A DNA stretch of 64,000 nt from Microbacterium terricola (GTDB taxonomy: Bacteria > Actinomycetota > Actinomycetes > Actinomycetales > Microbacteriaceae). Shown piece after piece: positions 1-64,000 of the stretch. Numbering within the stretch: the stretch's first letter is position 1; each line of letters begins with the position of its first letter. The position numbers and the translations under genes are program-made. The notes beneath the pieces were generated by a model, which was not told the DNA's origin, searched no databases, and saw only the letters and a list, made by a program, of their open reading frames with translations. The DNA lies in contig NZ_AP027141.1 of assembly GCF_027943945.1 (NCBI RefSeq), positions 2,542,001 through 2,606,000 of the forward strand. The letters run 5' to 3'.

Positions 1-135
1 CTGGTCGGTGAACAGCCAGGCGAACAGCCCCACCAGCAGGCTGGGGGCGACGAGCATGAGGGCGATGGAGCGCGGGTCGTGCCGCAGCTGCCGCAGCACG
101 CGCGCGGCGGTGGAGAGCGTGCGCATCGGGTTCAT
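1..135 (-). CDS. ABC-2 type transporter permease, N-terminal part (cut by window edge)
   Basis: Only the first 45 codons are inside the window. A short basic cytoplasmic start (MNPMRTLSTAARVLRQLR) is followed by a hydrophobic stretch at about residues 24-42 that looks like the first membrane helix of an ABC-2 family permease. The ATG at 135 overlaps the stop of the upstream ATPase gene (ATGA, 132-135), so the two are translationally coupled. The pair would form an exporter of the DrrAB/daunorubicin-resistance type. The substrate cannot be read from the sequence. The assignment rests on the helix, the coupling and the partner ATPase. Confidence 0.75.
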   Translation of the reverse strand, partial: MNPMRTLSTAARVLRQLRHDPRSIALMLVAPSLLVGLFAWLFTDQ

Positions 136-917
136 CGCTCGCCTCCCCGATGACGTCGAGTGCGACGCGGATGCTGTTCGGCCGCGGTGGAGGGAGCGGC
201 AGCGGGCGCCGCATCGCGTGCGATCAGGGCGAGGAACGCGGCATCCGGGTCCAGTGCGCCGGTGTCGGCGAGCAGCCCCTGCGGCGTCGTGTCGGCGATG
301 ATCCGGCCCGCGCGCATGAGCAGCAGTCGGTCGCACCGGAGCGCCTCGTCCATCACATGGCTCGAGACGATGAGCGTCGCCCCCGCGTCCGCGAGCGCCC
401 GGAACACCGTCCACAGCTCGGCGCGCAGCAGCGGATCGAGGCCGACGGTCGGCTCATCGAGCACGATCAGCTCGGGCGACCCGAGCATCGCCACGGCGAG
501 CGACACCCGGTTCTCCTGTCCCCCACTCAAGGACCCGATCGTCTGACGCGCCTGGTCGGCGAGGCCGACCTGTCCGATCACGCGGTCCACGTCGCTGCGC
601 GGGGCGCCGATCAGCCGGGCGAAGTACTCGAGGTTCTGGCGCACGGTCAGGTCGGCGTAGACCGATGCGGCCTGGGTGTCGTAGGCGACGCTGCGGCGCA
701 GCATCCGGCTCCCCGCCGGATTGCCGAGCACCGACACGGTGCCGCCGGCCACTTTCTGCACGCCGACGATGGAGCGCATCAGGGTGGTCTTGCCGCAGCC
801 GGACGGACCGAGCAGGCCGGTGATCTGGCCGCGCGGGATCGTCACGTCGAGCCCGGCGAACACCTCCGTGCTGCCGCGGCGGACGCGGAGCCCGGCGATC
901 TCGACCGCGTTATTCAT
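132..917 (-). CDS. ABC transporter ATPase, ABC-2 exporter type
   Basis: A 261-residue nucleotide-binding subunit. Walker A (GPSGCGKTT) lies at residues 37-45, the signature LSGGQ near 133, Walker B (LIVLDEP) near 153 and the H-loop in SSHVMDEA. Family: DrrA/CcmA-like ATPases that drive two-component exporters. An ATG at 917 is preferred; a GTG lies directly before it at 920. There is no Shine-Dalgarno sequence, and the promoter places transcription initiation at or next to the start codon, so the mRNA is probably leaderless. An 18-bp perfect palindrome covers the start, consistent with control by the TetR repressor encoded two genes upstream. The substrate may be a drug, lipid or polyketide but is not identifiable. 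Confidence 0.9.
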   Translation of the reverse strand: MNNAVEIAGLRVRRGSTEVFAGLDVTIPRGQITGLLGPSGCGKTTLMRSIVGVQKVAGGTVSVLGNPAGSRMLRRSVAYDTQAASVYADLTVRQNLEYFARLIGAPRSDVDRVIGQVGLADQARQTIGSLSGGQENRVSLAVAMLGSPELIVLDEPTVGLDPLLRAELWTVFRALADAGATLIVSSHVMDEALRCDRLLLMRAGRIIADTTPQGLLADTGALDPDAAFLALIARDAAPAAAPSTAAEQHPRRTRRHRGGER

Positions 918-957
918 CACGTGATGAATTATGCGCCGACGGAGCTCGGGCGGTCAA
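912..957 (-). promoter_or_regulatory. Leaderless promoter with 18-bp palindromic operator
   Basis: On the minus strand TTGACC (957-952), an 18-nt spacer and CATAAT (933-928) form a good sigma70-type promoter. About seven bases after the -10 element come the GTG/ATG start codons of the ATPase. The perfect palindrome ATTCATCACGTGATGAAT occupies 912-929, overlapping the -10 end, the likely transcription start and the start codon. A TetR-type repressor bound here would block polymerase directly. The -35 element lies over the stop region of the DUF4287 gene. Confidence 0.75.
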
Positions 958-1244
958 GCGTTCGGGTTGCTCGCAGCGCCGTCGAGCCAGAGCGTGTCGG
1001 ACTTGTCGCTGTGCGCCGTGCCGGTGCCGACGTGCTTCTGGTCGATCTGCGGACCCTTCGTGATGACGTGCACGAGCGCCATCGCGTGGCCGCGCCCGAG
1101 CCCGTAGTCCTCGGCGAGCCAGGCGACGATCTCGCCGGACTTCGTACCGGGGCCGAAGCCCTTCTCCTCCGCTTTCGCGATGAACTCGCGGGGCGTCAGG
1201 CCGGTCTTGTCTTCGATGTTGTCGAGGTATGCCTGGAATGACAT
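954..1244 (-). CDS. DUF4287 family small protein
   Basis: A 96-residue soluble protein beginning MSFQAYLDNIEDKTGL. The N-terminal two thirds matches the DUF4287 pattern (a helical domain with KTGLTPREF, GEIVAWL and GRGHAMALV blocks) found widely in actinobacteria with no proven function. A purine-rich Shine-Dalgarno sequence precedes the ATG at 1244. It lies between the TetR gene and the exporter on the same strand with gaps of 21 and 36 bases, so it is probably cotranscribed with tetR. Any role in the exporter module is inference from position only. Confidence 0.75.
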   Translation of the reverse strand: MSFQAYLDNIEDKTGLTPREFIAKAEEKGFGPGTKSGEIVAWLAEDYGLGRGHAMALVHVITKGPQIDQKHVGTGTAHSDKSDTLWLDGAASNPNA

Positions 1245-1265
1245 GGTTTCTCCTGTGGGTGGTGC

Positions 1266-1874
1266 CTACTCGGTGAGGTAGCGCTGCACGGTGGGCGCGA
1301 CGCGTGCGACGAGGTCATCGACCGAGGCACTGGCCACGGCCGGGAGCTTCAGCAGGTAGCGCGCGACGATCAGCCCGGCGACCTGCGAGGCGACGAGCCC
1401 CGCGCGCAGCTCGGCATCGGGCGTGCCGATCGACGCCGCGATGCGTCCGAGCAGCTCGCGCGCGAGGAAGCCGGAGAGCAGCGGCGTCGCGAGCTTGTTG
1501 CCGAGCGCCGAGCGCATCAGCACGACGCCGCGCTTGCGGACATCTGGCCGCTCCCACTGCTCGAGGAGGTAGCGGACGATGCGCTCGCCGAGACCGTCGA
1601 GCGGCCCGTCGAGCAGCAGGGGCACCTGCACGTCCGGGCGGATCGGCGAGCCGATCGTCTCGGCGAACAGATCGGCCTTCGTGCCGAAGTAGTGGTGCAC
1701 GAGCGCGGAGTCGACGCCCGCGCGCGCGGCGATGCCGCGGACGGTGGCGCCGTCGTAGCCGAGCTCGCCGAACTCGTCGACCGCGGCGGTCAGAATGCGC
1801 TCGCGTGAGCCGGACTCCCCCGCCCGCGGGCGGCCGCGGCCCCGCTTCGGGGTCGGCACGGCGAACTCGGGCAT
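1266..1874 (-). CDS. TetR family transcriptional regulator
   Basis: A 202-residue protein. A basic leader containing GRGRPRAG is followed by the TetR helix-turn-helix domain at about residues 27-75, with TVRGIAARAGVDSALVHHYF as the recognition region. The C-terminal ligand-binding domain is all-helical. The ATG at 1874 is chosen because coding character ends there; the open frame continues upstream only through repeat DNA. It is probably the repressor of the exporter downstream, acting at the 912-929 palindrome, but that pairing is inferred from proximity and site type. Confidence 0.88.
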   Translation of the reverse strand: MPEFAVPTPKRGRGRPRAGESGSRERILTAAVDEFGELGYDGATVRGIAARAGVDSALVHHYFGTKADLFAETIGSPIRPDVQVPLLLDGPLDGLGERIVRYLLEQWERPDVRKRGVVLMRSALGNKLATPLLSGFLARELLGRIAASIGTPDAELRAGLVASQVAGLIVARYLLKLPAVASASVDDLVARVAPTVQRYLTE

Positions 1875-1932
1875 GGCGCTCAGCCTAGGGCGCGCGTCCG
1901 ACGCGGGGCACCCTCGGGCCCGGGGTGGTTCC

Positions 1933-1984
1933 GGTGACGGTTGCTGCCGCATCTTGCTGTCGCAGCGACCACAACTGACACCTC
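1933..1984 (+). repeat. REP-like palindromic repeat, copy A
   Basis: A 52-bp element that starts GGTGACGGTTG and ends CAACTGACACCTC, so its ends are imperfect inverted repeats. It is 49/52 identical to copy B at 2016-2067 and lies in the same orientation. It falls in the gap between tetR and the AbiEi/DUF559-like gene. Confidence 0.75.
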
Positions 1985-2015
1985 GCGGGCCATCCCTGTG
2001 ACCCTGAGGCGATTC

Positions 2016-2067
2016 GGTGACAGTTGGTGCCGCATCCTGCTGTCGCAGCGACCACAACTGACACCTC
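2016..2067 (+). repeat. REP-like palindromic repeat, copy B
   Basis: A 52-bp element, GGTGACAGTTGGTGCCGC at the left end and CAACTGACACCTC at the right. The left and right arms match as inverted repeats over about 11 bases with one mismatch. Its pairing with copy A, 31 bases away, mirrors the downstream pair C and D. Confidence 0.75.
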
Positions 2068-2158
2068 GCAGGCCCTCCCCAGACATGGTGGCGCCCAGAT
2101 TGTCCACGGATGCTGTCGCCGCCCAAGTCCTGAGAGTGGCGAGGTGCACAGTGGGCCG

Positions 2159-3136
2159 ATGTCGCCCCACGCCCGCCGGCTGCCCGCAGAGCTCGCGGTG
2201 GCCTTCACCCGCAGTCAAGCGCTCGAGCGCGGAGTGACGCCCAGGCGTCTGCGAGCCCGCGATCTCGAGACTCCGTTCCGCGGGGTGCGACTCCGACCTG
2301 AACCACCGGGCCAGCCCCCGGACGGGCCGCTCGCGCTCGATCGGCTCTCGCGCGCGAGGCTGATGCGCCGGGCACGTGCGTACGGCCTGATCATGTCGAC
2401 GGAGTCCTTCTTCATCGGGCGCACAGCTGCAGTGATCCTCGGCGCGCCCCTCGAACACACTGGTGACCTCGACGTCGGGGTGTTCGCGCCGGCTCGCGCG
2501 CCTCGCCGCAGGGGCATCCGCGCGATGAAGCTCGCCCGCGGTCTCGCCGCAGTCCTGTCACACGACGGGCTGCGGGTCACCTCGCCCGCGACGACGTGGG
2601 CGATGCTCGCCGGCGAGCTCAGCATCCGTCAACTCGTGCACATCGGCGACGCATTCGTGCGCGTGCCGCGCGACGGCCGCGGCCACCATCAGCCGGCGAT
2701 GGCGCTCACGACGATCGAACTCCTCCGGCGGGCGGCGCTCGCTCCTCGTCGACGCGAGAGGGCCAAGCTCCTCGCTGCGCTCGCGCTGGTGCGGGTGGGG
2801 AGCGCCTCCCCCCTCGAGTCCGACTTCCGCATCGACGCAGCGCGCGCGGGGCTGCCCGAGCCCGAGCTGGATGTCGAGATCTTCGCCGACCACGGCCGCC
2901 GCATCGGCATCAGCGAGGTCGTGTTCCCTCGTTTCCGAACCGTGGTCGAGATCGAAGGCGACCACCACCGCACGAGTCGCGCGCAGTGGCACCGGGACAT
3001 CGAGAAGTACGCGGCGTATGGGGCGGAGGGGTGGGAAGTGGTGCGCCTCACGTCCGAGCACATCAGGGGCCAGCACCCGCTGGCGGTGGGGATGGTTTGG
3101 GCGGTGCTCCTCCGCCACGGGTGGCAGCCGGAATGA
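2159..3136 (+). CDS. Putative AbiEi-type N-terminal domain plus DUF559/Vsr-like nuclease
   Basis: A 325-residue protein. Residues 1-50 (LAVAFTRSQALERGVTPRRL, then FRGVRL) resemble the winged-helix AbiEi_4 antitoxin domain. The C-terminal block near 255-325 has the DUF559/Vsr-like endonuclease pattern: VVEIEGDHHRTSRAQWHRDI, then YGAEGWEVVRLTSEHI. The acidic residues and the His of this PD-(D/E)XK-type fold are therefore visible. Such proteins are common and multicopy in actinobacteria, with no settled function. There is no toxin partner next to it. It is flanked by two palindromic repeats on each side, and the downstream repeat begins inside its stop codon. Start ATG 2159 is moderately certain. 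Confidence 0.7.
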   Translation: MSPHARRLPAELAVAFTRSQALERGVTPRRLRARDLETPFRGVRLRPEPPGQPPDGPLALDRLSRARLMRRARAYGLIMSTESFFIGRTAAVILGAPLEHTGDLDVGVFAPARAPRRRGIRAMKLARGLAAVLSHDGLRVTSPATTWAMLAGELSIRQLVHIGDAFVRVPRDGRGHHQPAMALTTIELLRRAALAPRRRERAKLLAALALVRVGSASPLESDFRIDAARAGLPEPELDVEIFADHGRRIGISEVVFPRFRTVVEIEGDHHRTSRAQWHRDIEKYAAYGAEGWEVVRLTSEHIRGQHPLAVGMVWAVLLRHGWQPE

Positions 3137-3188
3137 GGTGTCAGCTCGTGCCGCACCGCCGGCATCCAGCGACCACACCTGCCACCTC
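3135..3188 (+). repeat. REP-like palindromic repeat, copy C
   Basis: A 54-bp element beginning GAGGTGTCAGCTCGTGCCGC and ending CTGCCACCTC. Its first bases overlap the TGA stop (3134-3136) of the nuclease-like gene. It is nearly identical to copy D and clearly related to copies A and B, sharing the CATCCAGCGACCACA-type core. Confidence 0.75.
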
Positions 3189-3217
3189 ACGCCCGCTGCA
3201 TCCCCGCGTCCCCCCGT

Positions 3218-3271
3218 GAGGTGTCAGCTCGTGCCGCAACGCCCGCATCCAGCGACCACAACTGCCACCTC
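3218..3271 (+). repeat. REP-like palindromic repeat, copy D
   Basis: A 54-bp element in the same orientation as copy C and 29 bases from it, differing at only about three positions. It ends 18 bases before the sdaA stop codon, so the pair sits between two convergent genes and could also act in transcription termination. Confidence 0.75.
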
Positions 3272-3289
3272 AACGGGGATCCTGCCCGC

Positions 3290-4783
<1,494 letters not shown>

Positions 4784-4879
4784 GCCCCCAGGCTACGCCC
4801 CCCGGAGCAGATCGCATCGCCACAGCGCGCCGACATGGGCGTCCTGCCGCTCAGACCGATCGACCTCTGTGCGGTCTGC

Positions 4880-5245
4880 TCACGCACGCTGGAACGCGAT
4901 CAGCCCCACCGTGTTGCCCTCGGAGTCGCGGATGAACGCCTGCCACTCCTCGTGGCCACCTGGGCCGAGCGCGTCGCCGTCGTGCGTGAAGATCACGTGC
5001 GGCGCGCTGAGCACCTCGGCGCGGCCGTCGAGCCGCTCGAGCACCTCGTGCACGTTGTCGACATGGAGGTAGATCAGGGCGGACGGCGCATTGCGGTCGA
5101 GCAGGAGCCGCACCCCGTCGAGATCGAAGAACAGGAGTCCGGGCGGATCGAACCGCGCAGTCGACCGCGCCCCGAGGAGTTCGCTGTAGAACGCCTCCGC
5201 ACGATCGAGATCGTCGGCGTGCTGCGCCACCTGCACGAGTCGCAT
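4880..5245 (-). CDS. VOC (glyoxalase/bleomycin resistance) family protein
   Basis: A 121-residue protein with one vicinal-oxygen-chelate repeat pair: MRLVQVAQHADDLDRAEAFYSEL at the start, LLFFDLDGVRLLL in the middle and AFIRDSEGNTVGLI at the end. His, Glu and aromatic residues sit at the usual metal-binding positions. Members include lyases, dioxygenases and resistance proteins, so the substrate is unknown. It begins three bases after the stop of the small acidic protein gene upstream, which suggests one transcript. Confidence 0.85.
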   Translation of the reverse strand: MRLVQVAQHADDLDRAEAFYSELLGARSTARFDPPGLLFFDLDGVRLLLDRNAPSALIYLHVDNVHEVLERLDGRAEVLSAPHVIFTHDGDALGPGGHEEWQAFIRDSEGNTVGLIAFQRA

Positions 5246-5248
5246 CGC

Positions 5249-5446
5249 CTAGCGGGTTCCTTCCGCTTCCGCGGGGTCGCCCTGGTCGCCCGGATCCTCG
5301 GGGTCGGGCGACGCAGGGCTGCCTTCGATGCTCTCGAGCGAGTTCGGGACCGTGAGGTCCTCGTCGTCCACGACCTCGGGCGCTGCGGGTGGTTCGGCGT
5401 CCTGGTCGAGGACGCCCCGGTCGCCTGTGGAGTCTGTGCCGGTCAT
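5249..5446 (-). CDS. Small acidic proline-rich hypothetical protein
   Basis: A 65-residue protein, strongly acidic and rich in Pro, Asp and Glu, with no hydrophobic core. It is predicted to be disordered. AAAGGATC stands at a good distance before the ATG at 5446, which supports translation. It lies immediately upstream of the VOC gene. I do not recognise a family. Confidence 0.6.
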   Translation of the reverse strand: MTGTDSTGDRGVLDQDAEPPAAPEVVDDEDLTVPNSLESIEGSPASPDPEDPGDQGDPAEAEGTR

Positions 5447-5563
5447 GAGGGATCCTTTCGCATGACTTCACCGTCTCACCGGGGACGCGAGCGGGGAAGG
5501 GGATTGACGGGCGACCGGCACGCCTCCACCCGGGCCGGCCCCGACCGCCGCCCGCAGTAGCCG

Positions 5564-7261
5564 CTATTTCTCGGCGCGGGTCTCGCCTGGACTGTTCCGC
5601 GTCACCGAAGGGCGTGGGCCCACCACGATCCGCGCGACTTCTTCCCTTCGCGGATGCCGCTCGTCGCCGTTTTCGACCACGCCCTTGTGCCAGGTCAACT
5701 CGAGGCCGTCAGGTGTGTCCCGCAGCACCGAGAGATTGTTGTCGAACCACGGCCCCTTGGTCGTCGTCCACTGGAATGGCGGATCGGGCACTTTCGCCGA
5801 GCGGGCGACGACGGCACCGACCGGACGCGCCAGGCCGTACGACATCACGACCGAGAACCAGCGCATCAGGATCGGCAGCGGATTGCGCACCGGAGAGCAC
5901 ACCGCTTGCACGATCCTGCCCCCGCCGGACCGCTCGACCTCGGCGACGTAGGAGAAGTGCACGTCGCCGGAGAGGACCACCATCGAGTCGGGCGCGGTGC
6001 CCCGGCCTCCGTCGGCGATCTCCGTCAGGACACTCGCCAGCGACTGGAAGCTGCCCTGCCAGGCGGCCCAGTGCTCGAGATCCACCATCTGCCGCAGGCG
6101 TTCGCCGATCCGGGCAGCGAAACGCCCCCAGGCGCCCTGCGAGATCGCTTCGTCCCAGGACTCGACGTGATGCAGCCCGATAGGCAGCAGGAACGGCAGC
6201 GAGGTCGCGACGAGCAGATGTCGGAAGCCGCCCTGCAGGCGCTCGTCCAGCCACTCCCACTCCGTCGAATCGACCAGCGCTCGGGCCGTGGGCGTGAGGT
6301 CACGAGCTGCCCGGGAGTCGACGACCACCAGACGGATGTCGCCGAAGTCGCGGCAGTAGCTGAAACGGTACGTGCGCGGCTCGCGGTCCACCCGATCCGC
6401 GAAGGCGTCCAATGCATCGGTGATGTCCAGCTCACCGGGACCGGAGTGTGCGCTGATCTGCTGCCAGATCTCGTCGTCTGCGCGTTGTGCGGGAGAGAGG
6501 TTGCCCAGGTGCTGGTAAACCCAGTAGGAGGCCAGCCCGGCGACGATGCGGTCGTGCCACCACGACGTCGCCTCCATCTGCCTCTTCCAGTCCAGGGACG
6601 CATTCCAGTCGTCGCGGACGTCGTGGTCGTCGAAGATCATGGCGCTGGGTACGGTCGACAGCAGCCATCGGTTGGCATCATCCGACCAGGCGAGCTGATA
6701 CAGGTGCGCGTACTCCTCGAAGTCCTTGAGCTCTTTGCCGGGAGGCTCGCGAATGTCGCGGCGATCGCGGATGAACTCCTGCATGGCCTCGGTGGTCATG
6801 TCGGCGTATACCTGGTCGCCCAGGAGCAGCATGAGATCCGGCCGAAGCGACGCATCCTCGCCCAAGGCCAGAGCGAACGTCCGCATCGCGTCGACGCCGT
6901 GTGTGCGATTGCCGGTGGCGTCGTGGTCCACGCTCGTGCGACACGATCCCCACGCCATCCGCAGAGGCTGCTCAGGTGCTCGCGTGGCGATGACGGGAGC
7001 CGGCAGCGGCGAGCCCGGCCGCGGCCACACCCGATCCCCGTCGAGACGAACCTCATAGGGCGCCACCGACCCCGGTGCGAGATCGTCAAGCTCGACGAGG
7101 GCGTAGTGATGTCCATGCACCGCGAACGTCCGCGCACTCCACTCGCGCTCGCCCACGCTCACACTGACGGCAGCGTCGCCCGCGGTCTCGACCCAGACTG
7201 TGGCGCAGGTCTCTGCGGTGTAGCGGAGCATCGGTCCGAGGAGGAGAGAGGAGGACCCCAT
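5564..7261 (-). CDS. PhoD-like alkaline phosphatase/phosphodiesterase family protein
   Basis: A 565-residue metallophosphoesterase of the PhoD type. Residues 1-95 form the N-terminal beta domain (LGPMLRYTAETCATVWVET). The catalytic domain has WGSCRTS, LLGDQVYAD, FDDHDVRDDWN and LSGDVHFSY, which carry the expected Asp, His and Asn metal ligands. Classical PhoD is Tat-exported, but no twin-arginine signal is visible here, so this is more likely a cytoplasmic PhoD-like protein. ATG 7261 fits the domain start; an in-frame TTG at 7330 would add 23 residues without similarity. Confidence 0.88.
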   Translation of the reverse strand: MGSSSLLLGPMLRYTAETCATVWVETAGDAAVSVSVGEREWSARTFAVHGHHYALVELDDLAPGSVAPYEVRLDGDRVWPRPGSPLPAPVIATRAPEQPLRMAWGSCRTSVDHDATGNRTHGVDAMRTFALALGEDASLRPDLMLLLGDQVYADMTTEAMQEFIRDRRDIREPPGKELKDFEEYAHLYQLAWSDDANRWLLSTVPSAMIFDDHDVRDDWNASLDWKRQMEATSWWHDRIVAGLASYWVYQHLGNLSPAQRADDEIWQQISAHSGPGELDITDALDAFADRVDREPRTYRFSYCRDFGDIRLVVVDSRAARDLTPTARALVDSTEWEWLDERLQGGFRHLLVATSLPFLLPIGLHHVESWDEAISQGAWGRFAARIGERLRQMVDLEHWAAWQGSFQSLASVLTEIADGGRGTAPDSMVVLSGDVHFSYVAEVERSGGGRIVQAVCSPVRNPLPILMRWFSVVMSYGLARPVGAVVARSAKVPDPPFQWTTTKGPWFDNNLSVLRDTPDGLELTWHKGVVENGDERHPRREEVARIVVGPRPSVTRNSPGETRAEK

Positions 7262-7398
7262 GATTCCAGGTCTAGCGGTCCTCGCCGGCACGCGCCACAG
7301 GTTGACGGGGAACCGCCGGTGTGCGGTCAACCGCTCGAGGCCGGAATCACCCTCTACGTCGCTCAGTGCGCGAGCACAAGGGTCCGGAGACGAAAAAA

Positions 7399-7419
7399 GG
7401 GCCGATGATCGGCCCTTTT
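7399..7419 (-). terminator. Rho-independent terminator of tRNA-Arg
   Basis: GGGCCGAT (7399-7406) and ATCGGCCC (7408-7415) form a tight stem. On the minus strand it is followed by six T residues (7398-7393), a canonical terminator about 28 bases after the tRNA 3' end. Four T residues on the plus strand make it usable in both directions. Confidence 0.9.
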
Positions 7420-7443
7420 CCCATTTACTGTCTCAACACAGTG

Positions 7444-7516
7444 TGCGCCCGAAGAGACTCGAACTCCCAACCTTCTGATCCGTAGTCAGATGCTCTATCC
7501 ATTGAGCTACGGGCGC
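7444..7516 (-). tRNA. tRNA-Arg, anticodon ACG
   Basis: The minus strand folds as a complete tRNA of 73 bases. The acceptor stem is GCGCCCG/CGGGCGC with discriminator A, the D-arm contains AGCTCAATGGATAGAGC, the anticodon loop is CTACGGA with anticodon ACG, and the T-arm is GGTTGGGAGTTCGAGTC. The CCA end is not encoded. A terminator follows directly. No integrase or truncated tRNA copy lies nearby. Confidence 0.97.
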
Positions 7517-7562
7517 AAGTGCCGGCGCACGAAACGGCGCGCGGGCACTCGACGAGAATACC

Positions 7563-8150
7563 CTACGACCGGCCGGGGCGCGAATCGACGGCGGCCCCAC
7601 CGCGCGCTGCGGCGACGTGACGGCGATGCGCCGCGAGCCGGGGAAGGTCCACCAGCACGAGCGCCTGCATGCGCGCGGCGCGCATCTGCCCGTAGTCGTC
7701 CTCGAGGTCGGGGCGGGCGGCCTCCGCCTGCAGCCGGCGCTGCAGATTCGCTTCGACGTCGCCCCATGCGGCGTCCCGCGACTGCTCGACGAGATCGTTC
7801 ACGGCATCCTCGTCGGCCGCCTGCTCGCGCAGCGCCTTCGCGACGCCGAGATACTGCCGCCGACGGCGGCGCAGGTTGGACATGTCGCGGTCGCGGTAGT
7901 CGTGCGTGCCGTCCGGGTCGGTGTGCTTGCCCCACGCCCGCTTGCGCAGGCGCTGCGCCAGCTCGGCGGCCTGCTCCTGCTCCGCGGCGAGCGCCTCCAG
8001 GGTCTCGATCGCGAAAGCCGCGAACCGCTCGACATCGAACGGCGCATCACGCGCGATCGTCTCGACGAGGATGTGGTTGCGCACGGCGAGACGCGCGGCA
8101 GCGGACGCGATCGAGACACCCTCGGCGATGGCATCCGAGGTTCTTCCCAT
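7563..8150 (-). CDS. Conserved actinobacterial helical protein, function unknown
   Basis: A 195-residue soluble protein, almost entirely helical, with heptad-like segments around residues 40-75 (FAIETLEALAAEQEQAAELAQRLRKRAWG) and 115-150. The central DPDGTHDYRDRDMSNLRRRRRQYLGVA is basic. I do not recognise a domain of known function. It may be a coiled-coil nucleic-acid-associated protein, but that is speculation. It is transcribed towards the tRNA and diverges from the SDR gene, whose start lies 92 bases away. Confidence 0.65.
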   Translation of the reverse strand: MGRTSDAIAEGVSIASAAARLAVRNHILVETIARDAPFDVERFAAFAIETLEALAAEQEQAAELAQRLRKRAWGKHTDPDGTHDYRDRDMSNLRRRRRQYLGVAKALREQAADEDAVNDLVEQSRDAAWGDVEANLQRRLQAEAARPDLEDDYGQMRAARMQALVLVDLPRLAAHRRHVAAARGGAAVDSRPGRS

Positions 8151-8242
8151 GCACCCACCTCCCCTTCCACGAGGTTAGCGTCAGCGGACCCCTCGCGAGT
8201 CCGTCAGAATCTATGGAGCACCCGATCTCCGGAAGGACCCCC

Positions 8243-9091
8243 ATGGCCAGGATGCTGCGCCTCGACGTCGACGGCGCCACGAGCGTCATCACCGGCGCCG
8301 CCAGCGGCATGGGCGCCGACGTCGCCCGTCAGCTCGCGGCGCGCGGCGCGCGCATCGCCCTGCTCGACCGCAACGCGGAAGGGCTCGCGGCGGTGGCCGC
8401 GACGCTGCCGGGCACCGGTCACACGGTGCACGTGGTCGACCTCACGGACGATGCCGCCGTGCGGGCGATCGCGGCGGAGGTCGCCGCATCCCACCCGCGC
8501 GTGCAGACCCTCATCACGTGCGCCGGCTCCTCCATGCTGGGCGACATCGACCAGCTCACGATGGAGGAGATGCGCTGGCTGATGGACGTGAACCTGTGGG
8601 GCACCGTCAACATCACCCAGGCTCTGCTGCCCGCGCTGCGCGAGCAGCCTGCCGCGCACATCACCCACCTGGTGTCGATCTACGGCCTGGCCGCCCCGGC
8701 CGGTCGCATCCCGTACGCGATGAGCAAGTACGCGGTGCGCGGGTTCACCGAGGCGCTGCGCAACGAGCTGTCGGGCTCGACGGTGAGCGTGGGCGCGATC
8801 TACCCCGCGGGTGTCAAGACCGGCATCATCCTGCACGGACGCTTCGCCGCCGCGATCGATCCGGCCGTCGCCGACCGGGCCGCCCAGGCGCAGGCGCGGA
8901 TGTACCACACCGAGCCCGCGGACGCCGCGCGGCGGATCGTCGACGCGACCATCGCCCGGAAGCCCCGCACGATGGTCGGCCGCGAAGCGCGGCTGGTGGA
9001 CGTGCTCGCACGGGTGCTGCCGACCCGCTACTGGGCCTTCATGCGCCGCCCGCTGCGGGAGGCGATCGACACGACGACGCCGGTGCGCTGA
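8243..9091 (+). CDS. Short-chain dehydrogenase/reductase
   Basis: A 282-residue classical SDR. The nucleotide-binding motif TGAASGMG is near residue 15, the NAG-equivalent TCAGSS near 92, the catalytic Ser in LVSIYG near 140 and YAMSK near 155. GGAAGGA (8231-8237) is well spaced from the ATG at 8243, so this start is preferred over the in-frame ATG at 8213. The C-terminal extension past residue 240 is typical of fatty-aldehyde or steroid-type SDRs of about 280 residues. The substrate is unknown. It is convergent with the YdeI-like gene, separated by two bases. Confidence 0.88.
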   Translation: MARMLRLDVDGATSVITGAASGMGADVARQLAARGARIALLDRNAEGLAAVAATLPGTGHTVHVVDLTDDAAVRAIAAEVAASHPRVQTLITCAGSSMLGDIDQLTMEEMRWLMDVNLWGTVNITQALLPALREQPAAHITHLVSIYGLAAPAGRIPYAMSKYAVRGFTEALRNELSGSTVSVGAIYPAGVKTGIILHGRFAAAIDPAVADRAAQAQARMYHTEPADAARRIVDATIARKPRTMVGREARLVDVLARVLPTRYWAFMRRPLREAIDTTTPVR

Positions 9092-9093
9092 AC

Positions 9094-9522
9094 TCAGGCG
9101 AGTCCCGCGACGATCTTCTCGACCCGTCGCGCGCGGGTGTCCGCGGCCTTCGCACCCTCGACGTTCGTCACGTGCGCCTTGCGCGCGCTCGGCGAGAGGG
9201 CGTCGAATGCGGCACGCGCGCCGGCTTCCTGCAGCGCCGTGGCGAGGTCGTCCGGCACCTGGACCTCGCGCGGAGCCGTGTCGAGGGTGAGCTCGACCGA
9301 GATCGGGTCGCCGCCCTTCAGTCCGGTCGCCGCACGCTTGTCCGAGCTGAACGCGATGAGGTACCTGCCTCCCATAACGGCGACCGTGCTGCGGTACTCG
9401 AAGCCGTTGACCGAGACCGCGACCGGCGGCCGCTTGCCCCCGCCCAGTTCCTCGATGACCTCGGGCGGAACCTCGATGCCGGTGTTGTTGCCCACTTGGG
9501 AGAGTGTCGTCTCGTAGCGCAT
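9094..9522 (-). CDS. DUF1905/YdeI-like protein
   Basis: A 142-residue protein. Residues 1-85 match DUF1905 (TTLSQVGNNTGIEVPPEVIEEL, then YRSTVAVMGGRYLI) and the C-terminal 50 residues match the bacteriocin-protection YdeI/OmpD-associated domain (LSPSARKAHVTNVEGAK, then RRVEKIV). Such proteins are widespread with no firm biochemical role. The ATG at 9522 is taken because the longer frame upstream lacks family similarity. Confidence 0.82.
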   Translation of the reverse strand: MRYETTLSQVGNNTGIEVPPEVIEELGGGKRPPVAVSVNGFEYRSTVAVMGGRYLIAFSSDKRAATGLKGGDPISVELTLDTAPREVQVPDDLATALQEAGARAAFDALSPSARKAHVTNVEGAKAADTRARRVEKIVAGLA

Positions 9523-9626
9523 CCTTCGGACGTACCAGGCCACCCGGCGACACGCAAGCCCCAGACTCCTGGAGCGGCGTCGACGTAGCGTCGAATCACG
9601 ACAGTCCTTCACGAAGGGAGCGGACC

Positions 9627-9824
9627 ATGGGATTCATGGACGACGCCAAGGAAACGGCCGAGACGGCCGGACGCAAGATCCAGGATGCGTGGGAAGACAC
9701 CACGGACAAGATCGGCGACAAGGTCGACGAGGCCAAGGCGAACGCAGATGTGAAGAAGGCGGAAGCCGAGCGGGATTCCGTCGAGAAGCGCAACGAGATC
9801 AAAGAGAAGCTGCGCGACAGCTGA
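9627..9824 (+). CDS. Small amphipathic stress-type protein
   Basis: A 65-residue, highly charged, all-helical protein (MGFMDDAKETAETAGRKIQD at the start). It has repeated Ala/Lys/Glu heptads like CsbD, YtxH or LEA-type stress proteins. GAAGGGAG precedes the ATG at 9627. A strong hairpin terminator follows, so it is monocistronic. An antitoxin-like annotation is sometimes given to relatives, but there is no partner toxin here. A role in stress protection is inference from composition. Confidence 0.72.
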   Translation: MGFMDDAKETAETAGRKIQDAWEDTTDKIGDKVDEAKANADVKKAEAERDSVEKRNEIKEKLRDS

Positions 9825-9851
9825 CCTGACTCAGGCGGTACGCGGGCGAGG

Positions 9852-9880
9852 GGCTCCGGAGGATGACCTCCGGGGCCTTT
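9852..9880 (+). terminator. Hairpin terminator after the small stress-type gene
   Basis: GGCTCCGGAGG (9852-9862) pairs with CCTCCGGGGCC (9867-9877) around an ATGA loop, with one T-G wobble, and is followed by TTT. It lies 28 bases after the stop at 9824. Confidence 0.75.
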
Positions 9881-9986
9881 CGCGTGCCGCGGGCGCCTCT
9901 TTCCGATCCGATCCAAACCGATCGGCGGAGGCCTCCGAAGAACCTCAGACGCGACATCCGTCGCGCGAGAACCGGAGGTTGAATCC

Positions 9987-10400
9987 ATGCGCTCCTCACC
10001 GAACCGCCTCGTCGGCACCATCTTCGGCGCCGTCTATCTTCTCGTCGGTCTGCTCGGCTTCGCCGTGACCGGCGGTGTCGGCTTCATCGCCACCGAAGGC
10101 GGGCTGCTGCTCGGCATCTTCGAGGTCAACCCGCTCCACAACGTCGCCCACCTGCTCATCGGCGCAGCCCTGCTGATCGCCGGACTGGCATCGGTGCGGG
10201 CGGCCAAGGCCACCAACGTCACCGTGGGCACCGCCTACCTGGTGCTGGGCGTCGTCGGCTTCTTCCTCGTCGGAACGAGCCTCAACATTCTCGCGCTGAA
10301 CACGTTCGACCACTTCCTGCACCTCGCGAGCGCCCTCGTGCTGCTCGGTGTGGGACTCGCGGCCGATCGCAGCGAACAGACGTCAGGCCTCACGGCCTGA
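9987..10400 (+). CDS. DUF4383 integral membrane protein
   Basis: A 137-residue membrane protein with four predicted helices at about residues 8-30, 48-68, 75-97 and 105-125. The pattern GAVYLLVGLLGFAVTG, then NPLHNVAHLLIG, fits the actinobacterial DUF4383 family. The family has no assigned function. A perfect 12-bp palindrome, CGGAGGCCTCCG, lies at 9926-9937 upstream. The next membrane-protein gene starts 16 bases downstream, so they probably share a transcript. Confidence 0.85.
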   Translation: MRSSPNRLVGTIFGAVYLLVGLLGFAVTGGVGFIATEGGLLLGIFEVNPLHNVAHLLIGAALLIAGLASVRAAKATNVTVGTAYLVLGVVGFFLVGTSLNILALNTFDHFLHLASALVLLGVGLAADRSEQTSGLTA

Positions 10401-10416
10401 CCCCCCGGAGCGCGTG

Positions 10417-10956
10417 ATGGTCGAGACTCCCGTGGTGAGCGCCACGGGGCAGGATGCTTCGGCATGGGCTGCCCCGTCGGCGTGGGGGGCGGGACTCATC
10501 CAGATCGCGCTGGGCGCCGGGCTGGCGACGTCGGGCCTCTCCTGGGGGATGGGCCTGGCTGCCCTCGGCGCTGTCGGGATCGCTTGGGGAGCGATGGCAC
10601 TCGCCCGCGGACGCGTAATCGCGCCGCGGGCGGGTGTTGCGGGGGCGCTCGGCGGCCTCGTCGCGCTCGTCGTCGCGATGGCGGCAGACCCTGGCCGCAC
10701 GAGCGTGTTCGCCGTGACGGCGAGCGGGATGCTGCTGCTCGCCGCCGCGATCGCGTGCGGGCTGACGCTGCGGGGTGGCATCCATCGGGCACGCCGCACC
10801 AGCTACGCCGCACCGCGGACGCGGCTCGTGCCGCTGATCGCCGCGGCCGTCCTGGTCGCCGCGATCGTGACGCCGGCGCTCAGCGCCACCGAGGCAGGGC
10901 GCCTCGCGCCCTCGCACTCCGGGCACGGCCTGACCGAGACCCCGCACGACCACTGA
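10417..10956 (+). CDS. Hypothetical membrane protein with His-rich tail
   Basis: A 179-residue Ala-rich membrane protein with about five hydrophobic segments (residues about 18-40, 42-58, 66-86, 95-115 and 137-155). Its C-terminal tail contains several His residues (LAPSHSGHGLTETPHDH), which could be metal-binding. GGAG at 10407-10410 fits the ATG at 10417; a GTG at 10414 is equally near. I do not recognise the family. It lies behind the DUF4383 gene. Confidence 0.68.
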   Translation: MVETPVVSATGQDASAWAAPSAWGAGLIQIALGAGLATSGLSWGMGLAALGAVGIAWGAMALARGRVIAPRAGVAGALGGLVALVVAMAADPGRTSVFAVTASGMLLLAAAIACGLTLRGGIHRARRTSYAAPRTRLVPLIAAAVLVAAIVTPALSATEAGRLAPSHSGHGLTETPHDH

Positions 10957-10967
10957 CCGCGCGGGGT

Positions 10968-11019
10968 GAGGTGTCAGCTCGTGACCCTTCACCGGGGAGA
11001 TGCGGCACGAGCTGCCACC
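10968..11019 (+). repeat. REP-like palindromic repeat, copy E, in a convergent gap
   Basis: GGTGTCAGCTCGTG (10970-10983) pairs with CACGAGCTGCCACC (11006-11019), a 14-bp stem with one mismatch and a 22-base loop. The left arm is identical to the left ends of copies C and D near 3.2 kb, so this is the same family with a different centre. It lies between the stop codons of two convergent genes and may terminate both. Confidence 0.75.
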
Positions 11020-11037
11020 AGAACGGCGTCGCCGGCC

Positions 11038-11985
11038 TCAGATGGCGGCGATCCGCCAGGACGCCTCGGCTGTCTCGCCCGGCTCGATCTCGATCAGGCC
11101 GGTGTCGAACGGGTACGCCGCGTCGTTGAACGCATCGGGCGCGCACGTCATCGGCTCGACCGCGAGCCCAGCGCGGTGCCCCGGCTTGCTCGGGTCCGGA
11201 AGGTCGGCCGTGTGCACCTGCACCCACGGGCAGGTGTCGTCCCACACCATCTCCACGCCTGAGCCCGACGCCGTGGTCAGCCGCACGACGGTGAGCCCCG
11301 CTTCGTCCGCGCCGAGCTCCGTGTACGCGTGGTCGATCTCCGCGGCCCCGATCGTGCGGGCCACCTGCCAGTCGAAGCGCTCGGCGTCGTGCGCGTCGAC
11401 CGGCTCGAGCGCGGTCGGGATCAAGCGATCCTCGGTGACGGCCAGCACCTGCGCGGCCGGGAGCTGCAGCATCCAGTCGTCGACCGTGCCCTCCCCCGCC
11501 ACGAGGTACGGGTGCGGGCCGGTGCCCCACGGCGCGGTCTCGGTGCTCTCATTGCGCGCGAGCACCGTCTGGGTCAGCCCATCGGCGCTCAGCTCGTAGG
11601 TGACCGAGACGACGATCCGCCACGGGTACGACGTCTGCGGCTCGATCACCGCAGCGAGCGTCACGTGGCTGGGGCTCTTGTCGACCGCCTCGAACTGCAG
11701 CCAGGCGGCCAGGCCGTGCAGCGCATGCAGGCGCGGCGGCTCGGTCAGGGCGAGCTGGTAGTCGACGCCCCGGAACGTGTAGCGCCCGTCGACCACGCGG
11801 TTCGGCCACGGCGCGAGCGTCGCGCCGCGGAAGGCGGGACGCACCTCGTCGGCCTCGAAGGGCACGACGAGGTCACGGCCGTCGAAGGCGAGCCTCCGCA
11901 GGGAGGCGCCGATCCCGGCGATCGACGCCTCATAGCCGCCGGCCTTCAGGGAGTGCTGGATGCCCGAGAGCGCGGTCCGGGCCAT
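11038..11985 (-). CDS. Aldose 1-epimerase (mutarotase) family protein
   Basis: A 315-residue galactose-mutarotase-like beta-sandwich enzyme. Family markers are APWPNRVVDGRYTF near 58, LHALHGLAAW near 88 with a catalytic His, GTGPHPYLVAG near 156 with a second His, and a C-terminal Glu in LAVEPMTCAPDAFN. It interconverts alpha and beta anomers of an aldose, here most likely L-arabinose, before isomerisation. The ATG shares one base with the araA stop (TGATG at 11983-11987), so it is translationally coupled to araA. Confidence 0.88.
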   Translation of the reverse strand: MARTALSGIQHSLKAGGYEASIAGIGASLRRLAFDGRDLVVPFEADEVRPAFRGATLAPWPNRVVDGRYTFRGVDYQLALTEPPRLHALHGLAAWLQFEAVDKSPSHVTLAAVIEPQTSYPWRIVVSVTYELSADGLTQTVLARNESTETAPWGTGPHPYLVAGEGTVDDWMLQLPAAQVLAVTEDRLIPTALEPVDAHDAERFDWQVARTIGAAEIDHAYTELGADEAGLTVVRLTTASGSGVEMVWDDTCPWVQVHTADLPDPSKPGHRAGLAVEPMTCAPDAFNDAAYPFDTGLIEIEPGETAEASWRIAAI

Positions 11986-13496
11986 CAGATGCCCTGGGCG
12001 AGGCGGTAGTACGCCTGGTTCCAGCGCAGCTCGCGCTGGAAGTCGCGGACCGTGGTGTCCTCGTCGATCACGACGAGCTCGGTCTTGGCGATCTCGGCGA
12101 AGTCGCGGAACACCTCGATGCCCACGGCGGTGGTCATCACGGTGTGGTGCGCGGCGCCGGCCGCGAGCCAGCAGCCCGCGCTGGTGGCGAAGTCGGGCGC
12201 GGGCTTCCAGACGGCGCGGCCGACCGGCAGGTTGGGCAGGTCGGGCGCCTCGACGTTCTCGACGACGTTGGCGACCAGGCGGAACCGGTCGCGCATGTCG
12301 CTCATGGCGACGACGAGCGCCGGGCCGGGGTCGGCGGTGAAGACCAGGCGCACCGGGTCGTCCTTGCCGCCGATGCCGAGCGGGTGGATCTCCAGGCGAG
12401 GCTTCGCTGTGGTCAGCGACGGGGCGACCTCGAGCATGTGGGCGCCGAGGATCTTCTCGTCGCCGGCGACCAGGTCGTAGGTGTAGTCCTCCATGAGGCT
12501 CGCTCCGCCGGGCAGGCCCGAGCCCATCACGTTGGCGACGCGCACGAGGATCGCGGTCTTCCAGTCGCCCTCGGCGCCGAAGCCGTAGCCCTCGGCCATC
12601 AGTCGCTGCACGGCGAGGCCGGGCAGCTGCTTCAGCGACCCGAGGTCTTCGAACGACGTGGTGAAGGCACCGAAGCCGCCTTCCTCGAGGAAGGAGCGGA
12701 GGCCGACCTCGATCGCGGCGCCGTCGCGCAGCGACTGGTGGCGCTCGGCGCCGGGCAGCAGTTCGGGGGCGACCTCGTACGCGGCCAGGTACTCCTCGAC
12801 CAGGGCGTCGACGTCGGCGTCGGATGCGGCATCCACCGCCTCGGCGAGCTCGTTCACGCCCCAGGTGTTCACCTGCACGCCGAAGCGCAGCTCGGCCTCG
12901 GTCTTGTCACCCTCCGTGACGGCGACGTAGCGCATGTTGTCGCCGAAGCGGGCGAGCTTGAGGGTGCGCGCGGCGGTCCAGCCGGCGGCGGCACGCTGCC
13001 AGTCCTCGATCTGCTGCTGCACGGCGGGGTTGGACACATGTCCGACCACGGTCTTGCGGGCGACGCCGAGGCGGGTCTGGATGTACCCGAACTCACGGTC
13101 GCCGTGCGCGGCCTGGTTGAGGTTCATGAAGTCGAAGTCGATGTCCTGCCAGGGCAGCTCGACGTTGGCCTGGGTGTGCAAGTGCAGCAGCGGCTTCTGC
13201 AGCGCGTCGAGGCCCGCGATCCACATCTTGGCGGGGCTGAACGTGTGCATCCAGGCGATCACGCCGATGACGTCGTCGCGGCCGTTGACCTCGAGGGCGA
13301 GGCGGCGGATCGAGTCGGAGTCCTTCAGGACGGGCTTCCAGACGACCTTCACCGGCAGGCCGTTCAGGCCGGCGACGACCTCCTGCGACTGCTCGGCGAC
13401 CTGGCGCAGCGTCTCCTCGCCGTACAGGTTCTGGCTGCCGGTGACGAACCAGACCTCGTAGCCGTCGAGGGAGGAGTTGAGCGGAGTGCGGGCCAT
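11985..13496 (-). CDS. araA: L-arabinose isomerase
   Basis: A 503-residue protein, the usual length for AraA, which converts L-arabinose to L-ribulose. The N-terminus has [21 protein letters not shown], and the Mn2+-binding Glu/His regions are present in the central and C-terminal parts ([30 protein letters not shown]). It is a cytosolic enzyme. It lies 29 bases after the FGGY kinase gene, in an operon with it and the epimerase. The usual third enzyme of the pathway, L-ribulose-5-phosphate 4-epimerase (araD), is not in the operon or the window. Confidence 0.97.
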
Positions 13497-13525
13497 GGTG
13501 TTCCTTCGCTGGGTCGTGGGTGGAG

Positions 13526-15160
13526 TCAGAGGGCGGCGACCGCCGCCGCCTCGACGGCGAGGCCGGCGCGGTAGCGGTCGAGGTAGGCGGCGAACCCGGC
13601 GACATCGGCCGGATCGGGGTCGGCGACGTCGATGCGGGCACCGCCGAAGACACGGTCGTCGAGGTAGTCCGTCAGCGAGAGCTCGTCGGCGTGCGCGAGA
13701 TAGGACGCGAGCACCGCGATGCCCCAGGCGCCACCTTCGGAGGCGGTGTCGCCGACCGCGACCGGGGCGTCGAGGGCGGCAGCCAGCATCCGCTGGGCGA
13801 CGCCTGCCGTGCGGAACAGCCCCCCGTGCGCGAACATCCGGTCGAGGGCGACGCCCTCGCCGTCGAGCACCCGCATGCCGAGCGCGAGGGTGCCGAACAC
13901 GCCGTAGAGCTGGGCGCGCATGAAGTTGCCGAGGGTGAGGCGGCTCTCGGGGGTGCGCACGAACAGCGGGCGACCCTCGTCGAGGCCGGCGATCGGCTCG
14001 CCGGCGAGGTGGTTGTACGCGAGCAGGCCGCCCGCGTCGGCGTCGCCGGCGACGGCCTCACCGAGCAGCGCCTCGAACACCGCGTCGGTGGCGAGCGGCT
14101 GACCGGCGGCCTCGGCGAAGCGGCCGAACAGCCCGGCCCAGGCGCCGAGCTCGCTCGCGCCGTTGTTGCAGTGGACCATGGCGACGAGGTCGCCGAGGGG
14201 GGTGGTGACCAGGTCGAGCTCGTGGTGGACCGCGGTGAGCGGGCGTTCCAGCACGACCATCGCGAAGATGCTGGTGCCCGCGCTCACGTTGCCGGTGCGG
14301 GGGGCGACCGCGTTGGTGGCGACCATCCCGGTGCCGGCGTCGCCCTCGGGCGGGCAGAGCGGGATGCCGGGGCGCAGCGCGCCGGTCGGGTCGAGCAGTG
14401 CGGCGCCGGCCGCGGTGAGCTCGCCCGCCGGGCGGCCGGCGACGAGCACCTCGGGGAGCAGTTCGGCCAGGGCGGGGACGCGCCCGGCGGCGAGGCCGTC
14501 GTAGCGCCGGACGAGCTCTGCGTCGTAGTCGCGCGTGGCCGGGTCGATCGGGAACATGCCGGAGGCGTCGCCGACGCCGAGCACCTTGCGCCCGGTCAGC
14601 TGCCAGTGCACGTAGCCGGCGAGGGTGGTGACGTGGGCCACGTCGGCGACGTGCGGCTCGGCGTCGAGCACCGCCTGGTGCAGGTGCGCGATCGACCAGC
14701 GCAGCGGGATGTTCGTGCCGAGCAGCTCGGTGAGCTCGGCGGCCGCGGCACCCGTGTTGGTGTTGCGCCACGTGCGGAACGGCACCAGCAGCTCGTCGTC
14801 CTCGGCGAAGGCGAGGTAGCCGTGCATCATCGCCGAGACGCCGATGGCGGCGAACGCCTCCGGGCGCACCCCGTAGCGGCGCTCGATGTCGGCGGTCAGG
14901 TCGGCGTAGGCGGCCTGGAGGCCGGACCAGACCTCGTCGATGGCGTAGGTCCAGAGCCTGCCCTCGAACCGGTTCTCCCACTCGTGGCTGCCGACGGCGA
15001 GCACGCTCTGCGGGTCGTCGCCGATCACGCAGGCCTTGATGCGCGTGGATCCGAACTCGATGCCGAGGCTCGCACGTCCTGACACGATCGCGTCACGGGC
15101 GGCTGCGGAGAGCTGATCGGGGGACGTCGGGGCGCCGCTCGGCGTTGCGGTGCTGGTCAC
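13526..15160 (-). CDS. FGGY-family carbohydrate kinase, likely L-ribulokinase
   Basis: A 544-residue kinase of the FGGY/xylulokinase superfamily. The N-terminal ATP-phosphate loop reads [19 protein letters not shown] at about residue 30. The C-terminal ATPase half has [19 protein letters not shown] and [12 protein letters not shown]. Placed directly before araA, it most likely phosphorylates L-ribulose. Its N-terminal motif differs from that of the classical AraB, so it may be a separate ribulokinase branch, and xylulokinase activity cannot be excluded. The GTG at 15160 is preceded by GGAGG with six-base spacing, which sets the start. Confidence 0.85.
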
Positions 15161-15214
15161 GGGTGGCCTCCGTTGGTCTCCTGGGGCGGATGCAGCATCC
15201 GCCATTCTCCACGA

Positions 15215-15228
15215 TGTTACCGGTAACA
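15215..15228 (-). promoter_or_regulatory. LacI-type operator of the arabinose operon
   Basis: A perfect 14-bp palindrome, TGTTACCGGTAACA, with the central CG step typical of LacI-family sites. It lies 55 bases upstream of the kinase start and 120 bases after the stop of the LacI gene on the same strand, so it is the likely binding site of that repressor. Confidence 0.8.
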
Positions 15229-15265
15229 ATCCGGTCGTGCCAGTTCGACTCCGCCCTCCCCCAAC

Positions 15266-15329
15266 CCGTTTACGGACGGGACACGCCGCGTCGGCGACAG
15301 ACCAAGCGGCGCGTCGCGTCCGTAAACGG
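15266..15329 (-). repeat. Long imperfect hairpin element between lacI and araB-like gene
   Basis: Two 23-base arms, 15266-15288 and 15307-15329, pair with only two mismatches around an 18-base loop. Both arms contain GTTTACGGACG or its complement, and C/G-rich flanks extend the stem. There is no T tract, so it is not a standard terminator. The structure resembles the 52-54 bp palindromes elsewhere in the window but has an unrelated sequence. Confidence 0.7.
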
Positions 15330-15347
15330 CTGGGGGGACGGGTGGGG

Positions 15348-16334
15348 TCAGGGCGCGGGCGCGGTCGAGGCCCGCGCCACGAGCACCGGAGGGGCGGATG
15401 CGGCGACCTCCGCCTCGCCGAGCACCGCGCCGACGCACCGGCGCGCCTCGCCGGCGAGGTCGAGCCGCACCGTGGTGAGCGCGGGGCGGTAGAACGCGGC
15501 GTCGGGGTTGTCGTCGAACCCCGCGATGCTGACATCGCCCGGCACGTCGACGCCCGCAGTGCGCAGGCCCGCGATGAGGCCGAGCGCCATCTGGTCGTTG
15601 GCCACCACGACGCCGGTCGGTCCGCCCGGAGCCCGCAGTGCGGCCGCGATCTCGGGCGCGAGGGCGGCGCCGGCAGCCGCACTCCAGTCGCCCGCCCAGC
15701 GCGCACCGACGTGCAGGCCGTGCGCGCGCACCGCATGGTCGAACCCTTCCGCACGGGCGGCCTCCTCGACCCAGTCCGCCGGCCCGCCCAGCCGCGCGAT
15801 GCGACGGTGCCCGAGTCCTGCCAGGTGCGCGACGGCGAGCGCCGCACCCGCCCGCTGCCGGGCCGCGCCGTCGCCGGCGTGCATGGCGACGAGCGGCACC
15901 TCGAGCGGCGCTGCGGTCAGCGCGGCGAGCGTACGGGCATGCGGTGCGACCAGGATGATCCCGTCGACACCCTGTGCCCGCACGTGCGCGACCGCGGCGT
16001 CGACGGATGCGGCGTCCTCGGCATCGGCGTAGGCGGTGGCGATCCAGCGGCCCTCTGCACGCGCGGCTGTCTCCAGGGCGGCGATGGCGGCCGCCGGTCC
16101 GTACAGCGTCGCATCCGACGCGATCACCCCGAGAGTGCGGGTGGTCGCGGTGCCGAGCGAACGGGCGGCGTTGTTGACGCGGTAGTCGAGCGCGGCCATC
16201 GCCTCGAGCACGCGGCGACGCGTGTCGTCGCGGATGTTCGGGTGGGCGTTGATGACCCGGGACACGGTCTGCGTCGACACACCCGCGGCCTGCGCGACCT
16301 CGCGCACGCCGACGCGACGCGTCATCTCACCCAT
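15348..16334 (-). CDS. LacI family regulator, probable arabinose repressor
   Basis: A 328-residue protein. The helix-turn-helix at residues 8-30 reads VGVREVAQAAGVSTQTVSRV, with the hinge helix ending near residue 60. The periplasmic-binding-like effector domain includes TRTLGVIASD, the VVVANDQMALG motif and ISIAGFDDNP-like segments near the C-terminus. It lies just upstream of the kinase-araA-epimerase operon, on the same strand, with a perfect LacI-type palindrome in the gap. L-arabinose or an intermediate as inducer is inference. An alternative start MTRRV lies three codons inside. Confidence 0.88.
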   Translation of the reverse strand: MGEMTRRVGVREVAQAAGVSTQTVSRVINAHPNIRDDTRRRVLEAMAALDYRVNNAARSLGTATTRTLGVIASDATLYGPAAAIAALETAARAEGRWIATAYADAEDAASVDAAVAHVRAQGVDGIILVAPHARTLAALTAAPLEVPLVAMHAGDGAARQRAGAALAVAHLAGLGHRRIARLGGPADWVEEAARAEGFDHAVRAHGLHVGARWAGDWSAAAGAALAPEIAAALRAPGGPTGVVVANDQMALGLIAGLRTAGVDVPGDVSIAGFDDNPDAAFYRPALTTVRLDLAGEARRCVGAVLGEAEVAASAPPVLVARASTAPAP

Positions 16335-16365
16335 GGTCCACAGGGTAGCCGGGCGGGCGGCGCGC

Positions 16366-17391
16366 TCAGCGGCGGGCGATCGTCGAGCCGCGGATCACGA
16401 GGCGCACCGGCAGGTGGTGCACGCCCTCGCCGATGTCGATGCCGTCGATCGCGTCGAACACGCGCTGCGCCGCCTGCCGGCCGAGCTGCTGCAGGTTGGC
16501 GTCGATGGTGGTGAGCTCTGGCCGCGAGTTGGTGGCCAGCAGCTCCCAGTTGTCGTACCCGATCACCGCGAGGTCGTCGGGCACCGTGCGCCCGAGCTCG
16601 CGGGCCGTGTCGATCACGCCGCGGGCGATCTGGTCGGAGCCGCAGAAGACGGCGTCGATGTCTGGGTGCTGCTGCAGCAGCATCCCTGCCGCGTCCCGAC
16701 CCCATGGCTCCGACCACTCGGAGAACATCGGCGTGCCGACCAGCTGCAGTCCCGCAGCCTCCAGCGCGGCACGGGCACCGGCGAGGCGGTCCTGCGCGGC
16801 CGCGTAGGCGGGGTCGCCGGAGACGTGCGCGATGCGGGTGCGCCCGCAGGCGAGCAGGTGCTCGATGGCCATGCGGCCGCCCGCGTAGTTGTCGGGAGTG
16901 AGCGAGAGGTCGCGCGGGTCGTCGGACGGCGCGTAGGCGTAGACCACCGGCACCGGGATCTCCTGGCCGAGGGACGGGCGGGGGTCGGTCTGGCGGCCGA
17001 CCACGATGATGCCGTCGACGCGCCGGCTCAGCAGCGCCTTGAGGTGATGCTGCTCACGGATGGCGTCGCCGCGGGCGTCGCACAGGAAGACGTTGACCTG
17101 GCCCGCGCCGAACGCATCCTCCGCACCCATCAGGATCGGGATCATGAAGCGGCCCTCGAGGTCGCTCGTGAGGAGCCCGACCGTTCCGGTGCGCCCCGCC
17201 AGCAGTCCGCGGGCCATCGCGTTGGGGGTGAAGGCGAGCGCCTCCGCCGCCTCGAGCACCCTGACCCTGGTCGCCGGGGCCACGTCGCCCCGCCCGTTCA
17301 GCGCCTTGGACGCGGTGGCGATGGAGACTCCGGCCCGCTGGGCGACATCGCTCAGGGTGGAGGTGCGCCCGGCGCCCTCGCTCGTCGACAT
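16366..17391 (-). CDS. LacI family regulator of the divergent CUT1 operon
   Basis: A 341-residue LacI-type repressor. The DNA-binding domain at residues 11-60 starts STLSDVAQRAGVSIATASKALNG. The effector domain includes GTVGLLTSD, FCGSDQIARGV and LAVIGYDNWE. GAGGAGGT stands four bases before the ATG at 17391 and fixes the start. It diverges from the solute-binding protein gene at 17563, the classic layout for local control. The sugar effector is unknown but probably an arabinose oligosaccharide or arabinose, given the operon it faces. Confidence 0.9.
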   Translation of the reverse strand: MSTSEGAGRTSTLSDVAQRAGVSIATASKALNGRGDVAPATRVRVLEAAEALAFTPNAMARGLLAGRTGTVGLLTSDLEGRFMIPILMGAEDAFGAGQVNVFLCDARGDAIREQHHLKALLSRRVDGIIVVGRQTDPRPSLGQEIPVPVVYAYAPSDDPRDLSLTPDNYAGGRMAIEHLLACGRTRIAHVSGDPAYAAAQDRLAGARAALEAAGLQLVGTPMFSEWSEPWGRDAAGMLLQQHPDIDAVFCGSDQIARGVIDTARELGRTVPDDLAVIGYDNWELLATNSRPELTTIDANLQQLGRQAAQRVFDAIDGIDIGEGVHHLPVRLVIRGSTIARR

Positions 17392-17406
17392 GTGCCACCT
17401 CCTCGT

Positions 17407-17424
17407 GCCGTAAACGTTATCGGC
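17407..17424. promoter_or_regulatory. Candidate LacI operator upstream of the repressor gene
   Basis: GCCGTAAACGTTATCGGC is an 18-bp near-palindrome (arms GCCG/CGGC, core AACGTT with central CG). It sits 15 bases upstream of the lacI start in the divergent gap and could mediate autoregulation. Confidence 0.5.
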
Positions 17425-17432
17425 GCGAGGCC

Positions 17433-17490
17433 TTGACCGCGCGCAGAAACTCACGATACCTTCCCGAAAGGGATTTCGGAGGTTTCGAAA
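17433..17490 (+). promoter_or_regulatory. Candidate promoter and operator cluster of the CUT1 operon
   Basis: TTGACC (17433-17438), a 16-base spacer and GATACC (17455-17460) form a plausible promoter. Just downstream are CGAAAGGGATTTCG (17465-17478), an inverted repeat, and the palindrome TTTCGAAA (17483-17490). These A/T-rich motifs stand out from the GC-rich background and are candidate LacI-family sites. They are supported by position only. Confidence 0.5.
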
Positions 17491-17562
17491 ATCCCCCCTG
17501 CACAGCGGTCAGCCCGGCACCACCCGGGGGCTTCCGCTCAACGATGAGCAAGAGGAGACAGC

Positions 17563-18864
17563 ATGACAACGCAGCCACGCCGACGCGCCACCGCGCGATC
17601 GCTCGCGGCGATCATCACCGCCGGAGCGCTGATCGGCGGACTCGCCGCGTGCGCCGGCAGCGGTGAGACCAGCACACCGGCCGAGTCGATCGGCCCGGAG
17701 GGAGTCGACGACGGCTCGACGCTCACCCTGTGGACGCGCGCGCCGCTCGAGAAGCAGGCCAACCTGCTCGTCGACGCCTACAACGCCAGCCACGAGAACC
17801 AGGTCGAGCTGACCGTCGTCCCCAACGACGACTACGTCGCCAAGGTCGGCGCCGCCGCAGGCTCGAGCGGTCTGCCTGATCTGTTCGCCGCCGACATCGT
17901 CTACGTGCCGAACTGGGTCGAGCAGGGCCTGTTCCAGGACATCAGCGCGCAGATCGACGCACTGGACTACAAGGACGCCATCAACAAGGGCCACCTGTCG
18001 GCGGGAACCAGCGACGGCAAGGAGCACGTGCTGCCGTTCGTGCTCGACCTGTCGATGCTGTTCTGGAACAAGGAGCTGTTCGAAGAGGCCGGCCTCGACC
18101 CGGAGAAGGCGCCTTCCACCCTGGCCGAGTTCGCCGATGCGGCCAAGGCCGTCCAGGCGCTCGACAAGGAGGGCGTCTACGGCACGGCCACCGGCCTGAA
18201 CTGCGGCGGCTGCCTCGTCTTCACATGGTTCCCCAGCATCTGGGCATCGGGTGAGGAGGTGCTCAGCGAGGACGGGCGCGAGTCGCTGCTCGCGAACGAC
18301 GCCGCCAAGGAGGTCTACTCCACCTGGAACGACCTGTGGGAGTCGGGCGCCGTGCTTCCCAGCTCGCAGGACGAGGCGGGTCCGACCTGGACCGCGGGCT
18401 TCACCGAGGGCAATGTCGGGCTGATGTACTACCCCGCGACCCTGCTGTCGTCCACGCCCTTCGATGCGGGCGTCGCCGGCATCCCCGGTGTCGATGGCGG
18501 CGCGTCCACGTTCGTGGGTGGCGATGGCATCGGCATCTCGAAGGACTCGAAGAAGTCGCCCCAGGCGTGGAACTTCCTCAACTGGCTGATGTCGGAGGAC
18601 GCTCAGGTCGGGGTGCTCGCCAAGAACAACGACGTCGTCTCGCGCTCGGACTTCGCCGACAACGAGTTCGCGGCGAAGGACCCCCGTCTGGTCACGATCA
18701 ACGAGGTGGCCGGCCAGGGCGACACGCCGGTGGCGATGAACTTCCAGCAGGCGTTCAACGCTCCGGGCAGCCCGTGGCTGACACTGGTCCGCAACGCCGT
18801 GCTCGAAGGCACCGACACCGTCGACGCCGACAACGACGGCATCACCGACATCCTCGGTCAGTGA
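17563..18864 (+). CDS. Sugar ABC transporter substrate-binding lipoprotein (CUT1)
   Basis: A 433-residue extracellular lipoprotein. The signal peptide has a lipobox, LAAC, with the lipid-anchored Cys at residue 31. The mature part has the family 1 extracellular solute-binding fold (STLTLWTRAPLE, GLPDLFAADIVYVP, ALDLSM-like LDLSMLFWNKELFEEAGLDPEKAP). AGAGGAG precedes the ATG at 17563. It delivers a sugar, probably an arabino-oligosaccharide, to the two permeases downstream. No ATPase gene is in the operon, so a shared MsiK-type ATPase is expected elsewhere. The last residues (421-429, DADNDGITD) match a calcium-binding repeat motif, which is unusual in this family. Confidence 0.93.
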   Translation: MTTQPRRRATARSLAAIITAGALIGGLAACAGSGETSTPAESIGPEGVDDGSTLTLWTRAPLEKQANLLVDAYNASHENQVELTVVPNDDYVAKVGAAAGSSGLPDLFAADIVYVPNWVEQGLFQDISAQIDALDYKDAINKGHLSAGTSDGKEHVLPFVLDLSMLFWNKELFEEAGLDPEKAPSTLAEFADAAKAVQALDKEGVYGTATGLNCGGCLVFTWFPSIWASGEEVLSEDGRESLLANDAAKEVYSTWNDLWESGAVLPSSQDEAGPTWTAGFTEGNVGLMYYPATLLSSTPFDAGVAGIPGVDGGASTFVGGDGIGISKDSKKSPQAWNFLNWLMSEDAQVGVLAKNNDVVSRSDFADNEFAAKDPRLVTINEVAGQGDTPVAMNFQQAFNAPGSPWLTLVRNAVLEGTDTVDADNDGITDILGQ

Positions 18865-18869
18865 TCCCA

Positions 18870-18933
18870 CCGGGGTGACGCGGGCGACATCCCGCGTCAC
18901 CCCGGCCGGGCGGCGGGCGACGCCGCCGCCCGG
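18870..18933 (+). other. Tandem intercistronic hairpins after the binding-protein gene
   Basis: A perfect 15-bp stem (18870-18884 with 18891-18905, loop CGACAT) is followed directly by a perfect 10-bp stem (18906-18915 with 18924-18933). There is no T tract. They lie between the binding-protein gene and the first permease gene. In known sugar operons such structures stabilise the upstream mRNA or attenuate, giving more binding protein than permease. That role here is inference. Confidence 0.8.
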
Positions 18934-18957
18934 CCCCACCATCCCCACGGAGAACCC

Positions 18958-19854
18958 ATGTCGACCCTCACCCCGCCGCGCCGCTCGAAGCGCGCCCGCC
19001 GTGACGCCCTGCAGGGCTGGCTGTACGCCTCGCCCACCGCGATCTTCGTCGGCTTCGTCTTCCTGCTGCCGCTGCTGCTCGTGCTGCAGATGTCCGCCTC
19101 CGACTGGCCGCTGCTGGCCGGGAACCGCGGCTGGAACTTCCCGGACAACTACGTCGACGCGACGCAGCACCGGCTGTTCTGGGACTCGATCTGGTTCACC
19201 CTGAAGTACACCGTCGTCACGACGATCCTGCTGATCGGACTCGGCCTCGGCCTCGCACTGCTCGTCCAGGAGTCGACGAGGTGGAAGTCGTTCCTGCGCA
19301 CCGCGTTCCTGGTGCCGAGCGCACTCGGGCTCGCCTCGGCATCCCTCCTCTTTTACGTGCTCTACTCCCCCTACGCGGGACCCTTCGCCGATCTCATGCA
19401 GGCGTGGGGGTTCACGTTCCTCGGCACACCGGAGGGCGCGCTGTGGTCGACGGTGTTCCTCATCGTCTGGCGGTACGCCGGCTTCTACATGCTGCTGATG
19501 CTCGTCGGGCTGCAGTCGATCCCCGACGAGGTGTACGAGGCTGCCCGCATCGACGGCGCCTCCACCTGGCAGACCTTCCGCACCATCACGGTGCCGCTGC
19601 TGAGACCTACCTTCGCGCTCACGATCGTGCTGTGCGTGACCGGATCGCTGCTCGCGTTCGAGCAGTTCTACATCCTCACCAAGGGCGGCCCGGACAACAG
19701 CACGATGACCATCGTGCAGCTCATCTACAACGTCGCGTTCCAGGGGCAGAACGACCTCGGCATCGCCGCCGCGCTGTCGGTGATCGTGCTGCTCGCGCTC
19801 GTCGTCATCAACGTCTTCCAGCTGCGCGCGTTCCGCCGCACGGATGAGAACTGA
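18958..19854 (+). CDS. Sugar ABC transporter permease, MalF type
   Basis: A 298-residue membrane protein with six predicted helices, starting near residues 22-42. The cytoplasmic EAA loop reads YEAARIDGASTWQTFRTITVPLL at about residue 195, which docks to the ATPase. It pairs with the next permease to form the channel of a CUT1 sugar importer. GGAGAA precedes the ATG at 18958. It overlaps or abuts the next gene by a few bases, depending on the start chosen there. Confidence 0.93.
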   Translation: MSTLTPPRRSKRARRDALQGWLYASPTAIFVGFVFLLPLLLVLQMSASDWPLLAGNRGWNFPDNYVDATQHRLFWDSIWFTLKYTVVTTILLIGLGLGLALLVQESTRWKSFLRTAFLVPSALGLASASLLFYVLYSPYAGPFADLMQAWGFTFLGTPEGALWSTVFLIVWRYAGFYMLLMLVGLQSIPDEVYEAARIDGASTWQTFRTITVPLLRPTFALTIVLCVTGSLLAFEQFYILTKGGPDNSTMTIVQLIYNVAFQGQNDLGIAAALSVIVLLALVVINVFQLRAFRRTDEN

Positions 19855-19867
19855 GAGGCCGGCCGCC

Positions 19868-20767
19868 ATGACCGCCCAGACCGTCCCCACCGCCACCGAC
19901 GTGCTCCGGGTCGCGGAGCCCCGCCGCCGCGCCGGGCGGCGCTCCCCCGCCGCCCGCATCGTGTTCGGCGTGCCCTACTGGGTGCTGACCACGGCGCTCG
20001 CGATCATCTTCCTCTACCCGCTGATCTGGACCGCCGTCTCGTCGGTCGGTCCCCGACCGGGCACGAGTCAGGTCGATGGCTGGGGGTTCGGCAACTACGT
20101 CGCCCTGGCCAACTACCAGGCCGGCATCTGGGTGTACCTGGGCAACTCCGCGTTCGTCGCGCTGCTGACGGTGCTGCTCACCCTGGTCGTGTCGACCTTC
20201 GGCGGCTACGCCTTCGCGCGGTTCTCGTTCCCGGGGAAGAACCTGCTGTTCCTCACGGTGCTGGCGATCCTGATGGTCCCGTACGCGACACTCCTCATCC
20301 CCCTCTACGTGATCCTCAACATGGTCGGGCTCAGCAACTCGCTCGTCGGCGTCGCGATCGTGCTGACGATGTTCCAGCTGCCGTTCTCGATGTTCATGAT
20401 GCGCATCTCGTTCGAATCGATCCCCCGCGAGCTCGACGAGGCGGCCATGGTCGACGGGGCGACGACGTTCGGCGCGCTGCGGCGCGTGCTGATCCCCGCC
20501 GTGAAGCCGGGGCTCATCACGGTCGGCATGTTCGCGTTCCTCGCGGCGTGGAACGACTTCATGGCGCCGCTGATCCTCATCACCGACACCAACCGGATGA
20601 CGCTGCCCCTGGCGGTGGCGAACCTCCGCGTCCAGGTGCAGGGCGTGATCGACTACGGCGCCACCGAGGCCGGAGTCGTCGTGCTCGCGCTGCCCTGCAT
20701 CCTGCTCTTCCTGATCCTCCAGCGGCACTACGTGCGCGGCTTCATGTCCGGCGCTTTCAAGGGATGA
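19868..20767 (+). CDS. Sugar ABC transporter permease, MalG type
   Basis: A 299-residue membrane protein with six predicted helices. The EAA loop reads LDEAAMVDGATTFGALRRVLIP near residue 195. The tail YVRGFMSGAFKG is typical of MalG-like subunits of CUT1 importers. GAGAGG with nine-base spacing supports the ATG at 19868; an in-frame ATG at 19844 would overlap the upstream gene. Its stop overlaps the start of the GH127 gene (ATGA at 20764-20767), tying transport to hydrolysis of the imported sugar. Confidence 0.93.
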   Translation: MTAQTVPTATDVLRVAEPRRRAGRRSPAARIVFGVPYWVLTTALAIIFLYPLIWTAVSSVGPRPGTSQVDGWGFGNYVALANYQAGIWVYLGNSAFVALLTVLLTLVVSTFGGYAFARFSFPGKNLLFLTVLAILMVPYATLLIPLYVILNMVGLSNSLVGVAIVLTMFQLPFSMFMMRISFESIPRELDEAAMVDGATTFGALRRVLIPAVKPGLITVGMFAFLAAWNDFMAPLILITDTNRMTLPLAVANLRVQVQGVIDYGATEAGVVVLALPCILLFLILQRHYVRGFMSGAFKG

Positions 20768-22686
20768 CGATGACCACCTCCACCTCCACTGCACCCGCGG
20801 CTCCGGTCGCCCCCTCGACCGGCAGGCTGCGCCCGCTCGGGCTCGACGAGGTGCGCATCACCGGTGGCTTCTGGGGCACCCGCCAGTCCGTGAACGGCGC
20901 AGCCACGATCGCCCATGTCGGGGAGCGCCTCGAGTCGGAGGGCTGGCTGCCGAACTTCGACCTGGCCGCGGCCGGAACGCTGCCCGCCGGCCGGCGGGGT
21001 CGCGAGTTCGCGGACTCCGAGGTCTACAAGTACCTGGAGGCGCTCGCCTGGGAGATCGGCCGCACCGGCGACGACGCCCTCGAGGCACGGTTCCGAGAGG
21101 TGGTCGGACGCGTCGCGGCCGCACAGGAGCCCGACGGCTACCTGAACACCCACTTCGGCCGCCCCGGGCAGGGCGCCCGCTGGTCCGACCTCGAGTGGGG
21201 CCACGAGCTGTACTGCCTCGGGCACCTGTTCCAGGCGGCCGTCGCGCGGCTGCGCACCCGCCCCGATGCCGACGACGGCCTGGCCGGCATCGCCCGCCGT
21301 GCGGCCGACCTGGTGTGCGCGGAGTTCGGGCCGGACGGCCGCGACGCCGTCTGCGGCCACGCCGAGATCGAGGTGGGGCTCGCCGAGTTCGCCCGCGCCA
21401 CCGAAGACGAGCGCTACGCGGCCCAGGCCGCGCTCTTCGTCGAGCGCCGCGGGCGCGGCACGCTCGCCGACATCGAGTACGGGCGCTCGTACTACCAGGA
21501 CGACATCCCGGTGCGCGATGCCGAGGTCCTGCGCGGGCACGCGGTCCGGGCCAACTACCTGTCGGCGGGGGCCGTGGACGTCGCGGTGGACGGCGACGAC
21601 GGCGAGCTGCTCGACGCGCTCCGCGGGCAGTGGGCGCGCACCGTGGCGCGACGCACGTACTTGACCGGCGGCCAGGGGTCGCACCACCAGGACGAGGCCT
21701 TCGGCGACGACTGGGAGCTGCCGAGCGACCGCGCCTACTCGGAGACCTGCGCCGGCATCGGCTCGATCATGTTCTCGTGGCGGATGCTGCTCGCCGACGG
21801 CGACGAGCGGTACGCCGACCTCATCGAGCGCACCCTGTACAACGTCGTGGCCACCTCGCCCAGCGCCGACGGCCGCTCGTTCTACTACGCGAACACGCTG
21901 CACCAGCGGGTGCCCGGTGCTCCCGCGGACCCCGACGAGACCTCGCCGCGGGCATCGTCGTCGCTGCGTGCGCCGTGGTTCGACGTGTCGTGCTGCCCGC
22001 CCAACGTCGCGCGGACGCTCGCGAGCCTGGGGGCCTACCTCGCCACCGCGGACGACGACGGCGTGCAGCTGCACCAGTTCGCGCCGGCGGAGGTGCGCAC
22101 GGTGCTCGCCGACGGGCGACGGGTCGCGTTCGATGTGCAGACCGACTATCCGGTGAGCGGCAGCATCCGCGTCGTCGTCGTCGAGGACTCCGACGCGCCG
22201 TGGTCCCTCACGCTCCGGGTGCCGGCGTGGGCGGAGGGAGCCCGCGTCGCCGGGGCGGACGATGCCGTGGCCGAGGGTGATCGGGTGACCGTGCGGCGGG
22301 CCTTCCGCGCCGGCGACACCATCGAGCTCAGCCTGCCGATCGCCCCGCGCTTCGTGCAGCCCGACCCGCGGATCGACGCCGTCCGCGGCTGCGTGGCCGT
22401 CGAGCGCGGGCCGGAGGTGCTCGCCCTCGAGTCCGTGGACCTCGCCGCGGCGCCCGATGACGACGTCTCGAACGCGGTGGTCGACGTGAGCGTCGCGCCG
22501 ACCGAGCGAGACGGCCGGGTGTGGGTGCGGGTCGGCTCGGCACGGTCGGGGGCTGACCCGTGGCCGTACCGTGCGGGCGCCGGGGCGCACCCGTCCGACA
22601 CCGTCGAGGTGCCGCTGGTGGCGTACCACGACTGGGCGAACCGCGGACCGTCGACGATGCGGGTGTGGGTGCCTGCGCGAAGCTGA
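20764..22686 (+). CDS. GH127 family glycoside hydrolase, probable beta-L-arabinofuranosidase
   Basis: A 640-residue protein with an (alpha/alpha)6 barrel in the N-terminal two thirds and beta domains after. The zinc-site residues of the family are present: Glu327 and Cys329 in SETCAGIGS, and Cys410-Cys411 in VSCCPPN. In the Bifidobacterium enzyme HypBA1 the equivalent Glu and three Cys bind zinc and one Cys is the nucleophile. No signal peptide is seen, so it acts in the cytoplasm on oligosaccharides brought in by the upstream CUT1 importer. It would release L-arabinose for the neighbouring isomerase and kinase. Some GH127 members have other specificities. Confidence 0.92.
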   Translation: MTMTTSTSTAPAAPVAPSTGRLRPLGLDEVRITGGFWGTRQSVNGAATIAHVGERLESEGWLPNFDLAAAGTLPAGRRGREFADSEVYKYLEALAWEIGRTGDDALEARFREVVGRVAAAQEPDGYLNTHFGRPGQGARWSDLEWGHELYCLGHLFQAAVARLRTRPDADDGLAGIARRAADLVCAEFGPDGRDAVCGHAEIEVGLAEFARATEDERYAAQAALFVERRGRGTLADIEYGRSYYQDDIPVRDAEVLRGHAVRANYLSAGAVDVAVDGDDGELLDALRGQWARTVARRTYLTGGQGSHHQDEAFGDDWELPSDRAYSETCAGIGSIMFSWRMLLADGDERYADLIERTLYNVVATSPSADGRSFYYANTLHQRVPGAPADPDETSPRASSSLRAPWFDVSCCPPNVARTLASLGAYLATADDDGVQLHQFAPAEVRTVLADGRRVAFDVQTDYPVSGSIRVVVVEDSDAPWSLTLRVPAWAEGARVAGADDAVAEGDRVTVRRAFRAGDTIELSLPIAPRFVQPDPRIDAVRGCVAVERGPEVLALESVDLAAAPDDDVSNAVVDVSVAPTERDGRVWVRVGSARSGADPWPYRAGAGAHPSDTVEVPLVAYHDWANRGPSTMRVWVPARS

Positions 22687-22766
22687 CCAGGCGTCCAGGG
22701 TTCGGTGGGGCAGGGCGCGGTAGGCTGGTCGTTTCCGGAATGTGCAACTACCTGGCTCCCGCTAAG

Positions 22767-22783
22767 GCGGCACGACATGCCGC
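22767..22783. other. Small inverted repeat upstream of MFS gene
   Basis: GCGGCA (22767-22772) and TGCCGC (22778-22783) flank a five-base centre, 28 bases upstream of the MFS start. It could be an operator or a weak hairpin. No further support is visible. Confidence 0.3.
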
Positions 22784-22810
22784 GTGCCGCGGCGGACGCA
22801 CAGGACCCTC

Positions 22811-24061
22811 ATGCACACGACCATCGCAGCGCCTCGCCCTGCAAGTCTCATTCGCGAGACCGGATTCCCCTACTTCCCGCTCGCGCTGATCGCGCGGCTG
22901 CCGTTCGCCATGATGGTGGTCGGCATCCTCACCCTCGTGGTGTCGGCCCGCGACTCGCTCGCCCTCGCCGGCGCGACCTCGGCGATGACGGGGCTCGGCA
23001 CGGCCCTGTTCGGGCCGCTGCTCGGCGCCGCGGCCGACCGGTTCGGCCAACGACGCGTGCTCCTCGTGGCGGGGGCGGCGAACAGCCTCCTGCTGGTCGC
23101 ACTCGCGTGGGTGGCGTTCTCCCCCGCACCGGACGGGATGCTGCTGGCTCTCGCGTTCGCGATCGGTGCGACGATGCCGCAGGTCGCGCCGCTGTCGCGC
23201 AGCCGCCTCGTCGGGATCATCGGGCGCGCCTTCCCCGCTGACCGGCGCACCAAGGCCGTCAACGGCACCATGGCCTACGAGTCGGCCGCGGACGAGATCG
23301 TGTTCGTGTTCGGTCCGGTGATCGTCGGCCTGCTGGCCACCACGATGAACCCCGTGGCCCCCGTGATCGGAGCCGCGGTGCTCGGAGCGGTGTTCGTCAC
23401 CGCGTTCGCGCTGCACCCGACCGCGTCCGCCGCGGTGTCCGTCCGCGCCGATTCGACGGAGCGGGCACCCGCCAGGGCGCTCGTGAGCCCTGCGGTGCTC
23501 CTGCCCGTGGCCGGCGCACTCGGGATGGGCATGTTCTTCGGCGGGATGCTGACCTCGCTCACCGCCTTCATGGGCGACCGCGGGGTGGCGGAGCAGTCCG
23601 GGCTCGTCTACGGCGCCATGGGCATCGGCTCCGCCGCGCTCGCGCTGGCGGTCGCGGCGTTCCCCGCGCGGTTCCGGCTCGGCGCCCGGTGGCTCGTGTT
23701 CGCCGGGATCCTGCTGGCCGGAACCCTCGCCCTGCCGTTCGTCGGCAGCGTGCCCGGGATGGCTCTTGCGCTCCTCGTCATCGGCATCGGGATCGGCCCG
23801 ACGATGGTGACCCAGTACAGCCTCGCCGCCGGCCGCAGTCCTGCGGGCCGTTCTGCGACGGTCATGACGATGCTCGGCTCCGCCGTCGTCGTCGGGCAGT
23901 CGGCATCCTCGGCACTGACTGGGCTGATCGCCGAGACTTCGGGCACCGAGACGGCGCTGCTGGCGCCGGTGGTCGCGGCAGCGGTGGTCCTCACGGCCGG
24001 CGTCGCGGACGCCACGCTGGCCCGGCGTCGTCGCGCCGCCGCATCCCTCCCGCTCCGCTGA
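22811..24061 (+). CDS. MFS transporter
   Basis: A 416-residue membrane protein with 12 predicted helices, split by a hydrophilic loop near residues 205-225. The motif between helices 2 and 3, GAAADRFGQRRVLL, is the standard MFS motif A. It has the look of a drug- or sugar-efflux permease of the MFS_1 family; the substrate is unknown. ATG 22811 is chosen; an ATG at 22784 would add nine polar residues. It follows the GH127 gene by 124 bases and could have its own promoter. Confidence 0.85.
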   Translation: MHTTIAAPRPASLIRETGFPYFPLALIARLPFAMMVVGILTLVVSARDSLALAGATSAMTGLGTALFGPLLGAAADRFGQRRVLLVAGAANSLLLVALAWVAFSPAPDGMLLALAFAIGATMPQVAPLSRSRLVGIIGRAFPADRRTKAVNGTMAYESAADEIVFVFGPVIVGLLATTMNPVAPVIGAAVLGAVFVTAFALHPTASAAVSVRADSTERAPARALVSPAVLLPVAGALGMGMFFGGMLTSLTAFMGDRGVAEQSGLVYGAMGIGSAALALAVAAFPARFRLGARWLVFAGILLAGTLALPFVGSVPGMALALLVIGIGIGPTMVTQYSLAAGRSPAGRSATVMTMLGSAVVVGQSASSALTGLIAETSGTETALLAPVVAAAVVLTAGVADATLARRRRAAASLPLR

Positions 24062-24220
24062 CGCACGGCGGCGCCCGCCGAGCCTCCGCCGAATCCACAG
24101 GTTCACGGGCGAACCCACACGTTCCGGTTCCCCGGAGTGGTGGACTCGGCGAGGACCTGGTGGATTCGACGACAGCGGGCTGAGAGCGCGAGGGCGGTGA
24201 GGGACAGCAAGGGGTGCGGG

Positions 24221-24238
24221 CGAAATGTGATCGCTCAC
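24221..24238. promoter_or_regulatory. Lac-operator-like LacI site, copy 1
   Basis: CGAAATGTGATCGCTCAC. Read on the other strand its core is GTGAGCGATCACAT, with the GTGAGCG half-site and central CG of LacI-family operators. It differs from copy 2 at one base. Confidence 0.6.
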
Positions 24239-24302
24239 GGGAACGCGGGCATCACCCCGGTTCGACGAGGGTGCCGCTGCCCCTGTCCGCCTGGCGCGTT
24301 AC

Positions 24303-24320
24303 CGAAATGTTATCGCTCAC
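24303..24320. promoter_or_regulatory. Lac-operator-like LacI site, copy 2
   Basis: CGAAATGTTATCGCTCAC. On the other strand it continues as TTGTGAGCGATAACAT, close to the E. coli lac operator half sequences with one base fewer in the centre. It lies about 30 bases upstream of the putative -10 element of the CUT2 operon, a position suited to repression. The LacI regulator encoded at the end of this operon is the natural candidate. Confidence 0.7.
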
Positions 24321-24432
24321 AACTTGCGCGGCCCTCGATTGTGAAGGCTAACATTCAAGCCAGCGGGTCGATCTCGACCACCCGCCCACCGGTCGGCACC
24401 GACGCCGATCCATGAACGAGGAGGTTCACAGC

Positions 24433-25410
24433 ATGAACAAGAAGTTTCTTGCCGGCGCTGCGCTGCTGGGCGCGCTGACGCTGGTCGCGGCCGGCTGCTC
24501 GAGCAGCAACGGAACCGGCGGCAACGGCGAAGAGGGCGGCGACGAGCTCATCACCGTCGGCTTCGCCCAGACCGGGTCGGAGTCGGGCTGGCGCTCGGCG
24601 AACACCGAGTCGATGAAGGAGGCCTTCAGCAAGGAGAACGGGTTCGACCTCAAGTTCAACGCGGCTGACAACAAGCAGGAGGCGCAGATCGCCGCCGTCC
24701 GCAGCTTCATCAACCAGGGCGTCGACGCGATCGTCATCGCACCGATCACGGTCGACGGCTGGGACGACGTGCTCACCGAGGCGAAGGATGCCGGCATCCC
24801 GGTCATCCTGGAGGACCGCACCGTCTCGGCCAGCGAGGACCTCTACGCGAGCTGGGTCGGCCTCGACTTCGAGCAGGAGGGCAAGACCGCCGGCGAATGG
24901 GCCGTCGAGAACGCCGACGGCTCGAACCTCGTGATCCTCGAGGGAACCACCGGCTCCTCGGCCGCACTCGACCGTGCGACGGGCTTCGGCGCCGCGATCG
25001 AGGGCTCGGACATCACCACCCTCGACTCGCAGACCGGCGACTTCACCCGCGACGGCGGCAAGAAGGTCATGGAGGGCTTCCTGCAGAAGTACGGCGATGA
25101 CATCAACCTGCTGTTCGCGCACAACGACGACATGGGCCTCGGCGCCCTCGACGCCATCAAGGCAGCCGGCCTCACCCCCGGCAAGGACATCACGATCGTG
25201 ACGATCGACGCGGTCAAGGACGGCATGACGGCCCTGGCGAACGGCGAGTTCAACTTCATCGTGGAGTGCAACCCGCTCCTCGGCGAGAAGGCAGCCGATC
25301 TGGTCAAGGCGGTCCTCGCCGGCGAAGACGTCGAGAAGAAGACGATCGTGCCCGACCAGTCGTTCACGCAGGAGCAGGCGGCAGAGGTCCTGGACTCGCG
25401 TCCGTACTGA
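24433..25410 (+). CDS. CUT2 sugar-binding lipoprotein, YtfQ-like
   Basis: A 325-residue lipoprotein. The signal peptide (MNKKFLAGAALLGALTLVA) ends in lipobox AAGC. The mature domain is a ribose/galactose-type periplasmic-binding fold: VGFAQTGSESGWRSANTESM near 45, IVIAPITVDGWDDVL near 95, FAHNDDMGLGALDAI near 225. The first motif is characteristic of YtfQ-like galactofuranose-binding proteins. The gene order (binding protein, ATPase, two permeases) is the same as in ytfQ-R-T-yjfF. A furanose sugar such as arabinofuranose or galactofuranose is a reasonable ligand but is inferred. AGGAGG precedes the ATG at 24433. Confidence 0.9.
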   Translation: MNKKFLAGAALLGALTLVAAGCSSSNGTGGNGEEGGDELITVGFAQTGSESGWRSANTESMKEAFSKENGFDLKFNAADNKQEAQIAAVRSFINQGVDAIVIAPITVDGWDDVLTEAKDAGIPVILEDRTVSASEDLYASWVGLDFEQEGKTAGEWAVENADGSNLVILEGTTGSSAALDRATGFGAAIEGSDITTLDSQTGDFTRDGGKKVMEGFLQKYGDDINLLFAHNDDMGLGALDAIKAAGLTPGKDITIVTIDAVKDGMTALANGEFNFIVECNPLLGEKAADLVKAVLAGEDVEKKTIVPDQSFTQEQAAEVLDSRPY

Positions 25411-25434
25411 TCGGACGCCCACCAGCGACAATCC

Positions 25435-25475
25435 TCTCCGCCGGGATCGGGACCACCTCCCGGTCCCGGCGGAGA
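25435..25475 (+). other. Intercistronic hairpin after the CUT2 binding-protein gene
   Basis: TCTCCGCCGGGA (25435-25446) pairs perfectly with TCCCGGCGGAGA (25464-25475), with a further short CGGG/CCCG stem in the loop. There is no T tract. It occupies the same place as the hairpins in the CUT1 operon and probably favours binding-protein mRNA. Confidence 0.75.
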
Positions 25476-25495
25476 CCTGCACGGAAGGGCGCGAC

Positions 25496-27058
25496 ATGTC
25501 CGCCGAAACCACTCAGCCGTCCGTCGTCGAGATGCGCGGCATCACCGTCGAGTTCCCCGGTGTGCGTGCCCTCGACGGCGTCGACCTCACGCTCCGGCGC
25601 GGCGAGGTGCACACCCTCATGGGCGAGAACGGAGCGGGCAAGTCCACGCTCATCAAGGCGCTCACGGGCGTCTACACGATCAGCGCGGGCACCATCACCG
25701 TCGGCGGCGAGGAGCGCGTGCTGCGCTCGACCGCCGACGCGCAGGCCGCCGGCATCTCGACCGTGTACCAGGAGGTCAATCTCTGCACGAACCTCTCCGT
25801 CGGAGAGAACGTCATGCTGGGCCACGAGATGCGCCAGGGGGGCCGCATCGACTGGAAGGCGACGCATCGCGAGGCCGCCGCACACCTCGAGAACCTCGGT
25901 GTGCGGATCGACACGCGGTCGCTGCTCGGCACCCACTCGATCGCGCTGCAGCAGCTCGTCGCGATCAGCCGCGCGATGGTGACCGAGGCGAGCGTGCTCG
26001 TGCTCGACGAGCCCACGTCGAGCCTCGACCGCGGCGAGGTCGAGCAGCTGTTCGCCGTCGTCCGCGACCTGCGCGACCGCGGCGTCGCCATCCTCTTCGT
26101 CACGCACTTCCTCGACCAGGTGTACGAGATCTCCGACCGCCTCACCGTGCTGCGCAACGGCAAGCTGGTCGGCGAGCACCTCGCCGCCGACCTCCCCCGC
26201 GGCGAGCTCATCTCCCAGATGATCGGCCGAGAGCTCGACGAGCTCGAGGCGATCTCCCGCACGTCCGAGCGCGAGATCGACCGGGACGCGGTGCCCGTCC
26301 TCCGCGCGCGCGGCGTCGGCAAGAAGAAGGTGCTCGAGCCGGTCGACCTCGACGTGTTCGACGGCGAGGTCGTCGGAATCGCCGGACTGCTCGGCTCCGG
26401 CCGCACCGAGCTCGTCCGGCTGCTGTACGGGGCGGACCGCCCAGACAGCGGCGAGACCGAGATCCGCGGCGCGCACGCCCGCATCACGACGCCGCGCCAC
26501 GCGATCGACCGGCGCGTCGCGTTCTCGTCGGAGGACCGCAGGGCCGAGGGCATCGTGGCCGACCTCACCGTCGCCGAGAACATCGTGCTCGGCATCCAGG
26601 CCAAGCGCGGCGCCCTCCGCAAGATCAGCAAGGCCGAGCAGGCCGCCGTCGTCGACGACTACATCTCGGCGCTCGGCGTCCGCCCCGCGAATCCGAACGC
26701 GCTCGTGCGCAATCTGTCGGGCGGCAACCAGCAGAAGGTGCTGCTCGCACGCTGGCTGGCCACCGCACCGCAGCTGATCATCCTCGACGAGCCGACCCGC
26801 GGCATCGACGTCGGCGCGAAGGCCGACATCCAGCGCAAGGTCGCCGAGCTGTCGGCGCAGGGGCTGGCCGTCGTGTTCATCTCGTCGGAGCTCGAGGAGG
26901 TCGTGCGCATCTCGCAGCGCATCGCGGTGATGCGCGATCGTCGTAAGATCAGCGAACTCGACTCCACCGACACGACCGTCGACGACCTCGTCGCGGTCAT
27001 CGCCCAGGAATCCCCCGAGACGACGCCGTCTCGCCAGACGCCGGAGAGCGCCGCATGA
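25496..27058 (+). CDS. CUT2 sugar ABC transporter ATPase, YtfR-like
   Basis: A 520-residue protein with two fused ATPase domains, as usual for CUT2 systems. Domain 1 has Walker A GENGAGKST near residue 45 and Walker B VLVLDEPTSSLD. Domain 2 (from about residue 265) has the degenerate Walker A GLLGSGRTE, the signature LSGGNQQKVLLARW and Walker B IILDEPTRGIDVG. It powers uptake of the sugar held by the upstream binding protein. Its stop overlaps the next start (ATGA at 27055). Confidence 0.94.
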   Translation: MSAETTQPSVVEMRGITVEFPGVRALDGVDLTLRRGEVHTLMGENGAGKSTLIKALTGVYTISAGTITVGGEERVLRSTADAQAAGISTVYQEVNLCTNLSVGENVMLGHEMRQGGRIDWKATHREAAAHLENLGVRIDTRSLLGTHSIALQQLVAISRAMVTEASVLVLDEPTSSLDRGEVEQLFAVVRDLRDRGVAILFVTHFLDQVYEISDRLTVLRNGKLVGEHLAADLPRGELISQMIGRELDELEAISRTSEREIDRDAVPVLRARGVGKKKVLEPVDLDVFDGEVVGIAGLLGSGRTELVRLLYGADRPDSGETEIRGAHARITTPRHAIDRRVAFSSEDRRAEGIVADLTVAENIVLGIQAKRGALRKISKAEQAAVVDDYISALGVRPANPNALVRNLSGGNQQKVLLARWLATAPQLIILDEPTRGIDVGAKADIQRKVAELSAQGLAVVFISSELEEVVRISQRIAVMRDRRKISELDSTDTTVDDLVAVIAQESPETTPSRQTPESAA

Positions 27059-28092
27059 AGACCGTCCTGAAGCACCGGCTGTTCTGGCCGATCGCCGCCC
27101 TGCTGACCCTGATCGTGATCAACACCATCGCGCGGCCGTCGTTCATCTCGATCACCGTGCAGAACGGCCAGCTGTACGGGCCGCTCATCGACATCCTCCG
27201 CAACAGCGCCCCGCTGATGCTCGTCGCCCTCGGCATGACCCTCGTCATCGCGACGCGCGGCATCGACCTCTCCGTCGGCGCCATCATGGCCGTGTCCGGC
27301 GCGGTCGCGCTGACCTTCATCTCGGGCTCCAGCGACCCGAACGGCCTGCCGACCGTCATGATCGCGATCGGCCTCGGCGTGCTGGTCGCCCTCGTCCTGG
27401 GCGCGTGGAACGGGTTCCTGGTCGCGATCGTCGGCGTGCAGCCGATCATCGCGACGCTCGTGCTCATGCTCGCCGGTCGCGGCATCGCCCTGCTCATCAC
27501 CGGCGGCTTCATCACGACCATCAACAGCGAGCCGTATCGCTTCATGGCGCAGGGGTACCAGTTCGGTCTGCCGTTCGCCTTCTACGTCTCGCTCGCCGCG
27601 ATCGCCGTGGTCGCGCTGCTCGAGCGCCGCACAGCGCTCGGCGTGCTGACGGAGGCGGTGGGCATCAACCCCGAGGCGAGCCGGCTCGCGGGCGTCCGCT
27701 CGCGCGGCATCATCTGGGGCGCCTACGCTGCGAGCGGCCTGCTCGCGGGGCTCGCCGGCATCCTGTACAGCTCCAACATCATGGCCGCCGACGCCAACGC
27801 CGCCGGCCTCTACATCGAGCTCGACGCGATCCTCGCGGTCGTGCTCGGCGGCACCTCGCTGATGGGCGGCAAGTTCTCCATCGCCGGGACCGTGGTCGGC
27901 GTCTTCACGATCCAGACGCTCAAGTCGACCATCACGTTCCTGGGCGTCCCGCCCGCCGTGAGCCCGCTCTTCCTGGCCATCGTGGTCGTGATCGTCGTGC
28001 TGGTGCAGTCGCCCAGGACGAGGGAGCATCTCACGAGGCTGGGGCGCAGCATCCGACGATCGTCCGCACCGAAGGTGGAGGTGGCCTCGTGA
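27055..28092 (+). CDS. CUT2 sugar ABC transporter permease, YtfT-like
   Basis: A 345-residue membrane protein with about eight to ten hydrophobic helices. Family motifs of the BPD_transp_2 type are LVALGMTLVIATRGIDLSVG near residue 56 and AVVLGGTSLMGGKFSIAGTVVG near 261. It forms a heterodimeric channel with the next permease. Start and stop overlap both neighbours by four bases (ATGA, GTGA), so the operon is tightly coupled. Confidence 0.94.
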   Translation: MKTVLKHRLFWPIAALLTLIVINTIARPSFISITVQNGQLYGPLIDILRNSAPLMLVALGMTLVIATRGIDLSVGAIMAVSGAVALTFISGSSDPNGLPTVMIAIGLGVLVALVLGAWNGFLVAIVGVQPIIATLVLMLAGRGIALLITGGFITTINSEPYRFMAQGYQFGLPFAFYVSLAAIAVVALLERRTALGVLTEAVGINPEASRLAGVRSRGIIWGAYAASGLLAGLAGILYSSNIMAADANAAGLYIELDAILAVVLGGTSLMGGKFSIAGTVVGVFTIQTLKSTITFLGVPPAVSPLFLAIVVVIVVLVQSPRTREHLTRLGRSIRRSSAPKVEVAS

Positions 28093-29111
28093 GCACGCTC
28101 ACCGCGACCGACTCGCGCTCTTCCGCCCTGCAGCAGAGCCTCACGCGCTTCCGGCACCGCCACGCCTCGTGGATCCCGGTGTTCGCGGCGCTCGTCATCC
28201 TCATCGTGATGCTCGTGGGAGCGCAGCTCTACTTCGGCAACTTCCTCACTCCGCGCGTGCTGTCGGCGCTGCTGCTCGACAACGCGTACCTGCTGATCCT
28301 CGCCGTGGGCATGACCTTCGTCATCCTGACCGGCGGCATCGACCTCTCCGTCGGCGCGGTGATGGCCTTCACGGGGATGCTGGGGGCCAGCCTCCTGAGC
28401 ACGGGTCTCCCGTCGGCGATCGCGATCCCGGTGATGCTGCTGGTCGGCGCGGCCATGGGGCTCGCGGTCGGCGTGCTCGTCCTGTTCTTCGACGTGCAGC
28501 CGTTCATCGCCTCGCTCGCGGCGATGTTCGCGGCACGCGGCCTCGCGTTCATGGTGAGCCTGTCCTCGATCAAGGTCGAGGATCCGGCGATCCTGTGGCT
28601 GCAGTCCACGCGGCTGCAGGGCGCGCCCGGCGGCTTCTACCTCACGCCCACGGGCATCATCGCGCTGACCGTCGTGCTCGTCGGGGCGCTCGTGCTGCAC
28701 TACACGCGGTTCGGCCGCACGATCTACGCGATCGGCGGCAACGAGCAGTCGGCACGCCTCATGGGCCTGCCGGTCGTGCGCACGAAGCTGTTCGTCTACG
28801 TCGTCAGCGGACTCTGCGCCGGCCTCGCCGGCGTCGTCTTCACCGCCTACACGGGCGCGTCGTATCCGCTGAACGGCATCGGCACCGAGCTCGACACGAT
28901 CGCGGCGGTCGTCATCGGCGGCACGCTCCTGACCGGCGGCAGCGGATTCGTGGTCGGCTCGATGATCGGCGTGTTCGTCTACGGCACCATCAAGACCGTG
29001 ATCTCGTTCCTCGGCGCGGACCAGTCGTGGACCCGCATCTCGATCGGCGCGCTGCTGCTCGTCTTCGTCGTCGTGCAGCGGCTCATCGTCGCCAGATCCA
29101 GCCGACGATGA
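28089..29111 (+). CDS. CUT2 sugar ABC transporter permease, YjfF-like
   Basis: A 340-residue membrane protein with the same family motifs: LILAVGMTFVILTGGIDLSVG near residue 73 and AVVIGGTLLTGGSGFVVGSMIG near 270. The GTG at 28089 overlaps the previous stop (GTGA). Two different permeases per system are the hallmark of YtfT/YjfF-type furanose importers. Confidence 0.93.
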   Translation: MSTLTATDSRSSALQQSLTRFRHRHASWIPVFAALVILIVMLVGAQLYFGNFLTPRVLSALLLDNAYLLILAVGMTFVILTGGIDLSVGAVMAFTGMLGASLLSTGLPSAIAIPVMLLVGAAMGLAVGVLVLFFDVQPFIASLAAMFAARGLAFMVSLSSIKVEDPAILWLQSTRLQGAPGGFYLTPTGIIALTVVLVGALVLHYTRFGRTIYAIGGNEQSARLMGLPVVRTKLFVYVVSGLCAGLAGVVFTAYTGASYPLNGIGTELDTIAAVVIGGTLLTGGSGFVVGSMIGVFVYGTIKTVISFLGADQSWTRISIGALLLVFVVVQRLIVARSSRR

Positions 29112-29149
29112 GGGCGGGTGCCTGACCGTCTCGCGGCCCGCCGGGCGGC

Positions 29150-30676
29150 ATGATGGAGTCCATGGTCGAGCAGGTCCACCCGGTGGTCGAAGTCGTGGGA
29201 GCCACCGTGCGCTTCCAGGCCGAGACCGCGCTGGACGGCGTCGACTTCCGGATGTTCCCCGGCGAGGTGCACTCGCTCATGGGCGAGAACGGCGCGGGCA
29301 AGTCGACGCTCATCAAGGCGATCACCGGAGCGCTGCGGCTGGATGCGGGCGTCATCCGGCTCGACGGCGAGGTGGTGCGCCTGGCGACGCCGCACGACGC
29401 CCTGGTGGCCGGCATCAGCACGGTGTACCAGGAGATCGACCTCCTGCCCAACCTGTCGGTGGCGGAGAACATCTGGCTCGGCCGCGAGCCTCGGCGGTTC
29501 GGCGCGATCGACTGGCCGCGCATGCGGGTGACCGCGCACGAGGTGCTCGCCGATCTCGGCCTCGACATCGACCCCGCGTCGCAGCTCGGGGCGCATTCGC
29601 TCGCGGTGCAGCAGCTGATCGCGATCGCCCGCGCCATCTCGACCGATGTGCGCGTGCTCATCCTCGATGAGCCCACCTCGAGCCTCGACCTCGACGAGGT
29701 GGCGGAGCTCTTCCGCGTGATCCGCGAGCTGCGCGAGCGCGGTGTGGCGATCCTGTTCGTCTCGCACTTCCTCGACCAGGTATACGAGATCTGCGACCGC
29801 GTGACCGTCCTGCGCAACGGCCGCCTGGTGGGCGAGTACCTCACCAAGGAGCTGCTGCGGATCGATCTCGTGCAGAAGATGCTCGGCCGCAGCGTCGAGG
29901 CGCTGAAGACCTTCCCGCGCACGGACGCCACCGAGACCGAGCCGGACACGCAGACGCTCTCCGCCCGCGGTGTGAGCGTCGGCCGCGGAATCGTGGACGC
30001 CGACGTGGACGTGGCCGAGGGCGAGGTCCTCGGCGTGGCCGGCCTGCTGGGCTCGGGCCGCACCGAGCTCGCGCGGGCGCTGACCGGCGTCGATGGGCTG
30101 GACTCCGGCATCATCCGCATCTCCGGGACCGAGCTGGGCGGCGTGCGCAGGGCGATCTCGCTCGGCGTCGTCTACTCGTCGGAGAACCGCCGCACCGAGG
30201 GCATCATCAGCGAGCTCAGCGTCCGGGAGAACATCACCCTCGCCCTGCAGGCCCAGCGCGGCATCCTGCGCCGCATCCGGCCGTCGCGGCAGCGCGAGCT
30301 GGCCGCCAGCTGGGTCGAGGCGCTGGACGTGCGACCGCCCGACCTCGACAAGCCGGCCGGCACGCTCTCCGGCGGCAACCAGCAGAAGGTGCTCCTGGCG
30401 CGCCTGCTCGCCCTCTCGCCGCGGGTGCTCGTGCTCGACGAGCCGACCAGAGGCATCGACGTGGGAGCCAAGGTCGAGATCCAGAACCTCGTCGGCGAGC
30501 TGGCCGACAACGGCCTGTCGGTCGTGTTCATCTCCGCCGAGCTCGAAGAGGTGCTGCGCGTCGGGCACAGGGTCGCGATCCTGCGCGCCGGGCGCATCGT
30601 GGACGTGCTCCCCGCCGAGAATCTCACCGTCGAAGCGGCGATGGCCCTCGTGGCGCAGCCGGAAGACGAGGAGTGA
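29150..30676 (+). CDS. Second CUT2 sugar ABC transporter ATPase in the same operon
   Basis: A 508-residue duplicated ATPase. Domain 1 has Walker A GENGAGKST near 47 and VLILDEPTSSLD. Domain 2 has GLLGSGRTE, LSGGNQQKVLLARL and VLVLDEPTRGID. It is clearly paralogous to the ATPase at 25496 but is not a recent copy. It lacks its own permease and binding protein, yet lies 38 bases after the permease and 7 bases before the LacI gene. It could serve the same permeases, energise another importer, or be a remnant of a duplicated system. ATG codons at 29150, 29153 and 29162 compete as the start. Confidence 0.9.
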   Translation: MMESMVEQVHPVVEVVGATVRFQAETALDGVDFRMFPGEVHSLMGENGAGKSTLIKAITGALRLDAGVIRLDGEVVRLATPHDALVAGISTVYQEIDLLPNLSVAENIWLGREPRRFGAIDWPRMRVTAHEVLADLGLDIDPASQLGAHSLAVQQLIAIARAISTDVRVLILDEPTSSLDLDEVAELFRVIRELRERGVAILFVSHFLDQVYEICDRVTVLRNGRLVGEYLTKELLRIDLVQKMLGRSVEALKTFPRTDATETEPDTQTLSARGVSVGRGIVDADVDVAEGEVLGVAGLLGSGRTELARALTGVDGLDSGIIRISGTELGGVRRAISLGVVYSSENRRTEGIISELSVRENITLALQAQRGILRRIRPSRQRELAASWVEALDVRPPDLDKPAGTLSGGNQQKVLLARLLALSPRVLVLDEPTRGIDVGAKVEIQNLVGELADNGLSVVFISAELEEVLRVGHRVAILRAGRIVDVLPAENLTVEAAMALVAQPEDEE

Positions 30677-30683
30677 CCGGCCC

Positions 30684-31697
30684 GTGAGCGAGGAAAAGGG
30701 AGCACGCACCGCGAACATCTTCGATGTCGCGCGGCTCGCCGGCGTCTCGCACCAGACCGTCTCGCGCGTGCTGAACGACCTGCCCAACGTCCGCCCTGCC
30801 ACGCGAGCCAGGGTCGAGCAGGCCATCGCACAGCTGCGGTACAGCCCATCCCCCGCCGCTCGCGCCCTCGTGACCCGCCGCACCCGCACGATCGGGCTCG
30901 TCACCCCGGGCGTCGCCGACTACGGGCCCACCTCGATCGCACTCCACTTCACCGTCGCCGCACGCACCGAGCGGTACAACGTCGAGACGGTGAGCACGCT
31001 CGACGCCGATCCCGCCGCCGTGCGGTCCGCGGTGGAAGGCCTGCTGCGGCAGCGCGTCGACGCGATCGTGCTGGTGGTCGTCGACCTCGGCGTGCTCGAA
31101 GTGGTGCGGGGGCTCGACCTCAGCATCCCCGTCGTCGCCGCCGCCGCCTCGCAGCGACGCAACCCGCATCTGGTCTCCATCGACCAGTACCGCGGCGCCC
31201 GATCGGCGGTGCGCCACCTGGCCGAGCTGGGCCACACCCGCATCCTCCATGTCGCGGGTCCGCAGCGCGCCCCCGATGCGATCGAGCGGATCCGCGGCTG
31301 GCGCGACGAACTCGCCGCGCACCGGCTGGAAGCGATCGAGCCGCAGCACGGCGACTGGAGCGCCGCCTCCGGGCACCGCATCGGCACCGCGCTGGACATC
31401 GACGCGGGCGCGGCGGTGTTCGTCGCGAACGACCACATGGCGATCGGGATGCTGTCGGCCCTGCGCGAGCGCGGGCTGCGCGTCCCCGAGGACGTGAGCG
31501 TCGTCGGCTTCGACGACGTGCCGGAGGCCGGGTTCCTCTACCCCGCGCTGACCACCGTCCGACAGGACTTCGCGAGCCTCGGCGAGCTGATCATGCGGAA
31601 GGTGCTGATCGCCGTCGAGGAGCCCGAGAGCGCCACCGAGGACACTCCGCTGCCGACGCACCTGATCGTGCGCCAGTCCACGCGCGCCGCCCGCTGA
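30684..31697 (+). CDS. LacI family regulator of the CUT2 operon
   Basis: A 337-residue LacI-type repressor. The helix-turn-helix at residues 10-32 starts NIFDVARLAGVSHQTVSRVL, and the hinge lies near 55. The effector domain has AVFVANDHMAIGML and VSVVGFDDVPEAGF. The GTG at 30684 follows GAGGAG at the end of the upstream gene, so it is the last gene of the CUT2 operon. It probably binds the repeated GTGAGCG-type sites before the operon. Confidence 0.9.
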   Translation: MSEEKGARTANIFDVARLAGVSHQTVSRVLNDLPNVRPATRARVEQAIAQLRYSPSPAARALVTRRTRTIGLVTPGVADYGPTSIALHFTVAARTERYNVETVSTLDADPAAVRSAVEGLLRQRVDAIVLVVVDLGVLEVVRGLDLSIPVVAAAASQRRNPHLVSIDQYRGARSAVRHLAELGHTRILHVAGPQRAPDAIERIRGWRDELAAHRLEAIEPQHGDWSAASGHRIGTALDIDAGAAVFVANDHMAIGMLSALRERGLRVPEDVSVVGFDDVPEAGFLYPALTTVRQDFASLGELIMRKVLIAVEEPESATEDTPLPTHLIVRQSTRAAR

Positions 31698-31784
31698 TCT
31701 CGCCCGCTCGGCGCCTAGCACGCGAGAAGGCCGCACGCCAGGGCGCCAGCGGGATCCGTCCAGGCTCATAGCGTGGAGGACATG

Positions 31785-32240
31785 ATGGCCAAGACGACGA
31801 AAGCCCAGAAGCACGCCCTCGAGGCGCGCGACGCCGCCGGCGAGAGCGCCCGCGCCGCCAAGCAAGCGCTCCGGGACATTCCCGGCAGCGTGCCGAAGAG
31901 CGACCGCAGGAAGGTCAAGGGCGCGATCCGCGACGCCAAGCACGTCTCGAAGACCTCCAAGCGTGCGGTGCGCCGGGACGCGGCGGCGGTGACGGCAGAG
32001 GCGGAGGCCGCGACCAAGCGACTTCGCAAGACCCTCGCGAGCGCGAAGCGTGCCGCGCGCCTCGCCGACCCCTCCCACCGGGAGACGACCGCCACGTCGG
32101 GAAGCGCCGCAGAGCAGGCGGAGCTCGGCGCGATGACGGTGGCGGAGCTTCGGCTCAAGGCCAAGGACGCCGGCCTGACCGGCTATTCGAGCCTCGCCAA
32201 GGCCGACCTCCTCGCCCTCTTCGCGAAGCCAGGTGCGTAG
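31785..32240 (+). CDS. Basic helical protein with C-terminal Rho_N/SAP-like domain
   Basis: A 151-residue protein. Residues 1-100 are Lys/Arg/Ala-rich and helical, like histone-like proteins. The last 35 residues (MTVAELRLKAKDAGLTGYSS, then KADLLALF) match the Rho N-terminal/SAP-like nucleic-acid-binding fold. It probably binds nucleic acid. GGAGGA at 31775-31780 gives good spacing to the ATG at 31785; a GTG at 31773 and an ATG at 31782 are alternatives. The function in this organism is unknown. Confidence 0.72.
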   Translation: MAKTTKAQKHALEARDAAGESARAAKQALRDIPGSVPKSDRRKVKGAIRDAKHVSKTSKRAVRRDAAAVTAEAEAATKRLRKTLASAKRAARLADPSHRETTATSGSAAEQAELGAMTVAELRLKAKDAGLTGYSSLAKADLLALFAKPGA

Positions 32241-32273
32241 TCTGGGGAGTCCGCCCTGAAGCGAGGTCCCGTC

Positions 32274-33974
32274 ATGTCGACAGCCCATCCGTACGACGCG
32301 AAACCGTGGCTGCCGGCGTACGCCCCCGGCGTGCCGGCTGAGATCGACGAGGTCAGCCAGACCCTCACCGACATGATCGAGACGAGCGTCGCCGCGCGCG
32401 CGAAGAAGCCCGCGCTGGTGTTCTTCGGCGCGACGACCGCGTACCGCGAGCTCGGCGAGACGATCGAGCGGGCCGCTGAGGGACTGCGCCGCCTGGGCGT
32501 GCAGCCGGGCGACCGCGTCGCCCTCGTGCTGCCGAACTGCCCGCAGCACGTGGCCGCGTTCTACGCGATCCTCCGGCTCGGGGCGATCGTCGTCGAGCAC
32601 AACCCGCTCTACACGGCGCGCGAACTGCGCCACCAGTTCGAGGATCATGGCGCCCGCTTCGCGATCGTGTGGGACAAGGTCTACGACACCATCGCCGGAT
32701 TCCCGTCCGACCTCGCCGTCGCGGGCATCGTCAGCGTCGACATCACCGAGGCTCTCCCGTTCGCGAAGCGCCTCGCACTGGCGCTGCCCATCCCGAAGGC
32801 GAGGAAGGCGCGCGCGCAGCTGACCGCGAAGCCGGAGGCCAAGCATCCCTTCCCCTGGAGCAGGCTCATCGGCGGCCGCAGGATCTCGCGGAAGCACGAG
32901 CGACCCGGCATCGACGATGTCGCCCTCCTGCAGTACACGAGCGGCACGACGGGCAGCCCGAAAGGCGCGATCCTCACGCACCGCAACCTCCGGGCGAACG
33001 CGATGCAGGGGCGCGCCTGGGTGCCGGGGCTGCACGAGGGCGAGGAGACCTTCTACGGGGTGCTGCCCCTCTTCCACGCCTACGGTCTGACGCTGTGCCT
33101 GACCTTCGCGATGAGCATCGGCGCGAAGCTCGTCCTGTTCCCGAAGTTCGACGTCGCCCTGGTGACGGATGCCGTCCGCCAGAGTCCGCCCACGTTCCTG
33201 CCTGCGGTGCCGCCGATCTACGACCAGCTGGCCAGGGCATCCGCCCGCGGCACAGTGGACCTGTCGTCGGTGCGGTTCGCCATCTCGGGGGCGATGAGCC
33301 TTCCGGTGTCGACGGTCGACAAGTGGGAGGTGGCCACGGGCGGCCTGCTCGTCGAGGGCTACGGGATGACCGAGACCTCGCCGGTCGCGCTCGGCAACCC
33401 GATCGGCCCGAGCCGGCGGCCCGGCACCGTCGGCGTGCCCTTCCCGAGCACCGAGATCCGCGTCGTCGATCCGGAGGACCCCACGATCGAGGTGCCGTTC
33501 GGCGAGCGCGGCGAGCTCCTCCTCCGCGGACCGCAGGTGTTCCAGGGCTACTGGAAGCGGCCGGATGAGACCGCCGCGGCGCTCCTCTCCGATGGATGGC
33601 TGCGCACCGGCGACATCGTCACGGTCTCGGCGGACGGCTTCATCACGATTGTCGACCGCCTCAAGGAGCTCATCATCACCGGCGGGTTCAACGTCTCACC
33701 GAGCGAGGTGGAGGAGGCCCTGCAGTCGCACCCCGACGTGGATGCGGCAGCGGTCGTCGGGCTGCCGCGCGAGAGCGGCGGCGAGGAAGTCGTCGCGGCG
33801 GTCGTCGCACGTCAGGGCGCCGAGCTCGACACCGACGCACTGCGCGACTACGCGCGAACGCGGCTCACGGCGTACAAGGTGCCTCGTCGCATCGTGCTGG
33901 TCGACGACCTCCCCCGCTCCCTCATCGGCAAGGTGCTGCGCAAGCAGGTGCGCGACCAGCTCATCGGCTCCTGA
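32274..33974 (+). CDS. Long-chain acyl-CoA synthetase (AMP-dependent)
   Basis: A 566-residue adenylate-forming enzyme that activates a carboxylic acid to its CoA thioester, most likely a long-chain fatty acid. Motifs: the P-loop YTSGTTGSPKGAILTH near residue 222, GYGMTETSP near 362, the RTGDIVTVSADGFI hinge region near 443, and the C-terminal lysine motif LIGKVLRKQVRDQL. Length and motif set match FadD-type ligases (FadD15/FadD-like). It ends four bases before the convergent methyltransferase-like gene. Confidence 0.92.
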   Translation: MSTAHPYDAKPWLPAYAPGVPAEIDEVSQTLTDMIETSVAARAKKPALVFFGATTAYRELGETIERAAEGLRRLGVQPGDRVALVLPNCPQHVAAFYAILRLGAIVVEHNPLYTARELRHQFEDHGARFAIVWDKVYDTIAGFPSDLAVAGIVSVDITEALPFAKRLALALPIPKARKARAQLTAKPEAKHPFPWSRLIGGRRISRKHERPGIDDVALLQYTSGTTGSPKGAILTHRNLRANAMQGRAWVPGLHEGEETFYGVLPLFHAYGLTLCLTFAMSIGAKLVLFPKFDVALVTDAVRQSPPTFLPAVPPIYDQLARASARGTVDLSSVRFAISGAMSLPVSTVDKWEVATGGLLVEGYGMTETSPVALGNPIGPSRRPGTVGVPFPSTEIRVVDPEDPTIEVPFGERGELLLRGPQVFQGYWKRPDETAAALLSDGWLRTGDIVTVSADGFITIVDRLKELIITGGFNVSPSEVEEALQSHPDVDAAAVVGLPRESGGEEVVAAVVARQGAELDTDALRDYARTRLTAYKVPRRIVLVDDLPRSLIGKVLRKQVRDQLIGS

Positions 33975-33978
33975 CGGG

Positions 33979-34686
33979 TCAGCCGCGGCTCACGCCGACG
34001 TACACCGAGTTCGAGGACACCCCGCCGGTGATCGGGTTGTCGAAATCGACGACGTGCGCCGCGCCGTGATCGAAGACGGCGTCCAGCGCGACCATGAACT
34101 CCGCGTCGGGCGGATCGTCCGACCACAGCGCGAACACCCCGCCCGGCGTGAGGTGCCGATCCAGCGCCCGCAGCCCCGCCGCGTCGTAGAGGTCGGCGTG
34201 GCTCGGGTCGAGCTGGTGCCGCGGCGAGTGGTCGACGTCGAGCAGGATCGCGTCGAACCGGCGCCCCTCGTCACCGGGCGCCGCGCGCATCACGGCGAAG
34301 AAGTCGCCGTGCGTGAGCGTGGTGCGCGGGTCGTCGACGAGCTCCGCCGAGGTCGGCAGGAGCTTCCGCCGATGCCAGCCGATCACCGCGGGCAGCGCGT
34401 CGATCACCTCGAGCGAGCGCACCCGCGGGTCGCGCAGCGCGGTCAGCGCCGTGTACCCGAGACCGAGGCCGCCGACGAGCACGACGAGGTCGTCGCGGTC
34501 GAGCGCAGCCAGGCCCAGGGTCGCGAGCTCCTCCTCGGCGACGGTGAACAGGCTCGACATGAGGTACTCCTCGCCGAGCTTCACCTCGTAGATCTCCCGG
34601 CCGACCGCGGGCTCCGCGCGGCGGCGGAGGGTGAGGTCCCCCATCGGCGTCGGCTGCCAGTCCAGCTCCTCGAATCGCGTGATCAC
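33979..34686 (-). CDS. Spermidine-synthase-like SAM-binding protein
   Basis: A 235-residue Rossmann-fold protein. The binding motif VVLVGGLGLGYTALTAL is near residue 70, a conserved acidic strand end VIDALP near 98, and DAILLDVDHSPRH near 147 in place of the polyamine synthase catalytic DxxD region. It may be a methyltransferase or aminopropyltransferase-like protein. The GTG at 34686 overlaps the stop of the tocopherol-cyclase-like gene (GTGA), so the two are coupled. The substrate is unknown. Confidence 0.78.
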   Translation of the reverse strand: MITRFEELDWQPTPMGDLTLRRRAEPAVGREIYEVKLGEEYLMSSLFTVAEEELATLGLAALDRDDLVVLVGGLGLGYTALTALRDPRVRSLEVIDALPAVIGWHRRKLLPTSAELVDDPRTTLTHGDFFAVMRAAPGDEGRRFDAILLDVDHSPRHQLDPSHADLYDAAGLRALDRHLTPGGVFALWSDDPPDAEFMVALDAVFDHGAAHVVDFDNPITGGVSSNSVYVGVSRG

Positions 34687-35705
34687 AGCGCGAGCAGCCT
34701 CTCGGTGTCGCCGTAGACCTCGAGCCCCGCGCACTCGGCGACCCCCTCGATGAGCACGGTGCCGTCCGGCGCCAGATGGCGCAGTCGGATGCGGGCATCC
34801 AGCGTCTCCTCGACGCGCTGGTGCATGGCGGTGCGCAGGGGCGCGTGCAGCAGCCCGCCGCGGACCCGCTCGGCATCGAGCTCGAGCACGCCGTCCGGCC
34901 CGTCCACCTGCCAGCGGACGCGGTCGTCGTCGATCGTGAGGAGGCGCTCGGTGGAGCGGTTGTAGGTGGTCCACTTGTGCAGCCGTCCGCTGTGGCGGAA
35001 GCCGACGATCGACCCGCGGAACGATCCGCGCAGCCACGGGATGATCGCTACCGACGCGATCAGCGACGCCTCCTCGGCGGCGTCGACCTGCTCCCTGAGC
35101 TCTGTCGACCGGTCGATGTGGTTGCTCGCCATCCAGACGTACCCGGCGGGGAAGGCCTTGCCCCAGTCCTTCTCGATGTAGCCCCGGCCCCCGTGGAACG
35201 AACGCGGCGTCCCCTCGACGTCGAGCTCGCCCGCCAGCGCGTGCCCGAACGAGACGATGCCGTGGAAGCACTCCATGAACGGCACGAGCCCGTACCAGCC
35301 CATGATCCCCGGCTCGCGCAGGGTCACCGGCCACGGGACGAGCGGGGTGGTGTACTCGATGCGTCCGCGCAGCTGCGGCAGGTCGAGCGTGACCCCCTGA
35401 GCAGTGAAGCGGTTGCCGCCGACCGTGACGTCGAACTCGCGGTCCGACGCGTGGAACTCCCCCGGCGCGAACCGGTGGTACCAGGAGCGCCCGGTCAGTC
35501 CGTCGAGCACCTGCACGAATGCCTCATCGGTCTCGCCGCTCTCGCCGACCCCGCGGAACACCCCGGGGATGACCGCCCAGCGCTGCGCCCGGTCGGCCGA
35601 CACGAGCTTCACGTACCAGCCTTCGAAGAACCCACGGCGGACGCCGCGACCGTGGAAGGCCTCCGGGTGCCTGGCACCCCGGACGAACGCGACGGGTGAG
35701 CGCAT
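34683..35705 (-). CDS. Tocopherol cyclase-like (lipocalin-type) protein
   Basis: A 340-residue protein resembling the tocopherol cyclase family: FFEGWYVKLV near residue 26, VPWPVTLREPGIMGWYG near 125, and GGRGYIEKDWGKAFPAGYVW near 170. The family has a lipocalin-like beta-barrel. In bacteria without tocopherols its members have no proven role. The ATG at 35705 is preferred over GTG 35711 because AGGGT would then be properly spaced. It is translationally coupled to the SAM-binding protein downstream. Confidence 0.8.
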   Translation of the reverse strand: MRSPVAFVRGARHPEAFHGRGVRRGFFEGWYVKLVSADRAQRWAVIPGVFRGVGESGETDEAFVQVLDGLTGRSWYHRFAPGEFHASDREFDVTVGGNRFTAQGVTLDLPQLRGRIEYTTPLVPWPVTLREPGIMGWYGLVPFMECFHGIVSFGHALAGELDVEGTPRSFHGGRGYIEKDWGKAFPAGYVWMASNHIDRSTELREQVDAAEEASLIASVAIIPWLRGSFRGSIVGFRHSGRLHKWTTYNRSTERLLTIDDDRVRWQVDGPDGVLELDAERVRGGLLHAPLRTAMHQRVEETLDARIRLRHLAPDGTVLIEGVAECAGLEVYGDTERLLAL

Positions 35706-35986
35706 GGTCACACCCTAGACGCGCGGCGAGATCCAGCGCGCGAAGACGGGCACCGGCCTGATCAAGACGGTGTAGCCGCCGCGCCGCTGCCTCAGCGCCC
35801 ATCCCCTCGCGCGAAACAGGCGCTCTGACGGACACAGGAGGATCTGCCGCGAATGCGTCCTGCGTTCGCCAGAACAGGTGTTTTCGGAGGGGCCGGAGAG
35901 CCGGAGGGCCGGAGAGGCGGAGGGCCGGAGAGGCGGCGAGGGCGAGGCGGGGCGGGGCGGGGCGGGGCGGGGCGGGGCGGGCGAGG
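35706..35986. repeat. Gap holding a GC simple-repeat tract
   Basis: No gene is visible in this gap. From about 35891 the plus strand is purine-rich with irregular repeats of GCCGGAGA/GGCGGAG. It ends in six exact CGGGG units plus CGGG (35948-35981), just after the pcaC stop codon. The tract could fold into G-quadruplexes on the plus strand and is likely to be length-variable. Confidence 0.85.
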
Positions 35987-36388
35987 CTACTCCTCCTCGG
36001 CGAGGACCTCGTTCGCGATGCGGAACGCGGTGTTCGCCGCAGGGACGCCCGAGTAGATCGCCGACTGCAGGATGATCTCGCGGATCTCGTCCACCGTGAG
36101 CCCGTTGCGCAGGCCGGCACGCAGGTGCATCGCGAGCTCCTCGTGGTGGCCGTGCGCGATGAGCGAGGTGATCACCGCGACCGACCGCGACCGGCGGTCG
36201 AGACCCGGCCGCGACCACACATCGCCCCAGGCGACCCGCGTGATGAAGTCCTGGAAGTCGGCGGTGAGATCGGTGGCCGCAGCGGTCGCACGGTCGACGT
36301 GGGCGTCCGAGAGCACGGCGCGGCGCACCGCCATCCCCTGGTCGTAGCGCTCCTGATCGGTCAGGCCTTCGCCGTCGGGTCGGGTCAT
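35987..36388 (-). CDS. pcaC: 4-carboxymuconolactone decarboxylase
   Basis: A 133-residue cytosolic enzyme that decarboxylates gamma-carboxymuconolactone to 3-oxoadipate enol-lactone. Family markers are the central VAVITSLIAHGHHEELAMH and VDEIREIILQSAIYSGVPA. It overlaps the end of pcaD by four bases (ATGA at 36385-36388). In many actinobacteria PcaC and PcaD are fused as PcaL; here they are separate. It is the last gene of the operon. Confidence 0.93.
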   Translation of the reverse strand: MTRPDGEGLTDQERYDQGMAVRRAVLSDAHVDRATAAATDLTADFQDFITRVAWGDVWSRPGLDRRSRSVAVITSLIAHGHHEELAMHLRAGLRNGLTVDEIREIILQSAIYSGVPAANTAFRIANEVLAEEE

Positions 36389-37164
36389 GGGGTCACCTCC
36401 GTGAAGAACGCGAGCAGAGCGGATGCTGTCGCCCCTGGCTGCTCGGCGGGTGGCAGATGGGCCGCGCCGGCGATGCGCTCGGCGCGCCCGTCGCGCACGC
36501 CCGCCGCGATCTCGGTCGCCTTGGGCTCCGGCGCGACCTCGTCGAACGCGCCCCAGAGCGCGAGCACCGGGACGGCAATCTCGCCGAGCTCGCTCCGCAC
36601 GTCATAGTCGGCGAGCGCTTCGCAGCAGCGGGCATACGACTCGTCGTCGGCGTCCTGCAGCGCGTGGAACAGCCGGCCGGACAGCTCGGGCTCGCGCGCG
36701 ATCGACTCGGGGGCGAACCAGCGCTGTCCGGATTGGACGATCAGCGACGAGGTCGACTCCGCCCGCACCTTCGCGGCGCGCTCGTGCCAGCTCTGCGGGT
36801 CGCCGAGCTGTGCGCCCGAGGCGACGATCGCGGCAGCGGCGACGAGTCCGGGGTGGCGCAGCAGCAGTTCGAGGCCGGTCGCCCCGCCGAGCGAGACGCC
36901 GGCATACAGGATGCGGTCCGCCCCGAGCGAGCGGACGGCCTCCGCCACGGCGTCGGCGAGGTCGGCCACCGAGAACGCATCGGTCGCGGCGGGCGAGGCG
37001 CCGTGGCCGGGGAGGTCCCACGCGACGACGCGGTACTGCCCGGCCAGCGCGGGGATGGTGTTCTCCCACAGGATCGCCGAGGTGCCCAGCGACGGCCCCA
37101 GCACGAGCAGCGGGGCGTCGGCGGGACCGACCGGGTCGGTCAGCGTGAGAGTCGGCACGGTCAT
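36385..37164 (-). CDS. pcaD: 3-oxoadipate enol-lactonase
   Basis: A 259-residue alpha/beta hydrolase that opens 3-oxoadipate enol-lactone to 3-oxoadipate. The nucleophile elbow is GVSLGGATG near residue 93, the acid WGAFDEVAP near 210, and the His lies in AAHLPPAEQPG near 238. It is coupled by ATGA overlaps to pcaB upstream (37161-37164) and pcaC downstream, so its role in the protocatechuate pathway is secure. Confidence 0.92.
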   Translation of the reverse strand: MTVPTLTLTDPVGPADAPLLVLGPSLGTSAILWENTIPALAGQYRVVAWDLPGHGASPAATDAFSVADLADAVAEAVRSLGADRILYAGVSLGGATGLELLLRHPGLVAAAAIVASGAQLGDPQSWHERAAKVRAESTSSLIVQSGQRWFAPESIAREPELSGRLFHALQDADDESYARCCEALADYDVRSELGEIAVPVLALWGAFDEVAPEPKATEIAAGVRDGRAERIAGAAHLPPAEQPGATASALLAFFTEVTP

Positions 37165-38522
37165 GCGGGGTCCGGGAACTCGAGGGACGGGTCGGGCTGC
37201 TGCCCCGTCGCGGCGTCGGTGAGCGGGCCGGCGAGTCCGGTGTAGCCGGTGGGGTCGGCGACCTCGGCCGCCCGTGGCCCGCCCAGCACGTCGGCCAGCG
37301 CGGTTCCCGCTGAGACGGCCGCGATCACGCCAGGGATCTCTGCGCGGGCAACGAGGTCCGGCTCGTGCGACAGGCGCTCGGCGACGATCAGTCCGCGGGT
37401 GAGGCCGAGATTACGGGTGACCGCCTCGTCGTCGACGACGAGTCCCTTGGCGAGTTCGTCGGCGTTCGCGGCCGCTCCGAGCGCCAGCCGGAGCAGTTCA
37501 CGCAGGGTCGGCCACTCCGCGTGCCACGCGCCGTCCGGGCGTTCATCCACCGCGAAGGCCGCGGCGAGATGGAGGGTCGCGCCGAGCTGGGGCGCGCGCA
37601 GCGCCGCCGAGCGGAGCAGCACCGAACGGGCGGGGTTCTGCTTCTGGGGCATGGCCGACGACCCGCCGGACGAGCCCTCGGCGACTTCGCCGATCTCGGT
37701 GCGGCTGAGGGTGGCGACATCGGCTGCCAGCTTGCCCACCGCGTCGATCGCCTGCACCAGCGCGTCCCCGAGCTCGGTGACGGGCCAGCGGGTGACGTGC
37801 CAGGGCGCCTCGGGCGTGCGGAGCCCGAGCTCCGCGGCAAAGGCGGCAGGCAGGCGCACGGCGGCACCGGCATCCGCTCCGCTGTGCGCGGCGATCGCCA
37901 CGAAGGCCGCGAGGGTGCCGCCGGCACCTCCCAGCTGTGCGGGCAACTCGACGGCTTCGAGACGGTCCGCGGCGCGACGGATGCCGCGCAGCCACGTGGC
38001 GGCCCGCAGCCCGACGGTCGTCGGCACGGCGTGCTGGGTCAGTGTCCTGGCCGCGGCGACCTGGTCGCGGCGCGTGACCGCGAGGGCGGTCAGGTGGTGC
38101 TCGGCGCTGCGGAGCGCGTCGACGATCCGGGGCACTGCACGCGAGGCCACGAGCATCACTGCGGTATCGAGGATGTCCTGGCTCGTCGCGCCGGCGTGCA
38201 CCCAGGCGGTGGCGGCCGAGGGCACCGATTCCTTGAGCTGCGCGACCAGCGGGATCACCGGGTTGCCGCCGGACACCCCTGCCGCGGCGAGCGCGGCGAG
38301 GTCGATGTGGTGCTCGACCCGCGCGGCCCCCTGCCAGCCGAGCGCCGACGACACGGCCTCGGCCGCCTCTGTGGGGGCGACGCCGACGGCCGCCCACGCG
38401 CGGGTGAGCGCGACCTCGACCGCGACGAGCGCGTCGAGGACGGCGGCATCGGACACCGTGCCGTCGTGTCCGACGGTCACGGGCGAGAGCAGCCCTGCAT
38501 CGAACGCCGGCTCAGTAGGCAA
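37161..38522 (-). CDS. pcaB: 3-carboxy-cis,cis-muconate cycloisomerase
   Basis: A 453-residue member of the fumarase/aspartase superfamily that cyclises 3-carboxy-cis,cis-muconate to 4-carboxymuconolactone. The superfamily signature is GSSGGSSAMPQKQNPARS near residue 290. The likely start is TTG at 38522, overlapping the pcaG stop by 11 bases and preceded by AAGGAG with good spacing. The coding match begins right there (LPTEPAFDAGLLSPV) and no ATG or GTG is available. Confidence 0.92.
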   Translation of the reverse strand: MPTEPAFDAGLLSPVTVGHDGTVSDAAVLDALVAVEVALTRAWAAVGVAPTEAAEAVSSALGWQGAARVEHHIDLAALAAAGVSGGNPVIPLVAQLKESVPSAATAWVHAGATSQDILDTAVMLVASRAVPRIVDALRSAEHHLTALAVTRRDQVAAARTLTQHAVPTTVGLRAATWLRGIRRAADRLEAVELPAQLGGAGGTLAAFVAIAAHSGADAGAAVRLPAAFAAELGLRTPEAPWHVTRWPVTELGDALVQAIDAVGKLAADVATLSRTEIGEVAEGSSGGSSAMPQKQNPARSVLLRSAALRAPQLGATLHLAAAFAVDERPDGAWHAEWPTLRELLRLALGAAANADELAKGLVVDDEAVTRNLGLTRGLIVAERLSHEPDLVARAEIPGVIAAVSAGTALADVLGGPRAAEVADPTGYTGLAGPLTDAATGQQPDPSLEFPDPA

Positions 38523-39111
38523 GGAACACGGTCTCCTTCTCACCCTGCAGGTGGATGTCGTGGCGCAGGTGTCCGTCGGGGGTGCGCGTGGCCACGAGCG
38601 TAGCGCGCTCGTCGGGCGCGAGTGCGGAGAGCAGCGCGTCGGCAGCGAGCCGCTCCTCGTCCTCGGGCAGGTAGATCCGGGTGTGCAGCTTGTTCGGCAG
38701 CCCGCGGGCGAAGACGATCGCGGCGAAGAACGGCGCGGTGCCGTCGATCGGACCGGGGTTGCGTGTCCAGAACTCGAAGTGCCCCTCGTCGTTCGTGAAC
38801 GCGCGGCCGAAACCGGTGAAGGTGTGGTCGTCGCGACGCCGTGACCCGCGTGCCCGCGGGATCGTGCCGTCGGTGTCGGCGCCCCAGATCTCGACGCAGG
38901 CATCGGGGATCGGCGCGCCTGCGCCGTCGAACACGGTGCCGCCCAGCACGATCGCGCCCGGCGTGTGCGGGAAGGCGACCTCGTGCATCTTGGGGTACTG
39001 CAGTCCGAACGCGAAGAACGGGCCGATGGTCTGGCCGGCTGTCGGCTCGAGGCGCGAGTCGGCGGGGAACCGCGCGTCCGCGGCGCGGCGGGTGTCGGTG
39101 GTCTCGCTCAT
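38512..39111 (-). CDS. pcaG: Protocatechuate 3,4-dioxygenase alpha subunit
   Basis: A 199-residue subunit of the intradiol ring-cleavage dioxygenase. The beta-sandwich markers are TIGPFFAFGL near 29, ACVEIWGADTDG near 72, and FFAAIVFARGLPNKLHTRIY near 130. The alpha chain lacks the full iron-ligand set, as expected. Its ATG shares one base with the pcaH stop (TGATG). Confidence 0.95.
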   Translation of the reverse strand: MSETTDTRRAADARFPADSRLEPTAGQTIGPFFAFGLQYPKMHEVAFPHTPGAIVLGGTVFDGAGAPIPDACVEIWGADTDGTIPRARGSRRRDDHTFTGFGRAFTNDEGHFEFWTRNPGPIDGTAPFFAAIVFARGLPNKLHTRIYLPEDEERLAADALLSALAPDERATLVATRTPDGHLRHDIHLQGEKETVFLAY

Positions 39112-39935
39112 CAGTGCTCCTCCTCCGCTTCGAACCACGTCGCATCCGGTCCGTCGACGACGATGTCCCAGCGGTAGCCCATCGAGAACTCCGGCACGGT
39201 GAGGTCGTGGTCGTACGCGGCGATCAGGGCGTCCCGATCCTTCTGCCGGCGGATGGTGTTGTAGATCGGGTCGAGCGCGAACAGCGGGTCGCCGGGGAAG
39301 TACATCTGCGTGATGATCCGCTGCGTGAAGCCGCTGCCGAACAGCGAGAAGTGGATGTGAGCCGGCCGCCACGCGTTGACGTGGTTCTTCCACGGGTACG
39401 GGCCCGGCTTGATGGTGGTGAAGGAGTACTCGCCGGCGCTGTTCGTGATGGTGCGGCCCGCGCCGGTGAAGTTCGGGTCGAGCGGGGCGGGATGCTGGTC
39501 GCGCTGGTGGATGTAGCGCCCGGCCGAGTTGGCCTGCCAGATCTCGACGAGCTGGTTGGCGAGCGGTCTCCCCCACGAGTCGAGCAGCCTGCCGGTCACG
39601 GTCATGCGCTCGCCGAGCGGCTCGCCGGTGTGCTGCAGGGTGAGGTCGGACTCGATGAGCGCGACGTCGCGCTGGCCGTAGGCCGGCGACCAGAGCTCGA
39701 TCGACTCGGGATCGACGAGTCGCGGGTTCTTGGTCGGGTGACGCAGCACGCTCGAGCGGTACGGCGCGAAGTCGTAGAGCGTCGCGGGAACCGGCTCGCC
39801 CGCCGCCTCGCGCTGCGCGGCGTCGTCGTGGATCTCGGCCATCTCGGCCGTGATCTCGCGCTGTGACGGCATGTCGGGCGAGGCGAGCAGCGACTCGGGG
39901 GCTGCCGCGATGGTCTCGTCAGGGGGCGTCGCCAT
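39111..39935 (-). CDS. pcaH: Protocatechuate 3,4-dioxygenase beta subunit
   Basis: A 274-residue catalytic subunit that cleaves protocatechuate between its two hydroxylated carbons to 3-carboxy-cis,cis-muconate. Iron ligands are visible as Tyr in AGRYIHQRD, Tyr in KPGPYPWKNHVNAWRP and the two His of AHIHFSLFG. AAGGAG precedes the ATG at 39935. It is the first enzyme gene of the pcaHGBDC operon, with palindromic sites and an IclR gene just upstream. Confidence 0.96.
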   Translation of the reverse strand: MATPPDETIAAAPESLLASPDMPSQREITAEMAEIHDDAAQREAAGEPVPATLYDFAPYRSSVLRHPTKNPRLVDPESIELWSPAYGQRDVALIESDLTLQHTGEPLGERMTVTGRLLDSWGRPLANQLVEIWQANSAGRYIHQRDQHPAPLDPNFTGAGRTITNSAGEYSFTTIKPGPYPWKNHVNAWRPAHIHFSLFGSGFTQRIITQMYFPGDPLFALDPIYNTIRRQKDRDALIAAYDHDLTVPEFSMGYRWDIVVDGPDATWFEAEEEH

Positions 39936-40014
39936 GGGGTCTCCTTCGACGTGCGGCACCGGCGTCGGAACCGGCGCCCGGTCAAGCGTGACACTGCGGG
40001 AGCCGGAAACCGCG

Positions 40015-40035
40015 CTCAATTCCCATTGAGTGGGA
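40015..40035. promoter_or_regulatory. Overlapping palindromic operators of the pca operon
   Basis: CTCAATTCCCATTGAG (40015-40030) and TCCCATTGAGTGGGA (40021-40035) are two overlapping palindromes about 85 bases upstream of pcaH. The second matches the TCCC-N7-GGGA pattern found before the pobR-like and pobA genes. They are candidate sites for the IclR-type regulators. Confidence 0.75.
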
Positions 40036-40048
40036 CTCAGCATCCGAT

Positions 40049-40810
40049 TCAGGCGTCGCGGAGCGCCTTCGCGAGGTCCTTCGCAGTCTGGACGACCAGG
40101 GAGCTGAGCCGTCGCTCGTCCGCGCGCTCGATGTGCACCACCGTGCCGATGGCGATCGGCGGGAGGCCCTCGATGCGGGCGACGGATGCGGCGACCGAGA
40201 CGTTGCCGAGCGTCATCTCCTCGCGCGTGGTGGCGTACCCGCGGGCGCGGGTGCGGGCGATGTCCTCACGCAGCACCTCCGCCGACGTGATCGTGTGGGT
40301 CGTCTCCCGCTCGAGCGGCCGGACGAAGAAGCGATCGAGCCAGTCGGCGTCCCGCGTGGCCAGCAGGGCCTTGCCGACGCCGGTCGAGTGCAGCGGATGG
40401 CGGCCGCCCATCCGGCTCAGCGTGGGGATGGACTCCTGCCCGGTGATCCGGCCGACGTACAGCGCCTGCGCGGTCTCGGGGGCGGGCGGGTCGAGCACGG
40501 CGAGGTGCACGTTCTCGCCGGTCGCCTCGTACAGGCGCAGCATGTGCGGCAGGGCGGTCTCGCGCAGGCGCACGGAGAGCGGCGAGAGCTCTCCGAGCTC
40601 CCACAGCCGGGGACCGATCGTGTACCGGTGGCCGGTGGTGCGCGTCAGCAGCCCCAGCTCGGTGAGGGTGGCCAGCTGCCGGTGCAGCGTCGACGTGGGG
40701 AGGCCGGTGCGATCCGCGAGCTGCGCGGCGGTGACGGCCGGCTCGTCGTCGGTGAAGCAGTCGAGCACGCGCACCACCCGCGCGAGCACGCCTTCGCCCT
40801 CATCCACCAT
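40049..40810 (-). CDS. IclR family regulator of the pca operon (PcaR-like)
   Basis: A 253-residue protein. The N-terminal winged helix-turn-helix (VTAAQLADRTGLPTSTLHRQ, residues 23-43) is followed by the IclR effector domain (YVGRITGQESIPTLSRMGGR, HSTGVGKALLA). It lies directly upstream of pcaH on the same strand, and the gap holds palindromic sites. PcaR proteins usually activate pca genes with beta-ketoadipate or protocatechuate as ligand. That role is inferred from family and context. No Shine-Dalgarno sequence is seen at the ATG 40810. Confidence 0.88.
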   Translation of the reverse strand: MVDEGEGVLARVVRVLDCFTDDEPAVTAAQLADRTGLPTSTLHRQLATLTELGLLTRTTGHRYTIGPRLWELGELSPLSVRLRETALPHMLRLYEATGENVHLAVLDPPAPETAQALYVGRITGQESIPTLSRMGGRHPLHSTGVGKALLATRDADWLDRFFVRPLERETTHTITSAEVLREDIARTRARGYATTREEMTLGNVSVAASVARIEGLPPIAIGTVVHIERADERRLSSLVVQTAKDLAKALRDA

Positions 40811-40923
40811 GAGGGAGAGGCTACTCGCGCGCGAGGCGCCTCCTCGCGACCGGGGCCATCGCGGCCGGCGCAGCGATGGCGTCCGGGAGTCGGGCACCCC
40901 CGGACGCCATCTGGCCGTACTGC

Positions 40924-42192
40924 CTAACTGCGGATCTGCCCTCCGCGCAGACGCGAGACGGCGTCCACGGTGGCGGCGAGGATCAGCACGCCGCCGGTCA
41001 CGAGCAGGTTGATGCCGGCCTCGAGCTTGAGCAGAGCGAGTCCGTTCGTGATCGAGGCGATGACCATCGCGCCGATCGCCGCGTGGATCAGCCGCCCGCG
41101 CCCGCCGAACAGGCTGACGCCGCCGACGACCGCCGCTGCGACGCCGCTGAGCACGATGTCACGGCCGGCCGCAGCATCCACCGATCCGAGTCGCGTCTGG
41201 GCGAGGAGCCCCGCGGCGACCGCGAGGACCGAGCAGATGACGAACGCCCACCACTTGATCCACCGCACCTTGATGCCCGAGCGCCGTGCCGCCTCGGCGT
41301 TGCCGCCGATCGCGTACACGTAGCGCCCGAACCTGGTGCGGTCGAGCACGAACGTGCCGATCCACAGGATCGTCAGCACCACGGGCACGATGATCGGCAC
41401 GCCCTCGATCGGCTTGACCGACTGCGACCGGTTGAGGTTGAGCACGAACACCGCGAGCCCGCCGAGCACGAGGATCACGCCGAGCTTGATCCACACCAGC
41501 GAGATCGCCCGGTTGGGGACGCCCGCCCTGGTGCGCCGCGCCCTGTCCCAGAACGAGGTTCCGGCCGAGATGAGCAGCATGACCGCGAGCATCACCCAGC
41601 CGCCCCAGATCGGCAGCCTGCCGTTCTGCAGCGCGAGCAGCTCCGGCGCCTGGATCGGGTAGAGCCCGCCCGCGCCGATGATGAGGAGGGTCAGTCCCTG
41701 GAAGCCCAGGAACAGACCGAGCGTGACGACGAACGACGGGATGCCGACTCTCGCCACGAGGAAGCCGATCAGGGCTCCCGTCGTGAACCCGATCGCGAAC
41801 GCGATGAGCAGCGCGAGCGGCCATGCCACGTCGTAGCGGACGTTGAGCACCACGAAGGAGGCCATGGCGACGCCGCCGGTGACGCCGGCCGACAGGTCGA
41901 TCTCGCCGAGCAGCAGCACGAACACGAGCGCCATGCCGAGCACGACGAGCGACGCGCCCTGGCTCATCAGGTTCGCGAAGTTGATCGGGCTGAAGAACCG
42001 CGGGTTCAGGATCGTGAACAGGATCGTGAGGACGACCAGGCCGCCGATCGCGGGCAGGGCGCCCATGTCGCCACCGCGCACCCGCTGCCACCACGCCGTG
42101 ACCTGGTCGCCGAGGCCGCCCTCGACCCCGCTGCCGATGAGATCGCTGGTCACCGGGTCGGGTGCGGCGTTGGTGCGTGCGTTGCTGCTCAT
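40924..42192 (-). CDS. CUT2 sugar ABC transporter permease, XylH-like (system 1)
   Basis: A 422-residue membrane protein, longer than ribose-type permeases and typical of XylH. Motifs: LVVLGMALVFVLLLGEIDLSAG near residue 85, a long central insert, and ATRFGRYVYAIGGNAEAARR-like RTRFGRYVYAIGGN near 300. It forms the homodimeric channel for the sugar bound by the upstream lipoprotein. It overlaps the ATPase stop (ATGA at 42189-42192). Confidence 0.92.
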   Translation of the reverse strand: MSSNARTNAAPDPVTSDLIGSGVEGGLGDQVTAWWQRVRGGDMGALPAIGGLVVLTILFTILNPRFFSPINFANLMSQGASLVVLGMALVFVLLLGEIDLSAGVTGGVAMASFVVLNVRYDVAWPLALLIAFAIGFTTGALIGFLVARVGIPSFVVTLGLFLGFQGLTLLIIGAGGLYPIQAPELLALQNGRLPIWGGWVMLAVMLLISAGTSFWDRARRTRAGVPNRAISLVWIKLGVILVLGGLAVFVLNLNRSQSVKPIEGVPIIVPVVLTILWIGTFVLDRTRFGRYVYAIGGNAEAARRSGIKVRWIKWWAFVICSVLAVAAGLLAQTRLGSVDAAAGRDIVLSGVAAAVVGGVSLFGGRGRLIHAAIGAMVIASITNGLALLKLEAGINLLVTGGVLILAATVDAVSRLRGGQIRS

Positions 42193-42980
42193 TCCGGCCC
42201 TCCCGGCGTCGCGATGTTGGATGTGCCGATGAGGTCGACGCCCGGGGGCACCTTGGTGCCGGTGATGTAGCCCACGATGTCGTCGCGGGTGGTCTCGGCG
42301 GTCTGCACCTGCGCGACCATCTGGCCGAGGTAGAGGACCGCGATGTCGTCGGCGACGGCGAAGACGTCGGCGAGGTTGTGGCTGATCAGGATCACCGCGA
42401 CGCCCTGGCCGGCGAGCCGCTCGACGAGGTGCAGCACCTGCTCGGTCTGCGCGACGCCGAGTGCCGCGGTGGGTTCGTCGAGGATCACGACGCGCGCCTT
42501 CTTCAGCACGGCGCGGGCGATCGCGACGGTCTGCCGCTGGCCGCCGGAGAGCGAAGACACCTTCTGCCGCACCGACTTGACGGTGCGCACGGACAGCGAG
42601 CGCAGAGTGTCCGAGGCGTCGCGCTCCATGCGCCCCTCGTCGAACGTCCCCGTCGACAGCTCCTCGCGGCCGAGGAACATGTTCTGGACGATGTCGAGGT
42701 TGTCGCACAGCGCGAGGTCCTGGTAGACGACCTCGATGCCGAGGCTGCCTGCTTCGCGGGGCGAGTGCAGGTCACGGTGCTCCCCGTCGATGCGCACCTC
42801 GCCCTCGTCGTAGGGCTGCACGCCGGCGAGGCCCTTGATCAGGGTGGACTTGCCCGCGCCGTTGTCGCCGACGAGCGCGGTGACCTTGCCCGGGTACACC
42901 CGGAGGTCGACGCCCTTGAGGACGCTCACGGGGCCGAAGGACTTCTTCACACCCACGAGTTCGATGATCGGTTCTGACAT
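42189..42980 (-). CDS. CUT2 sugar ABC transporter ATPase, single-domain (system 1)
   Basis: A 263-residue ATPase with Walker A GDNGAGKST near residue 38, signature LSGGQRQTVAIA near 143 and Walker B VVILDEPTAALG near 164. Unlike XylG or the YtfR-like proteins in this window it has only one ATPase domain, so it must work as a dimer. AAGGAAG precedes the ATG at 42980. Confidence 0.92.
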   Translation of the reverse strand: MSEPIIELVGVKKSFGPVSVLKGVDLRVYPGKVTALVGDNGAGKSTLIKGLAGVQPYDEGEVRIDGEHRDLHSPREAGSLGIEVVYQDLALCDNLDIVQNMFLGREELSTGTFDEGRMERDASDTLRSLSVRTVKSVRQKVSSLSGGQRQTVAIARAVLKKARVVILDEPTAALGVAQTEQVLHLVERLAGQGVAVILISHNLADVFAVADDIAVLYLGQMVAQVQTAETTRDDIVGYITGTKVPPGVDLIGTSNIATPGGPE

Positions 42981-43017
42981 GCTCGCTTCCTTGCGGTTCA
43001 TGGTCTGGCCGGGCGCA

Positions 43018-43055
43018 CGAGGGGCGCCACGCCTGCGAAGACGCGACGCCCCTCG
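43018..43055 (-). other. Intercistronic hairpin after binding-protein gene (system 1)
   Basis: CGAGGGGCG (43018-43026) pairs perfectly with CGCCCCTCG (43047-43055) across a 20-base loop. It is located just after the binding-protein stop and before the ATPase start, without a T tract. This is the third binding-protein gene in the window followed by such a structure. Confidence 0.7.
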
Positions 43056-43067
43056 GTCGGTGGGCGC

Positions 43068-44159
43068 TTACTCTACGCCGAACTCCGCGCACTTGTCGGC
43101 GAGGCTGACACCGGCGATCTCGCCCGTGCAGATCTCGTCGGCCGACGCGTCACCGGCGGCCACGACGTCCTTGACCTGCTCGGGGCCGACCAGCTGAGGA
43201 GTCACCGCGATGTACGGGGTGCCGTCCTCGAGCTCCTGGTCCGCCGTGGGCGACTCGCCGTTCAGCAGCGCGATCGCCACCTCGACGGCCTTGTCGGCCT
43301 CGAGCTTGACCGGCTTGTACACCGTGGCCGTCTGCCATCCGGTGAGGATGTTGCGCAGGCCCTCGAGGTTGGCGTCCTGGCCGGAGACCGCGACACCGGT
43401 GATGTCCTGGTCCTGCAGCACCTTGATGACGCCGTCGGCGTTGGTGTCGTTGGCCGCCCAGACGCCGTCGACCTTGCCGCCGTTGTCCGTCAGCGCCTGC
43501 TCGAAGTTGGTCTGGCTGATGCCGCCGTCCCAGACGCCCTTGGGCTCTGCGACTGCGGTGATGCCCGCCGCCTCCATGACCTCGACGGCGCCGGAGCGGA
43601 ACATGGCTGCGTTGCCGTCAGCCGGGTCGCCGCCCATGTAGTAGACAGCCGCGTCGGCCGGGTCGACGCCTGCGGCCTCGAGCCCGTCGAGCACCGTCTG
43701 GCCCTCCATGCGACCCACCTCGACGTTGTCGAATGAGACGTAGTAGTCGGCCTTGAAGGGACGGTCGTAGGCGATGACCGGGATGCCCTGGTCGGCGGCC
43801 TTCTGCGCGACACCCACGGCAGCGCCGTTGTAGTCGACGAGGAGCATCACGCCGCAGCCCTGGGTGAGCTGCTGGTCGCCGATGGTGGCGTACTTGCTGG
43901 TGTCGCCCTGAGCGTTCTGGATGTCGACCTCGAAGCCGGCAGCCTCCAGGCCTTCCTGCAGGTACTTGCGGTCGAAGTTCTCCCAGCGCGGGGAGGAAGC
44001 TGCGTCGGGCAGGATCACACAGGCGCGGCCGGCCGCGGCGGGCTCCTCTCCGTCGCCGCTCGAGGTGGCCGCGGGCGTGCCGCTGCCGGCACAGCCGGCG
44101 AGCAGCAGTGCTGCGGCGCCGCTCAGGGCGGCCGCGGCAAGGAATGCGGACTTCTTCAT
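43068..44159 (-). CDS. CUT2 sugar-binding lipoprotein, XylF-like (system 1)
   Basis: A 363-residue lipoprotein with signal peptide and lipobox LAGC (Cys at residue 23). The mature fold is XylF-like: ACVILPDAASSPRWENFDRKYL near 46, PVIAYDRPFKADYYVSFDN near 128, and DGVWAANDTNADGVI near 232. D-xylose or a similar pentose is the likely ligand, but no xylose isomerase gene is nearby. A well-formed promoter lies upstream. Confidence 0.9.
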   Translation of the reverse strand: MKKSAFLAAAALSGAAALLLAGCAGSGTPAATSSGDGEEPAAAGRACVILPDAASSPRWENFDRKYLQEGLEAAGFEVDIQNAQGDTSKYATIGDQQLTQGCGVMLLVDYNGAAVGVAQKAADQGIPVIAYDRPFKADYYVSFDNVEVGRMEGQTVLDGLEAAGVDPADAAVYYMGGDPADGNAAMFRSGAVEVMEAAGITAVAEPKGVWDGGISQTNFEQALTDNGGKVDGVWAANDTNADGVIKVLQDQDITGVAVSGQDANLEGLRNILTGWQTATVYKPVKLEADKAVEVAIALLNGESPTADQELEDGTPYIAVTPQLVGPEQVKDVVAAGDASADEICTGEIAGVSLADKCAEFGVE

Positions 44160-44216
44160 GGTTCGCCTTTCGTCATTGATGCGAAGCAGGGACAGCGCTT
44201 CGGTGCGCTGAGCACG

Positions 44217-44246
44217 ATCATGGCGACGTCACACCTTGAAGTCAAG
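44217..44246 (-). promoter_or_regulatory. Promoter and palindrome of XylF-like system 1
   Basis: On the minus strand TTGACT (44245-44240), a 17-base spacer and CATGAT (44222-44217) form a near-consensus promoter. The inverted repeat CTTGAAGTCAAG (44235-44246) covers the -35 element, so a repressor here would exclude polymerase. The ROK regulator encoded 3 kb away is one candidate. Confidence 0.72.
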
Positions 44247-44329
44247 ATGTGAACATAACGACTTGGCATCCGCGGAACAGCGTTCGGCCGATGAACCCAG
44301 CCCGCGGTCCGATCCCCGCTCGTTGCGCC

Positions 44330-45538
44330 CTATGCCCGGCCGGTGGCGACGCGCGTACGGCGCGAGATCGAGTCGATCATGACCGCCAGGATGAGCACGA
44401 TGCCGGTCACCATGAACCGCACCGAAGAGTCGAGTGCCAGCAGGTTCAGACCGGACGAGATCGACTGGATCACGATGATGCCGAGCAGCGCGGCGAAGGC
44501 GGTGCCGCGGCCGCCGAACAGCGACGCGCCGCCGATCACCGCCGCGGCGATCGCGTTGAGGTTGGTGTCGCCCGCGCCGGTGCTCTGATTCGCCGCGGCG
44601 AGTCGCGCGGCCGCCAGCACACCGCCCGCCGCGGCCAGGCTCGAGCACAGCACGAAGCATCCGACGTAGATGCGCTCGACCCGGATGCCGGCGCGGCGCG
44701 CGGCCTCGACCGACCCGCCGACCGCGTACACCGCGCGCCCCCAGCGGGTGCGCGTCAGCACGTGGTTCATCGCGACGACGAGCAGCACGAACGACAGGAA
44801 GATGACCCCGACGCCCCGATCGCGGTTGAGGTACCAGGTGGCCAGGAGCAGGAGGACGAGCAGGATGCCGCTGCGCACCGCGATCTCGCGATAGCTCTGG
44901 CCGTCGAGGTTCGCGGCCGCGCGCCGTCGCGCCCTCCGCACGAGCGACCAGGCGAACACGCCGACCGAGACGAACACCGTCAGGTACGACGCCCAGGCGG
45001 GCAGGAACATGTGCTGGGCGAACTGGACGAGCAGGGAGTCGGGCGGGAGGTTGATCGTGCCGGATCGGCCGAGCACCCACAGCTGCAGGCCCAGCACGCC
45101 GAGCAGCCCGGCGAGGGTGATGACGAAGCTCGGCAGACCGAACCGCGTGTACAGGAAGCCGTAGAGGAGCCCGACGACGACTCCGGCGCCGACGGCGGCG
45201 ACCAGGGCCAGCACGACCGGCCACTGCAGCTCGACGAAGGTCACGGCCAGCACGGCCGCCGCCAGACCGGACACCGAGCCGACCGACAGGTCGATCTCGC
45301 CGAGCAGCAGCACCACGACGATGCCGAGCGCGATGGTGCCGGTGGCCACGCACTGCATCGTCAGGTCGACGAGGTTGCGGCTGGAGAGGAACACCGGGTT
45401 CAGCACCTGGAACACCGTCCAGATCAGCCCGAGCCCGAGCACGACGGGCAGCGACCCGAGCTCGCCGCCGCGGACGCGGGAGACGAGCAGGTCGAACGAG
45501 CCGCGCAGGCCGCGGCGCTCCTCGACGTCGACGGTCAT
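44330..45538 (-). CDS. CUT2 sugar ABC transporter permease, XylH-like (system 2)
   Basis: A 402-residue membrane protein paralogous to the system 1 permease. Motifs: TGTIALGIVVVLLLGEIDLSVG near residue 72 and TRWGRAVYAVGGSVEAARRAG near 278. It overlaps the ATPase stop (ATGA at 45535-45538) and ends the second operon. Confidence 0.92.
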   Translation of the reverse strand: MTVDVEERRGLRGSFDLLVSRVRGGELGSLPVVLGLGLIWTVFQVLNPVFLSSRNLVDLTMQCVATGTIALGIVVVLLLGEIDLSVGSVSGLAAAVLAVTFVELQWPVVLALVAAVGAGVVVGLLYGFLYTRFGLPSFVITLAGLLGVLGLQLWVLGRSGTINLPPDSLLVQFAQHMFLPAWASYLTVFVSVGVFAWSLVRRARRRAAANLDGQSYREIAVRSGILLVLLLLATWYLNRDRGVGVIFLSFVLLVVAMNHVLTRTRWGRAVYAVGGSVEAARRAGIRVERIYVGCFVLCSSLAAAGGVLAAARLAAANQSTGAGDTNLNAIAAAVIGGASLFGGRGTAFAALLGIIVIQSISSGLNLLALDSSVRFMVTGIVLILAVMIDSISRRTRVATGRA

Positions 45539-46476
45539 GACGGCGTGCCGCGGTCGGTGTTGCCCTCGGTGTGGCGGCGACGGCGCGGCGCGCGCTGCGG
45601 CAGCGGGATCACACCGCTCTCGGCGGGGTCGGGGGCGGGTTCGCGCTCGCGTGCCGTCTCGTGACCGGTGGCGGCAGCATCCGCGTCGTCGCGTGGCCGG
45701 CCCCGCGCACCCTGGTCGACCGCTCCGGTGATCGCGGCGATGAGGATCTCGGTGGTGACGTCGGCGGCGTTGTACACGCCGTTGTTGCGGCCGAGCCGCA
45801 GCACCACGATGCGGTCCGCAACCGCCATCACATCGGCCATGTTGTGGCTGACGAGGACCACGCCGTGGCCGCGTTCGCGCAGCCGCTCGATGAGGTTGAG
45901 CACCTCGGCCGTCTGCGCGACGCCGAGTGCGGCGGTCGGCTCGTCGAGGATCACGACGCGCGGCTCGCCGATGAGCGAGCGGGCGATCGCCACCGTCTGG
46001 CGCTGGCCGCCCGACAGCGAGGCGACCGGGGTGCGCACAGACGGGATCTTGGCCGAGAGCTCGCGCAGCAGCGCCCAGGTCTGCTGCTCCATGTCGACCT
46101 CGTCGAGCGAGCCCTCGGTGGTGAGCTCGCGCCCGAGCCACAGGTTCGCGACGACATCGAGGTTGTCGCAGAGCGCCAGGTCCTGGAACACCGTGGCGAT
46201 GCCGAGCTCCTGCGCGTCGGCGGGGCTGCCGATCTCGACGAGGTCGCCGTCGAACTCGATCGTGCCGGCATCCGGTGCGTGCACACCGGCCAGCAGGTTC
46301 ACGAGGGTCGACTTGCCCGCGCCGTTGTCGCCGATGAGCGCAACGACCTCGCCCTCGGTGACCCAGAAGTCGACGTCGATGAGCGCCTTCACCGCGCCGA
46401 AGTGCTTGGCGATGCCGCGCATGGTCAGCACTCGCTCGCGGTGGCGTCCGGCGCGCTGCGGTGTCACGGTGCTCAC
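45535..46476 (-). CDS. CUT2 sugar ABC transporter ATPase, single-domain (system 2)
   Basis: A 313-residue ATPase with Walker A GDNGAGKST near residue 50, signature LSGGQRQTVAIA near 153 and Walker B VVILDEPTAALG near 174. It is close to the system 1 ATPase but carries a charged, probably disordered tail of about 60 residues (rich in Arg, Pro, Glu and Asp). The GTG at 46476 is taken as the start, ten bases after the binding-protein stop. Confidence 0.9.
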   Translation of the reverse strand: MSTVTPQRAGRHRERVLTMRGIAKHFGAVKALIDVDFWVTEGEVVALIGDNGAGKSTLVNLLAGVHAPDAGTIEFDGDLVEIGSPADAQELGIATVFQDLALCDNLDVVANLWLGRELTTEGSLDEVDMEQQTWALLRELSAKIPSVRTPVASLSGGQRQTVAIARSLIGEPRVVILDEPTAALGVAQTAEVLNLIERLRERGHGVVLVSHNMADVMAVADRIVVLRLGRNNGVYNAADVTTEILIAAITGAVDQGARGRPRDDADAAATGHETAREREPAPDPAESGVIPLPQRAPRRRRHTEGNTDRGTPS

Positions 46477-46486
46477 GCGTCAGTCC

Positions 46487-47527
46487 TCACGAGATCCCTG
46501 CGGCGGCGCAGGCATCGGCATAGTCGGGGGTACAGATATCTTCGACGCTCCAGAACCCGTCCGCAACGACCGTGTCCATAATGTCGTCGATCGTGACCGG
46601 CAGCGGCTCGAGCAGCGTTGCGGTGATCCCGTCGACCTCGGTGTCGCCGTGCACCTCCTCGCCCGTGAGGAGTGCCACGGCGACGTCCGCGGCGAGGCGG
46701 GCCTGGGGCTTCAGCGCCTTGTACACGGTCATGAACTGATCGCCGGCGACGATCCGCTGCAGGGCGGACAGCTCGGCGTCCTGGCCGGTGACGACCGGCA
46801 GCGGCGACACGTCGGCCGCTCGGAGCGCGGCGACCGCCCCGCTGGCGGTTCCGTCGTTCGCGGCGTACACGCCGTCGATCTCGCGGCCGTACTGCGAGAT
46901 CTGGCCGGCGACCCACTCCTGCGCCTTGTCGGGGCTCCAGTCGGGGGTGTCATACTCGGCGAGCACCCGCAGGCCGCTGGCGTCGATCACCTTCCTCGCC
47001 CCCTCGCGGAACAGCTCGGCGTTGCTGTCGGTGGGCGAGCCGTTGACCATGATGATGCCGCCGGCGGACCGGCCGCGCTCGGCCAGCTCGTCGACCAGTG
47101 CCGTGGCCTGCAGCTCCCCCACCCGCACGTTGTCGAACGACACGTAGTAGGCCAGGTCGGCGTCGGCGATGAACCGGTCATAGGCGATCACGGGCACCCC
47201 CTGCGCGTTCGCGGAGTTCACGATCGTCACCGCGGCCTTGGCGTCGACCGGGTCGAGCACCAGCACGTCGGCTCCGGCGGCGAGGGCGGACTCCGCCTGC
47301 TGCTGCTGCTTCGCCGCATCCTGGTCGGCATTGCTGTAGAGCACGTCGTAGTCGCCGAGCTCGTCGATCCGCTCCGTGAAGATCGGACGGTCGAACGTCT
47401 CGTAGCGGGCGGTCTTCTTGTCGGGCAGCAGCAGCGCGATCTCGCCGTCGGAGGGTTCGGGGGCGCATCCGGCCAGCAGGGCGCACGCCACCCCCGCGGC
47501 GAGCGCGAGCGCGAGCCCCCGCTTCAT
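46487..47527 (-). CDS. CUT2 sugar-binding lipoprotein, XylF-like (system 2)
   Basis: A 346-residue lipoprotein with lipobox LAGC (Cys at residue 21). The mature domain has IALLLPDKKTARYETFDRPIF near 30, VPVIAYDRFIADADLAYYVSFDN near 108 and DGVYAANDGTASGAVAAL near 215. It is clearly related to the system 1 protein but distinct, so a different pentose or pentitol is possible. Its ATG overlaps the ROK stop (ATGA at 47524-47527). Confidence 0.9.
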   Translation of the reverse strand: MKRGLALALAAGVACALLAGCAPEPSDGEIALLLPDKKTARYETFDRPIFTERIDELGDYDVLYSNADQDAAKQQQQAESALAAGADVLVLDPVDAKAAVTIVNSANAQGVPVIAYDRFIADADLAYYVSFDNVRVGELQATALVDELAERGRSAGGIIMVNGSPTDSNAELFREGARKVIDASGLRVLAEYDTPDWSPDKAQEWVAGQISQYGREIDGVYAANDGTASGAVAALRAADVSPLPVVTGQDAELSALQRIVAGDQFMTVYKALKPQARLAADVAVALLTGEEVHGDTEVDGITATLLEPLPVTIDDIMDTVVADGFWSVEDICTPDYADACAAAGIS

Positions 47528-48720
47528 GCCGAGAACGCGATCACGTCCGCGTCGAGCGTCACGTGATCGAGGGCCATCGCGATCGCACCCCGCGTCTCGG
47601 CCCATTCGCCGAACGAGGCGCCGACGATCTCAGGCAGTCCGCTCGACGCGGCCAGGGCGGAGCGCGCGAGGGCGTGCCGCATCGGCGCCATCAGGATCTC
47701 GCCCGCCTGGGCGAGCTCCCCGCCGACGATGATGAGCTCGGGGTCGAAGAGGTTGCACAGGCTCGCCGCGGCGATGCCGATGTGGCGGCCGGCGTCGGCG
47801 ATGACGCGCTGGGCGCTGCCGACGCCCGACTCGGCCGCCGTGAGCAGATCGCCGAGCCGCTGCATCCCCTCGCTCTCGGGGAAGAGCGCGAGCAGCGCGG
47901 GACCCGCGGCGTACATCTCGAGGCAGCCGCGATTGCTGCAACGGCAGATGGGGCCGTTCTCGTCGATCGTGACGTGGCCGATCTGGCCGGTCTTGCCGCT
48001 CACCCCGCGGAACAGGTCGCCGTCGACGATGAGCCCCGCGCTGATGGTGTGCCCGACGCGGATGTAGACGGAGGAGGATGCTGCCCGCCCGCTGCCTTCG
48101 CGCGCCTCGGCGAGGCCGCCGAGGTTGGCCTCGGAGTCGACGAACACCGGACGCCCGATGCGGGCGGAGAGGCTCTCTGCGACGTCGACCCCCTCCCAGC
48201 CGGGCAGGAGGCCGGGGGTGGACACCATCCCGGTGCGCGGATCGATCGGCGCAGGCAGCCCGACGCCGACGGAGAGGAGGTCGTGGACGGTGCCGCCGAG
48301 CGACTCGGTCATGTCGCCGAGCAGGATGGCCAGCCGGTCGAGCTCGGCGTCGTGCCGGTGACCGGGTGCGAGCGGCAGCGTGGTCTGCGACACGATCGTG
48401 CGGGTCGCGTCGGCGATCGCGATGCGCAGCTGCCGCGAGCTGAAGTGCACGCCCGCGACGAGACCCACCTGGCGGGCCAGCGACACGAGCGTCGCCCGGC
48501 GCCCGCTGCGCGAGGTGAACGAGGTGTGCAGGATGCCGGATGCGGTCAGTTCCTTGACGATGTTCGACACCGTGGCGGGCGAGAGCCCCGTGTTTCCGGC
48601 GAGCTCGATCTGCGTCAGACGCCCGTGGCGTTTGAGCGACTCGATGAGGCGGGCGCGATTCGCCTCCCTCAGCGAGGACTGCGAACCAGGCGGCGTGTTC
48701 CGGCTGACCACGATCGACAC
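47524..48720 (-). CDS. ROK family transcriptional regulator (XylR-like)
   Basis: A 398-residue protein. A winged helix-turn-helix at residues 22-65 (LIESLKRHGRLTQIELAGNT, then SPATVSNIVKEL) is followed by the sugar-kinase-like ROK domain, with zinc motif CRCSNRGCLE near 258. It is translationally coupled to the binding protein of system 2 and probably represses one or both xylose-like importers. The GTG at 48720 is the most upstream plausible start; a GTG three codons inside is an alternative. Confidence 0.88.
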   Translation of the reverse strand: MSIVVSRNTPPGSQSSLREANRARLIESLKRHGRLTQIELAGNTGLSPATVSNIVKELTASGILHTSFTSRSGRRATLVSLARQVGLVAGVHFSSRQLRIAIADATRTIVSQTTLPLAPGHRHDAELDRLAILLGDMTESLGGTVHDLLSVGVGLPAPIDPRTGMVSTPGLLPGWEGVDVAESLSARIGRPVFVDSEANLGGLAEAREGSGRAASSSVYIRVGHTISAGLIVDGDLFRGVSGKTGQIGHVTIDENGPICRCSNRGCLEMYAAGPALLALFPESEGMQRLGDLLTAAESGVGSAQRVIADAGRHIGIAAASLCNLFDPELIIVGGELAQAGEILMAPMRHALARSALAASSGLPEIVGASFGEWAETRGAIAMALDHVTLDADVIAFSA

Positions 48721-48766
48721 TGTACCGGACCGGGGTTCGCGGGGGTCGGAGCGGTGGGCGGACTCC

Positions 48767-50023
<1,257 letters not shown>

Positions 50024-50046
50024 GATCCGATGCTCCCACGGCAGGG

Positions 50047-50082
50047 GCGATCGGTGCGGCGATCGGTGCGGCGATCGGTCTG
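50047..50082 (+). repeat. 12-bp tandem repeat, three units
   Basis: GCGATCGGTGCG occurs twice exactly (50047-50070) and a third time with two changes (50071-50082). It lies in the divergent gap between the oxidase and esterase genes. Copy number could vary and alter promoter spacing. Confidence 0.85.
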
Positions 50083-50258
50083 CGATCAGGCTGCCGGATC
50101 CGTGCTGGCATTCAGGGCCTCCCGACCAGTAGAGTCCCTCCATCTACCCGACACACCACCTCACTGAGCGCCTCGTCATCGCCGACCTGCACCCTCAGCT
50201 GCGGCGCACCTACCGCTTCTTCCCGCGCCCTCCCGTCGCGCACGGCTGGCAGCGGCGC

Positions 50259-51107
50259 ATGGCGCGCGTCGGCACGGGGATCATGCCGGCCCCGCGACTG
50301 CCCGACGGCGTGACCAGGGAGTTCGTCGAGCTCGCCCACGGCACCGGCGTGCACGTGTTCGCCCCGGAAGGCGGCGGCTCCGGCGCGGCCCTGCTGTGGA
50401 TCCACGGCGGCGGGATGGTGATCGGCGCCGCGGTGCAGGACCACGCCCGCTGCGCGGACCTCGCGCGCGACCTGGGCATCGTGGTCGTCTCGGTCGAGTA
50501 CCGGCTCGCCCCCGAGCACCCGTACCCGGTGCCGCTGGACGACTGCCACCGGGCGTGGGAGTGGCTTCTCACCGAGGCTCCCCTGCTCGACGTCGACCCC
50601 GCGCGCATCGCGATCGGCGGGCAGAGCGCCGGCGGCGGCCTGGCCGCAGGGCTCGTGCTGCGCGTCCACGACGGCGGCGGTCCCCAGCCGGCGGCGCAGT
50701 GGCTCTTCTGCCCGATGCTCGACGACCGCACCGCGGCGAACCGTGAGCTCGACGGCGTCCGTCACTTCCTGTGGGACAACCGCGCGAACCTCGCCGGCTG
50801 GACCGCGTACGTCGGCTCGCCGGGCGCAGCCGACGTGGCCGAGTACGCGGCGCCGGCGCGGCGCACCGACTTCGCCGGCCTGCCCGCCGCGTGGGTGGGC
50901 GCGGGCGACATCGAGCTCTTCTACTCCGAGGACCGGGACTACGCCGAGCGGATGCAGCGCGCAGGGGTGGACGTCACGCTCGAGGTCGTGCGGGGCGGCC
51001 CGCACGCGTTCGAGTCTCTCGCGCAGAAGGCCCCGGTGGCGCGGAAGTACGCCGGGCGTGCGCAGGCATGGCTGGCGGCGCGGCTCGGCGTCGGCGCGCG
51101 CACGTAG
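50259..51107 (+). CDS. Alpha/beta hydrolase, HSL-type esterase
   Basis: A hydrolase of the hormone-sensitive-lipase family. The oxyanion motif WIHGGGMVIG is near residue 47, the nucleophile GGQSAGGG near 120, the acid in GAGDIELFYSED near 217 and the His in GGPHAFES near 248. From the ATG at 50259 it has 282 residues. However, the frame is open and protein-like from about 50130 (TERLVIADLHPQLRRTYRFF), resembling the family N-terminus, with no ATG, GTG or TTG there. The true start may be a rare codon, or the 5' end may be damaged. Confidence 0.85.
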   Translation: MARVGTGIMPAPRLPDGVTREFVELAHGTGVHVFAPEGGGSGAALLWIHGGGMVIGAAVQDHARCADLARDLGIVVVSVEYRLAPEHPYPVPLDDCHRAWEWLLTEAPLLDVDPARIAIGGQSAGGGLAAGLVLRVHDGGGPQPAAQWLFCPMLDDRTAANRELDGVRHFLWDNRANLAGWTAYVGSPGAADVAEYAAPARRTDFAGLPAAWVGAGDIELFYSEDRDYAERMQRAGVDVTLEVVRGGPHAFESLAQKAPVARKYAGRAQAWLAARLGVGART

Positions 51108-51127
51108 CGAGCCCACCGTTCGCCGCA

Positions 51128-51142
51128 TCCCGATCAACGGGA
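51128..51142. promoter_or_regulatory. TCCC-N7-GGGA site upstream of the pobR-like gene
   Basis: TCCCGATCAACGGGA, 30 bases upstream of the IclR gene start. It matches the pobA site at 51935-51949 except for one base and suggests autoregulation. Confidence 0.7.
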
Positions 51143-51172
51143 CGATGCCGGATGCTGTGCCATGCTCGCAGG

Positions 51173-51928
51173 ATGGCGAACTCCCCCTCGGGCGACTCGG
51201 TCACCGACCGTCTCGTACGCGTGCTCGAGACGTTCACGCCCACCCGCACCGCGCAGACCGCGGCCGAGATCGGGCGCCGCGCCGGTCTGCCGAACTCCAC
51301 CGCACATCGCATCGTCGGCGAGCTCGTCGCCGCGGGGCTGCTCGAACGGGACGACGCCGGCCGGGTCAGGGTGGGCATGCGGCTGTGGGAGCTCGCGACC
51401 AGGTCGTCGCCGGCGCTGCGACTGCGGCAGGCCGCCCTGCCCTTCATGGAGCGGGTGCAGCAGCGCGTGCGGGAGCACACGCAGCTGGCGATCCTCGAGC
51501 AGGATGAGGCGCTCTTCCTGGAGCGACTGAGCGGCACCGAGTCCGGGGCGAACGTCACGAGGGTGGCCGGCCGCCTGCCGCTGCACGCGTCGTCGTCCGG
51601 GCTGGTCCTGCTCGCGTTCGCGGACCGCGAGCTGCAGGAGCGCGTCCTGGACGGGCCGCTCGCGCCGCTGACCGGCGACACCATCACCGATCCGCGGACG
51701 CTGCGGCGCAAGCTCGACGAGGTCCGCACGCTCGGCCACGCGATCGCGCCGGGGTCGATGGAGGAGGTGTCCACCGGCGTCGCGGTGCCCCTGCGCGATG
51801 CGACCGGCGCGGTGATCGCCGCCCTGTCCGTCGTGCTGCCGCGGGAAGCCCCGACCGAGCCGGCGCTCCTCGAGCTGTACCGCGCCGCGCGCGACATCGA
51901 GCGCGCGCTCAGTCCGCACGCGGGCTGA
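51173..51928 (+). CDS. IclR family regulator, PobR-like
   Basis: A 251-residue protein. The winged helix-turn-helix at residues 26-46 reads TAAEIGRRAGLPNSTAHRIV, and the IclR effector domain follows (FLERLSGTESGANVTRVAGR, LHASSSGLVLLA). It lies directly upstream of pobA on the same strand, and both have a TCCC-N7-GGGA palindrome in front. Control of 4-hydroxybenzoate hydroxylase is therefore likely. Confidence 0.88.
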   Translation: MANSPSGDSVTDRLVRVLETFTPTRTAQTAAEIGRRAGLPNSTAHRIVGELVAAGLLERDDAGRVRVGMRLWELATRSSPALRLRQAALPFMERVQQRVREHTQLAILEQDEALFLERLSGTESGANVTRVAGRLPLHASSSGLVLLAFADRELQERVLDGPLAPLTGDTITDPRTLRRKLDEVRTLGHAIAPGSMEEVSTGVAVPLRDATGAVIAALSVVLPREAPTEPALLELYRAARDIERALSPHAG

Positions 51929-51934
51929 ATCGCG

Positions 51935-51949
51935 TCCCGTTCAACGGGA
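51935..51949. promoter_or_regulatory. TCCC-N7-GGGA site upstream of pobA
   Basis: TCCCGTTCAACGGGA is palindromic at every paired position around a central C. It lies between the IclR stop and pobA, 66 bases before the pobA start. Confidence 0.78.
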
Positions 51950-52015
51950 GTCCCCCGCCGCACCACACTCCGGCGAAACACAATGGGCGACAGCATCCCG
52001 TCGAAGGAGACGTCC

Positions 52016-53200
52016 ATGACCCGCATCCGCACCCGCGTCGCCATCGTCGGCGCCGGACCCGCCGGCCTCTTCCTGTCGCATCTGCTCGACGCCGCGGGGA
52101 TCGAGTCGATCGTGTTCGACTCGCGCACGCGGGAGGAGATCGAGTCGACGATCCGCGCAGGCATCCTCGAGCAGGGCACCGTCGAGGTGCTGTCGCAGAG
52201 CGGGGCGTCCGACCGCGTGCTCACCGACGGCCACCGCCACGACGGCATCGAGCTGCGCTTCGCCGGCGCGGGCCACCGGATCGACTTCCCCGCGCACGTC
52301 GGGCGCAGCGTCTGGCTGTACCCGCAGCACGAGGTGCTGAAGGATCTGATCGCGGCACGGCTGGCCGCAGGTCAGGACATCCGCTTCGGCACCACGATCG
52401 CCCGGGTCGAGGGCGTCGACAGCGAGCTGCCGCGCGTGTTCGCGGCGGATGCGGACGGCGCCCCGCTCGAGGTCGACGCCGACTTCGTGGTGGGTGCGGA
52501 CGGGTCGCGCAGCGTCGTCCGCGCTGCCGTCACCGGCTCGTCCACGGGCGGGTACTTCCGCGAGTACCCGTTCGCGTGGTTCGGCATCCTGTGCGAGGCG
52601 CCGCCGAGCGCCGACGAGCTGATCTACAGCAACTCGGAGAACGGATTCGCGCTGATCAGCCAGCGCAGCGAGACCGTGCAGCGCATGTACTTCCAGTGCG
52701 ATCCCGAGGCCGACCCGAACGCGCTGAGCGAGGCGGAGATCTGGGACACGCTGCAGGCGCGGGTGCCCGGCACCACCCTCAAGGAGGGCCCGATCTTCCA
52801 GCGCGACGTGCTGCGGTTCCGCAGCTTCGTGGCGCACGAGCTGCAACGAGGGCGCGCCGCCCTCGTGGGCGATGCGGCGCACACCGTGCCGCCGACGGGC
52901 GCCAAGGGCATGAACCTGGCGATCGCCGACGTGCTGGTGCTGAACCGCGCGCTGCAGGCGCTGCTGCTGCGCGGCGACGAGCAGCCGCTGCACGCGTACG
53001 CCGACATCGCGTCGCAGCGCATCTGGAAGGCGCAGCACTTCTCCTGGTGGATGACGAGCATGCTCCACGTCGCCCCCGACGCCAGCGACTTCGACCGCCG
53101 CAGGCAGCTCGGCGAGCTGCGCTCCGTGGTGGAGTCCGAGGCCGGCAAGACGTACCTCGCCGAGGCCTACACGGGCTGGCCGCTCGCGGTCGGGCTCTGA
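52016..53200 (+). CDS. pobA: 4-hydroxybenzoate 3-monooxygenase
   Basis: A 394-residue FAD monooxygenase that hydroxylates 4-hydroxybenzoate to protocatechuate using NAD(P)H. Motifs: the FAD-binding VAIVGAGPAGLFLSHLL at residue 6, VVGADGSRSVVR near 160, GDAAHTVPPTGAKGMNLAIAD near 285, and the active-site YFREYPFAWFGILCE near 180. AAGGAGA precedes the ATG at 52016. Its product feeds the pcaHGBDC operon 12 kb away in the window. Confidence 0.95.
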   Translation: MTRIRTRVAIVGAGPAGLFLSHLLDAAGIESIVFDSRTREEIESTIRAGILEQGTVEVLSQSGASDRVLTDGHRHDGIELRFAGAGHRIDFPAHVGRSVWLYPQHEVLKDLIAARLAAGQDIRFGTTIARVEGVDSELPRVFAADADGAPLEVDADFVVGADGSRSVVRAAVTGSSTGGYFREYPFAWFGILCEAPPSADELIYSNSENGFALISQRSETVQRMYFQCDPEADPNALSEAEIWDTLQARVPGTTLKEGPIFQRDVLRFRSFVAHELQRGRAALVGDAAHTVPPTGAKGMNLAIADVLVLNRALQALLLRGDEQPLHAYADIASQRIWKAQHFSWWMTSMLHVAPDASDFDRRRQLGELRSVVESEAGKTYLAEAYTGWPLAVGL

Positions 53201-53201
53201 G

Positions 53202-54401
53202 TCAGCGTCGCCGCGTCAGCCGGCGCGCCACGATGAGGGCCGTCACCAGGAACAGCAGCGTCGCCACGATGACGGTGAGCAGCGGGATGACCCAGTCGCC
53301 GGTGGCCTCGTGCACGGCGCCGAGCAGGATCGGTCCCGTCGCCGCGACGCCGTAGCCGATCCCCTGCACGAGCCCCGACCTGCCCGCGGTGGCGTGCTCA
53401 TCGTCGCCGAACGCGGTGATCATGATGAACACCAGGGTGATGCCGCCGCCCTGCGCCATGCCGCCGATGAGGCACCAGACCACCGCGAGCGACGGCGCGA
53501 GCAGCAGGCCGAGCGGCAGGAACAGCCAGGCGAGGCCCACCACGGTCGCGGCGACCGGGAGCGATGCCCGCGTCGTCAGCAGGGGGGTGAGCAGGCTGCC
53601 CGCGATCCCGCCGACCTGGAAGACCGACGCGATCGCGCCCGCCACCGCGACCGTCGCGCCCTGATCGGCGAGCAGGCTGGGCAGCCAGGCGGTGACCCCG
53701 TAGAACGCGAAGCCCTGACCGCAGAAGGCGATCGCGAGCAGCCAGGTCGTCCCATCGCGGGCGACGCTGGAGGTGGCGGCACCATCCGCTCTCGTCGATC
53801 CGGGCCTGGGCACGAGCGCGGCGCGCAGCCCGCGCAGCGGGATCCAGACCGCGAGCGCCGCGATGCCGAAGCCCGCCCACATGAGGATGGCCGCGCGCCA
53901 GCCGATCTCGTCGGCCAGCGGCGCCGTCGCGAACGTCACGGTCATCGTGCCGATGTTGAGCGCGGAGGTGTAGACGCCGGTCATCGTGTGGGCCCGGTGG
54001 GCGCTGTAGTCGCGGGCGATGATCATCGGCACCACGACGTTGCCGACCGCGAGGAAGGCCCCGATGATGACGGTGCCGATCATCACCACGACGATCCCGC
54101 CCGACGAGCGGATCACGCAGCCGACGACCGCGCCCGCCATCGCCACCGTGAGCGCGAAGTCGACCCCGCCGCGGCGGATGAGGACGACCGCGAGCGGTGC
54201 GCAGACGGCGAAGCAGAGGACGGGGATGCTGGTGAGCAGCCCGATGACGGCTGCCCCGACGCCGAGATCGGCACCGATCTCCCGCGCGACGGGGGCGACC
54301 GCGACGAACGGCGATCGCAGCATGGCGGCGGCGAGGACGACCACGGCCGTCAGCGCGATCACCCGCAGGGAGTCTCGGCGATCGGTGGCGGGGGAAGTCA
54401 T
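53202..54401 (-). CDS. MFS transporter, CynX/NimT-like
   Basis: A 399-residue membrane protein with 12 predicted helices. The start (RVIALTAVVVLAAAMLRSPF, then VAPVAREIGADLGVG) and the helix 2-3 loop LAVVLIRRGGVDFAL fit the cyanate/nitroimidazole (CynX) branch of MFS. It ends one base after the pobA stop, on the opposite strand. Uptake of an aromatic acid is possible from position, but the family points elsewhere and the substrate is open. Confidence 0.85.
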   Translation of the reverse strand: MTSPATDRRDSLRVIALTAVVVLAAAMLRSPFVAVAPVAREIGADLGVGAAVIGLLTSIPVLCFAVCAPLAVVLIRRGGVDFALTVAMAGAVVGCVIRSSGGIVVVMIGTVIIGAFLAVGNVVVPMIIARDYSAHRAHTMTGVYTSALNIGTMTVTFATAPLADEIGWRAAILMWAGFGIAALAVWIPLRGLRAALVPRPGSTRADGAATSSVARDGTTWLLAIAFCGQGFAFYGVTAWLPSLLADQGATVAVAGAIASVFQVGGIAGSLLTPLLTTRASLPVAATVVGLAWLFLPLGLLLAPSLAVVWCLIGGMAQGGGITLVFIMITAFGDDEHATAGRSGLVQGIGYGVAATGPILLGAVHEATGDWVIPLLTVIVATLLFLVTALIVARRLTRRR

Positions 54402-54632
54402 CCCTGCCACGCTACCCGCCGTCGGGTGGCCGATCGGACGTCGCTCTGCTGTCCGGGTCGATGTCGGAGGTGGGTCGTATCGTGTGTGGTAGCGAGAGAT
54501 CGAGTGGTTCGGGTGGGGTGCGGTGGCATCCGCCGGCGGGTGAGTGAAGACGTACGGGGCTGAGTGGGGGCGCGGGGGTTCGCGTCCGGGGGTGCTCTCG
54601 GCCCGTGTTCCTGTCTGCTCGGAGTGCCGTTC

Positions 54633-56070
54633 ATGTCTGCTGTTCCTGCTCAGCCCGCCCCGGAGGGGCCGGTGCCTGAAGGCCCGGTGCCGGGGGTGTC
54701 GGCGGCGGAGCGTGGTCGGGTGGTGTCGCGGCGGGTGGAGCAGTTCGTGGACGAGTTCGTCGCGCTGCGGCGGCAGCGGGCGCGGGTGGAGGCGGCGGAG
54801 ATCCGGCTGCTCGCCCGGGTCGGGACGCTGGTCGCGGAGGTCGCGGGGACCGGGAAGGCCACGGCCGGGGAGATGGCCCGCCGGTCCCTGGTCGCGGAGC
54901 TCGCGTGTGCGGTGCGGATGAGTGAGTGGACGGTGACCCGGCTGCTGACCGAGGCGACCGATCTGTGCGCCCGGTTCGCTCCGGTGGTGGACGCGGTGGA
55001 GCGGGGCGAGATCTCCCGGCAGCATGCGGCGGTGATCCACGACGCCGGCGACCGGATCGACGACGAGACCGACCGTGCCGCGTACATCCGGGCGGCTCTG
55101 GATCGGGCGGTCGGGGTCACGCCGGGCCGGCTGGGCCCGGTGGTGCGGGTGCTCGCGGAACGGTTCCTGGACCGGACTCTCGCGGAGCGGCATGCGGATG
55201 CGGCCGGGACGCGGCGGGTGGACGTGTCGGATCTTGCCGACGGGATGGCCGCGCTCACCCTGATCGCCGAAGCCGTCCTCGTGCACGGCATCGAAGCCCG
55301 CCTCACCGACCAGGCCCGCGCCCTCCGCAACGACACCGACGCGGGCACCGGCGAGACCCCCGGCGACGGGACTGCCGACCCAGCAGCTGGCGAAGAGTCC
55401 GAGCCGGATCCGCGCACCATGGATCAGCTCCGCGCGGACGTCATGACTGACCTGCTGCTGACCGGCACGCCCGACCGCGCGGTCGCCGGTGACGGGATCG
55501 GCGGGATCCGCGCGACCGTGCAGATCACCATCCCGGTGCTCACGATGACCGGGGCGGGCACGGAGCCGTGTCTGCTCGCCGGGTACGGACCCATCTCCCC
55601 CGACACCGCCCGCATCCTCGCCGCCCAGTCGCCCGTGTGGGAGCGGGTGCTCACCGACCCTGCCACCGGGCAGATCCTCGCGGTGGATCGGTACCGGCCC
55701 ACCGCCGCGATCACCCGGTTCCTGCAGGTCCGTGACGAGCACTGCCGGTTCCCCGGCTGCCGCCGCCGCGCGCACCGCTGCGACATCGACCACACCCACG
55801 ACCACGCCACCGGCGGCAAGACCACCGTCTGCAACCTCGCGCACCTCTGCAAACGGCACCACACCCTGAAACACGCCGCACCCTGGACCGTCCAGCAGAT
55901 CGCCGCCGGAGTCCTCGTGTGGACCAGCCCCTCCGGCCGAAAACACACCGACCGGCCAGAACCCCAGGTCAGATTCGTGCCGGACGAGAACACTCCTCAC
56001 CCGCCGCCGATACCTCGACACTCCCTGGCTCACCCCACCCGACGACTACGCCGACGCCGTCACCTTCTGA
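54633..56070 (+). CDS. DUF222/HNH endonuclease with apparent C-terminal frameshift
   Basis: Residues 1-340 are the DUF222 helical domain typical of actinobacterial HNH proteins. The HNH nuclease follows: CRFPGCRRRAHRCDIDHTHD, then GGKTTVCNLAHLCKRHHTLKH. These proteins are multicopy and unexplained, often linked to mobile 13E12-type repeats. The frame from the ATG at 54633 runs on to 56321, 201 bases into the convergent FAH gene. In the +1 frame the sequence ends RYLDTPWLTPPDDYADAVTF at a stop at 56070. This looks like the natural C-terminus after a one-base insertion near 55990-56030. GGAG supports the start. Confidence 0.82.
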
Positions 56071-56120
56071 CCCCAGCGGGGTTCATGGGCGCCGACTCCT
56101 CGATGGTCGAGGCGTGCGGA

Positions 56121-56966
56121 TCAGCCGCTGAAGCGGGTCGTGAGCTCGCCCACGCCCTCGATCGTGCTGGTGAGCACCTCCCCCGGCCGGATGAAGCGCT
56201 TCGGGGTGCGGGCGTTTCCGATGCCCGACGGGGTGCCGCTGAAGATGATGTCGCCGGGCCACAGCGTGACGACGGCCGACAGGCGGGCGATCAACTCGGG
56301 GACGTCGTAGATCATCCGTGAGGTGCGCGAGGACTGCAGGGTCTCGCCGTCGAGCGCGCACGAGATCGCGAGGTCCGCCGGGTCGGCGAACTCGTCGGGC
56401 GTGACCACCCACGGCCCCGTCGGCGAGAAGCCGGGGTGCGACTTCGCCAGGCTGAACTGCGGCCGCTGCCCGTCGAGCTGCGCGACGCGCTCGGAGAGGT
56501 CCTGACCGACGGTGAGCCCTGCGATGTGCTCCCATGCGGTGTCCCGTGGGATGCGGTGACCGCCGGTCCCGATGACGACGACGAGCTCGACCTCCCAGTC
56601 CACGTTCCCCTCGGGGAGCTCGACCGTGGCCTCGGGCCCGGTCAGGCTGGAGGCGAACTTCGTGAACGTCACCGGCAGGCTGTCGGGCGGGTAGCCCGCC
56701 TCGTCGGCGTGCTCGCGGTAGTTGATGCCGATCGCGAAGATCTGCCCAGGCCGGGGCACCGGAGGGCCGAGGTCGGTGCGCGTGAACCCCACGCCCTGCG
56801 CATCGACCTCGGCCGCCCATGCCCGGAACCCCGCCCAGTCGGCGAACGCCGACATGGGGTCGGGACCGAAGCGTCCTCCCGACGCCTCGGCCACATCGAC
56901 CGCGAGGGGTTCTGCCGGGTGGCCGGTGACCAGCACGAGCCGCCCGGCGAGGTTGGCGATCCTCAC
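56121..56966 (-). CDS. Fumarylacetoacetate hydrolase family protein (short type)
   Basis: A 281-residue FAH-fold hydrolase. IFAIGINYREHADEAG is near residue 75, the metal ligands lie in NVDWEVELVVVIGTGG and IAGLTVGQDLSERV, and GDIIFSGTPSGIG is near 238. Similar proteins hydrolyse 2,4-diketo-3-deoxy sugar acids or decarboxylate/isomerise homoprotocatechuate products. The GTG at 56966 overlaps the upstream FAH stop (GTGA), so two FAH proteins are made together. The exact substrate is unknown. Confidence 0.88.
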   Translation of the reverse strand: MRIANLAGRLVLVTGHPAEPLAVDVAEASGGRFGPDPMSAFADWAGFRAWAAEVDAQGVGFTRTDLGPPVPRPGQIFAIGINYREHADEAGYPPDSLPVTFTKFASSLTGPEATVELPEGNVDWEVELVVVIGTGGHRIPRDTAWEHIAGLTVGQDLSERVAQLDGQRPQFSLAKSHPGFSPTGPWVVTPDEFADPADLAISCALDGETLQSSRTSRMIYDVPELIARLSAVVTLWPGDIIFSGTPSGIGNARTPKRFIRPGEVLTSTIEGVGELTTRFSG

Positions 56967-57838
56967 CAGTCCACCCGCTGCGGGGCGGGCTCGCCGTAGC
57001 GGTCCTCCCACGAGATGACCTTGTTGCGCAGCGTGCCGATCCCGGTGATCTCGGCCTCGATCTCGTCGCCCGGCTGCAGGTAGAAGTCGAACGGGTTCGG
57101 CTGCACGGCGGCGACGCCCGAGATCGTGCCGGTGGTGATGATGTCGCCCGCGCTGTAAATCTGCGGCGAGTGGTACGCGACGAGGTGCGGGAACGTGATG
57201 CGCGTCTGGTTGGTGTTGCCCTGCTGACGGACCTCGCCGTTCACGCGCAGCTGCATCGGCAGCTCGTGCATGTCCGGCACCTCGTCGCGCGTGACGATCC
57301 ACGGCCCGATCGGGCAGAACGTGTCGATGCCCTTCGAGAACGAGAACACGCCCGACTCCATCTCCTTGCGCTGGATGTCGCGAGCGGTGATGTCGTTGAA
57401 CACCGTGAAGCCGGCGATGTAGTCGTCGGCCTCGTCCGGCCCGAAGAACTTGCCGGCCTTGCCGATGATGATGCCGAGCTCGAGCTCGTAGTCGAGCTCC
57501 TTGGTGAGCCCCTCCGGGTAGACGATGTCGTCGCCGGGGCCGATGATCGCGTCGACGTTCTGGAAGAACACGATGCCCTTGTGCACGGGGTGCGACCAGT
57601 CGACGGCGGTGAGCTCGTTGTGGTGGTCGGCGAAGTTGCCCGCCGTGTGGAAGAACTTCTTCGGGCGGATCGGCGCCTCGAGCGTGACGTCGGCGTAGGC
57701 GAGCCGCTCGCCGGTCTCGCGCACGTCGCCGCCGCGCTCGAACCACTCGCGGGTCGAGGGCACGTCGAGTTCGATGACGACGCCGTCCTCGAGCTCCAGG
57801 CGGCCGACGCGGCCGCCGTCGAAGGTGATGAGCTTCAT
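56963..57838 (-). CDS. Fumarylacetoacetate hydrolase family protein
   Basis: A 291-residue FAH-fold hydrolase. KKFFHTAGNFADHHNEL is near residue 60, metal ligands in YELELGIIIGKAG (Glu, Glu) and FTVFNDITARDIQ (Asp), and DIITTGTISGV near 250. It is more diverged from the sugar-acid hydrolases than the short paralogue. It shares a transcript with the second FAH gene and the SDR gene upstream (gap 35 bases). Confidence 0.88.
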   Translation of the reverse strand: MKLITFDGGRVGRLELEDGVVIELDVPSTREWFERGGDVRETGERLAYADVTLEAPIRPKKFFHTAGNFADHHNELTAVDWSHPVHKGIVFFQNVDAIIGPGDDIVYPEGLTKELDYELELGIIIGKAGKFFGPDEADDYIAGFTVFNDITARDIQRKEMESGVFSFSKGIDTFCPIGPWIVTRDEVPDMHELPMQLRVNGEVRQQGNTNQTRITFPHLVAYHSPQIYSAGDIITTGTISGVAAVQPNPFDFYLQPGDEIEAEITGIGTLRNKVISWEDRYGEPAPQRVDW

Positions 57839-57873
57839 GAGTTTCTCCTTGGTTCCTGTGCCTGTCGGGACGC

Positions 57874-58653
57874 TTACGCGCCGACCATGTTGAAGCCGCC
57901 GTCGGCGAGCATGTATCCGCCGGTGAGGTGCGCCGCCTCGTCGGTGGCGAGCCAGAGGCAGGCGCCGGCGACGAATTCGGGCGGCGGGATGACGCCCATC
58001 GGCGTCTGCGAGAGCAGCACCTCGCGGCGCCCGTTCTTCCAGTCCTCGCGATTGAGCAGTCGCTCGGTCTCCATGAAGCCCGGCGCGAACGTGTTGACGC
58101 GCACCGACGGTGCGAAGGCCTTCGCGTACGACTTCGTGATGCCGAGGATCGCGTACTTCGCCGCGGCGTACTGCGGCGCCCGCGCGGACCCGCGGACGAT
58201 CACGGTCGAGCCGACCTGGACGATGCTGCCGTGGCCCTGCTGCAGCATCCGCTCGCCGAATTCGTGCGTCATCAGCAGCGTGCCCTTGACGTCGATGTCG
58301 ATGACCGCGTCGAGCGCCTCCTGGGTCAGCTCGTCCCAGTTCATCTGCTCGCTCGAGACGTCGCCGACGTTGTTGACGAGCACGTCGAGGGAGCCGAAGG
58401 CCGCCCACACCTCGTCGGCCATGCGCGTGATCTGATCCCACGAGCCGATGTCGGCCTGGACCAGGATGCCGTCGCTGCCGGCCTCGCGGATACGCTCAAG
58501 GGTCGCCTCCGCGCCGGCCTTCGACGAGCGGTAATGGACGGCGACCTTGGCGCCCTCCTGCGCGGCGCGGACCGCGATCTCGGCACCGAATCCGGTGCCC
58601 GCTCCCGTGACCAGCACGGTTTTCCCGGCGAACCGGGGGAAGATCTGCGACAT
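57874..58653 (-). CDS. Short-chain dehydrogenase/reductase
   Basis: A 259-residue classical SDR. The cofactor motif TGAGTGFG is at residue 16, NNVGDV near 93, the catalytic Ser in VQVGSTVIV near 147 and YAAAK near 161. The Asp/Arg choice after strand 2 (VHYRSSKAG) suggests NADPH use. The end LTGGYMLADGGFNMVG is typical. It is the second gene of the SDR-SDR-FAH-FAH operon. The substrate is a hydroxyacid, sugar acid or dihydrodiol by context, not determinable. Confidence 0.88.
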   Translation of the reverse strand: MSQIFPRFAGKTVLVTGAGTGFGAEIAVRAAQEGAKVAVHYRSSKAGAEATLERIREAGSDGILVQADIGSWDQITRMADEVWAAFGSLDVLVNNVGDVSSEQMNWDELTQEALDAVIDIDVKGTLLMTHEFGERMLQQGHGSIVQVGSTVIVRGSARAPQYAAAKYAILGITKSYAKAFAPSVRVNTFAPGFMETERLLNREDWKNGRREVLLSQTPMGVIPPPEFVAGACLWLATDEAAHLTGGYMLADGGFNMVGA

Positions 58654-58680
58654 GTGTCTCTCCTATCGTCGTTCGAAGTC

Positions 58681-59469
58681 CTAGACGAGCGTCCGGCCGC
58701 CGTCGATGTACATCACGTGGCCGGTGATGAATCCGGCGTGGCGTGACGACAGGAACAGCGCGGGCCCGGTGAGCTCGTCGGGTGTGCCGAGTCGTCCCGC
58801 AGGCACGAGACTCTCGAGGTCGGCCCGCTTGCCGGGCTTAGCCAGCTCACCCGCCGTGAGCGGCGTCTCGATGTAGCCGGGAGCGAGGGCGTTCACGGTC
58901 ACGCCGGAGGCGGCCCACTCGCGCGCCATCACGCGGAGCAGCTGGTTGATGCCGCCTTTGGATGCTGCGTACGGACCGTGCGAGTGGTGGGCGAGCAGTC
59001 CCGAGACGCTCGAGAGCGCGAGCACTCGCCCGTGCCCCTGGGCGACCATATGCCGGCCGGCAGCCTGAGCGAGCCCGAACACCGACGAGAGGTTCACGCG
59101 CAGGATGTGGTCCCACTCGTCCTCGGTGAACTCCAGGATCGGGCGACGGTCGTTGATGCCCACCGCGTGCAGCATGATCTCGAGTCCGCCGAGGCGATCG
59201 ATGACCTCCGCGACCACCCGATCGCCGGCGCCGTGCTCGGTGAGGTCGGCCACGATCAGCTCGAAGCGGCCCACCGCGCGGGGGTCGGCGGCGAGAGCAT
59301 CGAGGGCCGCCTTGTCGCGATCGACGACCGCGACGTCCGCGCCGGCAGCGGCGTAGGCGAGCGCACACGCTCCGCCGATCCCGCCGGCGCCGGCCACGAG
59401 CACACGCGCGCCCTGCAGCCCCAGCCAGTCGGTCGCGCGGACCGGTGGGGCATCCGTGGTGGTCGACAT
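58681..59469 (-). CDS. Short-chain dehydrogenase/reductase
   Basis: A 262-residue classical SDR. AGAGGIGG is at residue 26, an Asp after strand 2 (VVDRDKAAL) predicts NAD+, and the catalytic set is Ser in LALSSVSGL near 148 and YAASK near 161. The end ITGHVMYIDGGRTLV is typical. It is the first gene of the operon, next to a divergent promoter region with an AT-rich palindrome. An NAD+ dehydrogenase followed by FAH hydrolases resembles diketo-sugar-acid pathways. Confidence 0.88.
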   Translation of the reverse strand: MSTTTDAPPVRATDWLGLQGARVLVAGAGGIGGACALAYAAAGADVAVVDRDKAALDALAADPRAVGRFELIVADLTEHGAGDRVVAEVIDRLGGLEIMLHAVGINDRRPILEFTEDEWDHILRVNLSSVFGLAQAAGRHMVAQGHGRVLALSSVSGLLAHHSHGPYAASKGGINQLLRVMAREWAASGVTVNALAPGYIETPLTAGELAKPGKRADLESLVPAGRLGTPDELTGPALFLSSRHAGFITGHVMYIDGGRTLV

Positions 59470-59495
59470 CCCCGTCTCCCGTCTTTCAAACAGTA

Positions 59496-59506
59496 AAAGC
59501 GGCTTT
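59496..59506. promoter_or_regulatory. Palindrome in the divergent SDR/CMD promoter region
   Basis: AAAGCGGCTTT, a perfect 11-bp palindrome in an unusually A/T-rich 40-base stretch between two divergent starts. It is a candidate site for the IclR regulator at 60176. Confidence 0.5.
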
Positions 59507-59566
59507 CGCTAAATGAATGTATCACGTAGTCTGGTGGAGCAACGCACGAACGGGGAGATCCGACGG

Positions 59567-60136
59567 ATGACCGCACCAGCCCGACTGACCCGCCTCCTGC
59601 CGGCGCAGCTCGACGACGATCAGCGCACGCTCTACGACGCGATCACGACGGGCCCGCGCGCGCAGGGCCCGCAGCGCTTCCCGCTCACGGCGCCGGACGG
59701 CAGCCTGAACGGACCGTTCAACGCGCTGCTGACCTCTCCGGCGGTCGGAACCGCGCTGCAGGAGGTCGGCGCCGCCCTGCGCTATCGGACCGGCCTCGAC
59801 GACCGGTCGCGCGAGATCGGCATCCTGCTCGTCGCCGCCCGATGGGACAGCGCCTTCGAACGGTCGGCCCACGAGGCGATCGCCCGGGGACTCGGGTTCA
59901 CCGAGGAGGAGCTGCTGGCCCTCCGGCGCGAGGACCTCGACCTGCTGGCCGGCACGCTGACCGAGACCGAGCTCGCGGTGGGCCGCGTCGTCGTCGCCCT
60001 GCTCGACGGCGATCTCGACGACGCGCAATGGGATGCCGCCACCGCCGCCCTGGGCGAGGCCGCGCTCTTCGAGCTCACGACCCTCGTCGGCTACTACGCG
60101 ACACTGGCCCTGCAGCTGCGGGTCTTCCGCGTGTGA
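59567..60136 (+). CDS. Carboxymuconolactone decarboxylase family protein
   Basis: A 189-residue helical protein with the AhpD/CMD pattern REIGILLVAARWDSAFERSAHEAIARGLGF at about residues 85-115. It has no CxxC pair, so it is not a peroxidase of the AhpD type. It diverges from the SDR/FAH operon and is followed by an IclR gene 39 bases downstream. Decarboxylation or lactone chemistry in the same unassigned pathway is likely but unproven. GGGAG supports the ATG at 59567. Confidence 0.83.
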   Translation: MTAPARLTRLLPAQLDDDQRTLYDAITTGPRAQGPQRFPLTAPDGSLNGPFNALLTSPAVGTALQEVGAALRYRTGLDDRSREIGILLVAARWDSAFERSAHEAIARGLGFTEEELLALRREDLDLLAGTLTETELAVGRVVVALLDGDLDDAQWDAATAALGEAALFELTTLVGYYATLALQLRVFRV

Positions 60137-60175
60137 GTTTGCCGGACGACCGAGAGAGGGATACGGTTTCGCCTG

Positions 60176-60985
60176 ATGAAAGCCGCCACCGCTGACGAAA
60201 GCCCCGAGCAGGGCGCCCCGGCCAACCGCTACCGCATCGAGGCGCTTGCGAAGGGGCTCGATGTGCTGCGTCTCTTCGACGAGACGACGACCGCGCTGAA
60301 GCTGCGCGAGATCTGCGACCGCACCGGCATCCCCATGCCGACCGCGTTCCGCGTCGTGGCGACGCTCGAAGAGGGCGGGTTCGTCGAGCGGCTCGCCGAC
60401 GGCGCCATCCGGCCGGGCGTGGCCGTGCTCACCCTCGGATCGGCCGCGCTGCGGGGCTCCAGCCTCGCGCAGCTCAGTGAACAGCCGCTGCGGCACCTGG
60501 CGGAGGCGACCGGCGAGACGGTCAACCTCGGCGTGCTCGTCGGCGACCGGGTGCTGTACCTCGCACGGCTGCGGAACTCCGACCTCGTGACGGCGAACAT
60601 CCAGGTGGGTTCGACCCTGCCGGCCCCGTACACGTCGATGGGCAAGCTGCTCCTCGCCTACCTGCCGGACGAGGAGCTTCGGGCGACGCTCGCCGGCCAC
60701 GACTTCTCCGGAGGGGCCGGGCCGCGGGCCGTGCGATCCGTCGACGAGCTCGCCGAGCGGCTCGCCGCGATCCGCGATCAGGGATTCGCCCTGCAGGACG
60801 AGGAGGTCGCCGCGGGTCTGCGGTCGGTGTCCGTGCCGGTCTTCGGCCGCGATGCGCGCCCTGCCGCCGCCGTCAACATCGCCGTGTCGACGCAGCGTCA
60901 TACCGTCGACGATCTGCGCGGCCCGCTCCTTGAACGCCTGCGGCGCACGGCGGAAGACATCTCGGTGCGCCTGCGCGCGGCCTGA
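60176..60985 (+). CDS. IclR family transcriptional regulator
   Basis: A 269-residue protein with a winged helix-turn-helix near residues 38-60 (LKLREICDRTGIPMPTAFRVV) and an IclR effector domain (LYLARLRNSDLVTANIQVGS, SMGKLLLAYLP). It probably controls the divergent SDR/FAH and CMD-like genes. It has no TCCC-N7-GGGA motif in front, so it belongs to a different regulon from the pca/pob regulators. Confidence 0.9.
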   Translation: MKAATADESPEQGAPANRYRIEALAKGLDVLRLFDETTTALKLREICDRTGIPMPTAFRVVATLEEGGFVERLADGAIRPGVAVLTLGSAALRGSSLAQLSEQPLRHLAEATGETVNLGVLVGDRVLYLARLRNSDLVTANIQVGSTLPAPYTSMGKLLLAYLPDEELRATLAGHDFSGGAGPRAVRSVDELAERLAAIRDQGFALQDEEVAAGLRSVSVPVFGRDARPAAAVNIAVSTQRHTVDDLRGPLLERLRRTAEDISVRLRAA

Positions 60986-61007
60986 CCCGCTCACGGCGCG
61001 CTGATCC

Positions 61008-63257
61008 TCATCGCACCGCGCTCTCGAACCGGTGCGAGCCGCCGCCGACGCGCTCCTCGGGGCGACCAGGGAGCCTCACCACCGCCTCGGCACTCGCGGG
61101 AACCTCCACGTCGGTGACGAGGCGGTCGCCGTCGATGCGCCACGACACCGCGACGCGCCCGCGCTCGGTGTCGAGCGAGGCGTCCGCCCAGGTGAGCCCG
61201 CCGCCCGGGCGCGGCGCGACGAGGATCCGACGGTAGCCGGGCTCCAGCGGCGCGATCCCGCCGATCACGCGGTGCATCCAGTCGGCGACAGCCCCGAAGG
61301 CGTAGTGGTTGAAGCTCGTCATCTCGCCCGGGTTGATGCTGCCGTCGGGCAGCATCGAGTCCCAGCGCTCCCAGATCGTGGTGGCGCCCATCGTCACGGC
61401 ATAGAGCCACGACGGAGCCTCCCGCTGCAGGAGCAGCGCGTAGGCGTCGTCGAGGTGACCGCTGGAGGCCAGCGCGTCGCCGACGAAGGGCGTACCCGCG
61501 AAGCCCGTCGCGATGCGGTGACCGGCGGCGCGCACGAGCTCTGCGAGCCGGTCGCCCGCGGTCTGCACCTCGGCCGGGTCGAGCAGCCCGAACACGATCG
61601 CGAGGGCGTACGCCGTCGGGCTGTCGCTCTCGACGCGCCCCCCGCGCACGTAGCGACCGCGGAAGCCGTCGCCGATGCGGTCACGGAGCACGCCGAACTC
61701 GGCGGCGTCGGCCGCCTCCCCCAGCACCTCGGCCGCGGCGGCCGCGAAGGTCGCGGTGCGGAAGGCCGAAGCCGTCGCCACGACCGCTGCGGGCGTCTTC
61801 GCCTGGCCGGGGTCTTCGGCCGGCGCATCGGGATCGAGCCAGTCGCCGAACTGGAAGCCCGAGTCCCACACGCCGTCCTCCGCGAGCACCGCGGCGACGC
61901 TCCGGGTGTGCGCCGTCATGAGCGGGTACGCAGCGCGCAGCGTCTGCTCGTGTCCGTACGCACGCCACAGCGCCCACGGAACCCAGACGGCGGCATCGCC
62001 CCATACAGCGGTCGCGCCGGGCTCGGGGAACCCGGTGTCGAGATACTTCATGACGTTCGGCACGACGACGGGCACCGTGCCGGCAGGGGTGGCCCGGCGT
62101 TCGAGCTCGGCGTCGACGAGCCAGTCGGCGAGGAACGCCTCCACGTCGCCGAGGTAGGCGGCGGTGTCGACGAAGACCGCGAGGTCGCCGGTCCAGCCGA
62201 GCCGCTCGTCGCGCTGCGGGCAGTCGGTCGGCACGCTCAGGAAGTTGCCGCGCATCCCCCACACCACGTTGCCGTGCAGCTGCGTGAGCAGCGGATCGGA
62301 GCAGGCGAAGGTGCCGGTGGGGCGGATGTCGGTGCCGACGACGACGGCGGTGAACGCGGCCGGGTCGATCTCACCCGGCCACCCGCTGACCTCCACGTAC
62401 CGGAATCCGTGGAACGTGAGGGTGGGTTCGAACACATCCGCGGCTCCGCTCAGGATGAACCGGTCCGTCGCCTCCGCGCGCCGGAGCGGCCGCACGCCGA
62501 GTTCGCCGTGCTCGAGCACCTCGGCGTGCCGGAGCACCACCTCGGTGCCGCGCGGCCCGGTAGCGGCGACGCGCACGAAGCCGACGAGGTTCTGGCCGAA
62601 GTCGAGGAGCGTCGCACCGGAGGGCGACGTCAGCACTCCGGCCACGGGGAGCTCGCGCAGTCGCCGCACCGGGGGTGAGGACCGGGGCACGAGCTCGCTC
62701 GCGTCGGCGTCGGCGTCGACGAGACGCACGGCCTCCCACTCGCTGTCGTCGAACCCCGGCCGCAGCCAGGCCTCGTCGCGGAGCCGCGCATCGATCGTCT
62801 GGCCGTTGTAGAGGTCGTCGGCGCGCACCTCACCGGTCGACGCCCGCCACGATCCATCGGTGACGACGGTCTGCACATGCCCGTCTTCGAACCGGATGCT
62901 GAGCTCCGCGTACCCGGCCCGCTCGTCCCCGTAGACGGCGCGCTGTCCAGTGAAGCCGAGCCAGCCCCGGTACCACCCGTTGCCGAGGCGGAGGGCGATC
63001 ACCGTGCGCGGCCCGATCGCGGCGGTCACGTCGTGTTCGGCGACGCGGAGTCGCCACTCGTAGCTCGTCCACCCCGGCTCGAGGAGGTCGTCCGACGTCG
63101 GGATGCCGTTGACCCACGATTCCGCCAGCCCGCGTGCGCTGGTGCGGAGCGTCGCCTGCGCGACGGGCCCATGGCCCTCGCTCAGCGCGAACTCGAGGCG
63201 CAGCAGCGGAGCAGCCTCCGTGGGACTGCCGGGGGTGATCATCATCGCGCGGGGCAT
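61008..63257 (-). CDS. GH78 alpha-L-rhamnosidase
   Basis: A 749-residue enzyme. The N-terminal jelly-roll domain (residues about 15-200) contains SWVNGIPTSDDLLEPGWTSYEWR and GNGWYRGWLG. The (alpha/alpha)6 catalytic barrel has DCPQRDERLGWTGD near 345, with the expected acidic catalytic residues, WERWDSMLPDG near 632 and FNHYAFGAVADWMHR near 650. There is no signal peptide, so it acts inside the cell on imported rhamnosides. It follows an esterase gene by 18 bases, which suits removal of acyl groups before or after rhamnose release. Confidence 0.93.
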   Translation of the reverse strand: MPRAMMITPGSPTEAAPLLRLEFALSEGHGPVAQATLRTSARGLAESWVNGIPTSDDLLEPGWTSYEWRLRVAEHDVTAAIGPRTVIALRLGNGWYRGWLGFTGQRAVYGDERAGYAELSIRFEDGHVQTVVTDGSWRASTGEVRADDLYNGQTIDARLRDEAWLRPGFDDSEWEAVRLVDADADASELVPRSSPPVRRLRELPVAGVLTSPSGATLLDFGQNLVGFVRVAATGPRGTEVVLRHAEVLEHGELGVRPLRRAEATDRFILSGAADVFEPTLTFHGFRYVEVSGWPGEIDPAAFTAVVVGTDIRPTGTFACSDPLLTQLHGNVVWGMRGNFLSVPTDCPQRDERLGWTGDLAVFVDTAAYLGDVEAFLADWLVDAELERRATPAGTVPVVVPNVMKYLDTGFPEPGATAVWGDAAVWVPWALWRAYGHEQTLRAAYPLMTAHTRSVAAVLAEDGVWDSGFQFGDWLDPDAPAEDPGQAKTPAAVVATASAFRTATFAAAAAEVLGEAADAAEFGVLRDRIGDGFRGRYVRGGRVESDSPTAYALAIVFGLLDPAEVQTAGDRLAELVRAAGHRIATGFAGTPFVGDALASSGHLDDAYALLLQREAPSWLYAVTMGATTIWERWDSMLPDGSINPGEMTSFNHYAFGAVADWMHRVIGGIAPLEPGYRRILVAPRPGGGLTWADASLDTERGRVAVSWRIDGDRLVTDVEVPASAEAVVRLPGRPEERVGGGSHRFESAVR

Positions 63258-63275
63258 CGGGGTCCTGTCAGAGGG

Positions 63276-64000
63276 TCAGCGCGCCGTCACACGGCGGGCG
63301 AAGTCGATGGCCCGGTCGAACACGGCGTCCGTGTCGTCCAGACCGGCCCAGAAGTGCCGGCCCCCGGGCACAGGGTGGAACTCCACCTCGTCTGCTCCCG
63401 CAGCACGCAGGGCCTCGGCGAGCGCCTCGCTCTGCGCGAACGGAACGTGCTCGTCCGCGGTGCCGTGCGAGATGTGGACGGGAGGCAGGTGGGCACCGAC
63501 CTGGTGCAGCGGGCTCGCGGCACGCGCGATCTCGGGCCGCTCGGCCGCCGGACCGCCGATCCACCGCGCTTCACGGGTCTCGCTCGGTGCGTCGCCCATG
63601 TCGTGCTCGGCCATTGCGAAGAGGTCGGTCGGTCCGAACCAGTCAACGACTCCGCTGACGCGTCGGCCCCGGAGGGCCGTGAGCGCGGCGAGCGTCGCGC
63701 CGGCCGAGACTCCCCACAGCACGAGCCGCGACGCATCGAGGCCGTACGCGGAGCCGTGCGCCTGCAGCCAGTCGATCGCCGCACCGACGTCGTCGAGCTG
63801 GGCGGGGAACAGCGCCTCCCCGCTCAGCCGGTATTCGCAGGATGCGATGGCGAAGCCTGCGGCGACGATGCGATCGAACGAGTGCGCGTCATCGATGCCC
63901 GGTGTGAACACCCGCCGGCTGCCGCGCAGCCACCCGCCGCCATGCAGGAACACCACGACGGGCGCGTCCGCGACATCCGGCGTCCGCAGGTCGAGGGACA
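63276..64000 (-). CDS. Alpha/beta hydrolase/esterase, cut by window edge
   Basis: The frame is open to the window end, so the N-terminus is missing. About 241 residues are visible. The oxyanion motif FLHGGGWLRG, nucleophile GVSAGATLAALTAL, acid in SHGTADEHVPF and His in GGRHFWAGL form a complete catalytic set of the BD-FAE/acetyl-esterase-like family. It is cotranscribed with the rhamnosidase gene. Deacylation of plant glycosides is a fair inference. Confidence 0.88.
   Translation of the reverse strand, partial: SLDLRTPDVADAPVVVFLHGGGWLRGSRRVFTPGIDDAHSFDRIVAAGFAIASCEYRLSGEALFPAQLDDVGAAIDWLQAHGSAYGLDASRLVLWGVSAGATLAALTALRGRRVSGVVDWFGPTDLFAMAEHDMGDAPSETREARWIGGPAAERPEIARAASPLHQVGAHLPPVHISHGTADEHVPFAQSEALAEALRAAGADEVEFHPVPGGRHFWAGLDDTDAVFDRAIDFARRVTAR

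Follow-up and report, generated by a model that had tools for sequence, protein, structure and literature searches.

A predicted nuclease gene of Microbacterium terricola is flanked on both sides by its own palindrome, and this pattern holds and generalises in the gene family to which it belongs. We favor, with moderate confidence, the reading that gene and flanking palindromes make up a single unit in a REPtron-like system, one that uses an enzyme with no relation to RAYT and in which the nuclease would bind, cut and spread the palindromes. The window analyzed is a stretch of 64,000 nucleotides (positions 2542001-2606000 of the single-contig, 3.25-Mb genome), and its relevant features, in window coordinates, are as follows.

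2159..3136, + strand: AbiEi-like/Vsr-I-Bth0305I-like nuclease gene (homologues, family alignment, structure model, fold matches)
1933..1982, + strand: palindrome copy A (50-bp core), upstream of the gene
2016..2065, + strand: palindrome copy B (50-bp core), starting 83 bp downstream of the start of A
3137..3186, + strand: palindrome copy C (50-bp core), downstream; its TGA foot at 3134-3136 is the stop codon of the gene
3220..3269, + strand: palindrome copy D (50-bp core), starting 83 bp downstream of the start of C
10970..11019, - strand (the better model match): solo dispersed copy E, of the same type as A to D, 7.7 kb away

The gene encodes 325 amino acids from ATG 2159, an estimated start codon with GTG 2144 as the alternative. 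Judged from the structure model (mean pLDDT 94.4), the product is an AbiEi-like part joined to a nuclease domain resembling the homing endonuclease I-Bth0305I and Vsr; fold matches placed both an AbiEi-like antitoxin fold and an EDxHD/Vsr superfamily catalytic-domain fold in it. The window protein alone scored under the Pfam cut-offs for DUF559 (PF04480; 14.6 versus 20.6 bits) and MTES_1575 (17.6 versus 38.2 bits), and 17 of 28 family members matched DUF559 at E <= 0.01, so that the nuclease assignment is carried by fold and family alignment and not by the protein's own Pfam score. The label "Vsr-like", given to the protein by a sequence-only reading that preceded this work, is thus supported by the fold; its companion "AbiEi/DUF559-like" agrees with fold and family alignment and falls short at the DUF559 cut-off for the window protein by itself. 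E220, E264, H270 and D280 were invariant in 28 aligned sequences, and position 253 was D or E in all of them (253 by eye). The four invariant residues may correspond to the EDxHD-type active-site motif.

A profile scan identified the four neighbors of the gene as DUF4287, TetR, serine dehydratase and glyoxalase. An AbiE toxin-antitoxin operon was rejected because the partner gene, the AbiEii nucleotidyltransferase toxin, is missing among these four neighbors. A horizontally moving defense or phage gene was likewise rejected: the protein fell into 0 PADLOC families and, at E 1e-5, matched none of 50,697 phage records and only two of 72,556 plasmid records, both partially.

Copies A to D share one orientation. 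Their cores are 47/50 identical within each pair (A/B and C/D) and less alike across the gene (only 33/50 for A/C and 37/50 for B/D). Over longer alignments we recovered the 49/52 identity of A and B reported before, and 52 of 55 bases compared agree between C and D, for which about 51/54 had been given; C does start inside the stop codon, where TGA opens TGAGGTG. The same reading had assigned common ends to all four copies, which does not hold exactly, since A starts GGTGACGG and the exact GGTGNCAG end is therefore not shared by all. The repeats in the window are beyond chance: an arm pattern allowing at most one mismatch matched 11 times, one of these (at 3870) probably being unrelated, against 1.1 expected, and 0 of 100 shuffles reached 11. 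When C/D was used as a query against the whole genome, ten matches at E <= 4.1e-4 fell in nine places, two of which are the pairs flanking the gene. These copies occur singly, in pairs and in one array of four, the pairs in direct orientation with mostly 83-84 bp spacing.

We collected 139 loci of the family, mostly from Microbacterium with a few of other families and without including every listed match; 138 of them were complete with stop codon and a flank on either side. For each, we took the top-scoring alignment between the 350 nt upstream and the 350 nt downstream and set the 99th percentile of mismatched pairs as the threshold. This test was passed by 92 of the 138 loci, compared with 36 of 4140 mismatched pairs. 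After removal of L144, an artefact of gene placement, 91 of 137 usable loci had matching upstream and downstream repeats and 46 did not. Among controls, 1 of 163 neighboring ORFs passed, as did 2 of 39 genes in the window, the nuclease gene itself included. Palindromes scoring at least 13 were present in 72/135 upstream and 74/135 downstream flanks, versus 1/135 and 2/135 after first-order-Markov resampling. A sample of the phylum contained the family at E <= 1e-20 in 49 of 296 genomes; of 29 loci examined there, drawn from a longer match list and including two (L338 and L351) that repeat genes of the first set, 14 passed their own flank threshold, against 9 of 812 mismatched pairs.

Palindrome type followed the protein. 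In 82 loci chosen for palindromes matching across the gene, palindrome similarity correlated with protein identity (r 0.41; maximum of 1000 permutations, 0.13), most weakly for the N-terminal 60 residues. Strong palindrome similarity (score at least 34) was found in no pair below 50% protein identity, in 22% of 36 pairs at 60-70% and in 67% of 9 pairs above 70%. By eye, 27 of the 139 loci, the window gene included, adjoin a serine dehydratase gene convergently, indicating that the window-type member is largely inherited in place. Fourteen of these 27 pass the flank test, and at these loci the palindrome sequence varies between species and the two flanks agree. Co-inheritance of gene and flanks may account for part of the covariation between palindrome and protein. 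Two paralogues in this genome, listed below in genome coordinates, carry distinct types of their own, CTCACCTGTCGCAA for L008 and CCGTTTACGGACGGGACACGCC for L009.

G000:C1:1941997-1943565: L008 cassette, between perfect 46-bp direct repeats (gene at 1942307-1943260)
2806226-2807242: L009 gene

A palindrome of the L009 flanking type also lies in the window at 15254-15341, as a second such palindrome family there.

To follow dispersed copies, twelve palindromes from twelve genomes were searched together against those genomes. Among the 150 rows listed from a longer set, which include both strands of one place and gene-flanking copies, 134 were of the genome's own type (133 by automatic count, one long row in G290 beginning outside the range). 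Thirteen of the 16 other rows were G015-type copies in G248. These predicted an L059-like gene nearby, and one was found at G248:2305201-2306106, 78% identical to L059 and with the palindrome type on both sides. The sole G248-type row listed in G015 adjoins the remains of a gene that matches L183/L184 at 85% identity over 104 aa, and the two remaining rows were one in G051 and one in G290. L279 (G015:2755551-2758900) is a nuclease-gene remnant with an in-frame stop that still has the family's palindrome type beside it.

We examined 28 of the known dispersed sites, 20 of them in four relatives and 8 in this genome, and all were intergenic; under a simple ORF rule, 11 lay between convergent genes, 14 between tandem and 1 between divergent genes, and 2 were assigned to none of these classes. 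The sequence-only reading had made its link between repeats and gene depend on enrichment near the gene, and listed copies were indeed enriched near their own gene over ten gene/palindrome sets: of 69 sites listed, 25 lay within a tenth of a half-genome from it, against 6.9 expected, a count in which sites of one genome are non-independent, arrays are partly merged, one genome length is approximate, two sites lie 2-3 kb from their gene, G051, G062 and G082 are excluded, and only the most similar copies are listed outside this genome, which may favor nearby duplicates. With one site per genome, the mean relative distance to the gene was 0.31, against 0.5 expected (sd 0.09).

Comparison of orthologous regions revealed differences in copy content between species. 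A palindrome upstream of groES in G290 has no counterpart in G057, G127 or G071, nor a clear one in G091; G248 has an array of four where G127 and G091 have none; one palindrome in G169 corresponds to none in G071; and two copies in G248 stand against one in G071. Other orthologous sites had copies in both species compared (G248/G071, G169/G127 and G051/G091). At one intergenic site beside what is apparently the same downstream gene (L287 versus L019), G248 and this genome carry different palindrome types. The covariance model R1, derived from the copies in this genome, also gives weak matches to other types, and its counts in relatives were not taken as copy numbers. Repeats in genomes devoid of the gene family had been named as a finding that would break the link, and this was partly the case: palindromes related to the window type were found without a detected cognate gene in G009, G005, G002 and, weakly, G003, a gap possibly lying behind the missing gene in the 80-contig assembly of G009. 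The type GAGGGGTCAGTTTYTGTCGC (L070, L074 and L266) flanks a divergent gene in G016 and occurs at many G009 sites without a detected cognate gene.

The 46-bp direct repeats of the L008 cassette are 1523 bp apart, start to start, with palindromes and gene between them; each repeat holds, by eye, the stop codons of both convergent neighbor genes, and next to the right-hand one lies a third copy, diverged and partial. The joined flanks form one uninterrupted stretch in G304, G238, G066 and G220, the four genomes covered by the alignment, and are also matched across in G252 and G101. In the four aligned empty sites some 6 to 33 bp (by eye) separate the two stop codons, an interval that holds no palindrome. 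Perfect repeats together with empty sites in relatives indicate that the cassette inserted into a narrow gap between convergent genes, duplicating 46 bp. Among 136 loci, no other has a comparable direct repeat outside the palindromes (L144 excepted as an artefact), and long flanking duplications as a general rule were rejected, being clear only in L008.

We weighed three other explanations. In the first, which we consider unlikely, the protein is a sequence-specific regulator or chromosome organizer, the palindromes are its operators and dispersed binding sites, no DNA moves, and the nuclease domain is a vestige or serves regulation. According to passages of PMC7319586, AbiEi proteins are autorepressors that act through inverted repeats at their promoters; among the alignments listed (L144 excepted), the upstream part of the match stops 2 to 277 bp short of the presumed start codon, and sites are dispersed in the genomes, all of which fits. 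However, operators may explain the upstream copies and leave the downstream (74/135) and dispersed copies unaccounted for, and regulation does not explain tandem arrays, presence and absence between species, the cassette insertion or clustering near the gene. The acidic and histidine residues that catalysis would call for are, moreover, invariant over the 28 sequences.

The second explanation, which we regard as improbable, is a free-standing, homing-endonuclease-like selfish gene, with the palindrome as target, breaks repaired from the cassette, and solo palindromes as targets or scars. The gene, however, lies between complete palindromes and interrupts none, and the four aligned empty sites of L008 lack a palindrome, the identity of target and palindrome being an assumption of this explanation; homing into existing palindromes was not seen at that insertion, the one studied. 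Near-identical extra copies are also absent from our set, where the best identity among 26 same-genome pairs is 59%, and the phage and plasmid searches gave the near-empty result described above.

As for another mobilizer, none of the 12 palindrome-bearing genomes contained Y1_Tnp (PF01797, RAYT-type), the control being positive in 5 of 14 genomes, and RAYT as a hidden mobilizer was rejected on this basis. The earlier proposal that a Vsr-like nuclease, and not a RAYT, is tied to the repeats is well supported by position: matching flanks at 91/137 loci, types shared among related proteins, and no Y1 domain in these twelve genomes. That the palindromes are instead MITE-like elements of an unrelated transposase, or transcription terminators, with the nuclease gene nearby by accident, is highly improbable: many dispersed copies do lie at gene 3' ends (11/28 between convergent genes) and palindromes without a detected gene exist, but gene-specific pairing on both sides, covariation, the successful prediction in G248, the lack of such pairing at ordinary genes and the absence of Y1 transposase, the transposase class surveyed, from 12 of 12 genomes all speak against it.

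The favored REPtron-like reading draws on several resemblances to REPtron/REPIN systems (REP with RAYT/TnpA-REP). In both, the chromosome carries distinct genes in single copy, each framed by a palindrome type of its own, and a genome can hold several such combinations of type and gene. Further palindromes are scattered outside genes, frequently as pairs or in clusters, and neither system is common on plasmids. RAYTs are described, in parts of PMC3116915 and PMC8266576, as single copy, with several types per genome and each with its own repeats. By contrast, the enzyme here is AbiEi plus Vsr/EDxHD-like and not HUH/Y1, and the palindromes are longer (50-65 bp) and form the direct pairs described above. 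A conserved tetranucleotide, mostly GTAG, precedes the palindrome in REPs, according to a section of PMC8266576, whereas, by eye, none of the 17 copies aligned for this genome's type has a GTAG foot. AbiE type IV toxin-antitoxin systems (AbiEi antitoxin; Rv2827c) differ in that here a nuclease domain is added, the four neighbors hold no AbiEii toxin gene, and repeats are also downstream and dispersed. Unlike EDxHD homing endonucleases (I-Bth0305I) and Vsr, no intron or intein was seen around the gene; unlike homing endonucleases, it does not interrupt its palindrome and stays at the sdaA locus in 27/139 loci. We found no description of palindromes tied to DUF559/AbiEi-nuclease genes in the titles and abstract beginnings of openly licensed PMC text.

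In the mechanism we propose, a chromosomal nuclease with an AbiEi-type DNA-binding part and a Vsr/EDxHD-type catalytic domain would recognize its own 50-65 bp palindrome, probably binding it as a dimer, each protomer on one arm, and would nick or cut at or near it, with the cut near the center. Break repair would then copy palindromes into other intergenic places, perhaps preferentially nearby, and might occasionally move a whole cassette. Parts of PMC7319586 report that AbiEi-type proteins bind 23-bp inverted repeats and that neither of the two studied bound the sites of the other, and an EDxHD homing endonuclease is described, in part of PMC3943268, as a dimer on a target of nearly 60 bp; a fusion dimer on a 50-65 bp palindrome with a central cut fits both.

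How REP-like repeats spread and why the enzymes behind them persist are open questions, for which RAYTs have supplied most of what is known. We rate as evenly balanced the broader proposal that Actinomycetota hold a second, independently evolved REP-type world, in which AbiEi-Vsr fusions co-evolve with their own palindromes and spread them by double-strand DNA cutting and repair, not by single-strand HUH chemistry. If true, the REP-like arrangement would have evolved more than once, many natural enzyme/target pairs would be at hand for the study of DNA specificity, with the presumed target beside each gene, and there would be an explanation for a class of interspersed repeats in Actinomycetota and for nuclease genes that are poorly annotated there.
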